DNA from: Paracoccaceae bacterium
GTDB lineage: Bacteria; Pseudomonadota; Alphaproteobacteria; Rhodobacterales; Rhodobacteraceae
Assembly: GCA_014359745.1 (NCBI GenBank)
Contig: JACIYW010000001.1
Span: 1-64,000, forward strand
Direction: 5' to 3'
Length of the DNA: 64,000 nucleotides
Of the stretch, positions 1-64,000 are shown piece by piece (positions within the stretch are counted from its first letter, which is position 1; every line of letters starts with the position of its first letter). A program made the translations under genes and the position numbers. The notes below the pieces were generated by a model. That model did not search any database, was not told the origin of the DNA, and worked only from the letters and a program-made list of their open reading frames with translations.

Positions 1-1
1 C

Positions 2-235
2 GGCTATTATGATGGCCCGCTGCCTGCCAGCAAAACCAGCCTGCTGGATGTGCTCGAAGATATCGGCACCAAGACCATCCATTACATCTATGACTTTGGT
101 GATAACTGGCACCATGTGGTCAAGGTCGAGAAGATCGATGATGCCACCCCGGCCTTCGGCGAATGCTTACGTTTCAGGCGTGACAGGCAGCGAGCCTGTG
201 TTCACCGCTTTAGCGAGTTGGTTCAGGTTTGCTGA
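2..235 (+). pseudogene. pRiA4b ORF-3-like protein, fragment
   Basis: The frame enters from the left edge and reads about 55 residues resembling the plasmid pRiA4b ORF-3 family. The core IHYIYDFGDNWHHVVKVEKI lies at about 89-148. In intact members this core is followed by a Cys-containing tail. Here the similarity stops near 160, and the next 25 codons are antisense to a MobC fragment. The gene is therefore cut on its 3' side by a rearrangement. Family function is unknown; members are common on plasmids and mobile islands. The 5' part lies outside the window. Confidence 0.6.
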
Positions 236-295
236 CAGGCGCGACTGTCCAAGCGCGCCCATCACGCGGCCAAGGGTTTCCTTGTCCTGAACGGG
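167..295 (-). pseudogene. MobC-type plasmid mobilization protein, fragment
   Basis: Reading leftwards from 295, the frame gives about 42 residues typical of relaxosome MobC proteins, including GRVMGALGQSRLSANLNQLA and then KAVNTGSLPVTPET, before a TAA at 167-169. MobC helps the relaxase act at oriT. The N-terminal part is missing and upstream codons do not fit the family. The left end abuts the pRiA4b fragment, so this is a relic of a mobilizable element rather than a working gene. Confidence 0.6.
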
Positions 296-342
296 GCTAT
301 TGCCGCGCCGTTTTCGCGGTGCAGCATCATCAGCGGCACGAT

Positions 343-430
343 GCGGCTGGCACGATCCGCCAATCGAATCTTTTCCCGTTCCAGTTTTGCGATGCGCTTC
401 TCGTAGGCAGTGACGGTTACTTTCAGTATG
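343..430 (-). pseudogene. Large serine recombinase, C-terminal fragment
   Basis: The minus strand encodes VTAYEKRIAKLEREKIRLAD, which matches the coiled-coil stretch near the C-terminus of large serine recombinases. These enzymes integrate and excise mobile elements. No catalytic N-terminal domain is present, and flanking codons do not continue the family. The surrounding open frame spans 262-519. It lies right next to the MobC remnant, which supports a dead mobile element. Confidence 0.45.
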
Positions 431-536
431 TCTGTATCTCCAAAGATGGTTATCGCGGACGTTCCCTCACACAAAAATGCGGCGGGACTGCGGACTTGCA
501 GAGTCCCGGGATGGTGCAAGCCGCAGCAGCAACGTG

Positions 537-896
537 CTATTCGGTGCCTTCGTCGCCGTGCGTGGTCGGGTCATAGCGCCCCACCAAGAATCGGATGAAT
601 TCGGTCTGATCTTCGCTGGTAAATTGTACGCACCACAGCGAACGACCATCATCGGCGACGGCGATCATGTACTCTGCACTTGATCGGTATAGTTCAACTC
701 GGCGGCCATCGCGGGCTTCGCTGGTCTGTGCCAACCTGTAGTCGTACTGATTGATGATTTGAGCAAATTCTGCGTAGTCGGGAAAGCAATATCCGGTGAT
801 CGGTTCTGGGCCGAACAGACCGGCAACAGATGACGTAGGTGTCACGCAAGCTGCCGCCAACGCAATACTCAATGTGAAGCTGTTCTTCGTTGCCAT
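537..896 (-). CDS. Exported protein of unknown function
   Basis: This 119-residue protein begins MATKNSFTLSIALAAACVTP, a typical Sec signal peptide with a possible lipobox-like Cys at about 17. The rest is soluble, with two further Cys residues (about 37 and 89) and the segment ADDGRSLWCVQF. An AGGT element lies upstream of the start. Base composition is clearly lower in GC than in the housekeeping genes to the right, which fits acquisition together with the neighbouring mobile-element relics. No family was recognised. Confidence 0.6.
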   Translation of the reverse strand: MATKNSFTLSIALAAACVTPTSSVAGLFGPEPITGYCFPDYAEFAQIINQYDYRLAQTSEARDGRRVELYRSSAEYMIAVADDGRSLWCVQFTSEDQTEFIRFLVGRYDPTTHGDEGTE

Positions 897-1089
897 TGCT
901 CTGTGGTGACCTCCCCAAAAACTGACTGGTACACATCCTGTGTGTCATCTTTGGTTGCTTCATGGCCAAGTCGTGCTCAAATATTGGCCTTCCAAATCTC
1001 GATATGTTGCCGGGAAATAAACAGGTCTCTGCCGCACTCGCGCCGAAGAGCTTTGATTATGTTCATCCGCGTGTCGTGGAGAGCAAAAC

Positions 1090-1302
1090 ATGAACAACTT
1101 TGGCAGCGCATCCCTTGGGTTCCTTGTCGGTGTCGTTGTTGCGTTCTCGGCGGCAAAGCTGACAGAATCTGCCGTCGTTCAAGAGGCTCGTTTGGCCGAA
1201 CGTGACGACCGTAGGGCTCGAGATACGGAACCGCTCTTCTTGTTTGGTTTGGCGCCGTGTGGGCCTGGGGCCGACCTGGGGTCGTCAATCAGCCTGTGCT
1301 GA
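1090..1302 (+). CDS. Possible small membrane protein
   Basis: This is a 70-residue frame. The first 47 residues look protein-like: a hydrophobic segment GFLVGVVVAFSAAKL near residues 10-24, then a charged helix rich in Arg/Glu. A GGAGAG lies 8 bases before the ATG. The last 20 residues look like random read-through, so the gene may be broken at its 3' end. Apart from this frame, nothing convincing is seen between 897 and 1310. It may be spurious. Confidence 0.3.
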   Translation: MNNFGSASLGFLVGVVVAFSAAKLTESAVVQEARLAERDDRRARDTEPLFLFGLAPCGPGADLGSSISLC

Positions 1303-1310
1303 ATATGGCT

Positions 1311-1652
1311 TCAGGATCGCGGTGCTCGGGCAGCGCGCCCGGCCTGCAAGCCTGTGGCAAAGGCCTCGACGACCTGCAAGAGCGGGTCTTTGGGCGGCGT
1401 TTTTTCCGGGGCGGTGTCCGTATCGGTTGATTGACCGCCGAGGGCCAGAAAGCAGAAGCCAAGCACAAGATAGAGCGCGCCCACGACAGTATGCGCGACC
1501 AGCGCACTCTCATAGGTGGCGACCACAACCCAGAGCGCCACGGTCAGAAATCCTAATCCCGTCAGACCAAAAACCACGCCCGCCACTGTAAAAGCCGCCG
1601 CGCGCGCGGCATTGCGCGCGCGGCGGCGAAGGTGAGAGACAATGCCGTTCAT
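1311..1652 (-). CDS. Putative holin-like (phage holin superfamily III) membrane protein
   Basis: The 113-residue protein has a basic N-terminus (MNGIVSHLRRRARNAARAAA), then two hydrophobic segments at about 20-45 and 52-72, and a charged tail. This layout matches the small two-helix proteins annotated as putative holin or DUF1469-like. The partner DUF883 gene ends three bases upstream of this ATG, so the two are probably co-transcribed. Such pairs are usually chromosomal envelope or stress proteins and not phage lysis genes; that role is inferred. Confidence 0.65.
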   Translation of the reverse strand: MNGIVSHLRRRARNAARAAAFTVAGVVFGLTGLGFLTVALWVVVATYESALVAHTVVGALYLVLGFCFLALGGQSTDTDTAPEKTPPKDPLLQVVEAFATGLQAGRAARAPRS

Positions 1653-1655
1653 GGG

Positions 1656-1985
1656 TTATTTCCGGCCCGTGATAAAGCCGAGCAGAAAGCCCAGCCCGAC
1701 CGCAAGCCCAACCGCTGCGGCGGGCTGGCTGCGCACGGCGCCTGCGACCTGTTGGCCCATTTCTTCGGCGCGGTGCTGAGCGGCGTGCAACTGCTGCTCG
1801 CCTGCATGACGCAACTCTGACACCTTGTGGTGAGCGCCATCGACAACCGCATCGCGCGCCGATCCACCAAGTCCTGAAAGGGTCTTGGAGATGGCCGCGA
1901 TATCCTCGCGCAGCGTCACGATCTGCTTGGAGAGCTGATCAACCTCGTCTTGCGGCGATGTGCCGACGGATTTTTCTTGAGCCAT
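1656..1985 (-). CDS. DUF883 (ElaB/YqjD) family inner-membrane protein
   Basis: The 109-residue protein consists of a long amphipathic helix (about 15-75, with heptads such as DEVDQLSKQIVTLREDIAAI) followed by one C-terminal membrane helix (about 88-106) ending FLLGFITGRK. This is the ElaB/YqjD layout; in E. coli such proteins bind ribosomes at the membrane in stationary phase. The ATG at 1985 was chosen because AAAGGA precedes it and the family starts there; the frame itself is open to 2165. It heads an operon with the holin-like gene. Confidence 0.75.
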   Translation of the reverse strand: MAQEKSVGTSPQDEVDQLSKQIVTLREDIAAISKTLSGLGGSARDAVVDGAHHKVSELRHAGEQQLHAAQHRAEEMGQQVAGAVRSQPAAAVGLAVGLGFLLGFITGRK

Positions 1986-2071
1986 GGTTGCGTCCTTTCG
2001 TGTTGATACGTGATGGTTAACGCAGGTCGCCCCACGCGGTTGAGATATGCGCAGAAGTTGGTGACGCCTGA

Positions 2072-2413
2072 TCAGGCGGCGGTTTGAAGGTGCTTGATCC
2101 CATAGCGGAACACAACCCCCTGGATGATCTCGGGCGGGCGGTTTTGGCCGTCGGGTTTTCGCCATTCCTTCTGCGCCGACATCATCAGCTTGAAGGCCAT
2201 GGCCAGCCCGGTCTTGCGGCTGGCTTGCATGGATTTAGGCGTCGTCCACTGGTTGCTCGAACCAGCGGCGCAGCCAGGACGACCATTCAGCACGTTCATG
2301 GTCTTGTGAACCCAGCACCGTTGTTTCCGCGTCGTCGCAAACACCTCGCGCAGTAAACCAGACCGGCGTCGTCCAGAACCCGATCGAAACTCGTCTGTGT
2401 ATCTCTTTGCCAC
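2072..2413 (-). mobile_element. Chimeric transposase remnant (IS3-like start, IS256 middle and end)
   Basis: One open minus frame joins three unrelated pieces. It starts MAKRYTDEFRSGSGRR, like an IS3-family OrfA. About 2350-2282 encodes REVFATTRKQRCWVHKTMNV, the IS256 transposase region with the CWVHKT signature. About 2236-2075 encodes the IS256 C-terminus (EWRKPDGQNRPPEIIQGVVF, then GIKHLQTAA). Long parts of the IS256 protein, including most of the DDE core, are missing. The element is dead. Confidence 0.6.
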
Positions 2414-2526
2414 TCTCTATCTCCTTCATGGCAAACATTGCTCGAAAGAGACCGGAACAAAACCGTGGCAAGACCAGTCCCATTTTTCCCTTGTCTCCCG
2501 GTGATGCCATCTTTACACGGTTCCTC

Positions 2527-2616
2527 GGAGATGTGGCCGAGTGGTCGAAGGCGCTCCCCTGCTAAGGGAGTAGGCCCGGAAGGGTCTCGTGGGTTCGAAT
2601 CCCATCGTCTCCGCCA
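2527..2616 (+). tRNA. tRNA-Ser(GCU)
   Basis: The 90-nt sequence folds as a class II tRNA. The acceptor stem pairs GGAGATG with CGTCTCC. The anticodon stem CTCCC/GGGAG holds loop CTGCTAA with anticodon GCT. There is a long variable arm (about 2570-2590), the T-arm reads GGGTTCGAATCCC, and CCA is encoded at 2614-2616. It decodes AGC/AGU. Serine tRNA genes are frequent integration targets, and mobile-element relics lie on both sides. Confidence 0.95.
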
Positions 2617-2897
2617 CCATATAACGCATTGAATATAAGATGGATTAAGAGCAAGGCATTGCTGCGTGATCTCCGTTGCATGGGAGGCGCGCTTCCCCTG
2701 AAGCCTTTCTGTTTTAACTCGGGGAATGTCCAGCAGCGTGGAGGTAGTTCCAGCACCCAGGAGGCCCTCGTGTACCGTGACAGAAAGTTTTGCGCTGTGT
2801 GACAGAAAAATTTGCAGAAGCGCGATTTCTTAATTGCCCCCTCACCGCCAGCGCGTGCTCAGTATGGGTCGCTGCACCCTCTCGAGGTGCCGATAGC
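2617..2897. other. Gene-free stretch with a 17-bp direct repeat
   Basis: No credible gene is seen here. The only structure noticed is a pair of direct repeats, GTGACAGAAAGTTTTGC at 2777-2793 and GTGACAGAAAAATTTGC at 2799-2815 (15 of 17 identical), with phase 22 bp. Paired repeats of this kind occur at the ends of some insertion sequences. Together with the apbE truncation just to the right, this suggests a decayed IS end, but the family could not be named. Confidence 0.35.
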
Positions 2898-3233
2898 CGG
2901 AGCCCGCGAGCCGGTCGGCGACAACGCTGACCGAGGACGACGGGCCTGCCGCATGGCACGGTCAGGGCCGCCGCCTGTCGCACACGATGGATACGCGCCG
3001 CTGACCGCCTCGCCCGCCGCGGCCACCGTCGTGACCCGCAACTGTGCCGAAGCCGATGTCTGGGCGACGGCGCTTACGGTGCCTGGCACGAGGCGGGCGC
3101 GGCACTCGCCGGAAAACGCGGTCTCGACGCCCTGTTCCTGCTGCGCGATAGTGACGGCGGCGCAAGGGGCGTGGGAATCGGACAACTGTTTTCCGAAGAC
3201 CCGGCGGCCATCGCCCCCGCCGACAGGAGATGA
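2898..3233 (+). pseudogene. apbE: FAD:protein FMN transferase (ApbE), 3' remnant with frameshifts
   Basis: Three consecutive frames together read the C-terminal third of ApbE. The first gives SATTLTEDDGPAAWHGQGRR and SHTMDTR (about 2900-2995). The second gives PLTASPAAATVVTRNCAEAD and WATALTV (about 3000-3080). The third gives GLDALFLLRDSDGG and ends in TGA at 3231-3233. Each change is a -1 shift. The N-terminal two thirds are absent. The final TGA overlaps the ATG of the metal ATPase, showing that apbE once headed this operon. ApbE attaches FMN covalently to proteins; this copy cannot work. Confidence 0.75.
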
Positions 3234-5149
3234 ACCGCGTGGATCAGACCCGGACCGACCGCCTCAAGACCGCCATTCTGCTGCTGGCCGCAATTGGCCT
3301 GATCGCGGGGCTTGGGTTCTGGTTCGCAGGCCGGGCCGGGATTGCCAACCTTATCTGGATCGCAGGGGTCGCGCCCGCGCTCGCCGCGCTGGTGGTCGAG
3401 ATCATCCGAAGCCTGCGCTCCGGCGAGGTGGGCCTTGATATCGTGGCGGCGCTGTCGATGTCGGCGGCGCTGGCCTTTGGCGAGACGCTGGCGGCGGCGG
3501 TCGTTGCCGTTATGTATGCCGGGGGCACCTTTCTTGAAAGCTTTGCCGAGGGCCGCGCGCGGCGCGACATGCGCGATCTGTTGTCGCGCGTCCCACGCAC
3601 GGCGACCCGGCATAGCAATGGCGGGCTGGAGGATATCCCCCTCGATCAGATCGCCCCCGGCGACCGGCTGCTGATCCGGCAGGGCGACGTGGTGCCGGTG
3701 GATGGCACGGTGGCCTCGGATACCGCGTTCCTCGACACATCGGCGCTGACCGGCGAATCGCTGCCGGTGCGGCTGGCGCGCGGGGCCGAGGCCATGAGCG
3801 GCGCGACCAACGCGGGCGAGACATTCGACCTGACGGCAGTGCGCGAGGCAAAGGACAGCACCTATGCCGGGATCGTCCGGCTGGTGGAGGCGGCGCAGGC
3901 GTCCAAGGCACCGATGTCGCGGCTGGCGGATCGCTGGTCGCTGGGGTTTCTCGCGGTTACCGTGACCATCGCCTTTGCGGCCTGGTGGGTGTCGGGCGAT
4001 CCGATCCGGGCGGTCGCGGTGCTGGTGGTGGCCACGCCCTGCCCGCTGATCCTGGCCGTGCCGGTGGCGCTGTTGGCGGGCCTGTCGCGTGCGGCGCATT
4101 TCGGTGTGCTGATCAAGGGCGCCGGACCGCTCGAGACGATGGGGCGCATCCGCACGCTGATCCTCGACAAGACCGGCACGCTGACCGATGGCCGCCCACA
4201 GATCGTGTCGATCGACAGTGTGGGCGGCATCGCCGGGGATGATATCCTGCGCCTTGCCGCAGCCCTCGACCAGGCATCAAAACACCCGGTGGCGCAGGCC
4301 ATCGTCGCCGCCGCGAAGGTGCGGGGCCTTGATCTGCCCGTGCCGTCGGAGGTGACGGAGGTGCCGGGCGAAGGCGTGGTGGGCCATGTCGAGGGTCACC
4401 ACGTCATTGTCGGCGGCGATGGCTTTGTCGCGGGGCGCGTCGTCGGGGGGCAAGCGGGCGATCATCCCGCCATGGCCGCCGGATCGGTCCTCGTTGCCGT
4501 GGCGGTCGATGGCCATATGGCGGGGCATCTGGTGATGTCCGATCCGCTGCGCGCGGGCACCGGCGCCATGCTGGACGGGCTGCGCCGACAGGGGATCGCG
4601 CGCATATTGCTGGCCACCGGCGACCGCGTAGAGGTCGCCGAGCGGGTGACCGAGGGGCTGGGCCTTGACGGGCTGCGCGCCGGGCTGACGCCCGACCAGA
4701 AAACCCTGTTGGTGCTGACCGAGGGCAAACGCGCGCCGGTGATGATGGTGGGCGACGGGGTGAACGACGCGCCCGCGCTGGCCGCCGCCGATGTCGGCGT
4801 TGCCATGGGCGCGCGCGGCGCGGCGGCCTCGGCCGAGGCCGCCGATGTGGTACTGCTGGTGGACCGGGTTGACAGGCTTGGGCCGGGGATAGAGATCGCG
4901 CGCGCCGCGCGCCGGATCGCCGTCGAAAGCGTTGTCGCGGGGATCGGCCTGTCGGTGATGGGCATGATCGCCGCTGCCCTGGGCTATCTCACGCCGGTGC
5001 AGGGTGCCCTGTTGCAAGAGGTGATCGACGTCGCCGTGATCCTGAACGCGCTGCGCGCGCTGCGCATCACACCCCATGACCCCGCTGCACCAACCCCACA
5101 GGCCGACCCCGCCGGGCAGGCCGACATCGCGCAAGGAGCGACGCCATGA
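3230..5149 (+). CDS. P1B-type heavy-metal-transporting ATPase
   Basis: This 639-residue membrane pump moves metal ions at the expense of ATP. It lacks an N-terminal metal-binding domain and starts directly with membrane helices (about 12-60). The actuator motif LTGESLPV lies near 180. The metal site in the membrane is ATPCPL at 268-273. The phosphorylation motif DKTGT has its aspartate at 313, HP lies near residue 350, and GDGVNDAP near 507. The TPC form, instead of CPC, resembles the P1B-5 group linked to Ni/Fe export, though the hemerythrin tail of that group is absent. The ATG overlaps the apbE stop, and its own stop overlaps the VIT gene (ATGA). Metal specificity is inferred. Confidence 0.88.
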   Translation: MNRVDQTRTDRLKTAILLLAAIGLIAGLGFWFAGRAGIANLIWIAGVAPALAALVVEIIRSLRSGEVGLDIVAALSMSAALAFGETLAAAVVAVMYAGGTFLESFAEGRARRDMRDLLSRVPRTATRHSNGGLEDIPLDQIAPGDRLLIRQGDVVPVDGTVASDTAFLDTSALTGESLPVRLARGAEAMSGATNAGETFDLTAVREAKDSTYAGIVRLVEAAQASKAPMSRLADRWSLGFLAVTVTIAFAAWWVSGDPIRAVAVLVVATPCPLILAVPVALLAGLSRAAHFGVLIKGAGPLETMGRIRTLILDKTGTLTDGRPQIVSIDSVGGIAGDDILRLAAALDQASKHPVAQAIVAAAKVRGLDLPVPSEVTEVPGEGVVGHVEGHHVIVGGDGFVAGRVVGGQAGDHPAMAAGSVLVAVAVDGHMAGHLVMSDPLRAGTGAMLDGLRRQGIARILLATGDRVEVAERVTEGLGLDGLRAGLTPDQKTLLVLTEGKRAPVMMVGDGVNDAPALAAADVGVAMGARGAAASAEAADVVLLVDRVDRLGPGIEIARAARRIAVESVVAGIGLSVMGMIAAALGYLTPVQGALLQEVIDVAVILNALRALRITPHDPAAPTPQADPAGQADIAQGATP

Positions 5150-5847
5150 GCCGCCTCACCCATTCCGAAATCCACATGGTGCATCGCATCGGCTGGCTGC
5201 GCGCGGCGGTTCTGGGGGCCAATGACGGCCTCGTCTCCACCGCCAGCCTCGTGGTCGGCGTGGCCGCGGCGGGATCGGGGCGTCCCGAGATTCTGATCGC
5301 GGGGCTGGCAGGGCTCATGGCCGGTGCGATGTCGATGGCGGCGGGCGAATATGTCTCGGTCAGTTCGCAAACCGACGCCGAACAGGCCGACCTTGCGCGC
5401 GAGGCCCGCGAGCTTCGGGAAACGCCCGAGGCCGAGCTTGAGGAACTGACCGGGATCTATGTCGATCGGGGGCTCGACCGTGACCTGGCCGAAAAGGTGG
5501 CCGTCCAACTGACCGGGCGCGACGCCCTGGGATCGCATGCCCGCGACGAACTCGGCATCTCGGAAACCGTAACCGCCCGCCCGGTCCAGGCGGCGCTGGT
5601 ATCCGCGCTGACCTTCGCCCTTGGCGCGGTGCTTCCGCTGATCGTCGTGCTGTTCGTGCCGGAAGCGCGGATCGCGCTCATGGTTGCGGCATCGACGATC
5701 ATCGGCCTTGCGATTCTGGGTGGACTGGGTGCCTCGGCGGGCGGTGCCGGCATCTTTCGCGGCGCCGCGCGGGTCACGCTCTGGGGAGTCCTTGCGATGG
5801 CTGCGACAGCCGCCGTCGGGACGATATTCGGGGTCGCTGTCGGGTAG
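5146..5847 (+). CDS. VIT1/CCC1-family Fe2+/Mn2+ transporter
   Basis: The 233-residue protein belongs to the vacuolar iron transporter family. It has an N-terminal hydrophobic half with GANDGLVSTASLVVGVAAAG, then GAMSMAAGEYVSVSSQ, a charged cytosolic loop (about 78-140) rich in Glu that binds metal in this family, and C-terminal helices (about 145-232). Members move Fe2+ or Mn2+ out of the cytosol. The ATGA overlap with the upstream P1B ATPase indicates translational coupling, so the pair probably protects against the same metal. Confidence 0.85.
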   Translation: MSRLTHSEIHMVHRIGWLRAAVLGANDGLVSTASLVVGVAAAGSGRPEILIAGLAGLMAGAMSMAAGEYVSVSSQTDAEQADLAREARELRETPEAELEELTGIYVDRGLDRDLAEKVAVQLTGRDALGSHARDELGISETVTARPVQAALVSALTFALGAVLPLIVVLFVPEARIALMVAASTIIGLAILGGLGASAGGAGIFRGAARVTLWGVLAMAATAAVGTIFGVAVG

Positions 5848-5978
5848 GAGTGTTCGGGTTGCGCGGTGGACAATGATCTGCATCGGCTCAGCCCCCCCAG
5901 CCGCAAACAAGTCGTTGAAACGGCGGCGTGGCGCGTGCCAGGGGGAACGCGATCTTGGCTTTCGGTCGAGGTTGATAT

Positions 5979-6170
5979 CTACTCGCCCCTTGTGACCCAG
6001 GCCAGCAGGCCATCGACCGCATGGACAACGCGCCTGCCGATCCCGGAATGGTGCGGGCCGGTTCCATAAGTGCGGTGTTTCACCAGCCTGTGGGCGGACA
6101 GGCCAAGGAAGCGTGCCGCTTCCGGGGTTTTGAGGTGGCGGGACGGCAGGTCTTCGTTGGGAACGGGCAT
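5979..6170 (-). pseudogene. AlpA/excisionase-like helix-turn-helix protein, cut by a stop codon
   Basis: The 63-residue frame starts at the ATG at 6170 and reads MPVPNEDLPSRHLKTPEAAR followed by FLGLSAHRLVKHRTYGTGP, a MerR-like HTH found in small Rhodobacterales proteins near plasmid replication or transfer genes. It ends RGE at TAG 5979-5981. The same frame continues past the stop with codons resembling the usual family tail (ISTSTESQDRVPPGTRHAA), down to about 5916. That suggests a nonsense mutation. Apart from this, 5848-6260 holds no convincing gene. Confidence 0.5.
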
Positions 6171-6257
6171 TCGGGCGTCTTCGGTGACGCAAATTCCGCA
6201 TGGTTCCCGCGCGCCCCGCACCTTCCCGGCGATCCAGCGCACAAGGCGCTGTCGGCA

Positions 6258-6292
6258 AAAGAAAACCCGGCCAGGCGATGCCTGTCCGGGTA
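6258..6292 (-). terminator. Rho-independent terminator of rpsU
   Basis: On the minus strand, CCCGGACAGGC and GCCTGGCCGGG form an 11-bp stem with one mismatch and a 3-base loop, followed by TTTTCTTTT. It lies 36 bases after the rpsU stop. Confidence 0.8.
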
Positions 6293-6327
6293 CCCTGATC
6301 CCCGAATCGGGGATATGTTCGAAAAGC

Positions 6328-6534
6328 TTAAAGCAAACCCTCGCGCTGCGCCTTCTTGCGCGCGAGTTTCCGCGCACGGCGGATCGCTTCGGCCTTTTCG
6401 CGCGCTTTCTTCTCGGACGGTTTCTCGAAATGCTGCTTAAGCTTCATTTCACGGAACACACCCTCACGCTGAAGCTTTTTCTTCAGAACGCGTAGCGCTT
6501 GATCGACGTTGTTGTCGCGAACACTTACCTGCAT
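6328..6534 (-). CDS. rpsU: 30S ribosomal protein S21
   Basis: The 68-residue basic protein starts [20 protein letters not shown] and carries the S21 core [20 protein letters not shown] with an Arg/Lys-rich tail. S21 binds the 30S platform and supports initiation. The length is normal for alphaproteobacteria. It is transcribed away from the COQ9 gene and has its own terminator. Confidence 0.95.
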
Positions 6535-6660
6535 GTGGTTTTCACCACCTTTCTAAGTTAGAGTTGCATAATCGCAGGACGTCGTCAGATAGCAAAGCAG
6601 AACCGCCTTGTCTACCAAAGAACACGGCATCCCGAAAACCCGGAGGCAGAGATGACTGAG

Positions 6661-6734
6661 ACATCACAGGCCGCGACATCACAGGCCGCGCATCACAGGC
6701 CGCGCCATCACAGGCCGCGATCATGCAGGCCGCG
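6661..6734 (+). repeat. Tandem 15-bp repeat at the COQ9 start, with one 14-bp unit
   Basis: Five head-to-tail units of ACATCACAGGCCGCG type lie at 6661-6675, 6676-6690, 6691-6704, 6705-6719 and 6720-6734. In frame they encode TSQAA repeats. The third unit is one base short (14 bp), which moves everything downstream out of frame with the ATG at 6652. Confidence 0.9.
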
Positions 6735-7406
6735 CTTGCGCATGTGCCCTTCGATGGCTGGAGCATGGCAACCCTGAACGCCGCCGCCGCTGATCTGGGC
6801 ATCACACAGGCCGAGGCTCAGGCGCTTTTCCCGCGCGGCGCGCTTGATCTGGCGCTGGCCTGGCACCGGCAGGGCGATGCCGCGATGGTGGAGCGCCTCC
6901 GCGCCCTCGATCTGGCCGACCTCCGCTTTCGCGACCGGATCGCGCTGGCCGTGCGCACCCGGTTGGAGGTGGCCGAAGACCGCGAGGCGGTGCGCCGCGC
7001 CACCGCCTTCTTTGCCCTGCCGCCCCATGCCGCCGAAGGCACCCGCGCGATCTGGAACACCGTCGATCTGATCTGGACAACGCTTGGCGATACCTCGGAC
7101 GATATCAACTGGTATACCAAACGCGCAACGCTTGCCGCCGTCTACAGCGCAACGGTGCTGTATTGGCTGGGTGACGATACGCCCGGTTACACCGCCACCT
7201 GGGCCTTTCTTGACCGCCGCATCGACGATGTGATGCGCATCGAGGCGGCCAAGGCGGCAGTGCGCAAGAACCCGCTGTTGCGCACGGTCTTTGCCGGGCC
7301 GAACTGGTTCGCCTCCCGCATTCGTGCGCCCCGGCGCTTGCCCGATATTCCGCTGCCCGGACACTGGGCCCCGACCCCAACAACACCAAAGGCAAATTCC
7401 CGATGA
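6723..7406 (+). CDS. COQ9 family protein (ubiquinone biosynthesis), N-terminus frameshifted
   Basis: The 227-residue frame matches COQ9: ALAHVPFDGWSMATLNAAAA at the start and YWLGDDTPGYTATWAFLDRR near 160, with IDDVMRIE after it. COQ9 binds lipid and helps COQ7-type hydroxylation in ubiquinone synthesis. The better start is the ATG at 6652, preceded by GGAGGCAG. From there the reading MTETSQAATSQAA runs into a 14-bp repeat unit and leaves the COQ9 frame by one base. The ATG at 6723 restores the frame but has no clear ribosome site. Either the gene is slipped or the sequence lacks one base. It overlaps the next gene by ATGA. Confidence 0.8.
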   Translation: MQAALAHVPFDGWSMATLNAAAADLGITQAEAQALFPRGALDLALAWHRQGDAAMVERLRALDLADLRFRDRIALAVRTRLEVAEDREAVRRATAFFALPPHAAEGTRAIWNTVDLIWTTLGDTSDDINWYTKRATLAAVYSATVLYWLGDDTPGYTATWAFLDRRIDDVMRIEAAKAAVRKNPLLRTVFAGPNWFASRIRAPRRLPDIPLPGHWAPTPTTPKANSR

Positions 7407-8392
7407 CCCTGCCCAAGACCATGCGCGCCGTCGAAATCTCCACCCCCGGCGGCCCCGAGGTGCTGGTGGAATGCACCCGCCCGGTGCCCGCCCCCGGCCA
7501 TGATCAGATCCTGATCAAGCTTGCCTATACCGGCGTCAACCGCCCCGACGCGCTGCAACGCGCGGGCCGCTACGCGCCACCGCCCACGGCCTCGGACCTG
7601 CCGGGGCTGGAAGGGGCGGGCACCGTCGCCGCCGTGGGGGCGGGTGTTACCCGCTGGAAGGTGGGCGATGAGGTCTGCGCGCTGTTTCCCGGCGGCAGCT
7701 ATGCCGACTATGCGCTGACCAACGCGGGCCACGCCCTGCCGGTGCCCAGCGGCATGGATCTGCGCGCCGCCGCCTGCCTGCCCGAAACCTTCTTCACCGT
7801 CTGGAGCAATGTCTTCACCCGCGGCGCCCTGAAACCGGGTGAACGGTTTCTGGTGCACGGCGGATCTTCCGGGATCGGCACGACGGCCATTCAACTGGCC
7901 AGCGCCATCGGCGCCCGCGTCTTTGCCACCGCCGGATCGGATGAGAAATGCGCGGCCTGCACCGCCCTTGGCGCCGAGCGGGCGATCAACTATCGCACCG
8001 AGGATTTCGTCGAGGTGCTGCGCGCCGAAGGCGGCGCGAACCTGATCCTCGACATGGTCGGCGGCGATTACATCCCGCGCAACATCAAGACGCTGGCAGA
8101 TGATGGCCGTCTGGTGCAGATCGCCTTTCTGGCCGACAGCAAGGCCACGCTGAATTTCGCGCAGGTGATGATCCGGCGGCTGACGATCACCGGATCCACC
8201 CTGCGCCCGCAATCCGATGCCGCCAAGACCCGCATCGCCGAGGATCTCGCGGCGAACGCCTGGCCGCTGCTGGAATCAGGCCGCGTGGCCCCGGTGATCG
8301 ATTCGGAATTCGCACTGGCCGATGCCGCCAAGGCCCATGCGCTCATGGAATCCTCGGTCCATATCGGCAAGATCGTGATGAAGGTCGCCTGA
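7403..8392 (+). CDS. NAD(P)H-quinone oxidoreductase, zinc-independent MDR (PIG3-like)
   Basis: The 329-residue medium-chain reductase has the GroES-like N-domain (GVNRPDALQRAGRY near 50, PGLEGAGTV near 70) and a Rossmann domain with HGGSSGIGTTAIQLA near 155. It lacks the zinc ligands of alcohol dehydrogenases, as in quinone oxidoreductases. It probably reduces quinones or enones with NADPH. It starts in the COQ9 stop codon, so a link to quinone metabolism is reasonable but inferred. Confidence 0.85.
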   Translation: MTLPKTMRAVEISTPGGPEVLVECTRPVPAPGHDQILIKLAYTGVNRPDALQRAGRYAPPPTASDLPGLEGAGTVAAVGAGVTRWKVGDEVCALFPGGSYADYALTNAGHALPVPSGMDLRAAACLPETFFTVWSNVFTRGALKPGERFLVHGGSSGIGTTAIQLASAIGARVFATAGSDEKCAACTALGAERAINYRTEDFVEVLRAEGGANLILDMVGGDYIPRNIKTLADDGRLVQIAFLADSKATLNFAQVMIRRLTITGSTLRPQSDAAKTRIAEDLAANAWPLLESGRVAPVIDSEFALADAAKAHALMESSVHIGKIVMKVA

Positions 8393-8395
8393 CAG

Positions 8396-8424
8396 GTAGG
8401 GTGCGCAATGAATGCGCACCCTAC
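8396..8424. repeat. Perfect 12-bp inverted repeat between convergent genes
   Basis: GTAGGGTGCGCA, a 5-base loop ATGAA, then TGCGCACCCTAC. It sits 4 bases after the quinone reductase stop and 17 bases before the argG stop, so it can act as a two-way transcription barrier or is a REP-like mobile palindrome. No U-tract follows on either strand. Confidence 0.75.
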
Positions 8425-8440
8425 GCCCCCGCGATCGGGT

Positions 8441-9679
8441 TCAGAACCCCAGCCGCCGCTTGCGCATCGCGATCAGTTTCAGCCGCAGCGCGTTCAACTG
8501 GATGAACCCCGCCGCGTCCTTCTGATCATAGGCGCCGGCGTCGTCTTCAAAGGTCACATGCGCCTCGGAATACAGGCTGTGATCCGACCAGCGGCCCACC
8601 GTGCGCGCCAGTCCCTTGTAAAGCTTCAGCCGCACCGTGCCGGTCACATGTTCCTGGCTGCGGTCGATCAGCGCCTGCAACATCTCGCGTTCGGGCGAGA
8701 ACCAGAAGCCGTTATAGATCAGTTCCGCATATTGCGGCATGATCTGGTCCTTGAGATGCGCCGCGCCGCGATCCAGGGTGATCTGTTCGATGCCGCGATG
8801 CGCCTCCAACAGCAGCGTGCCGCCCGGCGTCTCGTAGATGCCGCGCGATTTCATGCCGACGAACCGCCCCTCGACCAGATCCAGCCGCCCGATCCCGTGC
8901 TTGCCGCCCAACTCATTGAGCCGGGTCAGGATCGTGGCGGGCGAAAGCGCCTCGCCATTGATCGACACGGCGTCGCCGCGTTCAAACCCGATTTCCACAT
9001 ATTCCGGCGTATCGGGCGCGTCTTCGGGGTGCGCTGTGCGCTGATAGACGTAATCAGGCGCCTCTTCGGCGGGGTTTTCCAGCACCTTGCCTTCGGAGGA
9101 GGTGTGCAAAAGGTTCGCATCCACCGAAAACGGCGCCTCGCCGCGCTTGTCTTTCGCGATGGGGATCTGATGCGCCTCGGCGAATTCCAGAAGCTTGGTG
9201 CGGCTGGTCAGATCCCATTCCCGCCAAGGCGCGATCACCCGGATCTCGGGGTTGAGCGCATAGGCCGCCAACTCGAACCGCACCTGATCGTTGCCCTTGC
9301 CCGTTGCCCCATGCGCCACCGCATCGGCGCCGGTCATCGCCGCAATCTCTATCAACCGCTTGGAAATCAGCGGCCGCGCGATCGAGGTGCCCAGCAGATA
9401 CAGCCCCTCATAAAGCGCGTTCGCGCGGAACATCGGAAACACGAAATCGCGCACGAATTCCTCGCGCACATCCTCGATATAGATGTTTTCGGGGGCGATC
9501 CCCAGCAGTTCGGCCTTCTTGCGCGCGGGATCAAGCTCTTCTCCCTGGCCCAGATCGGCGGTGAAGGTGACCACCTCACAGCCGTATTCGGTTTGCAGCC
9601 ATTTCAGGATGATCGAGGTATCAAGCCCGCCGGAATAGGCAAGGACAACCTTCTTGGGCGCGGGTCTGGCAGTTGGCAT
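8441..9679 (-). CDS. argG: Argininosuccinate synthase
   Basis: The 412-residue enzyme joins citrulline and aspartate using ATP in arginine synthesis. The PP-loop [15 protein letters not shown] is near residue 14, and [15 protein letters not shown] is near 122. The start at 9679 ([12 protein letters not shown]) was chosen over an open extension to 9877 because CGGAG precedes it and the length matches the family. It stands alone, convergent with the quinone reductase and divergent from lldD. Confidence 0.95.
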
Positions 9680-9835
9680 GGCGGGCTCCGACAGGGGTGT
9701 GACGGGCGGGGTGTAAAGCCTTTGTCCCGGTCCGGCAAGGGCCGGGCGCGCCCGGTCCGCAAGCGCCAACACGATTGCGCACCCCGGCAAGGATTGGTAA
9801 CAGAAATTCACCGTTTGCGGCACAGGAAAGCCACC

Positions 9836-10999
9836 ATGCCCGTCATCACCAATATCGCCGACCTCAAGCGCCTGCACCGCGCCCGCACCCCGGCGATGTT
9901 CTATGATTACGCCGAGTCGGGCAGTTGGACGGAACAGACCTTCCGCGACAACAGCAGCGATTTCGCCGACATCCGCCTGCGCCAGAAAGTCGCGGTGAAC
10001 ATGGAAGGGCGCAGCACCGCATCAACGATGATCGGGCAGGATGTGGCGATGCCCGTCGCCCTTGCCCCCATCGGCCTTCTGGGGATGCAATCGGCCGATG
10101 GCGAGATCAAGGCCGCCCGCGCCGCCGAAAAATTCGGCGTGCCCTTCACCCTCTCCACCATGTCGATCTGTTCGATCGAGGACGTGGCGGCGCATACCAC
10201 CAAACCCTTCTGGTTTCAGGTCTATACCCTGCGCGAAGAAGATTTCATGCGCCGCCTGATCGAACGCGCCCGCGCCGCCAATTGTTCGGCACTGGTGATC
10301 ACCGTCGATCTGCAAATCATGGGCCAGCGTCACAAGGATATCCGGCACGGCCTTTCGGCCCCGCCCAAACTTACCGCCAAATCCATCCTGGACATGATGA
10401 CCAAGGTCGAATGGGGCCTTGGCATGCTGCGCACCAAACGGCGGTTCTTCGGCAATATCGTCGGGCACGCCGAGGGGGTGGATGATCCCTCATCGCTGGC
10501 ATCCTGGACGGCGCAGGCCTTCGATCCCACGCTCGACTGGGCCAAGATCGCCAAACTGAAGGAAATGTGGGGCGGCAAGGTGATCCTCAAGGGCATACTT
10601 GACCCCGAAGATGCACGCATGGCCGTGAAAACCGGCGCCGATGCGATCATCGTCTCGAACCACGGTGGTCGCCAGCTTGACGGCGCGCTGTCTTCCATCC
10701 GCATGCTCGACCCGATCCTGCAAGCCGTGGGCAATGATATCGAGGTGCACCTCGACAGCGGCATCCGGTCGGGGCAGGACGTGCTCAAGGCCCTCGCGAT
10801 GGGGGCGCGCGGCACCTATATCGGCCGCGCCTTTGTCAACGGTCTTGGCGCGATGGGCGAGGCGGGCGTGACCCGCGCGCTGGAGGTCATTCACAAGGAA
10901 CTCGATACCACGATGGCGCTTTGCGGTGAAAGAAACGTCAACGACCTGGGCCGCGATATCCTGCTGATCCCGCGCACCTTCGCGGGCGACTGGGCATAA
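9836..10999 (+). CDS. lldD: L-lactate dehydrogenase (FMN, alpha-hydroxy-acid oxidase family)
   Basis: The 387-residue protein is a flavoprotein of the lactate/glycolate oxidase family. The signature [14 protein letters not shown] carries the catalytic His and the substrate Arg near 273-279. Other family stretches are [16 protein letters not shown] near 79 and [20 protein letters not shown] near 305. The reaction is lactate to pyruvate with electrons to quinone at the membrane. Start 9836 is preceded by AGGA. A remnant LysR gene abuts its 3' end on the other strand. Confidence 0.88.
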
Positions 11000-11259
11000 C
11001 GCCCTTCTTCCACCGCCGTTTCCGCCGCCTCGATCGCATCAAGCACCTTTTGCGCGCCGTCATGGAAAAACCGCCCGTGTTCGGTCGGTTGCAGGCTGCG
11101 CGTGGTTCGGTTGAACCGCCGCACGCCAAGGTGTTTGTCCAGATCCGCGTTGCGCGCCGAGGCGACGGCGGGCGAAGTGCGCTGGTCGCGCGCCGCCGCG
11201 CTCATGCTGCCCAGTTCGCAGACGCGCACGAACATGCGAAGGTTGTCGACGTAAGACAC
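11000..11259 (-). pseudogene. LysR-family regulator, N-terminal remnant
   Basis: Starting at GTG 11259, the frame reads the LysR winged helix (VDNLRMFVRVCELGSMSAAA, then VASARNADLDKHLGV and FNRTTRSLQPTEHGRFF). After about 85 residues the similarity ends exactly where the lldD 3' end begins. The whole effector domain, about 210 residues, is missing. This is a deletion remnant. The usual LysR sequence has ISELEKHLGVRLFNR; here several conserved positions have already drifted. Confidence 0.8.
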
Positions 11260-11371
11260 GGGATTATCAGCGCCTGTTTGAAAGTGATCCGTTATTTACA
11301 GGCTTAACAAAAAGGCCACCGCCGCGATAGCCTGCCCCGACGACAGGCCCAACCCGACAGGAGATATCGGC

Positions 11372-12595
11372 ATGTATGATCTGGCAATCCTGTGGGCCTG
11401 GTTCGAATTTGCCACACGCTGGTTGCATGTGATCACCGCGATCGCCTGGATCGGATCATCGTTCTATTTCATCGCGCTGGATCTGGGGCTGCGGCAGGCG
11501 CCCGACATGCCCGAGGGTGTCCATGGCGAGGAATGGCAGGTGCATGGCGGCGGCTTCTATCACATTCGCAAATACATGGTCGCCCCCGCGGCGATGCCCG
11601 AACATCTGACCTGGTTCAAATGGGAAAGCTATGCGACCTGGCTGTCGGGTTTCGTGTTGCTGGTGCTGACCTATTACATGGGCGCGCAGTTCTACCTGAT
11701 CGATCCCAATATTGCCGATCTGGCGGTGTGGCAGGCGGTGGGCATTTCCATGGGATCGCTGGTCTTTGGCTGGTTCGCCTATGACAGGGTGTGCAAATCC
11801 CGCTTTGGTGAAAACAGCACCCGGTTGATGCTGTTTCTGTTTGTGGTGCTGGTGGCGATGTCGTGGGGCTATGCGCAGGTGTTTTCCGGGCGTGCGGCGC
11901 TGTTGCATCTGGGGGCGTTCACGGCCACGATCATGGCGGCGAATGTGTTCGCGGTCATCATTCCCAACCAGAAGGTGGTGGTGGCCGATCTGATCGCCGG
12001 GCGCATCCCCGATGCCAGATACGGCAAGATCGCCAAGCAGCGATCGACCCACAACAATTACCTGACGCTGCCGGTGCTGTTCCTGATGCTGTCCAACCAC
12101 GCGCCGCTGGCTTTTGCCACGAAATACAACTGGATCATCGCCAGTCTGGTGTTCCTGACCGGGGTCACGATCCGGCACTATTTCAATTCGGTTCACGCCC
12201 GCAAGGGCAGGCCGACATGGACATGGGCGGTCACGGTGATCCTGTTCATCGTCATCGCCTGGCTTTCGACCGAACCGAAATTCAAGGTGGGCGAGGCTGC
12301 GGCGATGACCCCGGCCGCCGCCCGGTTCGCCCGCGCCGAGGGGTTCGATGCGGTGACCGATATCGTCATGGGGCGCTGTTCGATGTGCCATGCGCCCGAA
12401 CCGATGCAAGACGGGTTGCATTGGGCGCCGAAGGGCGTGGCACTGGATACCCCCGAAAGCATCGCCCGCCACGCCCGCGACATCTATCTTCAGGCGGGGG
12501 TGTCCCACGCCATGCCCCCGGCCAACATGTCATTCATCGAGGCGGCCGAGCGGGCCAAGATCGTGGCGTGGTACCGCGCGGCGACGGGTTCCTGA
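11372..12595 (+). CDS. puuD: Membrane urate hydroxylase/oxidase with C-terminal cytochrome c
   Basis: The 407-residue protein has eight or so membrane helices (about 10-300), beginning WAWFEFATRWLHVITAIAWI, then a soluble cytochrome c domain. The haem site CSMCH lies near residue 335, with a likely axial Met in AMPPANMSFIE near 385. PuuD oxidises urate to 5-hydroxyisourate and passes electrons to the respiratory chain. AGGAGAT precedes the ATG. The usual purine breakdown partners (allantoinase, hydroxyisourate hydrolase, transporters) are not adjacent. Confidence 0.9.
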   Translation: MYDLAILWAWFEFATRWLHVITAIAWIGSSFYFIALDLGLRQAPDMPEGVHGEEWQVHGGGFYHIRKYMVAPAAMPEHLTWFKWESYATWLSGFVLLVLTYYMGAQFYLIDPNIADLAVWQAVGISMGSLVFGWFAYDRVCKSRFGENSTRLMLFLFVVLVAMSWGYAQVFSGRAALLHLGAFTATIMAANVFAVIIPNQKVVVADLIAGRIPDARYGKIAKQRSTHNNYLTLPVLFLMLSNHAPLAFATKYNWIIASLVFLTGVTIRHYFNSVHARKGRPTWTWAVTVILFIVIAWLSTEPKFKVGEAAAMTPAAARFARAEGFDAVTDIVMGRCSMCHAPEPMQDGLHWAPKGVALDTPESIARHARDIYLQAGVSHAMPPANMSFIEAAERAKIVAWYRAATGS

Positions 12596-12597
12596 GG

Positions 12598-13518
12598 TCA
12601 GGCGCCGCGCAGCAGCGCACGCGCGCGTGCCAGCCCCGCAAGGGTCATGTTCGCGCCGCTGATCGTGGCCTGAACCCCCTGCGCGGCCAGGGCATCGGCG
12701 TAACGCTGTGCCAGATCACCCCCGCCGATCACCGCCACCGACTGCCCCAGCCACCAGGGCCGGGTCGCGGCCAGTTCGGCCCCGATCAGCAGCCCCGACA
12801 GCCGCGACAGTCGCGCGCGCTTGTGCGTGCCGACGCCGCGCAAGGCGCACAGCATCGTCGCCAGCCGTTCGGGGCGCGACAGGATATCGGCCAGCGCCGA
12901 CTTGAATGCCTCTGGGTCTTGACCGCCGTCGTGTCCGTCGGGGGGCAGGCCGTGGCGCAGGCTTGACCGATGCGCCAGAAGGTCGAACATCTCTCCGGTC
13001 AGGGTGGTGGTGAAGGTGACAACCTCGCCCGCGCTGATCCGCGCCCATGTGCTTATCGGTCCGGGCAGGCACAGCACCCCGTCGAAATCGGGCGCCCCGG
13101 CCAGAAACCCGGCGATCCGGGTTTCCGGGCCGCGCAGCTCATCAACCGGGCGATCCTGGCGCAGGCCGGGGATCGCGTAAAGGGCTAGGCGCGGATCGGT
13201 GCCGGTCACACGGTGCAAGACAGCGGGCAGGGGCGGGCAGGGCAGGGGGCGCAAGGCCGCACCCGCGCCGCCGGGCACGCCAAAGGTGGGCAACCCGCAG
13301 GCGATCACCGGCAAGCTGCCCGCGTGGGGCAGAAGGTCTTTGAGCAGATCGGCAATCACCGCGGGCGCCGCCGTGCCACCGCCGGGTGCGGTGCGGGTTT
13401 CCAGCACCGCACCATCGGGGCCGATGACATGGGCGCAAACCCGCGCCTCTTGCCAGTCAACTCCGATCCAGTCTGGCCCGATCCCGTCTGGCCCGATCCC
13501 GTCTGCCGCCTTGGCCAT
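12598..13518 (-). CDS. dgoK: 2-dehydro-3-deoxygalactonokinase
   Basis: The 306-residue sugar kinase phosphorylates 2-keto-3-deoxygalactonate in the De Ley-Doudoroff galactose pathway. The N-terminal nucleotide-binding element is IGVDWQEARVCAHVIG, preceded by three GIGPD-type repeats coded by 15-bp units. Further family segments are IACGLPTFGVPGG and GEMFDLLAHRSSLRHGL. Start 13518 was chosen because GGGGGA lies just upstream. The usual aldolase dgoA is not next to it. The strand is convergent with puuD, with only two bases between the stops. Confidence 0.85.
   Translation of the reverse strand: MAKAADGIGPDGIGPDWIGVDWQEARVCAHVIGPDGAVLETRTAPGGGTAAPAVIADLLKDLLPHAGSLPVIACGLPTFGVPGGAGAALRPLPCPPLPAVLHRVTGTDPRLALYAIPGLRQDRPVDELRGPETRIAGFLAGAPDFDGVLCLPGPISTWARISAGEVVTFTTTLTGEMFDLLAHRSSLRHGLPPDGHDGGQDPEAFKSALADILSRPERLATMLCALRGVGTHKRARLSRLSGLLIGAELAATRPWWLGQSVAVIGGGDLAQRYADALAAQGVQATISGANMTLAGLARARALLRGA
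13465..13506. repeat. 15-bp tandem repeat inside dgoK
   Basis: Units GATCCAGTCTGGCCC (13465-13479) and GATCCCGTCTGGCCC (13480-13494) plus a partial third unit encode repeated GIGPD in the dgoK N-terminus. The repeat keeps frame. Confidence 0.85.
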
Positions 13519-13607
13519 GTTTCCCCCGATGCCCGCTTTGCCACGTCGCGATGCGGTTAGCATCCGGCGCGGGGTGTTGTCACGCGCGGGGGTTGGGCAA
13601 AAGCGGC

Positions 13608-14564
13608 TCAGATCGCGGGGCGGGCGCAGCGGGCAATCGTTTCGGCCAGGCCGCGCATCAGGTCGCCGTAATGATCCGGCCCGAAGGCCAGCGCGCTGCC
13701 GGTCGGGTCAAGCGGGGCGGCGATGGTCGCGCCGGTGCCTTCGGCCACCGCCTGAACCAGCGCCGGATCATGCTGCGCCTCGGGGAAGATGCAGCGGGCG
13801 CCGGTTTCAATCAGCACTTCGCGGATCGCGGCGATCCGGGCGGCGCCGGGCCGGGCGGCATCGCCCAGCGTGATCGCCCCGGCGATGGTCAGGCCAAAGT
13901 GATCGGCGAAATATCCATAGGCATCGTGAAACACGATCAAGGGCACGGCGCCGAGCCCGGCAAGGGTGGTCGCGATCTCTGCATCCATCGCGGCAATGCG
14001 GGCCTTGGCGGCGGCGGCATTGGCGGCATAGGCGGCGGCGTGTTCGGGATCGGTTTCCGAAAGATGCGCCGCGATCACATCGACCCAGACCGCCGCATTC
14101 GCGGGGTCAAGCCAGGCGTGCGGATCAACCCCTTCGCCAGGGTGTTCATCACCATGCGCGTGGCTGTGCGCGTGGTCATGCGCATCGTCCTGACCGTGGC
14201 TGTTACCGTCAAAACCGCGCAGATGCACGCCGTCAGAGGCCAAAAGCGCCACCGCCTCGCCGCGCAGCCCGACCCCCTCGATGGCGCGTTCCAGCCAGGG
14301 GGTCAACCCAGGCCCCACCCAGAACACCAGATCGGCCCCGGCCAGATCGGCGGCTTGCGTGGGGCGAAGCTGAAAGCTGTGCGCATCGGCGCCAGCGGTC
14401 AGCAGCACCTTTGGCGTGCCGATGTCGCCCATCACCTGTGCCACAAGCGATCCGACGGCCGGGATATCGGCCACCACCTGCGGCGTCCGGGCGAAAGCCG
14501 TGTTGGCGCAGATCGGCAGCATCAGGCACAAAAATACAGGGGCAAGAAGGGTGTGGCGCGACAT
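13608..14564 (-). CDS. znuA: Zinc ABC transporter, periplasmic binding protein
   Basis: The 318-residue protein starts with a signal peptide (LLAPVFLCLMLPICANTAFA). The cluster A-I domain has metal-ligand His residues in GADAHSFQLRP and DPHAWLDP, and IVFHDAYGYFADHFG near 205. A His/Asp-rich loop, HDHAHSHAHGDEH (about 130-142), is typical of zinc-specific members. It collects Zn2+ in the periplasm for ZnuBC. It is divergent from zur-znuCB across an 85-bp spacer with two palindromes. Confidence 0.95.
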   Translation of the reverse strand: MSRHTLLAPVFLCLMLPICANTAFARTPQVVADIPAVGSLVAQVMGDIGTPKVLLTAGADAHSFQLRPTQAADLAGADLVFWVGPGLTPWLERAIEGVGLRGEAVALLASDGVHLRGFDGNSHGQDDAHDHAHSHAHGDEHPGEGVDPHAWLDPANAAVWVDVIAAHLSETDPEHAAAYAANAAAAKARIAAMDAEIATTLAGLGAVPLIVFHDAYGYFADHFGLTIAGAITLGDAARPGAARIAAIREVLIETGARCIFPEAQHDPALVQAVAEGTGATIAAPLDPTGSALAFGPDHYGDLMRGLAETIARCARPAI

Positions 14565-14606
14565 GGGGAATTCCGTTCATTTTGCTTGTTCGAGAGGCAG
14601 GAATAG

Positions 14607-14655
14607 CATAGTTACACTATAACATGTCAAGTAGGAGATATGTCATAACATGACA
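14607..14655. promoter_or_regulatory. Two Zur-type operator palindromes between znuA and zur
   Basis: The first site is ATAGTTACACTATAACAT (14608-14625), with GTTA/TAAC arms as in alphaproteobacterial Zur boxes. The second is TGTCATAACATGACA (14641-14655), a 6-bp perfect inverted repeat that covers the zur start codon. Their place between divergent zinc genes suggests zinc-dependent repression of znuA and autoregulation of zur-znuCB. Assignment rests on position and resemblance. Confidence 0.65.
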
Positions 14656-15183
14656 AATCCGCACCCCGCACCGCCCAACCCCGTGCCCAACCCCGCGCGC
14701 ACCCCTTCTCCCGGCCTTGCGTTCCGCGAGCATGACCATACGACCTGCGCCCTCGATATTCTGGCGCGGGCCGAGGCGCTGACAGGGGCCGCAGGCGCGC
14801 GGCTGACCCCGGTGCGTCGCCGCACGCTGGAGATATTGCTGGAAGCGCATGCAGCCCTTGGAGCCTACGAGGTGCTTGACCGTCTGGCCGCCGACGGGTT
14901 CGGGCGTCAGCCGCCCGTCGCATATCGCGCGCTGGAATTTCTGGTCGAACACGGGCTGGCCCACCGCATCCGCCGCATGAACGCCTTTGCCGCCTGCATG
15001 CATCCGGGCGAGGCGCATCAGCCGGTGTTCCTGATCTGCCGTGGCTGCAACGCGGTGGCCGAGGCCCCGGCGGGCGGCGTGCGCCCCGCGCTTGACGCGG
15101 CGGCGCATCTTGCCGGGTTCACCGTTGAACGCGCCAGCATAGAGGCGCTGGGCCTGTGCCCGCAATGCCGGGCCGCGGCATGA
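14650..15183 (+). CDS. zur: Zinc uptake regulator, Fur family
   Basis: The 177-residue protein has a proline-rich start, a winged helix (ARLTPVRRRTLEILLEAHAA, VAYRALEFLVEHGLAHRI) and zinc-binding parts: HQPVFLICRGCNAV near 119-132 and the C-terminal LCPQCRAAA. These match Zur more than Fur, as does its fusion to znuCB. GGAG lies 12 bases ahead of the ATG, and the second operator covers the start. Its stop overlaps znuC (ATGA). Confidence 0.92.
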   Translation: MTNPHPAPPNPVPNPARTPSPGLAFREHDHTTCALDILARAEALTGAAGARLTPVRRRTLEILLEAHAALGAYEVLDRLAADGFGRQPPVAYRALEFLVEHGLAHRIRRMNAFAACMHPGEAHQPVFLICRGCNAVAEAPAGGVRPALDAAAHLAGFTVERASIEALGLCPQCRAAA

Positions 15184-15941
15184 GCCTGATCAGCGCCGAA
15201 GGCCTGTCGGTGCGCTATGGCGGCGCGCTGGCGCTGTCGGATGTCACGCTGGCGGTGGAGCCGGGCGAGATCGTGACGGTGGTCGGGCCGAACGGGTCGG
15301 GGAAATCGACGCTGCTGCGCGCACTTCTGGGAATTGTGCCGCCCGCAGCGGGGCGGGTGACCCGGCAGGCGGGGCTGCGGGTGGGCTATGTGCCGCAGCG
15401 TTTGCACATCGATCCGGCGCTGCCGATGACGGCGGGCCGGTTCCTGTCGCTGCCGCGCAGGCAGGGGCGGGCGGCGGTGGCGGCGGCTTTGGCGCGCACC
15501 GGCGTGCCGGGGCTGCAAGACCGGCAGATGACCGCGCTGTCGGGCGGGCAGTTTCAGCGCGTGATGCTGGCGCGCGCCCTTTTGACCGATCCGCAGATCC
15601 TGATCCTGGACGAGGCGACGCAGGGCCTGGATCAACCCGGCGTCGCCGCCTTTTACCGCCTGATAGAGGACGTGCGCCGCGATCTGCACTGTGCGGTGCT
15701 GATGGTCAGCCACGACCTGCATGTGGTGATGAGCGCATCGGACCGGGTGATCTGCCTCAACGGCCATGTCTGCTGCGAGGGCACGCCACATGTGGTTTCC
15801 GCCGCGCCCGAATACCGCGCCCTGTTCGGCCTTGGCACGGGCGGAACGCTGGCGCTTTACCAGCATGATCATGATCACGCCCATGATCATGCCCACGGGC
15901 AGAACCATGATGAAGCAGTGGGGGCCGGGGATGCTGGATGA
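15180..15941 (+). CDS. znuC: Zinc ABC transporter, ATP-binding protein
   Basis: The 253-residue ATPase has Walker A GPNGSGKST near 39, signature LSGGQFQRVMLARAL near 128, Walker B ILILDEATQG near 149 and the switch His in SHDLHVV. The C-terminal tail HDHDHAHDHAHGQNHD is His-rich and may hold zinc, as in other ZnuC proteins. It starts in the zur stop and overlaps znuB by 11 bases. It drives import through ZnuB. Confidence 0.95.
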   Translation: MSLISAEGLSVRYGGALALSDVTLAVEPGEIVTVVGPNGSGKSTLLRALLGIVPPAAGRVTRQAGLRVGYVPQRLHIDPALPMTAGRFLSLPRRQGRAAVAAALARTGVPGLQDRQMTALSGGQFQRVMLARALLTDPQILILDEATQGLDQPGVAAFYRLIEDVRRDLHCAVLMVSHDLHVVMSASDRVICLNGHVCCEGTPHVVSAAPEYRALFGLGTGGTLALYQHDHDHAHDHAHGQNHDEAVGAGDAG

Positions 15942-16728
15942 TTTCATGCTGCGCGCCGGGTTGGCGGGGCTGGCGGTGGCGCTGGCCGCCGGGCCGCTGG
16001 GCTGTTTCGTGGTCTGGCGGCGGATGGCCTATTTCGGCGATGCCACCTCGCACGCGGCCATCCTTGGGGTGGCGCTGGCGCTGGGCTTTTCGCTGTCGGT
16101 CTTTGCGGGCACGCTGGGGGTCGCGCTGTTGATGGCGCTGACCGTCTCGACGCTGGCGGGGCGCGGCTGGGCGATGGATACCACGCTGGGGGTGCTGGCG
16201 CATTCGACGCTGGCCTTCGGGCTGGTGGCTGTGTCATTCATCTCGGGGGTGCGGACCGATCTGTCGGCCTGGTTGTTCGGCGATATCCTGGCGGTTGGCT
16301 GGAATGATCTTTGGGCGATCTGGGGCGGCGCGCTGGCGGTGCTGGCGCTGCTGGTCTGGCGCTGGGACGCGCTGTTGACGTCAACGGTGAACGAGGATCT
16401 GGCCCATGCGGCGGGCCTGCGCCCGGGGAGAGAGCGCCTGGTGCTGACGCTGGCGCTGGCGCTGGCGGTCGCGGTGTCGATCAAGGTGGTGGGCGCGCTC
16501 TTGATTGCCGCGATGCTGATCATTCCGGCCGCCGCCGCGCGGTCGCTGGCCCGCAGCCCCGAGGCGATGGCGGTGGGCGCCGTGGCGATCGGGGCGGTGG
16601 CGGCGCTGGCCGGGCTGCTGGCGTCGCTGTGGCTGGATACGCCGGCGGGGCCGGGCATTGTGGCGGTGGCCTCGATCCTGTTTGCCGGGCTTGCGGTGCT
16701 GCGCCCGCTGCGCCATGGCGGTGGCTGA
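15931..16728 (+). CDS. znuB: Zinc ABC transporter, permease
   Basis: The 265-residue ABC-3 family permease has eight or nine hydrophobic helices and the family stretch RRMAYFGDATSHAAILGVAL near 30. The C-terminal half has IKVVGALLIAAMLIIPAAAA. The ATG at 15931 follows a G-rich stretch; an in-frame ATG at 15907 would add eight residues. It is the last gene of zur-znuCB. Confidence 0.93.
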   Translation: MLDDFMLRAGLAGLAVALAAGPLGCFVVWRRMAYFGDATSHAAILGVALALGFSLSVFAGTLGVALLMALTVSTLAGRGWAMDTTLGVLAHSTLAFGLVAVSFISGVRTDLSAWLFGDILAVGWNDLWAIWGGALAVLALLVWRWDALLTSTVNEDLAHAAGLRPGRERLVLTLALALAVAVSIKVVGALLIAAMLIIPAAAARSLARSPEAMAVGAVAIGAVAALAGLLASLWLDTPAGPGIVAVASILFAGLAVLRPLRHGGG

Positions 16729-16778
16729 GGCTTGCCTGGGCTGGCTGCGTGTTTATGTAACGGGAAACGGGGGCGCAT

Positions 16779-18203
16779 TTGGGCATTACCGATCAGATCG
16801 GATCCTTGGTGGACGGGGTTGCGCGCGGTTTTGACACGGTCGGCGCGGCGGTATCGGGTGCCATGTTCGAACCGGTGGTGCGGTTGGGGGTGACCGGCCT
16901 TGCCCGGTCTGGCAAGACGGTGTTCATCACGGCGCTGGTTGCCAATCTGCTTGACCGGGGGCGGATGCCGGGGCTGATCGGCGCGCGCAACGGGGCGATC
17001 CGCGCGGCCTGGTTGCAGCCACAACCCGATATGACCGTGCCGAGGTTTGATTACGAAGGCCATCTTGCCGCGCTGACCGGGGATAGCCCGCGCTGGCCGC
17101 TCTCGACCCGCGCGGTGTCAGAGCTGCGGCTGTCGTTCCGGGTGCAGCCGCGCGGCATGCTGGGCGCGCTGTCGGGGCCGCGTACGCTGCATCTGGATAT
17201 CGTCGATTATCCGGGGGAATGGCTGCTGGATCTGGCGCTGATGGATATGGGCTATGCCGAATGGTCGGCCGATGTTCTGGCCCGCATCGCCCGACGGTCC
17301 GAGGCGGAAAACTATCTGCGGCTGGTGGCGCAAACCGATGGTGCCGCCCCCCTGCAAGAACCGCAGGCGCAGGCGCTGGCCACGGCATGGCTGGCCTATC
17401 TGCGGGCCGCGCGGGATGCCGGATTTTCCGATTGCACGCCGGGGCGGTTTCTGTTGCCCGGCGATCTGGAAGGGTCGCCGGTGCTGACATTCGCGCCGCT
17501 GCCAAGGGGCGCCGCGCGGCGCGGCAGCCTGCGGGCCGCGATGCAGCGCCGCTACGATGCCTATCGCAGCCAAGTTGTGCGCCCGTTCTTTCGCGACCAT
17601 TTCGCGCGGATCGACCGGCAGGTGGTGCTGGCCGATGTGCTGGGGGCGATTCACGCGGGCCCGCAGGCGGTCGAGGATCTGCGCCGCGCCCTGGCCGGGG
17701 CGCTGGCGGCGTTCCGGCCGGGGCGCACTGGCTGGCTGGGGCGGTTTCTGCCGCTGCGGCGGGTCGAGAAGATACTTTTCGCCGCGACCAAGGCCGATCA
17801 CCTGCACCACAGCCAGCATGGCCGGTTGACCGCGATCCTCGAGGCGCTGCTGGCCGAGGCGCGCCATCGTGCCGATTTCGCCGGGGCCGAGACGGCGGCG
17901 CTGTCGATCGCGGCCCTGCGCGCCACCGTCGAAGAGACGCGGCGCCACGACGGGGTGATGGTCGATCTGGTGCGCGGCACGCTGGAGGGCGGGCGTCAGG
18001 CGGCCTTTCACCCCGGCGATCTGCCCGAAGATCCCGCGCGCATCCTGTCCCCCGCGCGCGAGGGCGCGCAGACCTGGCTGGGCGGCGATTATGGCGCGAT
18101 GGCGTTCCTGCCCGCCCGCACAACCCTTGCCCCCGGTGACGGGCCGCCGCATATCCGCCTTGACCGGGCCGCGGAATTTCTGATCGGAGACCGTTTGCGA
18201 TGA
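16779..18203 (+). CDS. YcjX-family GTP-binding protein
   Basis: The 474-residue protein has a P-loop GLARSGKT at 40-47 and LHLDIVDYPGEWLLDLALM near 128, a DxxG-like segment. This matches the YcjX family (DUF463), predicted nucleotide-binding proteins of the stress response. The start is TTG at 16779, after a G-rich sequence; no better ATG exists before the conserved part. Its stop overlaps the next gene (ATGA), which is the usual YcjF-type partner. Confidence 0.82.
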   Translation: MGITDQIGSLVDGVARGFDTVGAAVSGAMFEPVVRLGVTGLARSGKTVFITALVANLLDRGRMPGLIGARNGAIRAAWLQPQPDMTVPRFDYEGHLAALTGDSPRWPLSTRAVSELRLSFRVQPRGMLGALSGPRTLHLDIVDYPGEWLLDLALMDMGYAEWSADVLARIARRSEAENYLRLVAQTDGAAPLQEPQAQALATAWLAYLRAARDAGFSDCTPGRFLLPGDLEGSPVLTFAPLPRGAARRGSLRAAMQRRYDAYRSQVVRPFFRDHFARIDRQVVLADVLGAIHAGPQAVEDLRRALAGALAAFRPGRTGWLGRFLPLRRVEKILFAATKADHLHHSQHGRLTAILEALLAEARHRADFAGAETAALSIAALRATVEETRRHDGVMVDLVRGTLEGGRQAAFHPGDLPEDPARILSPAREGAQTWLGGDYGAMAFLPARTTLAPGDGPPHIRLDRAAEFLIGDRLR

Positions 18204-19189
18204 CCCGTTCGCCCATCCTGATTGATCTGGAAGGCGAGGCCGCGGTGTCCCCGGCAACCGCCCCGCCGCTGCCCGATGATGCCCCGCCGCCCGAGGGGCG
18301 CGCGATGCGCAACGCCGCGGCCCTTGCCACGGCGCGGCCATCCTGGGCGGCGCGATGGTTCTGGCGGGCGCTTGTCGCGCTTCTGGGGCTCGTCATGTCG
18401 CTGGCGGCCTGGGATTATGTGACCGCGCTCTTTGCCCGCCAGCCGGTTCTGGGCGCGCTGGCGCTGGCGCTGGTCGGGGGTCTGGTGCTGACGGCGCTGG
18501 GCCTGGCGCTGCGCGAATGGGCCGCGTTCCGGCGCCTTGGGCGGCTGGATGCGATCCGGCGCGGGGCAGAGGCGGCCTTGCACGCCGAGGATACGCGCGC
18601 CGCCCGGATCGTGGTGGCGCGTCTTGCGGCACTTTACGGCGGGCGGCCCGAACTGCGCTGGCATCTGGCGCGGCTGGCGGAACGGCAGGATGATGTGTTC
18701 GATGCGGCCGCCCTGCTGGATCTCGCCGAGGCCGAGGTTCTGGCCCCCCTCGATGCCGAGGCGCGCCGTGCGGTGGAAGGGGCTGCGCGGCAGGTGGCGA
18801 CGGTGACGGCCTTTGTGCCGCTGGCGCTCGCTGATGTGGCGGCGGCGCTGCTGGGCAACCTGCGGATGATCCGCCGCATCGCCGAGATTTACGGCGGGCG
18901 TTCGGGCACCCTGGGAAGCTGGCGGTTGACGCGCACGGTGCTGGCGCATCTGGTCGCGACGGGTGCGGTGGCGGTGGGTGACGATCTGATTTCATCGGTG
19001 GCCGGGGGCGGACTGGTTTCAAAAGTATCGCGCCGGTTTGGCGAAGGCGTGGTGAACGGTGCCCTGACCGCGCGTGTGGGCGTGGCCGCGATAGAGGTGT
19101 GCCGCCCGCTGGGTTTTCGTGCCCTGCCCCGGCCGCGCGTCTCGGCGCTGGTCAGCCGGGCGCTCGCGGGGCTGTTCGGGCGCGGCTAG
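18200..19189 (+). CDS. YcjF/TIGR01620-family membrane protein (DUF697)
   Basis: The 329-residue protein has a disordered Pro/Ala-rich start (1-45), two membrane helices (about 52-72 and 78-100), and a C-terminal DUF697-like helical part with LALADVAAALLGNLRMIRRI and IAEIYGGRSGTLGSWRL. It is the standard partner of YcjX and is translationally coupled to it. Function is unknown; in enterobacteria the pair follows psp genes, which are not present here. Confidence 0.82.
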   Translation: MTRSPILIDLEGEAAVSPATAPPLPDDAPPPEGRAMRNAAALATARPSWAARWFWRALVALLGLVMSLAAWDYVTALFARQPVLGALALALVGGLVLTALGLALREWAAFRRLGRLDAIRRGAEAALHAEDTRAARIVVARLAALYGGRPELRWHLARLAERQDDVFDAAALLDLAEAEVLAPLDAEARRAVEGAARQVATVTAFVPLALADVAAALLGNLRMIRRIAEIYGGRSGTLGSWRLTRTVLAHLVATGAVAVGDDLISSVAGGGLVSKVSRRFGEGVVNGALTARVGVAAIEVCRPLGFRALPRPRVSALVSRALAGLFGRG

Positions 19190-19248
19190 CTACGGGTGGT
19201 GCGCTCAATCAGGCCCGCCCCGTGACCGCACAAGAAAACGATCTTTCC

Positions 19249-19271
19249 CATCCTCTCGAAAAAATACTCAT
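19249..19271 (+). repeat. AAATAC-centred intergenic motif, copy 1
   Basis: CATCCTCTCGAAAAAATAC is followed by TCAT. It lies 60 bases after the YcjF-like stop in a convergent spacer (with trhO). Four related copies lie at 24899, 41275, 43001 and 45564. Confidence 0.7.
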
Positions 19272-19368
19272 TTCCGCGCCCGCCGTGCGCGCGCCGGTCA
19301 TGGCAATGAACCCCGCTTGCGGAAATCCGCTTGAAGGCAGATTTTGCCATGAAATCCGAAAGCGGTGG

Positions 19369-20292
19369 CTATGGGCGCGGGGCCGGTTGCGGGCCAAGGT
19401 GGGTCTGGCCGCGGGCCCGCGCGATATCGATCTGGCGCTGGCGTTCGCGAAACCTTGCGCGTTGGGTTTCGGTCTGATCGGCGGCGCAGCGGTGGCAGGC
19501 GACGCCTTCCTGGTAATCGGGATGGGCGCGGTCGGTGGGGGTCAGCGGTTGTCGGCAGGCGTGGCACAGGCTGTGGCCGGTATCGGCCACAAGGCCGTGG
19601 CCAACCGCGACGCGCTGGTCAAACACGAAACAGCCGCCTTGCCACAGGCTTTGATCCGCAGGCACCTCTTCAAGGTATTTCAGTATTCCGCCCCGCAGGT
19701 GATAGACATCCTCAACCCCCTCGCTGCGCAAAAGTGCCGTGGCCTTTTCGCAGCGGATGCCGCCGGTGCAGAACATCGCGATGCGCTTGCCTTTGAAGGC
19801 GGGTTTGTGCGCCGCCCACCACGCCGGAAAGTCGCCAAAGGCACGGGTGCCGGGGTCGATCGCGCCGACGAAGCTGCCGATCGCCACCTCATAGCTGTTG
19901 CGCGTGTCGATGACGGCCACGTCGGGGGCGCTGATCAGCGCGTTCCAGTCGGCGGGCGCGACATAGGTGCCGGTGCCCGCATGAGGAGAGATATCGGGTC
20001 GGCCCATCGTCACAATCTCGCGTTTCAGGCGGATCTTGAGGCGACCGAACGGCTGGGTTCGGGCCGCGCTTTCCTTGCTGACAAGCGTGGCACATCCCGG
20101 CAGGGCGCGCAGATGCGCAAGCAGGGCCGCGATGCCCCCGGCCGGGCCTGCGACGGTGCCGTTGATCCCTTCGGGGGCCAGCAGGATCGACCCGCGCAGT
20201 GCGGCGCCATGGCCAAGCGCCAGCAGCGGCGCGCGCAGGGCTGCGGGATCGGCAAGCGGGGCGAAGTGATAGAAGGCGGCGACGGTAAACAT
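19369..20292 (-). CDS. trhO: tRNA uridine(34) hydroxylase, rhodanese type
   Basis: The 307-residue protein has an N-terminal acylphosphatase-like domain (GSILLAPEGINGTVAG near 35) and a rhodanese domain. The active loop is FCTGGIRCEKAT, with Cys at 175 and 181. Two further Cys pairs (CHAC and CHRC) form a C-terminal zinc-like module. TrhO makes 5-hydroxyuridine at tRNA position 34. The gene stands alone. Confidence 0.9.
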   Translation of the reverse strand: MFTVAAFYHFAPLADPAALRAPLLALGHGAALRGSILLAPEGINGTVAGPAGGIAALLAHLRALPGCATLVSKESAARTQPFGRLKIRLKREIVTMGRPDISPHAGTGTYVAPADWNALISAPDVAVIDTRNSYEVAIGSFVGAIDPGTRAFGDFPAWWAAHKPAFKGKRIAMFCTGGIRCEKATALLRSEGVEDVYHLRGGILKYLEEVPADQSLWQGGCFVFDQRVAVGHGLVADTGHSLCHACRQPLTPTDRAHPDYQEGVACHRCAADQTETQRARFRERQRQIDIARARGQTHLGPQPAPRP

Positions 20293-20395
20293 GCGGGCTG
20301 CTTACGCGCAGTCACTTTGTCTTGGCAAGGGTGGCGTTGCCGCAGGGCCGTGATAGGCTTTCGGCAAAACCGACCCGATAAAGGTGGAGGCAAGG

Positions 20396-21007
20396 ATGGT
20401 AACGGACACTTCGGCACTGCTGGTCATCGACGTGCAGAATGAATTCTGCCCCGGCGGCGCGCTTGCGGTGCATGACGGGGGCCTGGTGGTACCTCGGATC
20501 AACGCGCTGATGGCGGATTTCGCCGCCGTGATCCTGACTCAGGACTGGCATCCGGCAAACCACACGTCTTTTGCCAGTCAGCACCCCGGCACCGATCCGT
20601 TCTCGGTAATAACGATGCCCTATGGCCCGCAGGTTCTGTGGCCCGATCATTGCGTGCAGGGCAGCGCGGGCGCGGCGTTCCATCCGGCGCTGGATACCGA
20701 TCGCGCCGATCTGATCGTTCGAAAAGGCTTCCGGCGCCAGATTGACAGTTATTCGGCGTTTTTCGAGAATGATCACGCAACCCCGACCGGGCTTGAGGGC
20801 TATCTGCGCGCGCGGCACATCGATGAGGTGGTGATCGTGGGGCTGGCACTGGATTTTTGTGTTGCGTTTTCGGCACTGGATGCTGCACGGCTTGGGTTTG
20901 GTGTCAGCGTGGACGCGCGGGCGTGCCGGGCGATCGATCTTGACGGGTCACTGGCGGCGGCGCGCGCAGGGATGCGGGCCGCCGGGGTGGCCTTGGTCGG
21001 GGGATAG
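20396..21007 (+). CDS. pncA: Nicotinamidase
   Basis: The 203-residue enzyme turns nicotinamide into nicotinate. The catalytic triad is visible: Asp12 in LLVIDVQNEFCPGG, the Lys in VRKGFRRQ, and Cys155 in LALDFCVAFSALDA. TQDWHPANHTSFASQHPG near 48 is a family metal-site segment. The ATG at 20396 has GGAGG six bases upstream. pncB lies downstream after a sensor kinase gene, so both NAD-salvage steps are near each other. Confidence 0.93.
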   Translation: MVTDTSALLVIDVQNEFCPGGALAVHDGGLVVPRINALMADFAAVILTQDWHPANHTSFASQHPGTDPFSVITMPYGPQVLWPDHCVQGSAGAAFHPALDTDRADLIVRKGFRRQIDSYSAFFENDHATPTGLEGYLRARHIDEVVIVGLALDFCVAFSALDAARLGFGVSVDARACRAIDLDGSLAAARAGMRAAGVALVGG

Positions 21008-21101
21008 GGCCTGCCGGACCGGGCGGGGTTTGAATGGTCTTGAGGTGACAGGGTTTCTTAACCACAGCGCGGTAAACCTGAACGAAAGTGATGGCGGGGC
21101 C

Positions 21102-23471
21102 ATGATCAAGGTAGCGCAGGAAAAGGCCGAGGCGGCCCTGGACGATTTGCGCAGCTTTGAGGCGCGCAACAGCCCCGACGGGCTTTTCCTGCGCTATTGC
21201 CGTGGGCGGGTCAGGGGGTTCGTTGTTCGGCAAGGTGTGACGGCGCTCGGCGCGGTTGCCCTGGCGGTTTTTTTCAGCCCGATGGTCGGCATCCTTGCGG
21301 CCCTGCTGGCGCTGATCGGCGATGGGGTTGACAGCCTGGCGGCGGATCGGATCTGGCGGCGCCATGCGTCGGGCACGATTCCGGGCCGTGTTCCGGCCGC
21401 TGCCAAGCGCCTGGCGGTGCTGACGGCAGGCTTTCAGGCAATCACCATCGCCGCCTGCATCGTTTTCAGCTGGGTTTTCGTACCCTTTCAGGACGGGCGG
21501 TTTTTCGCGGTGGCGTTTCTGATCGGGACCGCGATCAATGCCGGTGTGGTGCGCCCGTTCTTTCGCGCGGGTGCCGATATGCGTCTGGCGATCTATGCGC
21601 TGACCCTGATCGGGGTGGTGGTTCATGATGTCACGCTGCGCGACGGTGCCCAGCCGATGTCGCCGGGGAATGGTTTTTTCCTGGTCGGGGCCGCGATGCT
21701 GGCGCTGGTCACGGTGACGTTCGTGTTGCACCTGTCGCGCATGCACCGGGTGCGCACCGGGTTCGAACACGATCTGTTGCGCGAAAAGCATCAGCTTGCC
21801 CTTGCCCGCGCGGCCGAGCGGCAGGATGAGCGGCAGTCAAGGATGCTGGCGCTTGTCGCCGAACATGCCAATGACGGGGTGTTCATCACCGATCCCGATG
21901 GCAAGATCGAATGGGTGAACGACACCTTTACCCGGCTGACCGGCTACGCCCCGCAAGAGGCCATCGGCAACACCCCCGGCGATCTGCTTTACAGTGGTGG
22001 CGTCGATCTCGATACGGTGGTGCGGGTGCGCAAGGCGCGGGCCGAACGTACGCCCCTGCGCATCGAAATTCCCAACCGTACCAAGGCGGGGGCCCTGATC
22101 TGGCTGGAAAGCAGCCTGACGCCGATCTTTGCCGAGGATGGCGACCTGTCGATGACGATCGCGATTGTCCGCGATATCACCGATGCCAAGGACCGTGAGG
22201 CGGAACTGGCCCGCGCCCGCGCCGAGGCCGAGAGCGCGGCGCAGACCAAATCGCAGTTTCTGGCCGCCATGAGCCATGAGATCAGAACCCCGATGAACGG
22301 CGTCATCGCGACCGCCGAACTGCTGTCGACAACGCAGATGACCGAGGATCAGGCGCTTTATGTCGACACGATCGTCGAATCGGGGCGCGCGCTGCTGACC
22401 ATCATCAACGACGTTCTGGATCTGTCGCGGTTGCAGTCTGGTAATCCGGTGATCCATGCGGTGCCGTTCGATCTGGGGGCCTGCGTGGCGGGGGTTGTCA
22501 ATCTGTTGCGCCCCGAGGCCGGGAAAAAGGCGCTGTCGTTCAGGGTTCACTGCCCCGATGCGCTGCCGTGGGTGGTGGGCGACGATGGGCGCATCCGGCA
22601 GATCCTGATCAATCTGATCGGCAACGGCATCAAGTTCACCAGCGAGGGCGAGGTGACGATCCGTGTCGCTCCGCGGCCCCAACCCGGTGGGCGCGTACAG
22701 GTTTCGATCAGCGTGGCCGATACCGGCATAGGGATCGCGCCAGATCGGATCGACCGGATATTCGACAGTTTCACCCAGGCCGATGGCGAGATTTCGCGCC
22801 GCTATGGCGGCACCGGCCTTGGCCTGACCATCTCGCGGCTGCTGGCGCGGCAGATGGGCGGCGATATCACCGTGTCGTCGGAACCGGGGCGGGGAACCTG
22901 TTTCGTGCTGTCACTTGATTTGCCGATGGCCGAGGGCGCCGCCGCGCGGGAAGAAGACGCGCAGGCGGCCCCGGCGCGCGCGCGGCGGCGCCAGGGGGGG
23001 GAGCCGGGCCACGGCAATGCCGCGGCCAAGGAAAACAGCGTCATTCTGGTGGCCGAAGACAACCGTACCAACGCCTTTATCGTCGACCGGATGCTGGCCG
23101 CCCCCGGCCGGGTTCTGCATTTCGCCGCCGATGGGGCCGCGGCGGTGGCCCTGTTTCGCACGGTGCGCCCGGATATCGTGTTGATGGATGTCTCGATGCC
23201 GGTGATGGACGGGCTGGAAGCCACCCGAACGATCCGCCGGATCGAGGCCGAGGATGGCGCGCGCGGTCATTGCCCGGTGATCGCCCTGACAGCCAACGCC
23301 TTTGATGACGACCGCGCCGATTGTCTGAACGCGGGCTGCGACGATTTCCTGACCAAACCGGTTGCAAAAGCCGATCTGGTGGCGATGGTGATGCGCTACG
23401 AATCCCCGGTGGCGGCTGGCCACCTTGACGGGACGGCGGACGATCGGAAAACCGCAGGAACCGGGGCCTGA
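21102..23471 (+). CDS. Hybrid sensor histidine kinase/response regulator
   Basis: The 789-residue protein has an N-terminal membrane part with about six helices (45-230), a PAS domain (about 255-360, HANDGVFITDPDGKIEWVND), HisKA with His392 in AAMSHEIRTPMNG, HATPase (GNGIKFTSEGEV, DTGIGI, GGTGLGLTIS) and a receiver with phospho-acceptor Asp696 (IVLMDVSMPVMDG). There is no HPt domain. The signal is unknown. It sits between pncA and pncB on the same strand, which may reflect regulation of NAD metabolism or chance. Residues 610-640 are an Ala/Arg-rich linker. Confidence 0.9.
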   Translation: MIKVAQEKAEAALDDLRSFEARNSPDGLFLRYCRGRVRGFVVRQGVTALGAVALAVFFSPMVGILAALLALIGDGVDSLAADRIWRRHASGTIPGRVPAAAKRLAVLTAGFQAITIAACIVFSWVFVPFQDGRFFAVAFLIGTAINAGVVRPFFRAGADMRLAIYALTLIGVVVHDVTLRDGAQPMSPGNGFFLVGAAMLALVTVTFVLHLSRMHRVRTGFEHDLLREKHQLALARAAERQDERQSRMLALVAEHANDGVFITDPDGKIEWVNDTFTRLTGYAPQEAIGNTPGDLLYSGGVDLDTVVRVRKARAERTPLRIEIPNRTKAGALIWLESSLTPIFAEDGDLSMTIAIVRDITDAKDREAELARARAEAESAAQTKSQFLAAMSHEIRTPMNGVIATAELLSTTQMTEDQALYVDTIVESGRALLTIINDVLDLSRLQSGNPVIHAVPFDLGACVAGVVNLLRPEAGKKALSFRVHCPDALPWVVGDDGRIRQILINLIGNGIKFTSEGEVTIRVAPRPQPGGRVQVSISVADTGIGIAPDRIDRIFDSFTQADGEISRRYGGTGLGLTISRLLARQMGGDITVSSEPGRGTCFVLSLDLPMAEGAAAREEDAQAAPARARRRQGGEPGHGNAAAKENSVILVAEDNRTNAFIVDRMLAAPGRVLHFAADGAAAVALFRTVRPDIVLMDVSMPVMDGLEATRTIRRIEAEDGARGHCPVIALTANAFDDDRADCLNAGCDDFLTKPVAKADLVAMVMRYESPVAAGHLDGTADDRKTAGTGA

Positions 23472-23569
23472 CGGGTGGCGGTGGCCAGGGTATCGCCCTG
23501 TCCGGGCAAATCTGTCTTTGACCAAGGGGCGCGCCGCCGCTTACAAGGCCCTGATACAGGAGGCGCTTC

Positions 23570-24862
23570 ATGGCCGAGATTGCGACACGGGTTTACAACC
23601 ACAAATGGAAGATCGACCCGATTGTGCGGTCCCTGATCGACACGGATTTCTACAAGCTGCTGATGTGCCAGTCGGTGTTTCGCAACAAACCCGACACGCA
23701 TGTCGGTTTCAGCCTGATCAACCGGACGCGGACAATCCGGCTTGCCGATATCGTCGATGAGGGCGCGCTGCGCGAGCAGCTTGACCATATCCGCACCCTG
23801 TCGCTGTCGCGGGGCGAATCCACGTTTCTGCGCGGCAACACGTTCTATGGCAAACGCCAGATGTTCAGCCCCGATTTCATGACCTGGTTCGAGGGGATGC
23901 GCCTGCCGCCCTATCACCTGGAAAAGCGCGACGGGCAATACGAGCTGACGTTCGAAGGCCTGTGGCACGAGGTGATGCTGTGGGAAATCCCCGCCCTTGC
24001 GGTGCTGATGGAACTGCGGTCGCGCGCGGTGATGCACGGCATGGGCCGGTTCGAGTTGCAGGTGCTTTATGCCCGCGCCATCACCAAGCTTTGGGAAAAG
24101 GTCGAACGGCTGCGCAGCATCGACCGGCTGCGGCTTGCCGATTTCGGCACCCGGCGACGGCATTCCTTTCTGTGGCAGGATCTCTGTGTGCAGGCGCTGC
24201 ACGAGGGGCTGGGCAGCCGTTTCATCGGCACATCGAATTGCCTGATCGCCATGCGCCGCGAGGTGGAGGCGATCGGCACCAACGCCCACGAATTGCCGAT
24301 GGTCTATGCCGCGCTGGCCGAAGACGATGAAGAGCTGGCAAAGGCCCCATACAGGGTTCTGGCCGACTGGCAGGAAGAACATGAGGGCAATCTGCGCATC
24401 ATCCTGCCCGATACATTCGGCACCGAAGGATTCCTGCGCAATGCCCCCGACTGGTTGGCGGGCTGGACCGGGATGCGCATCGACAGCGGCGATCCGGTCG
24501 CGGGGGCCGAAGCCGCGATCCGCTGGTGGCAGGAACGCGGCGAAGACCCGCGCAAGAAACTGGTGATCTTTTCCGACGGGCTTGACGTTGATCAGATCGA
24601 GGCGCTTTACGCGCGTTTCTTCGGGCGCGTCAAGGTCAGTTTCGGCTGGGGTACCTTGCTGACCAATGATTTCCGCGGTCTTGTCGCGGGGGATGCGCTG
24701 GCGCCGTTTTCGCTGGTGTGCAAGGCAATCAGCGCCAACGGTCGGCCGACCGTCAAGCTGTCGGACAACCCCAACAAGGCCATGGGGCCGGCCGATGAGG
24801 TGGCGCGTTACAAGCGGGTGTTCGGCGTCGGCGCGCAGCAGGCGCGGGAGGTTCTGGTCTGA
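23570..24862 (+). CDS. pncB: Nicotinate phosphoribosyltransferase
   Basis: The 430-residue enzyme makes nicotinate mononucleotide from nicotinate and PRPP. Family segments are [16 protein letters not shown] near 23, [10 protein letters not shown] near 197 (the His is phosphorylated in this family), [10 protein letters not shown] near 220, and [10 protein letters not shown] near 360. AGGAGG precedes the ATG. It completes the two-step salvage of nicotinamide started by PncA. Confidence 0.95.
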
Positions 24863-24898
24863 TCGCCCCGACCGGCGCGCGTACGGCGGGCGCGGAAG

Positions 24899-24919
24899 AT
24901 GCGTATTTATTCCAAGATG
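24899..24919 (-). repeat. AAATAC-centred intergenic motif, copy 2
   Basis: On the minus strand it reads CATCTTGGAATAAATACGCA. It lies 37 bases after the pncB stop, in the spacer convergent with chrR. Confidence 0.7.
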
Positions 24920-24977
24920 AAACCAAACAGCGTTTTCTGGGTGGTCAAGCCGCGGGTCTGATGGGCTGCAACCCGCG

Positions 24978-25646
24978 TCAGATCCGCAGGAACCGCTGCG
25001 CGATCCGGGGCAGCAGCGCGTTGAAGCGCAGCGGTGCATCGGTCGCGGCCAGGCAGATGCAATCCGGCCCTGCTTCGGCCACCGGGGTGTGTTCGACCGA
25101 CTGATCGGCGATTTCAAGATCGCCGGGGCCAAAGCGGGCGCTGTCATCGCGGAACGCGCCTTGCAACACCAGCGTCAGTTCGGTTCCGCGATGGCCGTGA
25201 TCGGGCACCGAACTGCCCGCCGGGATGTGCAAAAGCCGCACCGTCGCCCCGCGCCCGGTCGGCAGGATCGCCTGTCGTACACCGCCCCCCACGCGGCGCC
25301 ATTTCACCGCCTCCGGCCCGTCACCCGCGTAATCGCGCAGCGGCGCGGGGAAAAGCCCGGTGCGCGGGGGCCGTGGCGGCGTGGGTGGGGTGCGATCCAT
25401 CGCCTTGATCCGGGCGATGGTGGCCGCAAGGCTGTCAGGGGCAAGGGACGCGGGCGCCGCGGCATCCTTTGCGTCCAGCACCGCATCCAGGATCGCGCCG
25501 CCCAAGGCTTCATGGGCGCCAAGCCGGGCGCGGCATTCATCGCAAAGCGAAATGTGGGTGGCAACGACCAGGCTGAACGCCTCGGGCAGGGTGCCCGCCG
25601 CATAGGCCATCACAAGCGGTTCTGAAAGGTGGTGGGTTATGGTCAT
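24978..25646 (-). CDS. chrR: ChrR-family zinc anti-sigma factor
   Basis: The 222-residue protein binds and inhibits its sigma factor until singlet oxygen appears. The N-terminal zinc ligands His6, His31, Cys35 and Cys38 (THISLCDEC) sit at the same positions as in Rhodobacter sphaeroides ChrR. The C-terminal cupin has His150, His152, Glu156 and His186 as likely metal ligands (DHGHRGTEL, QSVEHTP). It follows rpoE by nine bases, the standard order. Confidence 0.95.
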   Translation of the reverse strand: MTITHHLSEPLVMAYAAGTLPEAFSLVVATHISLCDECRARLGAHEALGGAILDAVLDAKDAAAPASLAPDSLAATIARIKAMDRTPPTPPRPPRTGLFPAPLRDYAGDGPEAVKWRRVGGGVRQAILPTGRGATVRLLHIPAGSSVPDHGHRGTELTLVLQGAFRDDSARFGPGDLEIADQSVEHTPVAEAGPDCICLAATDAPLRFNALLPRIAQRFLRI

Positions 25647-25655
25647 CGTGATACC

Positions 25656-26204
25656 TTACGACATCTTGTGGCGCAGTTTTTCCAGCGCCAGCCTGAGTCT
25701 GGATTTGATCGTGCCAAGTGGCAGGCCGGTTTCGGCGGCAATTTCGCTGTGCGACAGGTCGCCGAAATAGGCGCGCTCGATCAGGTCTCGTTGCGCTTTG
25801 GGCAGGGCGGCAAGTGCGGCGCCCAGCCGTCTGGTTTCCTGTTGCAGGCTGATCGCGTCGGCCTGATCGGGTTCGGGTTCGGGGCCCCAGGGCAGATCCT
25901 CGGGTTCGGGGCGGCGGGATTTGCGCAAGGCGTCGATGCGGCGGTTGCGCGCGATGGTAAAGATCCAGGTCGCCACCCCGGCGCGTTCGGGATCAAACTG
26001 GTTTGCCTTGTGCCAAACGGTTGCCATCACATCCTGCGTCAGTTCTTCGGCCAGCGCGCTGCCAGCCCCGGATTTCATCAAGAACCCCTTTACCCGCGGG
26101 CCGTAATGCCGGAACACGTCGGCAAACGCCGCCATGTCCCGATCATCGCGTATCCGCATCATCAGGTCGTTCCAGTCGTCTTGCGCGCCCGCCCGTTCCG
26201 TCAC
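25656..26204 (-). CDS. rpoE: RNA polymerase sigma factor RpoE (ECF11-like)
   Basis: The 182-residue ECF sigma factor has region 2 (FADVFRHYGPRVKGFLMKSG, GVATWIFTIARNRRIDALRK) and region 4 (LPKAQRDLIERAYFGDLSHS, GLPLGTIKSRLRLALEKLRH). It directs the response to singlet oxygen together with ChrR. The start is taken as GTG at 26204, which gives the usual length; the frame is open to an ATG at 26270. A promoter of its own class lies upstream. Confidence 0.92.
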   Translation of the reverse strand: MTERAGAQDDWNDLMMRIRDDRDMAAFADVFRHYGPRVKGFLMKSGAGSALAEELTQDVMATVWHKANQFDPERAGVATWIFTIARNRRIDALRKSRRPEPEDLPWGPEPEPDQADAISLQQETRRLGAALAALPKAQRDLIERAYFGDLSHSEIAAETGLPLGTIKSRLRLALEKLRHKMS

Positions 26205-26319
26205 GTTCCTGTCCTGTGCCTTTCGATATCCGTTACCCGAAAGCATAAGGGGCGGTGGCGACCGATGCACTGCGAAAATGGCAGGTCGTTCGGGCCGCGG
26301 TGTGGCGACTACATGCCCT

Positions 26320-26348
26320 GTCTACGCTGCGGGTGGCCGGGCGGATCA
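26320..26348 (-). promoter_or_regulatory. Predicted RpoE-dependent promoter of rpoE-chrR
   Basis: On the minus strand TGATCC (26348-26343) is followed after exactly 18 bases by TAGAC (26324-26320). The known Rhodobacter RpoE consensus is TGATCC, 18 bases, TAAGA. It is 116 bases before the rpoE start and fits positive autoregulation. The match in the -10 part is imperfect. Confidence 0.6.
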
Positions 26349-26442
26349 CCGCATTGACCAGATTGTTTTTGTTAATCCGTTTCGGCCCGCGCCGCGTAAC
26401 AGGTCTGAACCCCGGATCGGGCCACCCACAGGAAAGAACAGC

Positions 26443-27744
26443 ATGACCGTCACCGCCGATGCCGCCCGCCCCAGACGTATCGCCGTGATCGGGGGGGGCA
26501 TTTCGGGCCTCGCCGCCGCGCGCCTGCTTTCCACCGCCGGGCACCAGGTGGTGATGTTCGAGGCGCTGGCCCGCCTTGGCGGCCATGCCCGCACCGTGAT
26601 CGCGGGCAAGCGCGGCGATCAGCCGGTTGATACCGGGTTCATCGTGTTCAACCGGGTGAACTATCCCAACCTTTGCGCGCTGTTTGACGATCTTGATGTG
26701 CCCGTGGTCAAAAGCGATATGAGCTTTGGTGCCTCGATCGACGGGGGGCGGCTGGAATACGGGTTCAGCACGCTTGCGGCGCTGTTCGCGCAAAAGCGCA
26801 ACGCGGTCAATCCGCGGTTCCTGCGGATGCTGCGCGATGTGCTGCGCTTCAATGCGCGGGCCCGCGCGGCGGTGGACGATCCGTCGCTGACCCTGCGGGA
26901 ATTGCTGGATCGGCTGGGCACCGGCGCGTGGTTTCGCGATTACTATCTGTTGCCCCTGTCGGGCGCGATCTGGTCAACCCCGGTTGAACAGATCCTTGAT
27001 TTCCCGGCCGAGGCGCTGGTGCGGTTTTTCGAAAACCACGCCTTGCTCAGCCACACCGGCCAACATCAGTGGTACACCGTTCAGGGCGGTTCGGTGCAAT
27101 ATGTGCGGCGTCTTGAACGCGCGCTGGTGGCGGCGGGGGTGGAATTGCGCATGTTCACCCCGGTACAGGCCGTTCACCGCACCAGGGCGGGGGTCGAGGT
27201 AAAGACCCACGCCGCCCCGGCAGAGCCGTTCGACGAGGTGGTGTTTGCCACCCATGCAGACGACACGCTGCGCCTGCTTGCCGATGCCGCGCCCGATGAG
27301 GCGCGGGCGCTGGCGGCGGTGCGGTATCAGCCGAACCGGGCCATCCTGCATGCCGATGCATCGGTCATGCCAAGGCGCCGGGCGGCCTGGGCAAGCTGGG
27401 TGTATACCGAAGAGGCGGGCAAGCGATCGGACCGCATCGATCTGACCTATTGGATGAATTCGCTGCAACCGATCCCGCAGGACGATCCGTTGTTCGTGAC
27501 GCTGAACGGCACCCGCCAGATCCGCGAGGATCTGATTCATGATGAGGTCACATTCCACCATCCGGTGTTTGACGTTGCCGCCTTGCAGGCGCAACAGGAT
27601 ATACGGGCGCTGAACGGGCAGCGCGGCACCTGGTTTTGCGGGGCCTGGATGCGCAACGGCTTTCACGAAGATGGCTTTGCCAGCGCGGTCGATGTGGCCC
27701 GCGCCATGGCGCGGCGCGGTGCCGCGCGGCGGGCGGCTGCATGA
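26443..27744 (+). CDS. FAD-dependent amine oxidase-like enzyme (UfaD-like)
   Basis: The 433-residue flavoprotein has the dinucleotide fold IAVIGGGISGLAAARLLSTA near 13-32, PVDTGFIVFNRVNYPNL near 64, and a C-terminal FAD segment WFCGAWMRNGFHEDGFASAV. The family is NAD(P)/FAD amine oxidase. In R. sphaeroides the homologous gene next to rpoE is part of the RpoE-linked operon and, as recalled, takes part in furan fatty acid formation. AGGAAAG precedes the ATG. It is divergent from rpoE and starts a five-gene operon. Confidence 0.85.
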   Translation: MTVTADAARPRRIAVIGGGISGLAAARLLSTAGHQVVMFEALARLGGHARTVIAGKRGDQPVDTGFIVFNRVNYPNLCALFDDLDVPVVKSDMSFGASIDGGRLEYGFSTLAALFAQKRNAVNPRFLRMLRDVLRFNARARAAVDDPSLTLRELLDRLGTGAWFRDYYLLPLSGAIWSTPVEQILDFPAEALVRFFENHALLSHTGQHQWYTVQGGSVQYVRRLERALVAAGVELRMFTPVQAVHRTRAGVEVKTHAAPAEPFDEVVFATHADDTLRLLADAAPDEARALAAVRYQPNRAILHADASVMPRRRAAWASWVYTEEAGKRSDRIDLTYWMNSLQPIPQDDPLFVTLNGTRQIREDLIHDEVTFHHPVFDVAALQAQQDIRALNGQRGTWFCGAWMRNGFHEDGFASAVDVARAMARRGAARRAAA

Positions 27745-28496
27745 CGCGCCCCGATCATGTCGCGGGCGAAACCTTTCATGGTCGCCACGGGGCGGTGGAT
27801 CATGCGTTTCGCTATTCGGTCGATTACCTGATGCTGGATGCCGAACGCCCGGCCACCGGCCCGGTTTTGTTCGGGCACAACCGGACGGCGCTGTTTTCGC
27901 TGCGCGACGCGGATCATGGCGGCGCGCCGGGCCGGGGGCGCGGGGCTGCCTGGGTGCGCGAGGTGCTGGGCGCGCGGGGCATCGATCCGGGCGGCGCGCT
28001 TTGGTTGCTGGCGCAGCCACGGGTGCTTGGCCATGTGTTCAATCCGGTCAGCTTCTGGCTGTGCCATGACCGGGCGGGCGCGTTGAAGGTGGTGATCGCC
28101 GAGGTGACGAACACCTTTGGCGACCGGCATTCCTATCTGTGCCATCACGACGATCTGCGCCCGATCGGGGCGGCGGATACGCTGGGCGCGCAAAAGATAT
28201 TCCACGTCTCGCCGTTTCAGCCGCTGACCGGAGAGTACAGCTTTCGCTTCGATATCCGCGCCGATGCGATCGCCATCCGCATTGCCTATCGCAGCGGCGA
28301 TGAACGGCTGTTGGCCACGCTGACCGGCCCGCGCCGCCCGCTGACCAACGCCGCGATCCTGCGCGCGGCGCTGCGCAGGCCGTTCGGGTCGCGGCGGGTG
28401 CTGGGGCTGATCCATTGGCAGGCCTTGCGGCTGTGGTGGAAAGGCGCGCGCTATCGGGCGCGGCCCGAACCGCCAAAGACCAAGGTGTCGCGATGA
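27741..28496 (+). CDS. DUF1365 family protein
   Basis: The 251-residue protein shows the DUF1365 core: HAFRYSVDYLMLDAERP near 22, QPRVLGHVFNPVSFWLCHDR near 92, and VTNTFGDRHSYL near 121. The function is unknown. The gene overlaps the amine oxidase stop (ATGA) and is itself overlapped by the transporter. In R. sphaeroides the linked homologue has been tied to the singlet-oxygen response. Confidence 0.85.
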   Translation: MTRPDHVAGETFHGRHGAVDHAFRYSVDYLMLDAERPATGPVLFGHNRTALFSLRDADHGGAPGRGRGAAWVREVLGARGIDPGGALWLLAQPRVLGHVFNPVSFWLCHDRAGALKVVIAEVTNTFGDRHSYLCHHDDLRPIGAADTLGAQKIFHVSPFQPLTGEYSFRFDIRADAIAIRIAYRSGDERLLATLTGPRRPLTNAAILRAALRRPFGSRRVLGLIHWQALRLWWKGARYRARPEPPKTKVSR

Positions 28497-29751
28497 CCGA
28501 TGCCGCGCTGCGCCAAGGGGCTGCGATGCGCCCCGCAGGATTGCCCGCTTACGGGGTGTTCATGGCGGTGCTGGCCGCTGCGGGCCTGCCGATCTACATC
28601 CACGCGCCGAAATTCTATGTGGACAGTTACGGTGTCAGCCTTGGGGTGCTGGGGCTGGTGCTGTTCGCGCTGCGGCTGGTGGATTTCGTGCAAGACCCGT
28701 TTCTGGGCTGGTTGTCGGGGATGATGCGGGCCTGGCGGGGCGCGATGGTGGCGGGGGCGGCGCTGATCATGGCGCTGGCCATGCTGGGCCTCTTTGCGGT
28801 GCCGCCGCTGCTGCCGCCGCTTTGGTGGTTTGCGCTGATGCTGACCGCGCTTTTCTCGGCGTTCAGCTTTCTGATGATCACCTTTTACGCAACCGGCGTG
28901 CAACGGGCGGCCAGCCTGGGCGCTGGGGGGCATGTGCGGCTGGCGGCATGGCGCGAAACCGGCGGGTTGCTGGGCGTCTGCCTGGCTGCCGCCGCGCCCA
29001 CGGCGCTGATGTTGATCACCGATGCGCCCTTTGCCGCCTTTGCCGTGGGCTTTGCGGCCATGGCGCTGGTATCGGTCTGGGCGATGCGCGGCGAATGGCA
29101 GGCAAGCGGGCAGGTGCCCAAGGCAACCGGCTTTCGCCCGATCCTGGCCGATCCGGTGGCGCGCAAGCTGCTGCTGGTGGCGCTGGTCAATGCCACGCCG
29201 GTCGCGGTGACATCGACGCTGTTTTTGTTCTTTGTCGAAAGCCGGCTTCAGGCGCCGGGATGGGAAGGGCCGTTGCTGGTGCTGTTCTTTCTGGCGCTGC
29301 CGCCGCCGCCCCGGTCTGGGGCTGGTTGGCGCGGCTGTTCGCCGCGCGCGCCGTGCTGATCGCCGGGATGGGCCTGTCGGTGCTGGCCTTTGCCTGTGCC
29401 GCGTTTCTGGGGGCGGGGGATGTGGCGGCGTTCACGGTGATCTGCCTGGCCTCCGGGGCGGCGCTGGGCGCTGACATGACGCTGCTGCCCGCCCTCTTTT
29501 CGGCGCGCATGGCACGCATCGCGCCTGAGGCGGGGCAGGCGTTCGGCCTGTGGTCGCTGGTGACGAAGTTCACGCTGGCGATTGCCGCCGTCACGGTTCT
29601 GCCGCTGCTGGAGGCGCGCGGTTTCGTTTCGGGCGGGCCGAATACCGACGGCGCGCTGTGGATGCTGACGCTGCTTTACGCGCTGGTGCCCTGCGCGTTG
29701 AAACTGCTGGCAATCGGATTGTTGGCATCAACCCCTTTGGAAGAAGAGTGA
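28493..29751 (+). pseudogene. GPH/MFS-type symporter with a -1 frameshift
   Basis: The first frame (28493 to about 29300) encodes seven or eight membrane helices beginning YGVFMAVLAAAGLPIYIHAP. It then turns into PPPPRSGAGWRG and stops at 29359. The missing half is in the next frame (AAAAAPVWGWLARLFAARAV, then four helices) and ends at TGA 29751. The shift falls in the GC-triplet run at 29295-29312 and equals the loss of one base. Rejoined, it is a full-length transporter of about 419 residues. The mutation may be real or a base-call error; neighbours are intact. Confidence 0.85.
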
Positions 29752-29760
29752 GGTAAGATC

Positions 29761-30315
29761 ATGGGTCTGCTGTTTCTGGGGGTGTTTTTGGGGCTGTCGC
29801 TGATGGCGATCAGGGCGCGCTATCTGGATTTCGCGGGCCAGCGCCCCGAAGATTACGCGGCCCACGGCCCGACGTTCGATCTGCGCACCCATCTGAACGG
29901 CCCGATCCTGTGCGAAGGGGTGATCTTTGGGCCGACGGGGCGGGTCAGTTCGCGCTTTGTCGCGGATATGAACGCGGTGTGGGATGGCAACACCGGCGTG
30001 ATGACCGAGGAATTCCACTATGACAGCGGCGCGCGGCAAAGCAGGCGCTGGACGCTGACGCTTGGCAATGATGGCGCGGTCAGGGCCGAGGCGCCCGATG
30101 TGATCGGCACCGGCACCGGGCGGCAGGCGGGGTCGGCGCTGCACCTGTCCTATCGCATCCGCCTGCCGCAGGATGCGGGGGGGCATGTTTTGAATGCGAC
30201 CGACTGGATGTATCTGACCGGCAACGGCACCATCATCAACCGCAGCCAGTTTCGCAAATACGGGATCAAAGTGGCCGAACTGGTCGCAACCCTGCGCCGA
30301 AAGGACAGTGCATGA
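29761..30315 (+). CDS. DUF3833 family protein
   Basis: The 184-residue protein has one N-terminal membrane helix or uncleaved signal (LLFLGVFLGLSLMAIRARY) and a beta-rich soluble part with FADMNAVWDGNTGVMTEEFH-like sequence near 68 and DWMYLTGNGTIINRSQFRKY near 148. DUF3833 proteins resemble lipocalin-like or lipoprotein folds. It is the fourth gene of the RpoE-linked operon. Its stop overlaps the SDR gene. Confidence 0.8.
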   Translation: MGLLFLGVFLGLSLMAIRARYLDFAGQRPEDYAAHGPTFDLRTHLNGPILCEGVIFGPTGRVSSRFVADMNAVWDGNTGVMTEEFHYDSGARQSRRWTLTLGNDGAVRAEAPDVIGTGTGRQAGSALHLSYRIRLPQDAGGHVLNATDWMYLTGNGTIINRSQFRKYGIKVAELVATLRRKDSA

Positions 30316-31046
30316 AGGATTGGGCAGGCAAACGCTATTGGCTGGTCGGAGCGAGCGAGGGGCTGGGCCGCGCGCTTGCCCATGTCATGAGCAGGGCAGG
30401 CGTGCATCTGGTGATCAGCGCGCGGGACCGGGCGCGACTGGATGCGCTGGCCGCCGAACTGCCGGGGCGGGTGGATGTGCTGCCGCTCGATGTGGCGGAT
30501 GCGGCGGGGGTGGCGCGGGCGGCGGCCGGTCTGGGCGCGGTTGACGGTGTCGTCTACCTTGCCGGGGTCTATTGGCCAATGGCCGCGCAGGATTGGGATG
30601 CCGAAAAGGTGGCCACCATGTTCGACATCAACCTGACCGGCGCCGCGCGGGTTCTGGGGGCCGTGGTGCCGGGCATGGTGGCGCGCGACCGGGGCCACAT
30701 CGTGCTGACCGGCAGTCTGGCCGGGTTTCGCGGGCTGCCGGGCGCGATCGGCTACGGCGCCAGCAAGGCGGGGGTGATGGCGCTGGCGGAATCCATGCAG
30801 GCCGATCTGCGCCGCAGCGGCGTGCAGGTTCAGGTGGTCAATCCGGGATTCATCCGCACCCGGCTGACCGACCAGAACGATTTCACCATGCCGTTCCTGA
30901 TGGCACCCGATCAGGCCGCGCAGGCGATGTTCGATCACATGGGCACCGACCGTTTCAAACACAGCTTTCCCCCGCTGTTTTCGCTGCTGTTCCGCCTGTC
31001 GCAATTCCTGCCCGATTGGGCCTATTACCGCGTGTTCGGGCGCTGA
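30312..31046 (+). CDS. Short-chain dehydrogenase/reductase
   Basis: The 244-residue SDR has the nucleotide motif GASEGLGRALAHV near 13, the Ser in LTGSLAGFRG near 138 and the YGASK motif near 152. It should reduce or oxidise a hydroxyl or carbonyl with NAD(P). The C-terminus, with FPPLFSLLFRLSQFLPDWAYYRV, may be a membrane anchor and hints at a lipid-like substrate. It is the last gene of the RpoE-linked operon. Confidence 0.88.
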   Translation: MKDWAGKRYWLVGASEGLGRALAHVMSRAGVHLVISARDRARLDALAAELPGRVDVLPLDVADAAGVARAAAGLGAVDGVVYLAGVYWPMAAQDWDAEKVATMFDINLTGAARVLGAVVPGMVARDRGHIVLTGSLAGFRGLPGAIGYGASKAGVMALAESMQADLRRSGVQVQVVNPGFIRTRLTDQNDFTMPFLMAPDQAAQAMFDHMGTDRFKHSFPPLFSLLFRLSQFLPDWAYYRVFGR

Positions 31047-31169
31047 CCGCGCCCCTTGCCGCCTGTTCCGCCGCCTTCTGTTCCGCCGCCTTGCGGTATC
31101 GCGCGCGGCGCAACAATCGGGCTGGCAGGGGCCAGTGGATTGCGGGTAAGGACGGGGGGCCCTTGCCGC

Positions 31170-31868
31170 GTGGATCTGGCCGTGACCCTGTCGATCATCC
31201 TTCCGGTTCTCAACGAGGCGGCGTTGATCGCGCCGCTGCTTGACGATCTGCGCCAGCGGTTCGCGGGGGTGGAATTGATCGTGGTGGATGGTGGCAGCAC
31301 CGATCAGACGGCGAACCGCGCCCGGGCGCTGGCGGATCGGTGCATCGGTTCGGCGGCGGGGCGGGCGGTGCAGATGAACGCGGGCGCGCGGGTGGCGCGC
31401 GGCGATTGCCTGGTGTTCCTGCACGCCGATACGCGCCTGCCCGACGCGGCGCATACCGCCATTCTGCGCGCCCTTGCCGCAACGCCCCGTGTCTGGGGCC
31501 GGTTCGATGTGCGGATCAGCGGCAATCACCCGATGTTGCCGGTGATTGCGGCGCTGATGAACCTGCGCTCGCGGCTGACCGGGGTGGCGACCGGCGATCA
31601 GGCGATTTTCGTTACCCGCGCGGCTTTTGACGCGGCGGGCGGTTTCCCCGAGATTGCGCTGATGGAAGATATCGCCCTGTCCAAACGCCTGCGCCGCATC
31701 AGCCCGCCGGTGTGCCTGCGCGACAGGGTGGTCACATCGGGGCGGCGCTGGGAAGCGAACGGGGTTCTGCGCACCATCCTTATCATGTGGGCGCTGCGGC
31801 TTGGCTATATGTTGGGGGTGCCGCCTGCGCGTCTGGGCCGGGTCTGGTCACGGATGCGGCGGCGATGA
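31170..31868 (+). CDS. TIGR04283-family glycosyltransferase
   Basis: The 232-residue GT-A enzyme has LSIILPVLNEAALIAPLLDD at the start, VELIVVDGGSTDQT near 34, FLHADTRLP near 82, and VATGDQAIFVTRAAFDAAGG near 137. TIGR04283 proteins usually pair with a TIGR04282 gene, as here (ATGA overlap). The GTG at 31170 follows a run of G; the frame upstream lacks similarity. The sugar donor and acceptor are unknown. Confidence 0.82.
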   Translation: MDLAVTLSIILPVLNEAALIAPLLDDLRQRFAGVELIVVDGGSTDQTANRARALADRCIGSAAGRAVQMNAGARVARGDCLVFLHADTRLPDAAHTAILRALAATPRVWGRFDVRISGNHPMLPVIAALMNLRSRLTGVATGDQAIFVTRAAFDAAGGFPEIALMEDIALSKRLRRISPPVCLRDRVVTSGRRWEANGVLRTILIMWALRLGYMLGVPPARLGRVWSRMRRR

Positions 31869-32458
31869 CGGCCCGCGTGGTGATCTTTGCCAAGGCGCCG
31901 GTGCGCGGCTCGGTCAAGACCCGGCTGGCGCGCGACATCGGCGCGGATGCGGCGCTGGCGCTTTATGTGCGGATGCTGCACGGAACTGTGGCGCGCCTGT
32001 CGGCGGGCGACTGGCGGCTGTGCCTGTCGGTGACGCCGGATGACAGCGCAAGCACCGATGATCTGTGGCCTGACGGAACAGAGCGCGTGGCGCAGGGATC
32101 GGGCGATCTGGGCGCGCGGATGCTGCGGGCGCTGGCGGGCGCGCGCGCGGATGCGCCGGTGATCGTGGTCGGCAGCGATATTCCGGGGCTGGGGGCCGGG
32201 CAGGTGGGGCGCGCCCTGGCCGCGCTTGGGCAAAAGCCGCTGGTTTTTGGCCCGGCGGGGGATGGCGGATTCTATCTGGTCGGGGCGGCGGCGCCCCCGC
32301 CCGCAGGGCTTTTTGCGGGCGTCGCCTGGTCCACCGGGTCGGTGTTGCGTGACAGCCTTGCCAACTGCGCACCCGGCAGTGCGGCGCTGATCGACCGGCT
32401 GGACGATCTCGATGATCTGGCCTCGCTTGCCGCGCACCGCGCGGCGGGGCGTTTGTAG
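31865..32458 (+). CDS. TIGR04282/DUF2064 nucleotidyltransferase-like protein
   Basis: The 197-residue protein starts with the cofC-like motif VVIFAKAPVRGSVKTRLARD and has PVIVVGSDIPGLGAGQVGRA near 98 and FGPAGDGGFYLVGAAAP near 126. This is the DUF2064 family, partner of the TIGR04283 glycosyltransferase and often near arsenosugar or hopanoid-linked loci; none of those is here. It probably transfers a nucleotidyl group to a sugar phosphate. Confidence 0.82.
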   Translation: MTARVVIFAKAPVRGSVKTRLARDIGADAALALYVRMLHGTVARLSAGDWRLCLSVTPDDSASTDDLWPDGTERVAQGSGDLGARMLRALAGARADAPVIVVGSDIPGLGAGQVGRALAALGQKPLVFGPAGDGGFYLVGAAAPPPAGLFAGVAWSTGSVLRDSLANCAPGSAALIDRLDDLDDLASLAAHRAAGRL

Positions 32459-32471
32459 GCGCCTGGTCGGG

Positions 32472-32660
32472 TCAGTCGGTTTCGCGCGCTTCGCTGGTCA
32501 GCATGATCGGGATGCCGTTGCGGATCGGAAAGGCCAGATGTGCGGCCAGCGACACAAGTTCCTGCGCCGCCGCGTCATAAGACAGCGGGGCCTGCGTGAC
32601 CGGGCAGACCAGCGCCTCAAGCATCCTGGGGTCAAAACCGGGGGTGGGGGCGTCATTCAT
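32472..32660 (-). CDS. Trm112/YcaR-family small protein
   Basis: The 62-residue protein has [20 protein letters not shown] and YPIR-like [18 protein letters not shown], the Trm112 family pattern. One of the usual zinc Cys pairs is reduced to a single Cys (VCPVTQ). Eukaryotic Trm112 activates methyltransferases; the bacterial role is unclear. The ATG overlaps the stop of the Lon-domain gene. Confidence 0.82.
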
Positions 32661-33310
32661 TGCAGAAAGTCCTCGCTCAGGCCGCCACGCAGTGAAAATT
32701 CTATCAAGGTTATCAGCGTCTCGCGGCGGGTTGGCAGCGATGGCGCCTCCAGCAGGGCCTGTTTGTCTTCGGCGTCGAACGGGCACAGCATCGACAGCGC
32801 GTTGATCAGCAATTCGTCTTCGGCGTCGTTCAGGCTGCTCCAGTCGGTCGAAAGCTTGCGCGCGGCGAAATAGCGGCCAAGCAGGTCAAGCAGCCCCGTG
32901 CGCTGCAACCCCGGATCGGTTTCCACCGGGCCCAGATCGCGGCCGAAATCCGACCAATCCACCCGCGCCCGCCGATAGGGGGTAAAGCCGCTGACCTCTT
33001 CCACCACCCGAAACCGCGAGGCGCCGGTCAGCGTGATCATATAGCGCCCATCCTCGGTTTCCGAAAATCCGGTCAGCCGCCCGGCGCACCCGATACTGTG
33101 CAGCCGCTTTTCGGCCGATCCCGGCACCTCGCGCGGCTGGATCATGCCGATCAGCCGCGCGGGCGTTTTCATGGCGTCTTCCAGCATCGCCAGATAGCGC
33201 GGCTCGAAGATGTGCAGGGGCAGCCGCGCGCGTGGCAACAGCAGCGCGCCGGGCAGGGGGAATATCGGGATCACCTCGGGGAGGTCTGCGAGCTTTTTCA
33301 TGTCTGTCAT
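32657..33310 (-). CDS. Lon substrate-binding domain protein (no protease domain)
   Basis: The 217-residue protein is a stand-alone LON N-terminal domain: [20 protein letters not shown] near 14, [14 protein letters not shown] near 34, and [17 protein letters not shown] near 74. It has no AAA or protease part. It lies between cnoX and the Trm112-like gene on the same strand, an arrangement often seen in Rhodobacterales. The likely role is protein quality control, inferred from the domain. Confidence 0.88.
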
Positions 33311-33327
33311 CTAGCCCGCGATGGGGA

Positions 33328-34233
33328 TCAGGCAAATATCAGCGACGACAGGCGGCGGCGGCCTTTCTGCCCGATCGGGTCGTTCGGCTTCATCGCGTCG
33401 AAAATGGTGAAAAGCTGGGTCTTGGCCGCGCCATCGTTCCAGTCGCGATCGCGGCGGAAGATGTCCAGCAGTTCGGTCACCGCCTCTTCCACCTGGCCCG
33501 CGGCGTGCAGCGCCAGCGCCAGATCAAAGCGGGCCTGCAAATCATCGGGGGCCTGCGCGACGGCGGCGCGCAGGGCATCCACCGGGCCCGCATGCGCCGC
33601 CTGCTGGGCAAGATGAAGCTGGGCGCGCGCCGCCTCGACCTCGGGCTTGTCGGCGATGGCGGCGGGGACGGCACCCAGAAGCGCCTCGGCCTGCGCCAGA
33701 TCGCCGATGGCCAGATGCGCGCGCACCATGCCGCCGTAAGCGGCGGCATTGCCGGGTTCTTCGCCCAGAATGGCGGCAAAGGTCTGGGCCGCGTCGGCGG
33801 CGGCCCCGGTGGCGAGCATCTCTTCGGCCGCTTGCAGCGCCTCGGCCAGCCCCCCATCCCCGGCCAGCGCCGCGACCCGGTCGATGAAGGCCTTTAGTTC
33901 CGAAGGCGGCACCGCGCCCTGAAACCCGTCAACGGGTTGCCCCTGCCAGAAGGCATAAACGGTGGGGATCGATTGAATCTGAAGCTGGGCCGCGATGCGC
34001 TGATTCTGGTCGATATCGACCTTGACCATGCGCACCTTGCCGCCCGCCGCAACCACGGCCTGTTCCAGCGCCGGGCCAAGTGTCTTGCAGGGGCCGCACC
34101 AAGGCGCCCAGAAATCAACGATCACCGGCACCTCGCGGCTGGCCTCGATCACATCGGCCATGAACGTGGCCTCGGATGTATCGCGGACCAGATCGGCGGC
34201 GGCGGGTTTCGCGGAAGTTCCGAATTCAAGCAT
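33328..34233 (-). CDS. Thioredoxin-TPR co-chaperone, CnoX/YbbN-like
   Basis: The 301-residue protein joins a thioredoxin domain (VPVIVDFWAPWCGPCKTLGP near 35, active site WCGPC) to TPR-like helices (about 125-290). CnoX proteins hold oxidised clients and pass them to chaperonins. E. coli CnoX lacks the CxxC redox pair, while this one keeps it, so it may also reduce disulfides. It heads a three-gene set with the Lon-domain and Trm112-like genes. Confidence 0.88.
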   Translation of the reverse strand: MLEFGTSAKPAAADLVRDTSEATFMADVIEASREVPVIVDFWAPWCGPCKTLGPALEQAVVAAGGKVRMVKVDIDQNQRIAAQLQIQSIPTVYAFWQGQPVDGFQGAVPPSELKAFIDRVAALAGDGGLAEALQAAEEMLATGAAADAAQTFAAILGEEPGNAAAYGGMVRAHLAIGDLAQAEALLGAVPAAIADKPEVEAARAQLHLAQQAAHAGPVDALRAAVAQAPDDLQARFDLALALHAAGQVEEAVTELLDIFRRDRDWNDGAAKTQLFTIFDAMKPNDPIGQKGRRRLSSLIFA

Positions 34234-34334
34234 GATATTACCCCTGGCAGATATTTGGCCCTATATGTGCGCCCGACCGCCCAAGGCCAAGGGGATTTCC
34301 CGCCACTCGGGCCGATACCGACGAAATTATATGC

Positions 34335-34360
34335 ATAAAGGCCCCGAAAGGGGCCTTTAT
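34335..34360. terminator. Bidirectional hairpin terminator
   Basis: A perfect 11-bp stem ATAAAGGCCCC, loop GAAA, and its complement, with A/T tracts on both sides. It lies 43 bases past the YjbE-like stop and ends that operon. Confidence 0.8.
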
Positions 34361-34402
34361 GGTCTGTCGCAAGATCAGGTCGCCGCTATCGCGGTACTGT
34401 TC

Positions 34403-34648
34403 TCAGTCTGTGGTCGTGGTCGTGCTGGAACCGTTGCCGCCATCGCTTGCAACGATCGCGATCGCGCCAATTGCCAGACCGGCCAGAACCAGACCGCCAA
34501 TGCCAAGGCCGCCAGCATAGGCTTTCGGCTCGGGCTGCGCCACCGGTTCACTTTCCGCAGCCACGATGACCGGACCACCGGCCAAGGTCACGCCAGCCGA
34601 CGAAAGAACAAACGCGGCCGCGGTAACCATCATCGAAATCTTTTTCAT
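34403..34648 (-). CDS. YjbE-like small exported protein
   Basis: The 81-residue protein has a signal peptide (MKKISMMVTAAAFVLSSAGV), a short Pro/Glu linker, a Gly/Ala-rich hydrophobic segment (about 47-66) and the tail SDGGNGSSTTTTTD. The layout resembles E. coli YjbE, whose tail also has GG and a run of Thr. GGAG precedes the ATG. YjbF- and YjbH-like genes lie upstream in the same orientation, so a role in exopolysaccharide production is likely. Confidence 0.65.
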   Translation of the reverse strand: MKKISMMVTAAAFVLSSAGVTLAGGPVIVAAESEPVAQPEPKAYAGGLGIGGLVLAGLAIGAIAIVASDGGNGSSTTTTTD

Positions 34649-34820
34649 TTTCAGTTCTCCGTCCAAACGATACAGACTCCTGATTAACAGGTTTCCACTG
34701 CCGATCAAAGGAAAATCAGGAAAACCTTACCCGTCCAGGCGCTGTAGTTCCAAAAATCCCACAGTCGGCCCGACCCATTGGCGCGATTGACGAACCTCGC
34801 CACCGTTTTCAACCCAGTAA

Positions 34821-35378
34821 TCATTGGCAAACGCGCCCGGGGCCGGTGCAGCTTTCGGTGATCCGCGTAACCTGATGGCGATGTTCGAATATTTCCAGAA
34901 CGGTTTGCCCGATCACCTGGCCCGAACAGGTGAAATCGGCCCGCTCGGTCTGATCGTCATGGCCCAGGAAATAGTGGCTGCGGGTAAAGGTCTTGCCCGC
35001 GCGCAGGTCGTTCAGGCTTGGCACGGCGGCCGACATCAGATCGGGCGACAGTCCGCGGCTGCCCACAAGGATACCCTCGCGCAGGGACAAGGTGGTGCCA
35101 TCGGGCGCCGACCAGGTGATGACCGGGCCATTCTGCCCGATCGGGATCAGCGTTGCGCGCACGTCATGTTGCTTCACCTCGGCCAGCATCAGCGGCATCT
35201 GCGCCTCGTCGATCAGCGCGCGGGTCAGTTCGAACTCATTGCCCGTGCCTGATATTTTCTGCACCAGGGCGGTACGCAACAGCGAAAACTCACGCACGTT
35301 GTTCTTGTCGGAAGAGCAGGCAGCAAGCGCAACACATGCGATCACAGCCGCGCGGGCCGCCACGTTTGACGCTGTCAT
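34821..35378 (-). CDS. YjbF-family lipoprotein
   Basis: The 185-residue protein has a lipoprotein signal ending LAAC near residue 22, then a beta-rich domain with LREGILVGSRGLSPDLMSAA near 98, typical of YjbF/GfcB. The ATG at 35378 overlaps the YjbH stop (ATGA) and has GGGGGAGG ten bases upstream. YjbF probably sits in the outer membrane inner leaflet and helps exopolysaccharide export. No YjbG-like gene was found here. Confidence 0.85.
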   Translation of the reverse strand: MTASNVAARAAVIACVALAACSSDKNNVREFSLLRTALVQKISGTGNEFELTRALIDEAQMPLMLAEVKQHDVRATLIPIGQNGPVITWSAPDGTTLSLREGILVGSRGLSPDLMSAAVPSLNDLRAGKTFTRSHYFLGHDDQTERADFTCSGQVIGQTVLEIFEHRHQVTRITESCTGPGRVCQ

Positions 35379-37549
35379 CGCCAGACCCTCCCCCACTGGC
35401 TGTTCAGGCCATGCTTGTCATAGTCGCGCACCGTGTCGTAAAGCCGCCCCTGCACATGCAGCCGCGCGCCGCCATCGCGCAGCACCGGACGCAGGGTTGT
35501 GCCGAATTCGTTGCGGGAATCGCGCCCGGTGATCCAGGACACGGGAATTTCGATCCGTATGCCCTTGTCAAACGAACCTTCCCCGAATTCCTCGGACGAA
35601 ACATCGGTAAAGGTGGCAAAGGCCGAGAATTTCCAGCCGTTTGCAAACTCGCGCGACAGCGTCAGCGTGGTGCCGTAATCCCTGGCCAGATATCGCCCCG
35701 CATCCACCTGACCGATATACCCCCTGCCAAAATCGTAATAGGCCGAGGCGTGGCCAGTTACCACATCATAGGTGCGAAACCCGAACAACTGGTCGAAATC
35801 GCGCTGTTTGACATAATTGACCTCGACCCCGAGTGCGAGCGGGCTGGTCACCGGTTTCCACAGCACCTCGCCCGAAATGCCGCCGTACATCCGTTCCAGG
35901 TAGCCAACGGTCATCCTCCCGTAAAGCGCGTCGCCGGGGCGGGTGTAATAGGCGGCCGTCAATTCCTCGATCGAAGGTTCTCCCTCTCGGTCGTAAAGCA
36001 CCTGATCGGTGCGCACCCTTGGCAAAAGCGAATTCGAAAGCCGCCGACTGTTGTCAAGGTTCCCCGCAAGCGGATGCGCGATAGACCCCGACAGGATCAA
36101 TCCCGGCGACAGATCGTATTGCCCCGACAGGCGCAGCCCGGTTTCCAGGCGCAGCGGCTTGTCGGGGTCAAAGAAACTTTGCCGCAGATAGGGGCCGAAA
36201 TTCCACGACAGCCGCCGCGTTTCCGCCGGGGCGGCCATGTCGGGCGCGGCAAGGCTGCCCGCGTCGCCGATGTCGGCGCGCGCCTGCAAGGCCGCGTCAT
36301 TGCCGGGGGCGTGTTCCAGCGCCTCGATATCCGCGCGCCGCAGCGTCACCACCGACAACGGCATGCCGTTGACCATCGGCACGATCTCGAACAGCTCGAC
36401 CGAGGCGGGCAAGGTCCGCGTCAGGACGCGCGCGGCCCGGCCAACCGCCTGCGCCTCGGCATCGTAACGGGTGTTGCCAAGGTGGATGCGCACGCGCGTT
36501 GCCGAAATCGACATGCCACGCAATGTCATGCCCTGCGTGGCCAGCGCCTTGGCGACATTGCCGCGCAGGATGGTGGCGGCGTCGGGCTGGTCTGTCCATT
36601 CCTGCGACCAGGCGTCGGGGTCGGCGGCGCGATCGGGCCGCACCTTGACCGGCAGCGGGCCCGGCCCGGCCTGCGGTGTACTGTCGGGGCGCTTGCCGGG
36701 ATCGGCGGAAAATTGCAGCGTCAGCCCGATTTCCGATCCGTACAGATAATAGGCCCCCAGCCGGATATTCTCGCCGGCCTGATATTCGGCGCCAAAGTTC
36801 CAGCTGGTCTTGCGATCGAATATCTCGCCTTGCCCCGCCCGCCGCCCGCCGCCGCGTTCGGTGTCATAGGCATCGGATGAAAGTTCGGCCTTGAGGCCCA
36901 GCTTGTCGGTCGGTTGCCATTCGATGCCGCCAAAGGCGGCCATCGGCCCCCGGAACCATTCGTCATATTCGAACTTCCCGCCAAGCCCGCGAGACCCTCC
37001 CGATCGTTCCCCGAACGGCGATGACCCGAACGATCCCTTCGACCCAAGCCGCCCCCAGCCAAGCCCCGCCGTAACCTTGACCCGTGGCAAGACATGTTTG
37101 GTCGCCACCACATATTCGGCGGCCGAGATCCCGGTTCCCGCGAAATCCTGCAACCCAACCAGCAGCGACGGCAGATATCTTCCCTCGTCAAGAAGGCGGA
37201 AATTCACATCGAAACTGCGATCATAAAAGACATTGAAGCCGCTGGCGTTCCAGTCGTCGATGCGGGAGTAACGAAAACTGCCCGATATGCGCGGAAAGGC
37301 CTGAAAGGTCAGGGTGCCACGGCTGATGCCGCCAAAGCTGGAAACGGTTGCCGAAAACTGCCCGTCAGGCTGGCTTTCGGCGGTTGGCATGTCGATCAGG
37401 CCGGTGACACCGTAAAAGTTCAGCGTGGGCCGGGTCTGAATGGTCCGGTGCCCGCTATTGGCTGTGGTGTCCTGTGCCCGTGTCGGGGTGATGCCGATCA
37501 TGGCTGTCAGGCCACATATCAGGGCGGCAAGCGTTTTCTTCCGTGGCAC
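35375..37549 (-). CDS. YjbH-domain outer-membrane protein
   Basis: The 724-residue protein has a signal peptide (LAALICGLTAMIGITPTRAQ) and a YjbH start (GVTGLIDMPTAESQPDGQFS near 42), then many beta-strand segments: one set about 40-300, a linker domain about 310-430 and a second set about 440-724. This fits a large outer-membrane barrel as in GfcD/YjbH. GTG at 37549 has GAGGGAG upstream and gives a clean signal. It heads the YjbH-F-E operon for polysaccharide secretion. Confidence 0.87.
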   Translation of the reverse strand: MPRKKTLAALICGLTAMIGITPTRAQDTTANSGHRTIQTRPTLNFYGVTGLIDMPTAESQPDGQFSATVSSFGGISRGTLTFQAFPRISGSFRYSRIDDWNASGFNVFYDRSFDVNFRLLDEGRYLPSLLVGLQDFAGTGISAAEYVVATKHVLPRVKVTAGLGWGRLGSKGSFGSSPFGERSGGSRGLGGKFEYDEWFRGPMAAFGGIEWQPTDKLGLKAELSSDAYDTERGGGRRAGQGEIFDRKTSWNFGAEYQAGENIRLGAYYLYGSEIGLTLQFSADPGKRPDSTPQAGPGPLPVKVRPDRAADPDAWSQEWTDQPDAATILRGNVAKALATQGMTLRGMSISATRVRIHLGNTRYDAEAQAVGRAARVLTRTLPASVELFEIVPMVNGMPLSVVTLRRADIEALEHAPGNDAALQARADIGDAGSLAAPDMAAPAETRRLSWNFGPYLRQSFFDPDKPLRLETGLRLSGQYDLSPGLILSGSIAHPLAGNLDNSRRLSNSLLPRVRTDQVLYDREGEPSIEELTAAYYTRPGDALYGRMTVGYLERMYGGISGEVLWKPVTSPLALGVEVNYVKQRDFDQLFGFRTYDVVTGHASAYYDFGRGYIGQVDAGRYLARDYGTTLTLSREFANGWKFSAFATFTDVSSEEFGEGSFDKGIRIEIPVSWITGRDSRNEFGTTLRPVLRDGGARLHVQGRLYDTVRDYDKHGLNSQWGRVWR

Positions 37550-37664
37550 AATCACACTCCCTCGGCGCCCGGTCCGTGGTACGGAAAATCGCAGGGTCGC
37601 GCAATGGTGTTTGGCCCGGTGGGGCCGACGAGCGGGCATTTCCGCCACTTGTGCCCTTTACCGA

Positions 37665-38453
37665 TCACAGATCAAAACAGGCGAACACCGGCGCATGGTC
37701 AGACGGCTGTTCCCAGCCGCGCGCCGCGCGCAGGATGCGCGATCCGTGCCCGGCCCCGGCAATGTCGGACGTGGCCCAGATGTGATCCAGCCTGCGGCCC
37801 TTGTCGGCGCCCTCCCAATCGCGGGCGCGGTAAGACCACCAGGAATAAAGCTGCCCCTCGGGGATGTCGGCGCGGGTCACGTCAACCCATCCGCCCGCGT
37901 CTTGGGCTGCGGCCAGATGGTCCACCTCAATGGGGGTGTGGCTGACGATCTTCAGCAACTGCCGGTGGTTCCACACGTCATCCTCGCGCGGGGCGATATT
38001 AAGATCGCCAACCAGAATCGACCGCGCGGGCCGGTTGGCAAGAAACCAGTCGCGCATGTCGGTCAGGTAATCCAGCTTCTGGCCGAATTTCACATTGGCC
38101 GCGCGGTCGGGCACATCGCCGCCGGCGGGCACATAAAAGTTGTGGATGGTGGTGCCATCCCCGGTGCGCGCGGCAATATGCCGGGCGTGGCCCAGGCCCG
38201 CGAAATCAAGGGCACCTGCTTCTTCCAGCGGGTGCTTCGACAGGATCGCAACGCCGTTATAGCCCTTCTCGCCACGCGCGACCATATAGGGATAACCAAG
38301 CGCCTGAAAATCGGCAAAGGGGATCTTGTCCACCGGGCTTTTGCATTCCTGAAGGCACAGGATATCGGGCGCCTCGTCGGTCAGCAGCCGCGCGACCAGC
38401 CCGGCGCGCAGACGCACCGAATTGATGTTCCAGGTGGCAATCGTAAAGGGCAT
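37665..38453 (-). CDS. xthA: Exodeoxyribonuclease III
   Basis: The 262-residue AP endonuclease has TIATWNINSVRLR at the start, DILCLQECKSP (metal-binding Glu) near 31, NFYVPAGGDVPD near 104, LVGDLNIAPREDDVWN near 144 and the catalytic SDHAPV near 251. It repairs abasic sites and degrades 3' ends. It is a single gene between the YjbH operon and a response regulator. Confidence 0.95.
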   Translation of the reverse strand: MPFTIATWNINSVRLRAGLVARLLTDEAPDILCLQECKSPVDKIPFADFQALGYPYMVARGEKGYNGVAILSKHPLEEAGALDFAGLGHARHIAARTGDGTTIHNFYVPAGGDVPDRAANVKFGQKLDYLTDMRDWFLANRPARSILVGDLNIAPREDDVWNHRQLLKIVSHTPIEVDHLAAAQDAGGWVDVTRADIPEGQLYSWWSYRARDWEGADKGRRLDHIWATSDIAGAGHGSRILRAARGWEQPSDHAPVFACFDL

Positions 38454-38583
38454 CGGCGGGGTTCCTGTGCGATATCGACGGGCCGCACCGCCCGCCCGCG
38501 CCCTGACTAAGGCGCTTCGCCCCCTCGTGCAACGCCGAAGCGGCACCCGATCGCGCCGGGAAATCGGCCCGGCCCATGAAAAT

Positions 38584-38607
38584 TGGCCCGGCACAAGGCC
38601 GGGCCAG
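38584..38607 (-). terminator. Hairpin after the response regulator
   Basis: On the minus strand GGCCCGGC and GCCGGGCC pair around a 5-base loop, then AATTTTC. It lies about 110 bases past the response regulator stop and just upstream of xthA. The T-tract is short. Confidence 0.5.
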
Positions 38608-38717
38608 TCCAACAGGGAGGAGCCGCATCAACACCCCGACGCGGCCAAGGGTACAAAATCGGAAACAATCCCGACACATCCAACGTATGGTTTCAAATAT
38701 TGGCGGAAATAAGGCCG

Positions 38718-39404
38718 TCAGGCATTCAACCGATAGCCGCCGGATTCCGTGACAAGCAGCCGCGCATTGGCGGGATCGGGTTCGATCTTTTGCCGCAGCC
38801 GGTAGATATGGGTCTCCAGCGTGTGGGTGGTGACCCCCACGTTATACCCCCAGACCTCGTTCAGCAGCACATCGCGCGGCACCACCCCCTCGGACGCCCG
38901 GTACAGGAATTTCAGGATGTTGGTTTCCTTTTCCGTCAGCCGGATCTTGCGATCGCGTTCATCGATCAGCATCTTGACCGATGGCCGGAACGTATAGGGC
39001 CCAAGCTGGAACACCGCATCCTCGGATTGTTCATGCTGGCGCAATTGCGCGCGGATACGCGCCAGTAGCACGGGAAACTTGAACGGTTTGGTGATGTAAT
39101 CATTGGCCCCGGCATCCAGGCCCAGGATGGTGTCGGCATCGCTGTCGTGGCCGGTCAGCATCAGGACCGGGCATTTGGCGCCCTGCTTGCGCATCCGGCG
39201 GCACAGCTCGCGCCCGTCGGTGTCGGGCAGGCCGACATCAAGAATCGCCAGATCGAAATGCCCGGTGCGGATCTTGTCCATCGCGTCATGGCCGTTGGCC
39301 GCTTCGAACACATCGAACTCCTCGGTCATGACCAACTGCTCCGACAGCACTTCGCGCAGGTCGTCATCATCGTCAACAAGCAGTATTTTCTTGAGATTTG
39401 CCAT
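38718..39404 (-). CDS. OmpR/PhoB-family response regulator
   Basis: The 228-residue protein has a receiver (ILLVDDDDDLREVLSEQL; phospho-acceptor in DLAILDVGLPDTDG near 56; Lys in YITKPFKFPVL) and a winged-helix output domain (LTEKETNILKFLYRASEGVV, THTLETHIYRLRQKIE). A strong GGGAGG precedes the ATG. No kinase gene is adjacent, so the partner is unknown. Confidence 0.92.
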   Translation of the reverse strand: MANLKKILLVDDDDDLREVLSEQLVMTEEFDVFEAANGHDAMDKIRTGHFDLAILDVGLPDTDGRELCRRMRKQGAKCPVLMLTGHDSDADTILGLDAGANDYITKPFKFPVLLARIRAQLRQHEQSEDAVFQLGPYTFRPSVKMLIDERDRKIRLTEKETNILKFLYRASEGVVPRDVLLNEVWGYNVGVTTHTLETHIYRLRQKIEPDPANARLLVTESGGYRLNA

Positions 39405-39559
39405 TGCGTTGCCTCCCTGATGTGATCAACAGATGCGCCCCCGGCACCGTTCCGGCAAGCCGTGGTAGTCATTTTTCACGCGCTCGTGTCGCAGCATGGT
39501 AAAATATTTCATTTGACGCGCAAGCAGCCTATATCAAGGCCCATAACCTAGGACACCCG

Positions 39560-40651
39560 ATGACCCTGCGCCCGACCATCGTTGAAAACCTCAACCGCGC
39601 CCGCGCCGATTTGCGCATGGGGGTGCCGGTCGTGTTCACTTCGGGGCCGCGCGCCGTGGTCGCGATGGCGGCCGAGGCATTGGATGCGGCACGGCTGGCG
39701 CAGCTTCGGGTGATGGGCGGCGATCTGGTTCTGGCGCTGACCGGGCGGCGCGCCGAAACCCTCAAGGCGCGTGCCTATGACGGCGATATCGCCCGCATCG
39801 TCATTCCCGATGACGCGGGGCTTGCCTGGATACGGGCGGTGGCCGACCCCGCCGATGATCTGAAGGCCCCGATGAAAGGCCCGCTGCGCAGCCTGCGCGA
39901 AGGCGCGGTCGATCTGCACCGGGCGGCGGTGAACCTGGTCAAATCGGCACAGCTTTTGCCCGCCGCCGTGGTGCTTGGCATCAGCGACGGCCCGGCCCTT
40001 GCCCTGCGCGAGAACCTGACGCTGATCCCGATCGCGGCGGCCGAGGCGGAACTGTTCCGCGCCCCCCCGGTTTACCCCGTCGTCTCGGCCCGGTTGCCGA
40101 TGGCGGCAAGCACGGCGGGGCGGGTGCATATCTTCCGCCCCGAAGATGGCGGCGCCGAACATTACGCCATCGAAATCGGCAGCCCGCCACGCGATCTGCC
40201 GGTATTCGCGCGGCTGCATTCGGCCTGTTTCACCGGCGATGTGCTTGGCAGCCTGAAATGCGACTGCGGCCCGCAACTGCGCAGCGCGCTGGCGCAGATG
40301 GGGGCAGAAGGTGCGGGCGTGCTGCTCTATCTCAACCAGGAAGGGCGCGGTATCGGCCTGGCCAACAAGATGCGCGCCTATTCGCTTCAGGATCAGAGTT
40401 TCGATACTGTCGAGGCCAATCACCGCCTCGGGTTCGAGGATGATGAACGCGATTTTCGCCTTGGCGCCGCGATCCTGCGCGAGATGGGCTTTGGCGCGGT
40501 GCGCCTGCTGACCAACAATCCCGCCAAGGTGCGCATGATGACGGCAAACGGCATCACCGTTACTGAACGGGTGCCGCTGCGCGTCGGGCGCACCGAACAC
40601 AACGCGGCCTATCTGGCGACAAAGGCCGCGAAATCCGGGCATCTGCTGTGA
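39560..40651 (+). CDS. ribA: GTP cyclohydrolase II (with RibB-like N-domain)
   Basis: The 363-residue protein has an N-terminal domain of about 170 residues distantly like DHBP synthase but lacking its usual acidic motif. It is followed by GTP cyclohydrolase II: ARLHSACFTGDVLGSLKCDC near 216 with the zinc Cys residues, NQEGRGIGLANKMRAYSLQD near 260, and NNPAKVRMM near 316. It opens the GTP ring in riboflavin synthesis. The next gene overlaps its stop. Confidence 0.88.
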   Translation: MTLRPTIVENLNRARADLRMGVPVVFTSGPRAVVAMAAEALDAARLAQLRVMGGDLVLALTGRRAETLKARAYDGDIARIVIPDDAGLAWIRAVADPADDLKAPMKGPLRSLREGAVDLHRAAVNLVKSAQLLPAAVVLGISDGPALALRENLTLIPIAAAEAELFRAPPVYPVVSARLPMAASTAGRVHIFRPEDGGAEHYAIEIGSPPRDLPVFARLHSACFTGDVLGSLKCDCGPQLRSALAQMGAEGAGVLLYLNQEGRGIGLANKMRAYSLQDQSFDTVEANHRLGFEDDERDFRLGAAILREMGFGAVRLLTNNPAKVRMMTANGITVTERVPLRVGRTEHNAAYLATKAAKSGHLL

Positions 40652-41151
40652 CACGCGGCGATCTGCTGGTAACGGCGCAGGGCGCGCGGTTCATGGGCCG
40701 CCGCTTTGCCTGCGCGATCGGGCGCGGCGGCATCACGGCGCGCAAACGCGAAGGCGACGGGGCAACGCCGGCGGGCACCCACGGCCTGACCGGCCTGATG
40801 TACCGCCCCGACCGTATCGCGCCGGGCCTGCTGCCCGGCTGGGCGGTGCCGATCCGGCCCGGCGATCTGTGGTCCGATGACCCCGCCGATCCCGATTACA
40901 ACCACCTGGTCCGCGCCCTGCACCGCCATTCGCACGAATGCCTGCGCCGCCCCGATCCGCTTTACGATATTATCCTGCCGACCGACTGGAACTGGCCCCA
41001 TGCAGCGCCGGGTGCCGGATCGGCGATCTTCGTGCATTGCTGGCGCGCGCCCCGCTACCCCACGGCCGGCTGCGTCGCCTTTCGCCGCCGCGATCTGGTA
41101 TGGATTGCCGCGCGCCTTAGCCCCCAAAGCCGCCTGGTGGTGATCGGCTGA
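40648..41151 (+). CDS. YkuD-type L,D-transpeptidase family protein
   Basis: The 167-residue protein has the YkuD catalytic region FVHCWRAPRYPTAGCVAF near 126-143, with conserved His and Cys. GREGDGATPAGTH-like sequence (KREGDGATPAGTHGL) near 34 is also typical. No signal peptide is obvious, which is odd for a cell-wall enzyme. GTG at 40648 overlaps the ribA stop (GTGA). Confidence 0.8.
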   Translation: MTRGDLLVTAQGARFMGRRFACAIGRGGITARKREGDGATPAGTHGLTGLMYRPDRIAPGLLPGWAVPIRPGDLWSDDPADPDYNHLVRALHRHSHECLRRPDPLYDIILPTDWNWPHAAPGAGSAIFVHCWRAPRYPTAGCVAFRRRDLVWIAARLSPQSRLVVIG

Positions 41152-41586
41152 CCACCTCGCGCGCCAACCGCGCGTCCGAAGGTGTTTCGCGCCGACCGTG
41201 CGGCAGGCCGCCTGACGCGCGTTGCGCCCACTCAGACCCGCAGGTTGAGCGTCCGGCAAAACCCTCTTTCATTTCATCTTGGCCCAAATACGCATTTTCA
41301 AGGCCCGCCGTGCGCGCCCCGATTCAGAAGAATTCTTCCGATGGGCCGAAATCCGCTAAAGCGCGCCGACCGCGCGGCAGACCGCCCAGCGCCGATCACG
41401 CGGCAGACCGCGTTTGCTCTGTTCGCGCGGCGGTCCTCGGCGCCACCCAATGGTGGGGGCTGTAAAAGGGGCGCCGAGGGAAGCCATACAGCTACCAGCC
41501 CCGCTTGGCGGCCATTTACGGCGTCGCGGCGAAGAAACCGCGGCATTTTCAGGGCATTGTCGCAGGATACGCAACAATGTCACCCC
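41152..41586. other. Gene-free convergent spacer
   Basis: No gene is supported. The stretch contains motif copy 3 (41275-41295) and a GC-rich part with repeated GCGCGGCAGACCG-like words at 41379-41415 (GCGCGGCAGACCGCC and ACGCGGCAGACCGCG). Short open frames lack ribosome sites and look random. Confidence 0.5.
41275..41295 (+). repeat. AAATAC-centred intergenic motif, copy 3
   Basis: CATCTTGGCCCAAATACGCA lies 124 bases after the YkuD gene, in a convergent spacer. It shares its left part with copy 2 (CATCTTGG) and its core with all copies. Confidence 0.7.
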
Positions 41587-42069
41587 CTAACGCCAATTGC
41601 CCGCGTCCAGCACAAAGGCCAGGCGGTTGCGATCGCGATTGCGCCGGTAGCGCAGGTCGCGCGCCAGCAGGCGGATCAGGTGCCAGCCAAAGCCACCCTC
41701 GGGCAGATCATCGCGCGCGATGCGCGATGTGCTTGCCATCGGGCTTGCCCCCTTCGGCAGGTCATCTCCCGGCATCGCGCTGCCCCGGTCGCTGATCAGG
41801 CACAAGATCCCGTCCCCGCAGCGCCGCAACCGCAGGTCAACCGGGCCGCAGTCACTGGCATAGGCATGTTCGGCGATGTTATTGAGCACCTCCGCCAGCA
41901 CAAGCTCCGCCTCGGCCCGCAGGATCGCCGAAAGCCCGCAGGCCAGCATCCACGCCTGTGCCTGCGCCAGAACCACCCGGATCGCATCCGGGCAGGCGTT
42001 GAACCGCCGGTGCAGGCTGCCGGGCGCGCCCGGAGGGGTGACGCGCCCGGTCTGGCCGTCAATCGTCAT
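41587..42069 (-). CDS. RsbW-like anti-sigma ATPase
   Basis: The 160-residue protein carries a GHKL ATPase fold of the serine-kinase type: AELVLAEVLNNIAEHAYASD near 53 (N-box with Glu and Asn), ILCLISDRGSAMPGDDLP near 88 and GGFGWHLIRLLARDLRY near 122. These proteins phosphorylate STAS partners or bind sigma factors. Its start overlaps the STAS gene end by 11 bases, so the two act together. The sigma factor they control is not in the window. Confidence 0.83.
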   Translation of the reverse strand: MTIDGQTGRVTPPGAPGSLHRRFNACPDAIRVVLAQAQAWMLACGLSAILRAEAELVLAEVLNNIAEHAYASDCGPVDLRLRRCGDGILCLISDRGSAMPGDDLPKGASPMASTSRIARDDLPEGGFGWHLIRLLARDLRYRRNRDRNRLAFVLDAGNWR

Positions 42070-42436
42070 CGGCCGTGTCCGTCGTTACCGGCCAAACCCC
42101 GCCATCCGCGCTGCCCCCGGCAGGCGGGGCCGTGGCATGCAGGGTAAAGACCCGGTCCATCCGGGTCAGGCGAAACACCCGTTCCACCGCCGGGGTCAGC
42201 GCGGCCAGTTCCAGCCGCCGGTCCGGCCCCAGCATCTTCATCACCGCCACCACCGCCCCAAGGCCGCTGCTGTCGAGAAATTCCACCCGCGCCATGTCCA
42301 GAATCACCCGGCTCTCCGATCCCGCGACAAGGGCGCGCATCTGCTCCTTGAACGCGATGGCGATGGCCGCGTCGATCCGGGCCATCTGCGCCCGCACCAC
42401 CAATGCCCCGCCCAAGGTTTCCGCCACAAGATCCAT
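42059..42436 (-). CDS. STAS-domain anti-sigma factor antagonist
   Basis: The 125-residue protein has the STAS core with RVILDMARVEFLDSSGLGAV near 43-62, where DSSG holds the Ser expected to be phosphorylated. The C-terminal tail is Pro/Asp-rich. It probably binds the RsbW-like ATPase encoded right after it and releases a sigma factor, as in the RsbV-RsbW switch. Confidence 0.87.
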   Translation of the reverse strand: MDLVAETLGGALVVRAQMARIDAAIAIAFKEQMRALVAGSESRVILDMARVEFLDSSGLGAVVAVMKMLGPDRRLELAALTPAVERVFRLTRMDRVFTLHATAPPAGGSADGGVWPVTTDTADDD

Positions 42437-42539
42437 GCTTGCCCCCGTTCCCCAAATCTCACACAACCCTAGACACCAATCCTTACCATTCAGTATCCAC
42501 GCCCCATCCCGCCCCCCATTTCCGCAAGGCCCCGCAAAC

Positions 42540-42992
42540 ATGCCCACCGACCCCGATCTTGCCGCGCGCATCCTCAGCCTCACCGCGGCCGAGGATGACG
42601 CCGTGGCCCTGATGGCCACCGTCGCCTGCGAGTTGCACCATTCCGATACCCGCTTCGACTGGACAGGCTTTTACCGCGTGACCGCGCCGGGCTTGCTGAA
42701 GATCGGCCCCTATCAGGGCGGGCATGGCTGCCTTGTGATCCCGTTCTCGCGCGGGGTCTGCGGCGCCGCCGCCAGAACGGGCAAGGTGCAGATCGTCGAT
42801 GATGTCGCTGCCTTCCCCGGCCATATCGCCTGCGCCGCCAGCACCCGCTCGGAAATCGTGCTGCCGGTGCATAACCGCGCGGGCGATCTGATCGCCGTCC
42901 TCGATATCGACAGCAACCAGCCCGCCGCCTTCACCCGCGCCGACGCCGATATCCTTTCCGCCATCCTTGCGGCGGTGTTCGGCAGACTCTGA
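42540..42992 (+). CDS. msrC: Free methionine-(R)-sulfoxide reductase (GAF fold)
   Basis: The 150-residue GAF protein has the fRMsr residues: GHGCLVIPFSRGVCGAAART near 60-79 with two Cys, and FPGHIACAASTRSEIVLPV near 92-110 with the third. DSNQPAAFTRADADIL follows. It reduces free methionine sulfoxide using thioredoxin. It is a single gene with an ATG at 42540. Confidence 0.9.
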   Translation: MPTDPDLAARILSLTAAEDDAVALMATVACELHHSDTRFDWTGFYRVTAPGLLKIGPYQGGHGCLVIPFSRGVCGAAARTGKVQIVDDVAAFPGHIACAASTRSEIVLPVHNRAGDLIAVLDIDSNQPAAFTRADADILSAILAAVFGRL

Positions 42993-43000
42993 CCTGCATT

Positions 43001-43023
43001 CATCCTCTCGAAAAAATACTCAT
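43001..43023 (+). repeat. AAATAC-centred intergenic motif, copy 4
   Basis: CATCCTCTCGAAAAAATAC is followed by TCAT, identical over 23 bases to copy 1. It begins eight bases after the msrC stop. Confidence 0.75.
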
Positions 43024-43118
43024 CTGCACCCGCCACGCGCATCGCGCTGCGGGATTGCGCACCCCCCCGCCTCTGGCCTATAGACCGGCATCACCCGAAC
43101 ACGAGGACGGAGAGGGTC

Positions 43119-43859
43119 ATGGCAGGCCATTCGAAATGGGCGAACATCCAGCACCGCAAGGGGCGGCAGGATGCGGCGCGCTCGAAACTGTTTTCCAAGC
43201 TGGCAAAGGAAATCACCGTCGCCGCCAAGATGGGCGATCCCGACCCCGACAAGAACCCCCGCCTGCGCCTTGCGGTCAAAGAGGCGAAATCGGTGTCCGT
43301 CCCCAAGGATGTCATCGACCGCGCCATCAAGAAATCGCTGGGCGGCGATGCCGAAAACTACGAAGAAATCCGCTATGAAGGCTATGGCCCCGGCGGCGTT
43401 GCCCTGATCGTCGAGGCGATGACAGACAACCGCAACCGGACCGCCTCGAACGTGCGCTCGACCTTCAGCAAACATGGCGGCAACCTTGGCGAAACCGGCT
43501 CGGTCGCCTTCATGTTCGACCGCAAGGGAGAGATCACCTATCCGGCCTCGGCCGGCGATGCCGACACCGTGATGCTGGCCGCGATAGAGGCGGGCGCCGA
43601 AGATGTCGAAAGCGGCCCCGATGGCCACACGATCTATTGCGCCGACACCGATCTGAACGAGGTCGCCACCGCGCTGGAAGCCACGCTGGGAGAGTCGGAC
43701 TCGACCAAGCTGATCTGGAAACCCCAGACCGTGACCGAACTTGATCTCGACGGCGCGCAAAAGCTGTTTCGCCTGATCGAGGTTCTCGAAGACGATGACG
43801 ATGTGCAGCGCGTAACCGCCAATGCCGAGGTTTCGGACGCGGTGATGTCCGAGCTTTGA
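43119..43859 (+). CDS. YebC/PmpR-family regulator
   Basis: The 246-residue protein begins [20 protein letters not shown], the strict YebC signature, with [20 protein letters not shown] near 88 and [13 protein letters not shown] near 127. Some members bind DNA and others ease ribosome stalling at proline runs. AGGACGGAGAGG lies upstream. It is a single gene, not next to ruvC as in many bacteria. Confidence 0.93.
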
Positions 43860-43891
43860 TGCCACACCCCCGATGACACCGGGCGGCCAGG

Positions 43892-45511
43892 ATGCACGAT
43901 ATGACAGATGTGACGCGCCGATCCCTTATGCGGGCCGCCTTGTGGGCGGCGGGGCTTTCGCCGCTTGGCGCGGGCGGCAGGCTCTGGGCCGCCGGTGAGG
44001 GCGCGGATGGGCCGGATGCGGCTTTCGGCCCCGCCCGGCCCTTCGGGTTCGACGCCCTGACCGACCGCGCCCGCCGCCTGGCCGCCGCCCCCTACCGCCC
44101 CCCCGTGGCGCGCGCCGCCGATACGCTGGCCCGGATCGATTATGACGCGCATTGGCGCATCCGGTTTCGCGATGATGTCTCGCTGACCCCGGCAGGCCCT
44201 GACGCCCCGGTGCAGATGTTCCATCCGGGGCGCTATTTTCAGCAACCGGTGGGCATTCACCTTGTCGAAAACGGGCGGTCGCGCGAGGTGCTCTTTGATC
44301 GCGATTACTTCACCATGCCCGCCGACAGCCCGGCGCGCAAACTGCCCGACGATATCGGCTTTGCCGGGTTCCGGGTCATGCGTCCGGGGATGCAAGCGGA
44401 CTGGATATCGTTCCTCGGCGCCTCCTATTTCCGCACCGACGGGCCACAGGCCCAATACGGGCTGTCGGCGCGCGGCATCGCCATCGACACCGGCCTTGCC
44501 CGCCCCGAGGAATTCCCCCGCTTTACCGATTTCTGGCTGGGCGCCCCCGAGGATCTCGCCGAGAATCCCGCCGAGGATCTGACGGTCTGGGCGCTTCTGG
44601 ATGGCCCGTCCATCGCCGGGGCCTATCGCTTTGGCCTGCGCCGGGGAAAATCGGGCGGCGACCACAAGCTGACGGTCGCCACACGGCTGTTCATGCGCAA
44701 CCGGGTGGAACGACTGGGCATCGCCCCCCTGACCAGCATGTACTGGTATTCCGAACGCGACCGCCCCGAGGGCCAGGACTGGCGCCCCGAGATCCACGAC
44801 AGCGATGGCCTTGCCCTGGCCACCGGCGCGGGCGAACGGATCTGGCGGCCGCTGACCAACCCCGCGCGGCTGACGACGACGCGCTATCTTGATCAGAACC
44901 CGCGCGGGTTCGGCCTGTCGCAACGCGACCGCGATTTCGACCATTATCAGGATGACGGGGTGTTCTATGACAAACGCCCCTCGGCATGGATAGAACCGCT
45001 GGGCGACTGGGGCCGGGGCGCGGTGGAACTGGTCGAGATCCCGACAGCGGATGAAACCTTCGACAACATCGTCGCCTATTGGGTCGCCGAGGCCCCGGCG
45101 CTGGTCGGCGCGGCCCTGTCCTATGACTACGCGATCACCTGGACCGGGCGCGATCCGATCCCCGAAACCGTGGCCTCGGTCGTGGCGCTGCGCCGGGGCC
45201 GGGGTGGCCATCCGGGCCAGACCCCACGCCCGAAATCAACCAAGATGGTCATCGATTTCGAAGGCCCGGCCCTTGCCGGTCTTGATGTAGACAGCGGCAT
45301 CGAACCGGTGATCGATGCGCCTGATGCCCGCATTCTCGATCCCGTCGCGGTCAGGCCGGTCGTGGGCACCGACCGCTGGCGGCTTTCCTTCGATGTCGAG
45401 ACGACCGGCCAGGACATGGTCGAACTGCGCGCCTATCTGCGGCTGGGCGACCGGGCGTTGACCGAAACGCTGCTGCTGCGCAGCCCGGTCACAGCGCCTG
45501 TGCCGAACTGA
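43892..45511 (+). CDS. Periplasmic glucan biosynthesis protein OpgG/OpgD
   Basis: The 539-residue protein has a Tat-type signal (TRRSLMRAALWAAGL) and the OpgG/MdoG fold: IDYDAHWRIRFRDDVSL near 86, SYFRTDGPQAQYGLSARGIA near 176, and LTSMYWYSERDRPEG near 281. It shapes the backbone of osmoregulated periplasmic glucans. The Tat signal is more like OpgD. No opgH synthase gene is adjacent. Confidence 0.9.
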   Translation: MHDMTDVTRRSLMRAALWAAGLSPLGAGGRLWAAGEGADGPDAAFGPARPFGFDALTDRARRLAAAPYRPPVARAADTLARIDYDAHWRIRFRDDVSLTPAGPDAPVQMFHPGRYFQQPVGIHLVENGRSREVLFDRDYFTMPADSPARKLPDDIGFAGFRVMRPGMQADWISFLGASYFRTDGPQAQYGLSARGIAIDTGLARPEEFPRFTDFWLGAPEDLAENPAEDLTVWALLDGPSIAGAYRFGLRRGKSGGDHKLTVATRLFMRNRVERLGIAPLTSMYWYSERDRPEGQDWRPEIHDSDGLALATGAGERIWRPLTNPARLTTTRYLDQNPRGFGLSQRDRDFDHYQDDGVFYDKRPSAWIEPLGDWGRGAVELVEIPTADETFDNIVAYWVAEAPALVGAALSYDYAITWTGRDPIPETVASVVALRRGRGGHPGQTPRPKSTKMVIDFEGPALAGLDVDSGIEPVIDAPDARILDPVAVRPVVGTDRWRLSFDVETTGQDMVELRAYLRLGDRALTETLLLRSPVTAPVPN

Positions 45512-45563
45512 TCCTTTTCCCACCGATGTGGGGCCTGCTGGGCGCGAAGGCCGCCTCCGGCGG

Positions 45564-45585
45564 GAGTATTTGGATCGAGAGGATG
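45564..45585 (-). repeat. AAATAC-centred intergenic motif, copy 5
   Basis: On the minus strand CATCCTCTCGATCCAAATAC, then TC. It is followed by CCGCCGGAGGC-like sequence. It lies between the glucan gene stop and dnaE2. Confidence 0.7.
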
Positions 45586-45653
45586 GGCCTTGACACGCGC
45601 GCGTCCGGGGAGAGACTTGGGCGGGAACGTAACCAGAACATCCACCGAGTCGC

Positions 45654-48527
45654 ATGGCCTTTGCCGAACTCTCTGCCACCTCGAACTTCAGCTTCCTTAC
45701 GGGGGCGTCGCACCCCGAGGAATATATGCTTCGGGCGGCTGAACTTGGCCTGTCTGCGGTCGCCATCGCCGATGAAAACTCCGTCGCCGGTCTCGTGCGC
45801 GCCCATGCCGAGGCGCGCAGGCTGGCGCGCGAATGCCCCGAGGCGCGCAGGCTGGCGCGCGAATGCCCCGAGGCGCCACGCCTGATCCCGGCGGCGAAAC
45901 TGCGGCTGACCCTGCCTGCGGCGCCCGCATCCGCCCCGATGGGCGATCTTGTCGTCACCGCCCTGCCGCGCGACCGCGCCGCCTGGGGTCGGCTGTGCCG
46001 TCTTCTGTCGATCGGGCGGCAACGCGCGCCAAAGGGTGACTGCCTGCTGACCCCTGACGATCTGCATGACTGGGGCGCGGGGCTTGATCTGTTGCTGCAT
46101 CCGCCACCACGGGTGCCAACGATGCCCGGCGGCGCGGGGGTGTGGCAAACACAGGCAGAGCGGCTGTCGCGCCGCTTTGCCGGGCAGGTCGCGCTGCTGA
46201 TCGCCCCCCGCTATGACGGGGGGGATGGCGCGCGCTTTGCCCGCCTGTCCCGTCTGGCCGGGGGGCTTGGCCTGCCCACCGTCGCCTCTGCCGCGCCGAT
46301 CCTGCACCACGGATCGCGCCGGGCGCTGGCCGATGTGCTGACCGCGATCCGAACCGGCACCCGGGTCGATGATCTGGGTAGGGCGGCGCTGGCCAATGCC
46401 GAACAGCGCCTGCGCTCCGAGGCCGAGATGCGGCAGCTTTTCGCCGATCATCCCGGCGCGGTGGATCGCGCGGGCGACCTTGCCGCGCGGCTGACCTTCT
46501 CGCTCGATGACTTGCGCTATGACTACCCGGCCGAGGTGGCGGCGGGCGAGGCCCCGGATGCCCGGCTGGCCCGTCTGGCCCGCGCGGGGCTGGCGGATCG
46601 CTATCCGGGGGGCGCGCCCGACCGGGTGCGCGCGATGATGGCGCATGAACTGGCGCTGATCGCCAAGCTGAATTACGCGCCCTATTTCCTGACGGTCCGC
46701 GATATCGTGGCCTTCGCCCGCGATCGCGGCATCCTTTGTCAGGGGCGCGGTTCGGCGGCCAATTCGGTGGTGTGCTATGCGCTGGGCGTCACCTCGGTCT
46801 CGCCCGAGGTGGGCACGATGGTGTTTGAACGTTTCGTCTCCGAGGCCCGCGATGAACCCCCCGATATCGATGTCGATTTCGAACATGAACGCCGCGAAGA
46901 GGTGATCCAGCACATCTATGCGAAATACGGCCGCCACCGCGCGGGGCTTTGCGCCACGGTCATCCATTACCGGGGCAAACGCGCGGTGCGCGAGGTGGGC
47001 CGCGCCATGGGCCTGTCCGACGATACGCTGTCGGCGCTGTCCAGCCAGATCTGGGGCTGGGGCAGCCTGAAAGGCACCGAGGCCGCGCGCCTGCGCGAGA
47101 TCGGGCTTGATCCCGCCGACCGGCGCCTGGCGCTGACCCTGCGGATGATCGCCCAGATACAGGGCTTCCCCCGCCACCTGTCGCAACATGTCGGCGGCTT
47201 CGTGATCACCGAGGGGCGGCTTGATGAACTCGCCCCGGTCGAGAACGCCACGATGGACGGGCGCACCGTCATTCCCTGGGACAAGGACGATCTGGATACG
47301 CTGGGCATCCTCAAGATCGACATCCTGGCGCTGGGCATGCTGACCTGCATCCGCAAGGCCTTCGATCTTCTGGCCCGCCACCACGGCGTCACCCACAGCC
47401 TCGCCAGCCTGCCGCCCGAAGATCCGGCCACCTATGACATGCTTGGCCGGGCCGACAGCCTGGGGGTGTTTCAGGTCGAAAGCCGCGCGCAGATGAATTT
47501 CCTGCCCCGGATGCGGCCGCGCAGCTTCTACGATCTGGTCATTCAGGTCGCCATCATCCGCCCCGGCCCGATTCAGGGCGACATGGTGCACCCCTATATC
47601 CGGCGCCGCAACGGCGAAGAGGCGGTCAGCTTCCCCTCGGATGCCCTTGGCGCGGTGCTGGGCAAGACGCTGGGCGTGCCGCTGTTTCAGGAACAGGCGA
47701 TGCAGATCGCCATCATCGGTGCCGGTTTCACCCCCGACGAGGCCGATCAGTTGCGCCGGTCGCTGGCCACCTTCAAGAAACACGGCCGGGTGTCCGAACT
47801 GCGCGACCGCTTCCTGTCGGGCATGGCCGCCAACGGTTATCCCGCCGATTTCGCCGACCGTTGCTTTGCCCAGATCGAAGGGTTCGGCGCCTACGGCTTT
47901 CCCGAAAGCCACGCGGCAAGTTTCGCGCATCTGGTCTATGCCTCTGCCTGGCTGAAGCGGCACCACCCCGGCATTTTCGCCTGCGCGCTTCTGAATGCGC
48001 AGCCGATGGGCTTCTATGCGCCCGCGCAGATCGTGCGCGATGCGCGCGAACACGGGGTCGTGGTGCGCGCCCCCTGCATCAACGCCAGCCATTGGGACAA
48101 TGTGATGGAACCTGACGGGCAGGGCGGGCTGGCGCTGCGGCTGGGGTTTCGCCAGATCCGCGGCATGGCCCGGGAAGATGCCGACTGGATCGTGGCCGCG
48201 CGCGGCAATGGCTATCTTTCGGTTGGCGATGTCTGGCGGCGCGCGGGGCTGGCGCCCGCGCGGCTGGTGATGCTGGCCGAGGCTGACGTTTTCGCCACGC
48301 TTGGCCTTGCGCGGCGCGATGCGCTCTGGCAGGCGCGGGGGCTTGGCGCGCCCAGAACCCTGCCGCTTTTCGCCCGCGACATCGACGGCGAGGTGATCGA
48401 TGAACCCGCCGTCACCCTGCCCGCGATGACTGAGGGCGAGGCGGTGATCGAGGATTACGCCGCCCTGCACCTGACCCTGCGCCGCCACCCGATGGCGTTT
48501 CTGCGCGCACGGCTTTCGCAGGGGTAA
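45654..48527 (+). CDS. dnaE2: Error-prone DNA polymerase DnaE2, C-terminally truncated
   Basis: The 957-residue polymerase has a PHP domain (1-230, SNFSFLTGASHPEEYMLRAA), the catalytic acids in PPDIDVDFEHERREEV near 402 and DILKIDILALGM-like LGILKIDILALGML near 550, and HVGGFVIT near 513. DnaE2 copies past DNA lesions with ImuA/ImuB. The protein ends FLRARLSQG, where homologues continue for 100 or more residues with an OB-fold; that part is missing. It also holds a 10-residue duplication near 53-72. ImuA/ImuB genes are not adjacent. Activity is doubtful. Confidence 0.85.
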   Translation: MAFAELSATSNFSFLTGASHPEEYMLRAAELGLSAVAIADENSVAGLVRAHAEARRLARECPEARRLARECPEAPRLIPAAKLRLTLPAAPASAPMGDLVVTALPRDRAAWGRLCRLLSIGRQRAPKGDCLLTPDDLHDWGAGLDLLLHPPPRVPTMPGGAGVWQTQAERLSRRFAGQVALLIAPRYDGGDGARFARLSRLAGGLGLPTVASAAPILHHGSRRALADVLTAIRTGTRVDDLGRAALANAEQRLRSEAEMRQLFADHPGAVDRAGDLAARLTFSLDDLRYDYPAEVAAGEAPDARLARLARAGLADRYPGGAPDRVRAMMAHELALIAKLNYAPYFLTVRDIVAFARDRGILCQGRGSAANSVVCYALGVTSVSPEVGTMVFERFVSEARDEPPDIDVDFEHERREEVIQHIYAKYGRHRAGLCATVIHYRGKRAVREVGRAMGLSDDTLSALSSQIWGWGSLKGTEAARLREIGLDPADRRLALTLRMIAQIQGFPRHLSQHVGGFVITEGRLDELAPVENATMDGRTVIPWDKDDLDTLGILKIDILALGMLTCIRKAFDLLARHHGVTHSLASLPPEDPATYDMLGRADSLGVFQVESRAQMNFLPRMRPRSFYDLVIQVAIIRPGPIQGDMVHPYIRRRNGEEAVSFPSDALGAVLGKTLGVPLFQEQAMQIAIIGAGFTPDEADQLRRSLATFKKHGRVSELRDRFLSGMAANGYPADFADRCFAQIEGFGAYGFPESHAASFAHLVYASAWLKRHHPGIFACALLNAQPMGFYAPAQIVRDAREHGVVVRAPCINASHWDNVMEPDGQGGLALRLGFRQIRGMAREDADWIVAARGNGYLSVGDVWRRAGLAPARLVMLAEADVFATLGLARRDALWQARGLGAPRTLPLFARDIDGEVIDEPAVTLPAMTEGEAVIEDYAALHLTLRRHPMAFLRARLSQG
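45810..45869 (+). repeat. Exact 30-bp tandem duplication in dnaE2
   Basis: The 30-bp unit at 45810-45839 is repeated without change at 45840-45869. It encodes EARRLARECP twice in the PHP domain. The lack of any difference points to a recent event. Confidence 0.95.
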
Positions 48528-49054
48528 GCGGGGCGGGGGAAATCTGGTGCCGACCACCCGAAACAAGCTACCCGATGCAAGCAGGGTATCGGTCCTTTGC
48601 CCAACATCCCAGAGCGATGCGGTCGGATGGCGGCCCTGCGACCGGTCCGGAACCCGCCAACAACCGCAAAAGGGGCCACTTTTCTGCCTTTTTTCGTATT
48701 TCCGGGTTGGATTCTATTGACGTGGTGCATCTGTGCTACAGTGCGATTTTTGTGCAAAGGATTGCACGCGCCAAAATTCTCGCGGAGGCCAGCGAATCAC
48801 ACAATATTTCGGTGGGTGGAATGAAAAATAAAATCACTATTTTTCAATGGAATACAGATTTTTCCGTACTGATTCGGCGGGCGTGATTTTCAGAACCTGT
48901 ATCTTCCCTTGACCACGGCACGAACGAAACGGCCCAAAACATTACGCATTGATGGCTGAATTTAAACTTTGTGTGACGCCCTGAAATCTCCATAACCGGG
49001 GGCACGGACAGTTGGCCGAAACCCGGCCTGTCTGAATGAGGGTAGGAGAAAAAC
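48528..49054. other. AT-richer gene-free spacer before the porin
   Basis: The left half (48528-48690) looks like ordinary GC-rich DNA without a gene. The right half is markedly AT-richer (for example 48760-48900) and should hold the porin promoter and leader. A 103-residue frame at 48575-48886 crosses both compositions and has no recognisable features. The lost 3' end of dnaE2 was not found here in any frame. Confidence 0.5.
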
Positions 49055-50317
49055 ATGAGACAAAATCAGAAAAAAACGCTGGGCCTGGTTGGCGCCGCGC
49101 TGCTGAGCACTGCGATGACCGCGCCCGCGCTGCACGCGCAATCGGCCGATCAGCTTCGTTCGCAAGTCTTCGCGCTGGAACAGCGCCTCAGCGCGCTGGA
49201 AAAACAGGGCGGCGTCAAGGTTCCCAGCGGAACCACGCTGCAATTCGGCGGCTATGTCAAACTCGACTTCATCTACGACATGGATCAGGCCCACGGCGAT
49301 TTGCTTGACGCTTCCAGCATCGGCGTTGGCCCCGGCAACTCGCAAGACGGCGGTTTTCGCGCAATCGCGCGTCAGTCGCGTTTCAACCTCCGGTCCACCA
49401 CGCAAACCGCCAACGGCCCGGTTGTCGCCTTCCTGGAATTCGATTTTTCGACCAATACCGGCAACGAAATCATATCGAACTCGACCAGCCCGCGTATGCG
49501 CCATGCATACGGCGAATGGAACGGGATCCTGGCTGGTCAGACCTGGTCAAACTTCATGCCCATTGCCTTTATCGCCGACACGGTTGACTTCGGTGGCCCG
49601 GTCGCCAAGACCTTTATCCGTCAGGCGCAGTTGCGCTATACCTTCCCGGAAAACAACGGCGTGAAGCTTGCGATGTCGTTGGAAAACGCTGAATTCACCG
49701 GTCGGATCGAAACCGCGCCCGGTGTATTCACGGGGCAGCGTTCGTACTCGACCACGGGAAACACCAATGGCCTGACCGCAGAAATCGATGACATGCCCGA
49801 TTTCACCATCACCGCCGATTGGACCAATGGCGTGCAGCGCGCCCGCGTTGGCGGTCTTTTGCGTCACCTGAACGCGCCGAACGGCGGCGATGACGCCATC
49901 GGTTACGGTGTGAACTTTGCCTTGGCGTCGCCGCTTTGGGCCGGGGCAACCATCTCTGGTATGGCAACCTATGGTGACGGTATCGGCCGCTATATGGTGA
50001 ACGGTGTTGGCCAGGATGCCGTGGTAGATTTGGCCGGCAACCTGCACACGATCCAGGCATGGGGCGCCCAGGCGCAGGTCATGCAGGCCCTTACCGACAC
50101 AGTTTCGGCGGGGGTCGCCTATAGTTACTACCAGATCGAAGACACCTATATGGCCACCGACACCGACAACGTCCAGGCGGTGCACGCAACGTTGTACTAT
50201 AAACCGAACAGCAAGGTCCGGTTTGGTGCGGAATTCATCTGGGCCCAGCGTGAGCTGGCCAACAATGCCTCAGACAGCATTTCCCGTCTGCAAGGTTCGG
50301 TTCAGTTCAACTTCTGA
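49055..50317 (+). CDS. DcaP-like trimeric outer-membrane porin
   Basis: The 420-residue protein has a signal peptide (LGLVGAALLSTAMTAPALHA), a short coiled coil (DQLRSQVFALEQRLSALEKQ near 30-50), then a beta-barrel starting LQFGGYVKLDFIYDMDQAHG and ending in Phe (LQGSVQFNF), the usual barrel end. This is the DcaP family, which admits small acids and drugs. GTAGGAG precedes the ATG. A strong hairpin follows. It is likely an abundant surface protein. Confidence 0.9.
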   Translation: MRQNQKKTLGLVGAALLSTAMTAPALHAQSADQLRSQVFALEQRLSALEKQGGVKVPSGTTLQFGGYVKLDFIYDMDQAHGDLLDASSIGVGPGNSQDGGFRAIARQSRFNLRSTTQTANGPVVAFLEFDFSTNTGNEIISNSTSPRMRHAYGEWNGILAGQTWSNFMPIAFIADTVDFGGPVAKTFIRQAQLRYTFPENNGVKLAMSLENAEFTGRIETAPGVFTGQRSYSTTGNTNGLTAEIDDMPDFTITADWTNGVQRARVGGLLRHLNAPNGGDDAIGYGVNFALASPLWAGATISGMATYGDGIGRYMVNGVGQDAVVDLAGNLHTIQAWGAQAQVMQALTDTVSAGVAYSYYQIEDTYMATDTDNVQAVHATLYYKPNSKVRFGAEFIWAQRELANNASDSISRLQGSVQFNF

Positions 50318-50335
50318 TCCGATCATCAAAAATGA

Positions 50336-50366
50336 TGAAAGGGGCCGGTTTTCCGGCCCCTTTTCA
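50336..50366 (+). terminator. Rho-independent terminator of the porin gene
   Basis: GAAAGGGGCCGG, loop TTTT, CCGGCCCCTTTTC. It starts about 20 bases after the porin stop and ends in a T-tract. It can also serve the opposite strand. Confidence 0.88.
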
Positions 50367-50385
50367 TTTGCGCGACGCTCAGGTG

Positions 50386-50775
50386 TCAGGTGTCGCCGTC
50401 CCATGCGCCGGTGTCGTCAAACACCTCTGGCAAGTAGCGGCGGCATTTTTGCAGATCAAGGCGCAGCAGCGCGTCATAGCTTTGCGGATCAAAGGGGTCT
50501 TCGGCGGGAACAACCTCGCGCCCAAAAAACCATGACAGGCGGCCCGCATCCAGATTGCCGCGTTCAAAGGGCTGATCGCCGAAATGTTCCCAAAGCGCGG
50601 TCAGAAACGCCTCGTCGGCGCGGCGATCGGGGGGGCGGCGGTCGGGGAAGCGTTCGCGCGAAATCAGTTTGCTGGCGCCGTCTTTTGCGGCGCGACGGAT
50701 CACGAACTGAAAATCCGTGCCCGCAAGGCGGCCGGGAAATCCTCGGTGCTTTATCATCTTGTCCTGCCAGTGCAT
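50386..50775 (-). CDS. Conserved protein of unknown function
   Basis: The 129-residue protein is rich in Asp, Arg and aromatic residues, with SRERFPDRRPPDRRADEAFL near 39 and LSWFFGREVVPAEDPFDP near 80. No signal or membrane segment is visible. Codon use is like the local genes, so it is probably real. The family was not recognised. ATG at 50775 follows AGGA; an in-frame ATG lies at 50757. Confidence 0.55.
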   Translation of the reverse strand: MHWQDKMIKHRGFPGRLAGTDFQFVIRRAAKDGASKLISRERFPDRRPPDRRADEAFLTALWEHFGDQPFERGNLDAGRLSWFFGREVVPAEDPFDPQSYDALLRLDLQKCRRYLPEVFDDTGAWDGDT

Positions 50776-50950
50776 TTCCTGCCCGGCGCAGAACCGGTCA
50801 GGCGCAAATCCGGTCAGGCGAATGGGAAATGGGGGTTATCGGCATAAGGCGCATCGCGCGCTTTGCCGCATATCCGTAAAACCACGGTTGCCCGCCATTT
50901 CAGCGGATAACCGGATGTACGGGGCGGGCAGCGCCCGCCCCGACGATGTT

Positions 50951-51025
50951 CGAAATTTCCGGGCTCGAAATTTCCGGGCTCGAAATTTCCGGGCCCAGTA
51001 TTTCCGGACTCAGTATTTCTGCGTT
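50951..51025 (-). repeat. Five 15-bp units running out of a lipoprotein stop codon
   Basis: On the plus strand the units are CGAAATTTCCGGGCT twice, CGAAATTTCCGGGCC, CAGTATTTCCGGACT and CAGTATTTCTGCGTT. The last unit is the 3' end of the lipoprotein gene with its stop. The others extend past it, and the stop triplet has changed to TGG or CGA in them. Confidence 0.88.
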
Positions 51026-51141
51026 ACCGGCTCGGGCGCTACCGGGGTTTCAACGTAAACCACTTCTTTTTCTTTCGGTGCACAGCCGGCCACGATACCC
51101 AGCAAACACACAGCGAACAGGGCTTTTGCGCCTTTTGACAT
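51010..51141 (-). CDS. Small lipoprotein, 43 residues
   Basis: The sequence starts MSKGAKALFAVCLLGIVAGC, a lipoprotein signal with lipobox IVAGC (lipidated Cys at 20). The mature part has 24 residues, APKEKEVVYVETPVAPEPV and a short tail, all charged or Pro-rich. GGAG lies seven bases before the ATG. Similar tiny lipoproteins occur in many Rhodobacterales. It is downstream of pccB on the same strand after 214 bases. The role is unknown, perhaps an envelope spacer. Confidence 0.8.
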   Translation of the reverse strand: MSKGAKALFAVCLLGIVAGCAPKEKEVVYVETPVAPEPVTQKY

Positions 51142-51313
51142 CCTCGTCTCCTACTTCTGTTTCAGTGCCGAATGGGAACGACCCGGCAATTCGGCCTATA
51201 TTACGTTTGTGGCCGCAACATGCCGCCACCACCTATCATAGAGCATTGTTTTGCAATTGCATATCGTCTGTTATTGCCCTGCAGAAAGATATTGACGGCT
51301 GTTGTTTTCATGA

Positions 51314-51342
51314 CGGGCGCGCGGGCCACGCCCCCGCGCGCC
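51314..51342. terminator. GC-rich inverted repeat after pccB
   Basis: GGGCGCGCGGG (51314-51324) pairs with CCCGCGCGCCC (51332-51342) around a 7-base loop. It lies 14 bases past the pccB stop. No T-tract follows, so it may slow rather than end transcription. Confidence 0.45.
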
Positions 51343-51355
51343 CCGCGCCTGTCCG

Positions 51356-52888
51356 TCAAAGCGGGATATTATCGTGTTTTTTCCACGGATTTGTCAGCTT
51401 TTTTCCGCGCAATGACGCAAAGGCGCGGCACACACGTTTGCGGGTTGACCGGGGCTGGATCACCTCGTCGACAAAGCCCTTTTCGGCCGCGACGAACGGG
51501 TTGGCAAAGCGGTTTTCATAATCTCTGGTACGCGCCGCGATCTTGTCGGGATCGCCCAGTTCCGAACGATACAGGATCTCCACCGCGCCCTTGGCGCCCA
51601 TCACCGCAATCTCGGCGGTGGGCCAGGCATAGTTGAAATCGCCGCGCAGATGTTTCGACGCCATCACGTCATAGGCCCCGCCATAGGCCTTGCGGGTGAT
51701 CACCGTCACCTTGGGCACCGTCGCCTCGCCGTAAGCAAACAACAGCTTCGCGCCATGCTTGATCACGCCGCCATATTCCTGCCCGGTGCCGGGCAGAAAG
51801 CCGGGCACATCCACCAGCGTCAGGATCGGAATTTCGAACGCATCGCAAAACCGCACGAACCGCGCCGCCTTGCGCGACGAATCAATATCCAGGCATCCGG
51901 CCAGCACCATCGGCTGATTGGCCACCACCCCCACCGTCGATCCTTCCAGCCGGATGAAACCGGTCAGGATGTTGCGGGCGAAATCCTGTTGCAGCTCATA
52001 AAAATCGCTTTCATCCGCGATCTTCAGGATCAGTTCGCGCATGTCATAGGGTTGGTTGGGGTTGGCCGGGATCAGGGTGTCAAGGCTGGGCTCGATCCGG
52101 TCGGGCGTGTCGAAGAACGGCCGCACCGGCGGCTTTTCACGATTGGAAAGCGGCAGGAAATCGATCAGGCGGCGCACCTCCATCAGCGCCTCCATGTCGT
52201 CTTCAAACGCGCCGTCGGCGACAGAGGATTTGGTGGTGTGGGTTTTCGCCCCGCCCAGTTCCTCGGCGGTGACCACCTCGTTGGTGACGGTTTTCACCAC
52301 ATCGGGGCCGGTGACGAACATGTAAGAGGTATCGCGCACCATGAAGATGAAATCGGTCATCGCCGGGGAATAAACCGCGCCGCCCGCACAAGGCCCCATG
52401 ATCAGGGAAATCTGCGGCACCACGCCCGAGGCCATGATGTTGCGCTGGAACACATCGGCATAGCCCGCAAGGGATGCCACGCCTTCCTGAATGCGCGCGC
52501 CGCCCGAATCGTTGATCCCGATCACCGGCGCGCCGTTCTGCATGGCCATATCCATGATCTTGCAGATCTTGGCCGCGTGGGTTTCCGAAAGCGACCCGCC
52601 GAACACCGTGAAATCCTGGCTGAACACATAGATCATCCGGCCGTTGACCGTGCCCCATCCGGTGACAACCCCGTCGCCATAGGGGCGGCTGGCCTCCATC
52701 CCGAAATCGGTGCAGCGATGCGCCACGAACATGTCAAATTCTTCAAAACTGCCCTCGTCCAGCAGCAGGTCGATGCGTTCGCGCGCGGTCAGCTTTCCCT
52801 TGGCGTGCTGCCCGTCGATACGCGCCTGGCCACCGCCAAGCCGGGCGCTGGCCCGGCGATCCTCAAGTTCCTGCAAGATGTCCTTCAT
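51356..52888 (-). CDS. pccB: Propionyl-CoA carboxylase, beta subunit
   Basis: The 510-residue carboxyltransferase has [20 protein letters not shown] near 30, [20 protein letters not shown] near 128, [20 protein letters not shown] near 160, and the C-terminal [20 protein letters not shown] near 391. It moves CO2 from biotin to propionyl-CoA, giving methylmalonyl-CoA. GGAGGG precedes the ATG. The alpha subunit and mutase are not adjacent. In related genomes pccB and pccA lie a few genes apart. Confidence 0.93.
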
Positions 52889-53107
52889 TGATCCCTCCGA
52901 TATTTGCGCCAGCTTATCTTGCCCGATCGCCGGGTGCGAGGGATTTTCGCAGGACGCACAAGGGGCTGGGGGCCAAAGCGGCCACGAAACAGCGAAATCA
53001 TGCACTCCTGACCCATGTTGACAAGCACGACAAAAAAAGTAAGAAATAGCTGTTCCCAGCCAGCCCACCCCGGCAGCCCGGACCTTTCAGAAAAGAAGGG
53101 AGACCAA

Positions 53108-53302
53108 ATGTATCCGGCATTGCTGCCCACCCCGCTGCCCCCCGAAGACCCCCCAAAAGACCCCGGCCAAGACCCGGGCCAAGACCCGTGCCATGACGCG
53201 CGCGATCTGACGGCGCGCGGTTCCCGCGCTGTGATCCGGCTTGATGACCAGACCTATTTCCTGCGGATCACACGGGCCGGAAAGCTGATCCTGACCAAGT
53301 GA
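53108..53302 (+). CDS. hemP: Hemin uptake protein HemP
   Basis: The 64-residue protein ends in the HemP core GSRAVIRLDDQTYFLRITRA followed by GKLILTK. The start is extended by repeats of DPGQ coded by a 12-bp repeat (53162-53197). HemP regulates or aids haem uptake; in related bacteria it adjoins a haem receptor and ABC transporter, none of which is here. AAGGGAG precedes the ATG. A TTGACA at 53018-53023 could be a -35 element, but no clear -10 was found. Confidence 0.85.
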   Translation: MYPALLPTPLPPEDPPKDPGQDPGQDPCHDARDLTARGSRAVIRLDDQTYFLRITRAGKLILTK

Positions 53303-53578
53303 GCGGGGCCCAAGCAGCCCCCCGAACTAATGCCCCCCGAAATCGGGCCACCCTAATTCGGCCATAAACAGTGGCGCCTGTGCCGCTGAACCAATGCCAT
53401 CAACAGACCCCGCGTCATCTTCCCAAATCGCCGCCGCCCGCCGCATGGCGCGACGTTGATCCTGATGGCGGGGCTTTCGGTTCCATGTGATCCTCCGGGG
53501 AAAGGGCGCCGCCAAGGGCGGGCCTTTACCGCACCGCGCGCGCGGCCTAGACATCGGACCGAACAAGAGGAGGACACC

Positions 53579-54043
53579 ATGGAACTGAACGGCACCCGCA
53601 CCATCGCCGCCGACCGCGCCACCGTCTGGGCGCGGTTGAACGATGCTGAAACCCTGAAGGCCTGCATTCCGGGCTGCGAAGACCTGACCGGCAGCCCCGA
53701 AGACGGGTTCGAGGCGGTGGTCAAGCAAAAGGTCGGCCCGGTCAAGGCCACCTTCAAGGGCAAGGTGGCCTTGTCCGATATTGTCGAAGGGGAAAGCTAT
53801 CGCATTTCCGGCGAAGGGTCGGGCGGGGTCGCGGGCTTTGCCAAAGGCGGCGCCGCGGTGCGCCTGACCGATGTCGAAGGCGGCACCGAACTGACCTATG
53901 ACGTTGACGCGCAAATCGGCGGCAAGCTGGCGCAGCTTGGATCACGGCTGATCACCGGCTTTGCCCGCAAGATGGCCGATCAGTTTTTCGAGCGTTTCCA
54001 GGCAGAGGTGGAAGGCACCGGCAACACCGACACGGCGGGCTGA
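53579..54043 (+). CDS. CoxG-like SRPBCC-family protein
   Basis: The 154-residue protein has the CoxG pattern: NDAETLKACIPGCEDLTG near 20, VKATFKGKVALSDI near 58 and GGKLAQLGSRLITGFARKMA near 122. The SRPBCC fold binds hydrophobic ligands. CoxG anchors or matures molybdenum CO dehydrogenases; no cox genes are nearby, and many alphaproteobacteria have solitary copies. AGAGGAGG precedes the ATG. Confidence 0.88.
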   Translation: MELNGTRTIAADRATVWARLNDAETLKACIPGCEDLTGSPEDGFEAVVKQKVGPVKATFKGKVALSDIVEGESYRISGEGSGGVAGFAKGGAAVRLTDVEGGTELTYDVDAQIGGKLAQLGSRLITGFARKMADQFFERFQAEVEGTGNTDTAG

Positions 54044-54052
54044 CCGGCGCGC

Positions 54053-54304
54053 TTATGCGCCGGGCGCCGGTCGCATCAACAGCCGCGCGATCTGATCCTT
54101 GAGCACCATACGTTCGCGGCGCAATTCGGTTTCATGGTCGGGGCTGACCGGTTCAACCAGCGTTTCGGCCAGATGGATGCGTTTGTTCACCTCGTTATAG
54201 CGTTCGGTCAACCGGGCAAAATGGGCGTCACTCAGTTTCAGGTCGTGCAATTGGCTGGTCTGACCGGGGAATTCCGCGGTCAGGTCGTGGGGGGTGTGGG
54301 TCAT
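54053..54304 (-). CDS. DUF465 (YdcH) family protein
   Basis: The 83-residue protein is mostly helical with the DUF465 pattern: LKLSDAHFARLTERYNEVNK near 30 and ELRRERMVLKDQIARLL near 60. The start at 54304 has GGAG eight bases upstream; an open extension to 54337 exists. The function is unknown. It is convergent with coxG. Confidence 0.82.
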   Translation of the reverse strand: MTHTPHDLTAEFPGQTSQLHDLKLSDAHFARLTERYNEVNKRIHLAETLVEPVSPDHETELRRERMVLKDQIARLLMRPAPGA

Positions 54305-54401
54305 TCCGGACTCTCCTGTCTTGGGGCTACCTGACAAGGCTAGACGGGGCTCGGCCCGTCCGCCTTGATCCGGATCAAGGGGCGCAAGGTTGGACGCAAG
54401 G

Positions 54402-54561
54402 TTACAGGTGGATGGCGTGGTGCAGGATGGCCGGGATCCCCGGATATTCCGCGTCGCCCGGATACCGGTTCAGGATATTCCCAAACCCGATCAGATCCCC
54501 GCGCACCCCCGCCGCCTCATCGCGCGCAGCCCCCGCGCGCAGTCCCCACGCGCCGTCCAGC
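54402..54561 (-). other. Unassigned coding-like frame after the nuclease
   Basis: Past the nuclease stop, another minus frame reads RGDLIGFGNILNRYPGDAEY and PGIPAILHHAIHL before a TAA at 54402. It looks protein-like but has no family I can name and no independent start with a ribosome site. It could be the end of a lost gene. Nothing else is seen in 54305-54561. Confidence 0.3.
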
Positions 54562-55317
54562 CTACCGGCGGGCCGGGCGCCAGCCTGCCGCGCGCGCCTC
54601 GGCCGCTGAACAGAACCAGCGTTCGCCCGCACCGGGGTTGATGCGGGTGCGGGGGTAATCGCGCTGGCCGGGGCTGTGGAAAATCTTTCCCCCGCGAGAG
54701 ATGTTGCCCTTGATCGCGCAGGCCCCCCCTTTGATGTCCGCCCCGGTGACGTCCCCGGTGACGTCCCCGGTGACGTCCACACGGGCGATCCCGGCGCGGG
54801 CGGTATCGGCGCGCGTGGCCTTTTGCGCGCGAAAATCGGCGGGGCTGGTCACCGGCCCGGCCCAGATGCCACGCCGCGCCGCCTCGGCCCGCCGTTCGTC
54901 GGCCACATAATCGCGGCTATAGCGGCGATAGGCCATCGCCGCCCCCGCCCCGGTCAGCGCCGCGCCGACATCCGTTCCCCCGGCATCGCGGCAGGTGGCC
55001 ACGACCCGGCCATAGCGATCGCGGTCCTTCGGCGTGCAGGTCAGGTCACGCCCGCCGAACCGCGCCTGCATCTGCGCCGTGGCCCAGGCGCCACAGGCCC
55101 ATCGGCTGTGATCGGCGCGCGGGCAGGTCTGCCCCGCTTCGGGGGCGTCGATCCCGAATATGCGCACCCTGACCCGCCCGAACGCCAGCGTGTCACCATC
55201 AATAACCCGCGCCCTCCCGCGCAGATCAGGGCCGCCCGCCGCCATGGCCCCGAAACTGCCCGCAAAGGCCAGCATCAGCACGATTATAGAAACGAACAGT
55301 GAACGAATGATTAACAT
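54562..55317 (-). CDS. Exported thermonuclease (SNase-like)
   Basis: The 251-residue protein has a signal peptide (LFVSIIVLMLAFAGSFGAMA), the SNase core VIDGDTLAFGRVRVRIFGID near 38, the catalytic DRYGRVVATC near 98, and a C-terminal segment common in Rhodobacterales (GNISRGGKIFHSPGQRDYPR, GERWFCSAAEARAAGWRPAR). Between core and tail lie DVTG repeats from a 12-bp repeat. It should cut DNA or RNA outside the cytosol. CtrA-like sites lie 44 bases upstream. Confidence 0.88.
   Translation of the reverse strand: MLIIRSLFVSIIVLMLAFAGSFGAMAAGGPDLRGRARVIDGDTLAFGRVRVRIFGIDAPEAGQTCPRADHSRWACGAWATAQMQARFGGRDLTCTPKDRDRYGRVVATCRDAGGTDVGAALTGAGAAMAYRRYSRDYVADERRAEAARRGIWAGPVTSPADFRAQKATRADTARAGIARVDVTGDVTGDVTGADIKGGACAIKGNISRGGKIFHSPGQRDYPRTRINPGAGERWFCSAAEARAAGWRPARR
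54743..54778. repeat. Three exact 12-bp repeats in the nuclease gene
   Basis: CCGGTGACGTCC occurs three times in a row (54743-54778) and encodes DVTG repeats in frame on the minus strand. Confidence 0.9.
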
Positions 55318-55360
55318 GGCCGCCAGAATGCGCGTCCACGTCGAAAACTCAAGGATTTTC

Positions 55361-55385
55361 TTAACGGTTCGTTAACGAATGTTAA
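55361..55385. promoter_or_regulatory. CtrA-type binding sites
   Basis: TTAACGGTTCGTTAA (55361-55375) is a full TTAA-N7-TTAA site, the CtrA consensus. A second TTAA at 55382-55385 follows with a 6-base gap. They lie 44 bases upstream of the nuclease start, on the side where its promoter would be. The nuclease may be under cell-cycle or motility control. No ctrA gene is in the window. Confidence 0.55.
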
Positions 55386-55620
55386 CGCTGTTGCCGCCGC
55401 CAGTGCCCAAGGCGGTGGACATCACCATCGGCCATGTCCCGACCGGAAAGGCGGTATCTGTGGGCCATAGCCCGCGATTGTGGAGATGCGGCGGAGTGTG
55501 GCGGCGAAGCGGGGGAAGGGTGCGGCCTGCCCACCGGGGCGATGTGGCGGGGGGGCCTTGGCGGTTTCGGGGCGGCCCTTAGTCCCGCTTGGCCATGTAC
55601 ATCGGGTGTCACGACGTAAT

Positions 55621-55648
55621 ATGTACGGAAGATGTACGCAGGATGTAC
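55621..55648 (+). repeat. Three ATGTAC direct repeats with 11-bp phase
   Basis: ATGTAC occurs at 55621-55626, 55632-55637 and 55643-55648, about one helical turn apart, with a further copy at 55595-55600. They end 42 bases before acpS. They could be operator sites. The rest of 55386-55620 holds no gene. Confidence 0.6.
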
Positions 55649-55689
55649 AGGAAAAACATGCCCCATTCAGCCCCCCCGGACCCCGCCCC

Positions 55690-56103
55690 ATGATCCTCGG
55701 CATCGGCACCGATCTGTGCAACATCGACCGTATCGCGGGCGTTCTGGGCCGCCACGGCGACCGGTTTCGCAACCGCGTGTTCACCGATATCGAACAGCGC
55801 AAGGCCGAACGCCGCGCCGATACGCCCGGCACCTATGCCAAGCGCTGGGCGGCAAAAGAGGCGTGTTCAAAGGCACTTGGCACCGGCCTGCGCATGGGCA
55901 TCGCCTGGAAGGACATGGCGGTGACCAACCTGGCCACCGGGCAGCCGGTGATGCAGGTCACCGGCTGGGCGGCCGAGCGGCTGAAAGCCATGACACCCGA
56001 TGGCCATGAGGCCATCATCCACGTTACCCTGACCGATGACCACCCCTGGGCACAGGCCTTTGTGGTGATCGAGGCCCGGCCGCTACCGATAAGTGCAGCC
56101 TGA
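55690..56103 (+). CDS. acpS: Holo-[acyl-carrier-protein] synthase
   Basis: The 137-residue enzyme attaches phosphopantetheine to ACP. Mg-binding Asp8 ([10 protein letters not shown]) and Glu57 ([14 protein letters not shown]) are in place. In related genomes acpS is followed directly by lepB, rnc and era. Here its last four codons differ from an alternative 3' end found 780 bases downstream, past one extra gene. The enzyme should still be active since the change is at the very end. Confidence 0.93.
56065..56084 (+). repeat. Left 20-bp direct repeat of the acpS insertion
   Basis: GTGATCGAGGCCCGGCCGCT is the codon stretch VIEARP(L) at the acpS end. It matches the right copy in 19 of 20 bases. 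Confidence 0.85.
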
Positions 56104-56146
56104 CATCCAGCGCCTTTCAGAGGCGGAGCAAGACGAGGAGAGGCCG

Positions 56147-56848
56147 ATGCTATGGAAGCTGATAAAGATTTTCGGTGTCATGTGGTGGCTTGTAGGGTTT
56201 CCCATTCGCCTCATCATGCGGTTGGGAAAATTGACTCTTGCCCTGACTATTGTTGGTTTGCTCGTCCTCAATATGGCGACCCTCGTTTCCACCACGATTT
56301 TCAATGCGCTGTCCGGGGTGGTGGAAGCAATCGGCCCCCGCACTGTCAGAATGGCGTCGTCCGCGCGGCAAAGCGTTACCTACCGGGGTAAAAAAATATT
56401 GGTGAAAGAGGCAGTCAAGGATACCAGCAGGCGCGTCGAGTCCCGGGTGACGAAATCGACTGCCCGAAATTTAGCCTCCATGGGCGGTGAGGCGCTGCCC
56501 TATGTGGGCGTGGGTGTCATTGTGGCGGCGACGGCCTGGGAAATCAAAGACGCCTGTAGCCTTCTGCGCGAAATGAACGAACTCTCTGTCGCCTTCGACC
56601 CTGATGCGGCGGTTGACACCACAAAGGTTTGTGGCCAGCGGGTTCCGACAAAGGATGAGGTCATCGCGTCAATCAAGGCAAGCCCCGGTAATGTCTGGGC
56701 AAGCACAAAGGAAACTTATCACGGACTGGCCGACGAGACCTTGCCAGACATGTACGACCAGCTAAGCGATAGCATGGGCGGCTATTGGTGTCGTCTTTTC
56801 GACTGTGATGGGGCCGAGACTGTTCAAGAACAAGGCACCCCGGAGTGA
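56147..56848 (+). CDS. Inserted membrane protein of unknown function
   Basis: The 233-residue protein has two N-terminal membrane helices (about 5-25 and 28-52: IKIFGVMWWLVGFPIRLIM, TLALTIVGLLVLNMATLV), a basic middle region, a third helix near 118-134 (ALPYVGVGVIVAATAWEI), and an acidic C-terminal part with four Cys. GAGGAG precedes the ATG at 56147. GC content is lower than in acpS or lepB. The gene interrupts the conserved acpS-lepB link, and its stop codon lies in the right direct repeat. No family was recognised. Confidence 0.75.
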   Translation: MLWKLIKIFGVMWWLVGFPIRLIMRLGKLTLALTIVGLLVLNMATLVSTTIFNALSGVVEAIGPRTVRMASSARQSVTYRGKKILVKEAVKDTSRRVESRVTKSTARNLASMGGEALPYVGVGVIVAATAWEIKDACSLLREMNELSVAFDPDAAVDTTKVCGQRVPTKDEVIASIKASPGNVWASTKETYHGLADETLPDMYDQLSDSMGGYWCRLFDCDGAETVQEQGTPE

Positions 56849-56864
56849 TCGAGGCGCGGCCGCT
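56845..56864 (+). repeat. Right 20-bp direct repeat of the acpS insertion
   Basis: GTGATCGAGGCGCGGCCGCT. In the acpS frame it would read [12 protein letters not shown] and stop at 56880, a plausible original acpS end. Confidence 0.85.
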
Positions 56865-56942
56865 TCCCGCCTCCCTAACTTGACTCCCCGCGCGCGCCGC
56901 CGCATGTAGCGCCAAGCGCAGCAATGAAGGCAGGAAATCAGC

Positions 56943-57728
56943 ATGGCGTCCAAAGCCGAAAAAAGCGAAGGCATCGTGGAAACCGTGAAAACGGTGGTCT
57001 ATGCCCTTCTTATTGCCGGGATTTTCCGCACGCTGTTCTTTCAGCCGTTCTGGATACCGTCCGGGTCCATGAAGGAAACGCTGCTGATCGGGGATTTCTT
57101 GTTCGTCAATAAAATGGCCTACGGTTATTCGCGCTATTCCTGCCCGTTCGCGCTGTGCCCGTTTTCGGGCCGTATCCTGGGGGGGGAACCCGAACGCGGC
57201 GATGTGGTGGTGTTTCGTCATCCCGTCAACGGCAGCGATTTCATCAAGCGCCTGATCGGCCTGCCGGGCGATACGGTGCAGGTGCGCGACGGTATCCTTT
57301 ACATCAACGGCACCGAGGTGCCACAGGAACCCGACGGCACGTTTGAAGAACCCTATGCCGCGCAGGGCCCGGCTTCCAACATGCCGCGCTGCGAAAACAG
57401 CCCGGTGGGGCAGGGCGGCACCTGCATCAAATCCCGCGCCATCGAAACGCTGCCAAATGGCGTCCGCCACGCGGTTCTGAACATCGAAGACGGTTTTGCC
57501 GACAACACCCCGGTGTTTACCGTCCCCGAGGGGCAGTATTTCTTCATGGGTGACAACCGCGACAACAGCATGGACAGCCGCTATGCGCAGGCGGTGGGCG
57601 GGGTTGGCTTTGTGCCGTTCGAAAACCTGATCGGGCGTGCGGATCGTATCATGTTCTCATCGGCGGGCGGGTCGATGCTGTATTTCTGGACCTGGAGAAG
57701 TGATCGCTATTTCAAGGGTATAGAGTGA
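56943..57728 (+). CDS. lepB: Signal peptidase I
   Basis: The 261-residue enzyme has one N-terminal membrane helix (about 14-33), catalytic Ser42 in [10 protein letters not shown], catalytic Lys102 in [12 protein letters not shown], and the family box [20 protein letters not shown] near 200. It cleaves signal peptides of exported proteins. The stop overlaps the GTG of rnc. Confidence 0.95.
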
Positions 57729-58414
57729 AGCTTTCGGCAGACACCCGCGCCTTTTGCGCCCGTATCGGGTATGAGTTCCAGGAACCGGAACTGCTGATCC
57801 GGGCGCTGACCCATGCCTCGCTTGCCTCTGCCACGCGCCGCGATAATGAGCGGCTGGAATTTCTGGGCGACAGGGTGCTTGGCCTGGTGATGGCGGGCGC
57901 GGTTCTGGCGGCGGATCAGGCCGCCCCCGAGGGCAAGCTGGCGCCCCGGTTCAACGCGCTGGTGCGCAAGGAAACCTGCGCCGATGTCGCGCGCTCCATC
58001 GACCTGGGCGCGGTGCTGAAACTGGGCCGGTCGGAACAGCTTTCGGGCGGGCGGCGCAAGAACGCGCTTCTGGGCGATGCGATGGAGGCGGTGATTGCCG
58101 CCGTCTATCTGGATGGCGGGTTCGAGGCCGCGCGGGCGCTGGTGCTGCGGCTTTGGGCCGACCGTATCGGCGCGGTGGATGCCGATGCGCGTGACGCCAA
58201 GACCGCGCTTCAGGAATGGGCACAGGCACGCGGGCAACAGCCGCCCGCCTATGTGGAACTGGGCCGCGACGGCCCCGATCACGCGCCGGTCTTCACGGTA
58301 GAGGTGCGGATGGATGACGGCGCGGCCGCGCAGGCGCGCGCCGGATCGAAACGGCAGGCCGAACAGGCCGCCGCAAAGGCGCTGCTGGCGCAGAGAGAGG
58401 CGGATCATGACTGA
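57725..58414 (+). CDS. rnc: Ribonuclease III
   Basis: The 229-residue enzyme cuts double-stranded RNA. It has the nuclease signature [16 protein letters not shown] near 40, [20 protein letters not shown] near 115, and a dsRNA-binding domain (about 155-225, [15 protein letters not shown]). GTG start at 57725 lies in the lepB stop. It overlaps era by eight bases. Confidence 0.95.
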
Positions 58415-59324
58415 CCAGGCCACGCGCGCGGGCTTCGTCGCGTTGATCGGTGAACCCAACGCGGGCAAATCGACCCTGCTGAACCGCATGGTGGGGGCCA
58501 AGGTGTCGATTGTCACCCACAAGGTGCAGACCACCCGCGCCCGCATCCGCGGCGTGGCGATGGAGGGGCAATCGCAGATCGTCTTTGTCGATACGCCGGG
58601 CCTCTTTCGCCCGCGCCGCAGGCTGGATAGGGCCATGGTGGCCGCGGCTTGGGGCGGGGCGGCGGATGCCGATATCATCGTGCTGCTGATCGAGGCGCAT
58701 CGCGGCCTGACCGAGGGCACCAAGGCCATCATCGATGCGCTGAAGGATCGCGTGGCAGAGGGCCGCCCCGTGGCACTCGCCATCAACAAGATCGACCGGG
58801 TGAAGGCCGAAACCCTGCTGGCGCTGGCTGAATCGGCCAATGCCGCCTTCCCGTTCGTTGAAACCTTCATGATTTCCGCCGAAAAGGGCCACGGGGTGGA
58901 GGCGCTGCGCCGCTGGCTGGCGGGCGCGCTGCCCGAAGGGCCGTGGCTGTACCCCGAGGATCAGATCGCCGATCTGCCGATGCGCATGATCGCCGCCGAG
59001 ATTACCCGCGAAAAGCTGACCCTGCGCCTGCACGAGGAACTGCCCTATCAGATGACCGTGGAATCCGAAACCTGGGAAGACCGCAAGGACGGATCAACCC
59101 GGATCGGGCAGGTGATCTATGTGGCGCGCGACGGCCACAAGGGTATCGTGCTGGGCAACCGGGGCGAAACGATCAAGGCGATCAGCACCGCCGCCCGCGC
59201 TGAAATCGCCGAATTCATCGGGCGCCCGGTGCATCTGTTCCTTCAGGTCAAGGTGCGGCCGCAATGGATGGATGACAGCGAACGCTACGATGAAATGGGC
59301 CTCGATTTTCGTGACGGCGACTGA
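58407..59324 (+). CDS. era: GTPase Era
   Basis: The 305-residue GTPase has G1 GEPNAGKST near 15, G3 DTPG near 63, G4 NKID near 130, and a C-terminal KH domain with [15 protein letters not shown] near 250. It binds 16S rRNA late in 30S assembly. It is part of the acpS-lepB-rnc-era unit. Confidence 0.96.
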
Positions 59325-59659
59325 TGCTGCCGCGTCTGACCGCCGATTTCTGGGTCCACGCCTATCTTGCGCGCCTGTCGCAGGCAAATATCCCGGCCTT
59401 CGTGGTGGCGCGGGGCGATGCCACGGCGGGGGCGGTTCTGGTGAAACTGTCCACACTGGATGGCCGGGCGCAGGTATTCCAGCGATCCTTTGATTTGATG
59501 AGCGGCGCGCGCCACTGGCTGGTGCTGGCCGATGGCCCCGAGGCAGAGGTGGACGCCGCCATCGCCCGCCAGCGCGGCCATGATCCCGACCTGTGGGTGA
59601 TCGAGGTGGAAGATCGCGCGGGCCGCCATCTGCTGGACGAACCGGGCCTGGCTGACTGA
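59324..59659 (+). CDS. DUF1491 family protein
   Basis: The 111-residue protein has RLTADFWVHAYLARLSQAN at the start and VLVKLSTLDGRAQVFQRSF near 42, the DUF1491 pattern. Its ATG overlaps the era stop. In many Rhodobacterales it lies between era and recO; recO is absent here, replaced by an MFS gene. The function is unknown. Confidence 0.85.
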   Translation: MLPRLTADFWVHAYLARLSQANIPAFVVARGDATAGAVLVKLSTLDGRAQVFQRSFDLMSGARHWLVLADGPEAEVDAAIARQRGHDPDLWVIEVEDRAGRHLLDEPGLAD

Positions 59660-59823
59660 CGGGTCGGCGGGCGGCAAGCGGGATGCGCGGCCGCGTTTTC
59701 GGCTTTCCCGGCGCGCCGGGAACCGATATGCCGGTCAGGCTTGACCCCACCCGCGCCCGGCGCGTCACCCGTAACACCCTGCCGCGTGCCGCATAAGGGC
59801 GCGCAACCAGCCCAGGCCCCTTG

Positions 59824-61059
59824 ATGCAAGACCAGACCCGGAACCCCGACCTCATCGCCCCTGACACCGACAGGCGCGCCTGGCGCAATGTCGGGGTGCT
59901 TGTGCTGGCGCAGGCGTTTCTTGGGGCGCAGATGCCGATGATCTTCATCCTTGGCGGGCTGGCGGGGCAGTCGCTGGCCAGCAATGTGTGCCTTGCCACC
60001 TTGCCGATTTCGATGATCGTGCTGGGGTCGATGCTGACGGCCACGCCGCTGGCGGCGATCATGCAGCGCTTTGGTCGCCGGGTGGGCTTTGCCATCGGGG
60101 CAAGCGGCGGCATGATCGGGGCGGGGATCGCGGCCTACGGGCTTTACACGGCCTCGTTCGGGTTTTTCCTGCTGGGGTCGCTTTTTACCGGCATCTACAT
60201 GTCGGCACAGGGGTTTTACCGCTTTGCCGCCGCTGATACCGCCTCGGCCGCGTTCCGGCCCAAGGCGATTTCCTATGTGTTGGCGGGGGGTCTCGCCTCG
60301 GCGGTGATCGGCCCGCAACTGGTCAAGGTGACAAGCGAGGCGATGGTGGTGCCGTTCATGGGCACTTATCTTGTGGTGATGGCGATCAATGCCTTTGGCG
60401 TGGTGCTTTTCGCGTTTCTTGATATCCCGACGCCCGAACCCGCCGCCGCCGACGCGCCGCGTGGCCGGTCACGGATGGAGCTTTTGAAAACCCCGCGCAT
60501 CGCGGTGGCGATCATCTGCGCGATGGTATCCTATGCGCTGATGAACCTGGTGATGACATCGGCACCGCTGGCGGTGGTTGGCTGCGGGTTCACCCGGTCA
60601 AGCGCCGCCGATGTGGTCACCGGCCATGTGCTGGCGATGTATGTCCCGTCGTTCTTCACCGGCCATCTGATCGCGCGCTTTGGCGTGGAACGGATCGTGG
60701 CGCTTGGGCTGATGATCCTTGCGGGGGCGGGCGGTGTGGCGCTGGCGGGGGTGGAGCTGGGCAATTTCCTTGTCGCGCTCATGCTGCTTGGCATCGGCTG
60801 GAACTTTGGGTTCATTGGCGCCACCACCATGCTGGCCGGCGCGCACCGCCCCGAGGAACGCGGCCGGGTTCAGGGCCTCAACGACATGATCGTGTTTGGC
60901 TGCGTCACGATTGCCTCGCTTGCCTCGGGCGGGTTGATGAACTGTTCGGGGGGCAGCGCGCAGGCGGGTTGGGCGGCGGTCAACATGGCGATGGTGCCGT
61001 TTCTGGCCCTGGCGGGTGCGGCGCTGATCTGGCTGATGCTGCGCCCACGCGATGGCTGA
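59824..61059 (+). CDS. MFS transporter
   Basis: The 411-residue protein has twelve predicted membrane helices, with AIMQRFGRRVGFAIG near 79 as the MFS loop 2-3 motif and GATTMLAGAHRPEERGRVQG near 340. The substrate is unknown. It starts at ATG 59824 after a 164-base spacer and is convergent with rppH. Confidence 0.87.
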   Translation: MQDQTRNPDLIAPDTDRRAWRNVGVLVLAQAFLGAQMPMIFILGGLAGQSLASNVCLATLPISMIVLGSMLTATPLAAIMQRFGRRVGFAIGASGGMIGAGIAAYGLYTASFGFFLLGSLFTGIYMSAQGFYRFAAADTASAAFRPKAISYVLAGGLASAVIGPQLVKVTSEAMVVPFMGTYLVVMAINAFGVVLFAFLDIPTPEPAAADAPRGRSRMELLKTPRIAVAIICAMVSYALMNLVMTSAPLAVVGCGFTRSSAADVVTGHVLAMYVPSFFTGHLIARFGVERIVALGLMILAGAGGVALAGVELGNFLVALMLLGIGWNFGFIGATTMLAGAHRPEERGRVQGLNDMIVFGCVTIASLASGGLMNCSGGSAQAGWAAVNMAMVPFLALAGAALIWLMLRPRDG

Positions 61060-61082
61060 TCGTGCGCAGAACCCCCGCCCGT

Positions 61083-61568
61083 TCAGGCAAGATATCCGCG
61101 AAACGCGTCAAACACCTGGCCGTAGACGGCGCGTTTGAACGGCACGATGCTGTCCAGCATCTCGTCCCCGGTCAGCCAGCGCCATGCGGAAAATTCGGGA
61201 TGATCGGTGGCGATATCGATCTGATCATCGGTGCCCAGAAAGCGCATCAGGAACCAGCGCTGTTGCTGCCCGCGATACCGGCCCTTCCAGATGTGCGGCA
61301 CCAGATCGGCGGGCAGGTCATAGCGCACCCAGTCGGGGGCTTCGGCCAGCACCTTGACCAGATCGGAACCGATGCCGGTTTCCTCGATCAATTCGCGCAG
61401 GGCTGCGGCTTGCGGTGCTTCGCCCGGATCAATGCCGCCTTGTGGCATTTGCCAGGCCGGGGCGGTCGTGTCGATGCGCTGGCCCCCGAAAATCAGCCCT
61501 TGCGGATTGATCAACATCACCCCCACGCAGGGGCGATAGGGCAGGCGTTCGATCTGTTCCGGGGTCAT
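61083..61568 (-). CDS. rppH: RNA pyrophosphohydrolase
   Basis: The 161-residue Nudix enzyme removes pyrophosphate from 5' ends of mRNA. Nudix box: [20 protein letters not shown], then TGI, near 42-64. [20 protein letters not shown] is typical of RppH. The start at 61568 fits the family length; the frame is open to ATG 61628, which overlaps the ctpA stop and could be used by coupling, adding 20 residues. Confidence 0.92.
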
Positions 61569-61624
61569 GGCCGGTTTCTGATCAGCGGGGGCGGGCAGGC
61601 CGGAACCTGCCCCGGCCCCGCGCA

Positions 61625-62959
61625 TCATTTGGGCGCCAGGGCCACAAAGCCCTTGAGGATGTCTATGGCATAGGACATCTGGAAGTCTTCGCCGCGCAAT
61701 TTGGCGGCGGCTTCCGCGGCGGCCTGTTCCTCCTTGAGTTGCTTTTGCTCTTCCTCGGACATCGAGTCGTTGTTAAGGGCGCCGCGCAGATCGGCCTCGG
61801 ACCGGAACTGGCGTTTGGGCGCGTCAGCGTTCGGATCGGCGGCGGGTTTGGGCGCGGGCTGTTCCACCACCACATCGGGCGAGACGCCAAGCGCCTGGAT
61901 CGACCGGCCCGAGGGGGTGTAATAGCGCGCGGTCGTCAGCCGCATCGCCCCGTCACCGCGCAGCGGCATGACGGTTTGCACCGACCCCTTGCCAAAGCTC
62001 TTGGTGCCGACAACGACGGCGCGGCGATGATCCTGCAAGGCGCCCGCCACGATTTCCGAGGCCGAGGCAGTGCCACCGTTGATCAGCACCACGATCGGCT
62101 TGCCACCGGTCAGATCGCCGGGGGTGGCGTTGAACCGTTCACCGTCTTCGGGATTGCGGCCGCGGGTCGAGACGATTTCACCGGCATCCAGGAACGCATC
62201 CGAAACCTTGATCGCCTGATTCAGCAACCCGCCCGGATTGTTGCGCAGGTCGATGACGAACCCGTTGACATTGTCCATGCCGCCCAATGCCTCGACCTCT
62301 TTTTTCAGGCCTTCCTCCAGCCCCGAATAGGTCTGATCGTTGAAGGTGGTCAGCCGCAGCACCACCGTGTGCCCTTCGACGCGGCTGCGCACGGCGGTCA
62401 GCTTGATCGTGTCGCGGATGATAGAGACGTCAAAGGGTTCCGCCGTCCCTTCGCGCACCACGGTGATCACGATTTCCGATCCGACCGGCCCGCGCATCAG
62501 ATCCACCGCCTGATTGAGCGTCAGCCCGAGAACCGAAGCGCCATCGACATGGGTGATGAAATCCCCCGCCTTGATCCCGGCGTCAAAGGCGGGTGTGCCG
62601 TCGATGGGCGACACCACTTTCACGAATCCCTCTTCCTGCGTCACTTCGATGCCAAGCCCGCCGAATTCGCCACGGGTCTGCACCTGCATGGCGTCGAAAT
62701 CCTTGGGCGGCAGATAGCTTGAATGCGGATCGAGCGAGGTCAGCATGCCGTTGATCGCCGCCTCGATCAGGTCTTTCGGGTCCACCTCTTCGACGTATTG
62801 CGCGCGGATGCGTTCGAAGATGTCACCAAAAAGATCCAGTTGCTGATAGACGGATGTGTTCTTCTTCGTTTCCTGCGCCAGGATCGGCCCGGCAACCTGG
62901 GTTGCCAGAAGCACCCCGACCAGCGTCCCGCCCGCGGCGGCAAGTACAAATCTTTTCAT
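61625..62959 (-). CDS. ctpA: C-terminal processing peptidase, S41 family
   Basis: The 444-residue protease has a signal or membrane anchor ([20 protein letters not shown]), a PDZ domain (about 85-165, [20 protein letters not shown]), and the catalytic core with Ser in [15 protein letters not shown] near 308 and Lys in [20 protein letters not shown] near 333. It trims periplasmic proteins. The acidic C-terminal region (385-430) is Lys/Glu-rich. The ATG overlaps the stop of the envC-like gene. Confidence 0.94.
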
Positions 62960-64000
62960 TGCGGCGTCCTGTTTCCTGTATGTTCGAACCACGGTGCGGG
63001 ATCGATCGGCGTGTTTGCCTCGCGCAGTTCGATGTAAAGCGATTCTGTAAGGGCTGCGCTACCCGCTTGCGGCGTGTTTTCGGAAAAATTCATCGTTTCC
63101 GGCTCATTTCCGCCCATTAGACCTATCGGCGCCCCGGCTGGCAATACCTGTCCGACCTCGGCGAACAACTCTCCCATGCCGGTCAGGATCAGCAGATAGC
63201 CATCCTGCGGCTCGGCGATCATCACGTTTCCATAATCAAGCAGCGGCCCGGCATAGCGTACCGTAGCGGGCCATGGCAGGGTTACAAGCGCCTTTGGCCG
63301 GGTGGCGATCACAAGGCCGGGATGCCGGACGCCCTGTGGATCGGGGCTGTCAAAGCCGCGCACCACCCGGCCCTGCACCGGCAGGGGCAGGGCGCCCCTG
63401 GCCTGCGAAAAGCTTTGCGCGGCGGGTTCGGGCGCAAGGCGGGTGTCCATCAGAAGGCCCGCGAAGGCCTCAAGCGTGTCGGAACTTTGCACAAGGGCGG
63501 CCAGCGCCTCGGGGGTTTCGGTCAGGCGGCGGGGCAGATCGGTGCGTTCCGATATCGCCCGCGACAGCGTGACCCGCGCCGATTGAACCGATCGCAGGCC
63601 CTTCGCCAGGGTGTCGGCCGCGCCTTGCTGCACGGCGCGCAGGGTCGTGATCTCGGCCAGTTGTGCTGCCAGCGCGTCGGCTTCGGCCTGAAGCGCGGGG
63701 GCGACCGAGGTCAGCAGGCTGCCCGCGCGCGCGGTGCCAAGCGGCCCGGCCGGATGCAACATCAACAGCGGCCCGGCGCTGCGTTCCATCCCCGCCATGA
63801 CGCCCAGAAGCCGGGTGATGCGGGATCGGTCAAGGTCAAGGCGTTGTTCAAGCGCCTTGCCTTGCAGGTCTACCTGCCGCAGGCTGTCGCGCAGGCTGGC
63901 AAGCCCGTCTTCATGCGCGCGGATCACCCGTGTCAGGGCGGCCACGCGGTTCTGGGCGCCGCTGGCATCGTCAAGCGCCTGAATGGCGTTCAGCAGATCC
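62956..64000 (-). CDS. EnvC-like murein hydrolase activator (5' end outside window)
   Basis: The visible 347 codons hold coiled-coil segments (about 63945-63400) and a C-terminal LytM/M23-like domain (GRVVRGFDSPDPQGVRHPGL, DYGNVMIAEPQDGYLLILTG, VGQVLPAGAPIGLMGG). The zinc ligands of active M23 enzymes are not all present (HxH is replaced), as in EnvC, which activates amidases rather than cutting murein. The reading frame continues past position 64000. It is coupled to ctpA, the usual alphaproteobacterial order. Confidence 0.85.
   Translation of the reverse strand, partial: DLLNAIQALDDASGAQNRVAALTRVIRAHEDGLASLRDSLRQVDLQGKALEQRLDLDRSRITRLLGVMAGMERSAGPLLMLHPAGPLGTARAGSLLTSVAPALQAEADALAAQLAEITTLRAVQQGAADTLAKGLRSVQSARVTLSRAISERTDLPRRLTETPEALAALVQSSDTLEAFAGLLMDTRLAPEPAAQSFSQARGALPLPVQGRVVRGFDSPDPQGVRHPGLVIATRPKALVTLPWPATVRYAGPLLDYGNVMIAEPQDGYLLILTGMGELFAEVGQVLPAGAPIGLMGGNEPETMNFSENTPQAGSAALTESLYIELREANTPIDPAPWFEHTGNRTPQ

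Follow-up and report, generated by a model that had tools for sequence, protein, structure and literature searches.

A one-base frame break in a 15-bp coding repeat at the start of COQ9, and its probable origin as an isolated accident

The 64,000-nt stretch of DNA analysed here (the window) raises the question of whether a conserved bacterial gene is switched on and off by a tandem repeat at its start. The ATG with the strong ribosome site ahead of COQ9 reads into a 15-bp repeat and, within it, falls out of frame with the gene. An earlier note on this DNA had interpreted the arrangement as a contingency locus, with a base-call error as the alternative. The frame break itself and the alternative stand; the contingency locus does not. 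We consider it probable (roughly 0.85) that this is the normal single-copy COQ9 of a Rhodobacteraceae-like alphaproteobacterium whose short, poorly conserved N-terminal leader was lengthened as a 15-bp unit slipped in frame. The missing base would be an isolated accident and no evolved switch: either an error left over from assembly or base calling, or a recent deletion private to the sequenced strain.

The COQ9 gene and its start

The features on which the argument turns are as follows.

6328-6534, minus strand: rpsU (ribosomal protein S21), the divergent neighbour of COQ9 (PF01165, E 1e-20)
6642-6646, plus strand: Shine-Dalgarno sequence GGAGG for ATG 6652, with a 5-nt spacer (from anti-Shine-Dalgarno duplex energy)
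6652-6654, plus strand: ATG, very probably the orthologous COQ9 start codon, opening an MTE leader like the MTD/MTE of relatives and lying in a different frame from the COQ9 body
6657-6659, plus strand: TGA that closes the COQ9 frame upstream (read from the sequence)
6723-7406, plus strand: COQ9, 227 aa from its only in-frame start (PF08511, TIGR02396, PDB 4rhp/6dew/6awl)
6775-6777, plus strand: TGA that ends the 41-codon ORF read from ATG 6652 (read from the sequence)

The 227-aa ORF matches PF08511 (E 1e-29; 102 bits against a cut-off of 20.5) and TIGR02396, “COQ9 family protein, diverge_rpsU” (E 8e-54; 182 bits against a cut-off of 74.6), and the solved mitochondrial COQ9 structures match it at E about 1e-21. 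The gene diverges from rpsU, the arrangement named in the title of TIGR02396. It is the sole COQ9 match in this genome, and COQ9 is present in 45 of the 49 high-quality genomes searched, distant families included. There is no internal stop from 6723 onwards. Because all 40 columns that are invariant among 50 aligned sequences of the family are kept, the body of the protein shows no decay, as judged from the alignment. The gene shares with its family (TIGR02396/PF08511) sequence, length, divergent rpsU, invariant residues, a predicted all-helical fold and the length class of the leader. It differs in that the leader is enlarged by TSQAA units and is one base out of frame. A literature lead on the function of bacterial COQ9 was dropped, the “CoQ9” there being coenzyme Q9.

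Where does COQ9 start? Downstream of the TGA at 6657-6659, ATG 6723 is the only ATG, GTG or TTG in the COQ9 frame. It is preceded by a weak AGG at suitable spacing, and its anti-Shine-Dalgarno duplex energy of -2.5 kcal/mol is no better than that of a random ATG. The corresponding value at ATG 6652 is -9.5 kcal/mol, a stronger pairing than at about 89% of 262 long-ORF starts, which bears out the earlier description of a good ribosome site. Upstream DNA was read for 127 distinct relatives. In every one, an in-frame start lies ahead of the equivalent of ATG 6723; it is an ATG in 124 of them, and the other three have GTG or TTG only. The leader of the relatives typically has 8-16 residues (e.g. 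MTD...KDRLLDAALMHVPFDGWS) and reaches up to about 32. If in frame, the leader in the window would consist of MTE, TSQAA-type units and then IMQAALAHVPFDGWS, with IMQAA replacing LLDAA; its length would be above the mode and within the range of the relatives. The upstream starts of relatives, the resemblance of the leaders and the strong ribosome site together make ATG 6652 very probably the orthologous start. Since the 127 relatives open in frame to an upstream start codon, the frame break is peculiar to this sequence in a comparison with relatives that are at most about 69% identical.

In most of 21 relatives aligned here, the upstream rpsU-COQ9 spacer can for the most part be aligned. At 6560-6620 it holds a family-wide block resembling TGCAGGA.G..TGG.C.TATAGCAA...TTGTC, of which the copy in the window has diverged.

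The repeat array and the missing base

Reading from ATG 6652 leads into a five-unit array at 6661-6734, each unit being about 15 bp long.

6661-6675, plus strand: unit 1, 15 nt, ACATCACAGGCCGCG, encoding TSQAA (sequence read and TRF)
6676-6690, plus strand: unit 2, 15 nt, the same as unit 1 (ACATCACAGGCCGCG), encoding TSQAA (sequence read and TRF)
6691-6704, plus strand: unit 3, 14 nt, CATCACAGGCCGCG, with its first base absent, which is the frame break (spacing of the 14-mer core)
6705-6719, plus strand: unit 4, 15 nt, CCATCACAGGCCGCG, encoding PSQAA in the COQ9 frame (sequence read and TRF)
6720-6734, plus strand: unit 5, ATCATGCAGGCCGCG, diverged, encoding IMQAA in the COQ9 frame and containing ATG 6723

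“Five TSQAA repeats”, as the array had been described, is thus accurate for units 1 and 2 and loose for the others. The 14 bases counted for unit 3 were correct, as was the claim that the main COQ9 frame is off by one: from 6652 to 6723 there are 71 nt, which is not a multiple of three. An exact 14-nt core starts at 6662, 6677, 6691 and 6706, with spacings of 15, 14 and 15. These are its four occurrences in the 2.93-Mb genome, a search of which found no exact copy outside the COQ9 array. The missing base lies outside any homopolymer. TRF assigns the array a period of 15, 5.1 copies and a score of 113, which far exceeds chance; when the window was shuffled 20 times under a Markov model, the best score per shuffle was 41-70.

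With a period divisible by three, in a region that is leader in the relatives, the array is an in-frame coding minisatellite. It resembles the in-frame VNTRs of bacteria in its 15-bp unit, its near-identical copies and its place in a variable terminal region, but differs from them in having one unit of 14 nt. Unit 5 (IMQAA) matches the LLDAA of relatives at the start of helix 1. We propose that the 15-bp unit is akin to the beginning of helix 1 (xxQAA/LLDAA). In this one assembled sequence, the absence of one base from unit 3 places ATG 6652 out of frame.

Sequence error or recent deletion

We sampled 1.37 Mb of the 2.93-Mb assembly for other arrays and frameshifts. In-frame coding minisatellites are normal in this genome, since 73 of 76 coding tandem arrays with a TRF score of at least 60 have periods divisible by three. 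Frameshifts were sought with a frame-tracking HMM that recovered 184 of 240 planted indels, misses frame breaks near starts, and wrongly chose the plus strand over argG (8441-9676). It listed 106 frame switches, most of which were set aside as short overlaps that occur naturally between genes. Judged by eye, the list holds about 6-8 isolated frameshifts in otherwise intact genes, and beyond these one broken transposase and one dehalogenase remnant. The isolated frameshifts include the following, the first in the window and the others elsewhere in the same genome.

28526-29751, plus strand: MFS_2 transporter, split by a one-base frame change near 29300 in GCCGCCGCCGCCCC, with halves that match PF13347 positions 4-268 and 275-426
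L165 1202-2249: DUF1223 protein (Pfam on both halves)
L220 14057-15633: Ppx-GppA protein (Pfam on both halves)
L221 8528-9899: thiolase (Pfam on both halves)
L205 about 3599-4740: Methyltransf_28 protein (judged by eye)
L152 about 10297: probable polysaccharide-synthesis protein
L151 about 5094-5221: TagH-like FHA protein, an apparent frameshift

Four genes were compared with Pfam: in MFS_2, DUF1223 and Ppx-GppA the two halves correspond to consecutive parts of the family, and in thiolase to consecutive domains. Of these four frameshifts, three coincide with G7 or C7 runs and the fourth is in CCGCCGCCGCCCC; in the group formed by L165, L220, L221, L205, L152 and L151, G7 or C7 runs are found at three. 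Frameshifts are present at low density in conserved genes of this assembly, a pattern to be expected from either residual error or ordinary pseudogenes, and the COQ9 break fits this background, save that it is not at a homopolymer. A small percentage of interrupted coding sequences has been described for all bacterial genomes (PMC2277376). The COQ9 break is like these in being a single-base frameshift in an otherwise intact gene, from error or private mutation. It differs in lying within a minisatellite beside the start, whereas theirs are inside the domain. Since the unit is a multiple of three, COQ9 is conserved and single-copy, in-frame arrays are many and other isolated frameshifts occur, the ordinary explanation is an error of assembly or a recent, private deletion.

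We give even odds to a pure sequence or assembly error, under which the third unit would measure 15 nt in the living strain and COQ9 would be translated from ATG 6652, carrying a leader of TSQAA repeats. The conserved single-copy gene, the strong orthologous start and the undecayed body are all consistent with this, as are the isolated frameshifts in Ppx-GppA, thiolase, DUF1223 and MFS_2 of the same assembly, several of which are at G/C runs, as residual errors would be. There is precedent in the older assembly of M. tuberculosis Erdman, in which a corrected reference revealed frameshift-inducing sequencing errors (PMC12817950). However, most of the other frameshifts seem to be at homopolymers and the base missing from COQ9 is elsewhere; the 75-bp array is shorter than a typical read and fits ordinary short reads; and about 6-8 frameshifts in 1.37 Mb is a rate that is normal for real pseudogenes too.

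That the sequenced strain really did lose one base recently is a more tentative reading, at rather less than even odds, and has in its favour the sequence as given. Initiation at the strong 6652 site would then yield the 41-codon peptide, and COQ9 would be made only from ATG 6723, weakly, or would be effectively off. ATG 6723 is in frame and has its suitably spaced AGG, and the protein that starts there still has a confident predicted fold (mean pLDDT 91). Against this, its ribosome site is undistinguished, translation from 6652 crosses it, and the shortened protein would lack the first two turns of helix 1. Helix 1 spans residues 3-13 in the relative L031, of which residue 10 corresponds to M1 of the window's protein; in the structure predicted from ATG 6723 the helix is reduced to residues 2-5, a loss of about 7 residues. 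The TIGR02396 match begins at profile position 6, so that 5 positions are dropped. Were 6652 in frame in the living strain, the N-terminus would be whole, with helix 1 at full length. We infer that a real deletion would leave reduced or altered COQ9. If it is real and kept, the gene would offer a testable case of weak internal initiation.

Repeat changes and the question of a switch

Could changes in the repeat nonetheless toggle COQ9 within a population? A repeat soon after the start codon and a gene body out of frame are what the locus has in common with the contingency loci of Haemophilus and Neisseria. The differences are that the COQ9 unit is a multiple of three whereas theirs are mostly 1-5 nt, that the frame can only be restored in one direction, and that the target is a housekeeping gene. 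Tetranucleotide repeats are described as dominant among the contingency loci of Haemophilus influenzae (PMC2651432), and units of 1-5 nt as a cause of phase variation (PMC4692102). The earlier note held that gain or loss of a unit would switch the gene. This is wrong for the 15-bp units, whole gains or losses of which leave the frame unchanged; only deletions over the single 14-nt interval alter it. By enumeration, deletions between copies 2-3, 1-3, 2-4 and 1-4 (14, 29, 29 and 44 nt) restore the frame, 71-14, 71-29 and 71-44 all being multiples of three, and would do so at slippage rates. Deletions of 15 nt and all duplications fail to restore it. Once the 14-nt interval is lost, no event of unit size switches COQ9 off again, so that change runs from OFF to ON only. 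The target, moreover, is a conserved gene of the ubiquinone pathway and no surface or immune-evasion gene. We therefore regard a contingency locus as very improbable.

It is equally improbable that the locus is a one-way, self-repairing allele, in which slippage loss of the irregular unit re-opens the gene and so purges the point deletion at the rates of repeat recombination. Were such an allele maintained in a population, a gene of the ubiquinone pathway would be controlled in an unusual, ratchet-like way. Programmed frameshifting, or control of COQ9 by a translated leader ORF, is scarcely credible: a -1 shift inside the array would carry translation from 6652 into COQ9, and ATG 6723 does lie within the leader ORF, but no slippery heptamer was seen by eye in the array, the stop at 6775 is 52 nt beyond ATG 6723, a poor placement for coupling, and no relative has such an overlap.

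With the accident as the preferred reading, the significance of the locus is mainly one of caution, in that frame breaks in minisatellites near start codons can mimic phase variation. Three questions settle most such cases from existing data: is the unit length divisible by three, is the orthologous start conserved, and how many other isolated frameshifts does the assembly contain?

Further repeats were noted in this genome. The window has a 15-bp array at 50950-51019 (TCGAAATTTCCGGGC and variants, about 4 copies), non-coding according to the HMM, and a 30-bp coding tandem repeat at 45808-45876 (2.3 perfect copies). In the TagH-like gene, a 12-bp array of about 5 copies at L151 5388-5448 encodes IPES repeats; the apparent frameshift of that gene is about 170 bp away. 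Finally, a long mechanical ORF at 8408-10999 on the plus strand is antisense to argG (8441-9676, minus strand) and continues into a gene resembling lactate dehydrogenase; the upstream half of this ORF is probably non-coding.

Follow-up and report, generated by a model that had tools for sequence, protein, structure and literature searches.

Behind the stop codon of a small lipoprotein gene, the window (the whole 64,000-nucleotide stretch of DNA that we analysed) carries a 15-bp tandem array whose last unit is the 3′ end of the gene itself. The locus raises the question of how such an array arose and whether it does anything: it could be a nursery for a C-terminal extension of the lipoprotein, as an earlier note on this DNA had proposed, it could act at the level of RNA, or it could be a by-product of local duplication. 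To the last of these, namely that the array is a young, lineage-private minisatellite made from the lipoprotein gene end, untranslated and probably neutral, we give a probability of roughly three in four.

Layout of the locus

The lipoprotein gene, which we call LP1, lies on the minus strand at 51010..51141 and encodes 43 amino acids with a signal peptide, the lipobox VAGC with its cysteine, and a C-terminal K-Y motif, the gene ending as TQKY followed by TGA. Upstream of it on the same strand is a pccB-like carboxyl transferase gene (51356..53068; PF01039, E 6.4e-200), whose conserved part runs from about 52891, matches in relatives mostly beginning near residue 60. By coordinates, LP1 lies near pccB in this genome and in some relatives (e.g., G036, G010, and G022), a proximity noted for such examples rather than counted over the set. 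The next gene downstream (50386..50775, minus strand) has 129 amino acids as listed (123-129 codons), with a conserved start, MIKHRGFPGR, at 50757, and its closest named relatives are from Rhodobacteraceae, for example Rhodovulum and Ruegeria. Neither LP1 nor the next gene nor the product of reading through the LP1 stop matched a known family in Pfam or NCBIfam; LP1 orthologs and the extended relatives described below gave weak matches only in the same two databases. No paper on LP1 or on the array was found among the literature matches listed.

The spacer between LP1 and the next gene is 252 nt long here, compared with a median of 75 nt in relatives (distances available for 161 of 177 rows). 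A second tandem duplication, imperfect, with a period of 16 and 2.2 copies according to TRF, occupies 50785..50820 (minus strand) of the same spacer, directly upstream of the next gene; it fails the rule for near-exact duplications used for the genome counts below. The next gene is followed in the window (49055-50757) by a convergent porin-like gene of the DcaP family. Named relatives differ: 73 of 80 have a biotin-carboxylase motif downstream of the next gene, on the same strand, instead of the porin-like gene. This motif was searched for in the window and not found; biotin-carboxylase matches lie on five other contigs of this genome.

Structure of the array

The array proper consists of four 15-bp units beyond the LP1 TGA (50950-51009, minus strand). 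It abuts a gene-end unit, ACGCAGAAATACTGA (51010..51024, minus strand), which comprises the last 12 coding bases of LP1 plus TGA and is the likely founder. The gene-end unit is identical at 10 of 15 positions to unit 1 beyond the stop, GTCCGGAAATACTGG (50995..51009, minus strand), and units 2-4 (50950..50994, minus strand) are three identical copies of GCCCGGAAATTTCGA, each containing the palindrome GAAATTTC. TRF returned units 2-4 as 3.0 copies with 100% matches and a score of 90, and the best self-match score of the array region was 68, compared with a best of 25 in 500 dinucleotide shuffles. The sequence, TRF, and the shuffles thus agree with the earlier note that the array is real, that its last unit is the LP1 3′ end including TGA, and that four units lie beyond; they also agree that the stop triplet is replaced in the outer units, by TGG once and by CGA three times. 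The feature had been placed at 50951-51141, of which the upper bound is the LP1 gene start and the lower bound is one base off, the array starting at 50950. Read in frame, the four units give VRKYW ARKFR ARKFR ARKFR.

The copies run head to tail, the unit falls within the approximate range of 10-100 bp, and the array is intergenic, between the LP1 stop and the next gene, all of which are features of a minisatellite. MIRUs, as defined in the portions of PMC2734929 available to us, are related copies dispersed at many loci. The array does not fit that description, since searching the 2.93-Mb draft genome with a two-unit pattern at up to three mismatches gave no second locus. A search for sigma-70 promoters and intrinsic terminators listed no site at the array.

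The array might instead be coding on the plus strand, where a 191-codon frame (50946-51521) is open and would read the units as EISGL-type repeats. We find this scarcely credible: the frame runs antisense to a conserved gene and has no Pfam or NCBIfam match, and the window holds many long, overlapping chance frames.

Probable origin from the gene end

We next set the gene end against those of relatives. Searching with the single LP1 sequence gave matches in 204 of 295 family genomes (E<=1), and a profile search gave matches in 214 of 295 (E<=0.01), the weak ones in either case possibly being other lipoproteins. The stronger of the matches listed by the single-sequence search were followed up, so that weakly similar orthologs are under-sampled, and the best match per locus at 14 bits or more was kept, with repeated sequences dropped; the weaker-match loci left out include several Ruegeria and Planktomarina loci where LP1 was not found. 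The resulting set holds 177 distinct gene ends, 175 with a complete stop and two cut by the end of the stretch.

Comparing the last 15 bases of LP1 with the following 15 across 175 gene ends, of which this is one, gave a mean of 3.5 matches; this locus has 10, and the other 174 reach at most 7. The array therefore probably grew from the LP1 gene end, and the earlier proposal that it grew out of the lipoprotein 3′ end holds up. The array is local and absent from the other gene ends: it is present in 1 of 177, that of this genome. Looking for a tandem score of at least 30 in the gene end and in up to 300 nt of spacer, we found 2 of 177 cases, this locus and L102, whose 12-bp array is unrelated to the 15-bp array here. 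TRF adds one further 15-bp pair, a weak one, in the spacer behind LP1 in L309, with a score of 48 (below 30 by the ungapped score). The LP1 end of ortholog L066, GGCCAGAAATACTGA, shares 12 of 15 positions with unit 1; by this comparison, the founder resembles the usual gene end of the LP1 family. Growth away from the stop, which would give the order of the duplication events, fits the pattern of one divergent inner unit and three identical outer ones.

The reading frame beyond the stop

According to the earlier note, a single change of the stop codon would append the repeats to the protein. This is correct as a reading of the frame, in which the next in-frame stop after the LP1 TGA lies 57 codons on (50836..50838, minus strand); loss of the TGA would thus add 57 residues to LP1, repeats first. 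Such an open frame is ordinary: within the 400 nt read, the frame behind the stop is open for at least 57 codons at 107 of 171 gene ends, among them this one with its value of 57. Three codons differ between unit 1 and units 2-4 when compared by eye, and every difference changes the amino acid, the pattern to be expected where DNA is non-coding. Since the native TGA is kept, the array is presumably untranslated.

LP1 is widespread in the family, and its C-terminus hardly varies. It ends in K[YFLMV] plus at most three residues in 170 of the 175 complete orthologs (the exceptions being L074, L077, L142, L143, and L194), and the ends GKYGGKY and GKYGSKY of L140 and L226 are short in-frame doublings of the KY end. 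A search for read-through forms among the relatives found no LP1 with a repeat tail in the 175 complete orthologs, and this genome keeps its TGA. The proposal that the array is a route to extension already in use was thus not borne out, given the absence of repeat tails (0 of 175), the nearly fixed C-terminus, the non-synonymous changes between units, and the commonness of open frames.

The recruitment of 3′ sequence by stop loss is documented in yeast and fly (PMC4494051), and the portions of that paper available to us cite 13 bacterial stop-loss cases (Vakhrusheva et al., 2011). Going by these portions, our locus resembles the yeast and fly cases in that a non-coding 3′ open frame could be taken up by stop loss, and it differs from them in that LP1 keeps its stop codon, with no extended allele known.

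Extended lipoproteins beside LP1

The next gene is at least 200 nt away or was not found in 34 of the 177 rows (the window and the two cut-off stretches included), and some of these rows have a second small lipoprotein gene behind LP1. Some second lipoproteins are simple copies that stop at the KY motif or close to it (L058, L059, L091, L100, L110, L114, L117, and L159), and others extend beyond it with a cysteine-containing stretch and then a low-complexity tail. Second lipoproteins reaching beyond KY were seen in L015, L090, L124, L127, L141, L305-L314, and L316, often with N/Q/G/T-rich tandem-repeat tails. Relatives of the extended lipoprotein also occur at loci away from LP1.

LP1 and the extended family matched over 38 profile columns with a probability of 97.8 and an E of 8.7e-13, values that the shared signal peptide may inflate. 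With the profile of the extended form, 94 of 295 genomes gave a match at E<=0.001, many of these places being LP1 itself; in this genome no match to the extended family was found at that threshold (15 of 41 first-look candidates scored). LP1 lies within 700 nt upstream of the extended gene at 16 of 35 loci, or 13 distinct loci after allowing for three pairs with identical proteins, and 8 of these 13 have tandem repeats (TRF score of at least 40) in the 3′ part of the second gene. Repeat growth near the C-terminus therefore does take place in lipoproteins of this locus, but in their own frame. LP1 is not directly upstream in 19 of the 30 best extended loci.

We also considered whether the extension arose by read-through of the LP1 spacer and rejected this origin, as similarity to the own spacer (13-29) was not above the cross-genome control (mean 18, maximum 29).

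The extended second lipoproteins are a loose precedent for the nursery idea, under which stop loss or leaky termination would add RKYW/RKFRA repeats to LP1. Part of that idea keeps some footing: the frame is open for 57 codons past the TGA, and lipoproteins with repeat tails do adjoin LP1 in some relatives. The part that concerns read-through found no sign in the data, with LP1 orthologs ending close to K[YFLMV], extensions no more similar to the spacer than the control, many extended loci lacking LP1 directly upstream, no extended match in this genome, and open frames behind the stop being common. We regard a nursery as highly unlikely and keep to the minisatellite reading.

A stem-loop behind the stop

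Beyond the array lies a stem-loop, CGGGGCGGGC-GCT-GCCCGCCCCG (50920..50942, minus strand), the likely counterpart of one that orthologs carry close behind the LP1 stop. We searched for such elements up to 130 nt behind the stop, cutting at the next gene, and used five rounds of dinucleotide shuffles for comparison. Of 175 gene ends, 84 have a perfect stem of at least 8 pairs and about half have none; in the shuffles, the mean number of gene ends with such a stem was 6.6. These stems start a median of 9 nt from the stop (quartiles 8-16 nt), 79 of the 84 within 25 nt, a position partly imposed by how short the spacers are in relatives (median 75 nt). Stems of at least 6 pairs occur at 141 of 175 gene ends, with start quartiles of 8-22 nt. 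Most of the longer stem-loops are unlike classical terminators because just 9 of the 84 have at least 4 T in the next 8 bases. Being usually 8-16 nt from the stop and mostly without a T run, the LP1 stem-loop of the orthologs is a possible translation-coupled 3′ element.

In this genome, the stem-loop starts 67 nt behind the LP1 stop and would start at 7 nt if the four units were removed (67 = 7 + 60). Set against the 8-16 nt typical of orthologs, this distance makes the array look like an insertion. The array RNA is predicted to form its own stem-loop beginning 3 nt past the stop (-24.3 kcal/mol, z -2.2 in 300 shuffles), which might therefore replace the displaced one. Folding of this kind is expected anyway, since tandem palindromic units pair among themselves.

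This fold is the main point in favor of a functional spacer or RNA element, in which the palindromic units fold at the stop and the number of copies adjusts how stable the mRNA is or how strongly the next gene is expressed. The frequency of stem-loops near the stop in the family and the long spacer compared with relatives would suit such a role, as would the precedent of the rnc-fpg1 spacer in the Mycobacterium tuberculosis complex. According to the portions of PMC2734929 available to us, that spacer is filled with repeats and is only a few bp long in other mycobacteria; it holds 279-358 bp of complex repeats, its length varies by strain, and longer forms go with higher fpg1 mRNA. As far as these portions allow the comparison, our locus is like the MIRU-VNTR spacer in that tandem repeats fill a spacer in one lineage where that of relatives is short, and it is unlike it in having 15-bp units that are private to one genome and derived from a gene end. 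Weighing against a functional spacer are the automatic pairing of palindromic copies, the modest z, the lack of conservation, and the fact that the usual downstream partner, with its biotin-carboxylase motif, was not found in the window. We consider it unlikely. It is more doubtful again that the stem-loop often held near the LP1 stop is a translation-coupled 3′ element that was rewired here, the array having pushed it 60 nt off and set up a replacement. Under the minisatellite reading, we take neutrality as the default for any effect on mRNA stability or on expression of the next gene.

Short tandem duplications in the genome

Replication slippage gives rise to short tandem duplications in head-to-tail arrangement, and we counted near-exact ones in this genome and in relatives. 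Duplications were scored as +1 per match and -4 per mismatch with a score at least equal to the period, scanned at periods of 9-60 or 12-60, and counted from a period of 12. The own-genome sample (the window, L245-L264, and L285-L304) covers 462 kb of 2.93 Mb (16%) and is non-random, being made up of contigs met earlier in the analysis and the starts of further contigs, where arrays are commoner. It contains 29 duplications, compared with 7 in 884 kb of relatives, an excess whose size is rough because of this sampling and because the relatives are of different genera. Of the 7, one came from 319 kb of 20 relatives and six from 565 kb around the next gene in 80 named species, three of the six being in second-lipoprotein tails. 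Ten of the 29 have a period of 15, and 20 have a period divisible by 3. Restricting the comparison to interior 600-bp bins gave 19 of 631 bins with a duplication here and 7 of 1440 in relatives (Fisher p 8e-6). The excess is smaller for TRF arrays with a score of at least 60 (30 in 343 kb here and 10 in 319 kb of relatives), and there is none at a score of at least 90 (5 here and 6 in relatives, where the strong arrays have longer units). This genome thus seems, on sequence counts, to be rich in short tandem duplications, often of 15 bp.

The array shares with slippage duplications its head-to-tail copies and identical outer units, and its motif is, by eye, not common to the other arrays of this genome. 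What departs from the general case of slippage is how frequent duplications are in this genome and that 10 of 29 have a period of 15. The array appears to be one among many short repeats of its kind in this genome.

Two side observations concern the same genome. At 45808-45876 of the window, an in-frame 30-bp duplication (ARRLARECPE) lies near the start of a 957-codon frame that we take to resemble error-prone DNA polymerase. The gene for the large subunit of exonuclease VII is split over two contig starts (G000:C39:57-869 and G000:C253:9-299), with overlapping profile ranges. Loss of this subunit was considered as a cause of the duplications and set aside, the gene being present, on two contigs.

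An array was found within 250 bp of 6 of 31 contig starts and at 0 of 12 contig ends. The former figure counts in favor of the possibility that the number of units, or the whole array, is an error of short-read assembly, as does the state of the draft, which is in 262 contigs; misassembly may have altered how many identical units are shown. Against an error, the array lies about 20 kb inside a 71.7-kb contig, and the 12 contig ends are free of arrays; nor can the whole array be one collapsed loop, because units 2-4 are not the same as unit 1 or the gene end. We judge such an artefact very improbable, a shade more so than the nursery.

The array as a probable minisatellite

The minisatellite reading takes its starting points from the similarity of the gene end to the array, the identical outer copies, the position between stop and stem-loop, and the absence of the array from the other 176 gene ends. 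The steps that we infer from these, and their order, are as follows. A 15-bp stretch at the LP1 3′ end, stop included, would have been duplicated in tandem; copies past the stop would have been free to change, and the outer ones would then have been copied again. Such an origin would fit the apparent excess of short tandem duplications, often of 15 bp, in the non-random 16% sample of this genome. The likeliest direct effect would be mechanical, a shift of the stem-loop from about 7 to 67 nt, which would put it beyond the reach of a ribosome terminating at the TGA.

The locus offers a clean example of minisatellite origin, in which the founder would be the 3′ end of a gene sequenced in many relatives, and the site of insertion is readable to within a few bases. 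Two side observations may matter more than the array itself. One is the stem-loop that is often kept near the LP1 stop across the family, and the other is a genome that seems exceptionally rich in tandem duplications of about 15 bp and could serve for studying how they arise.
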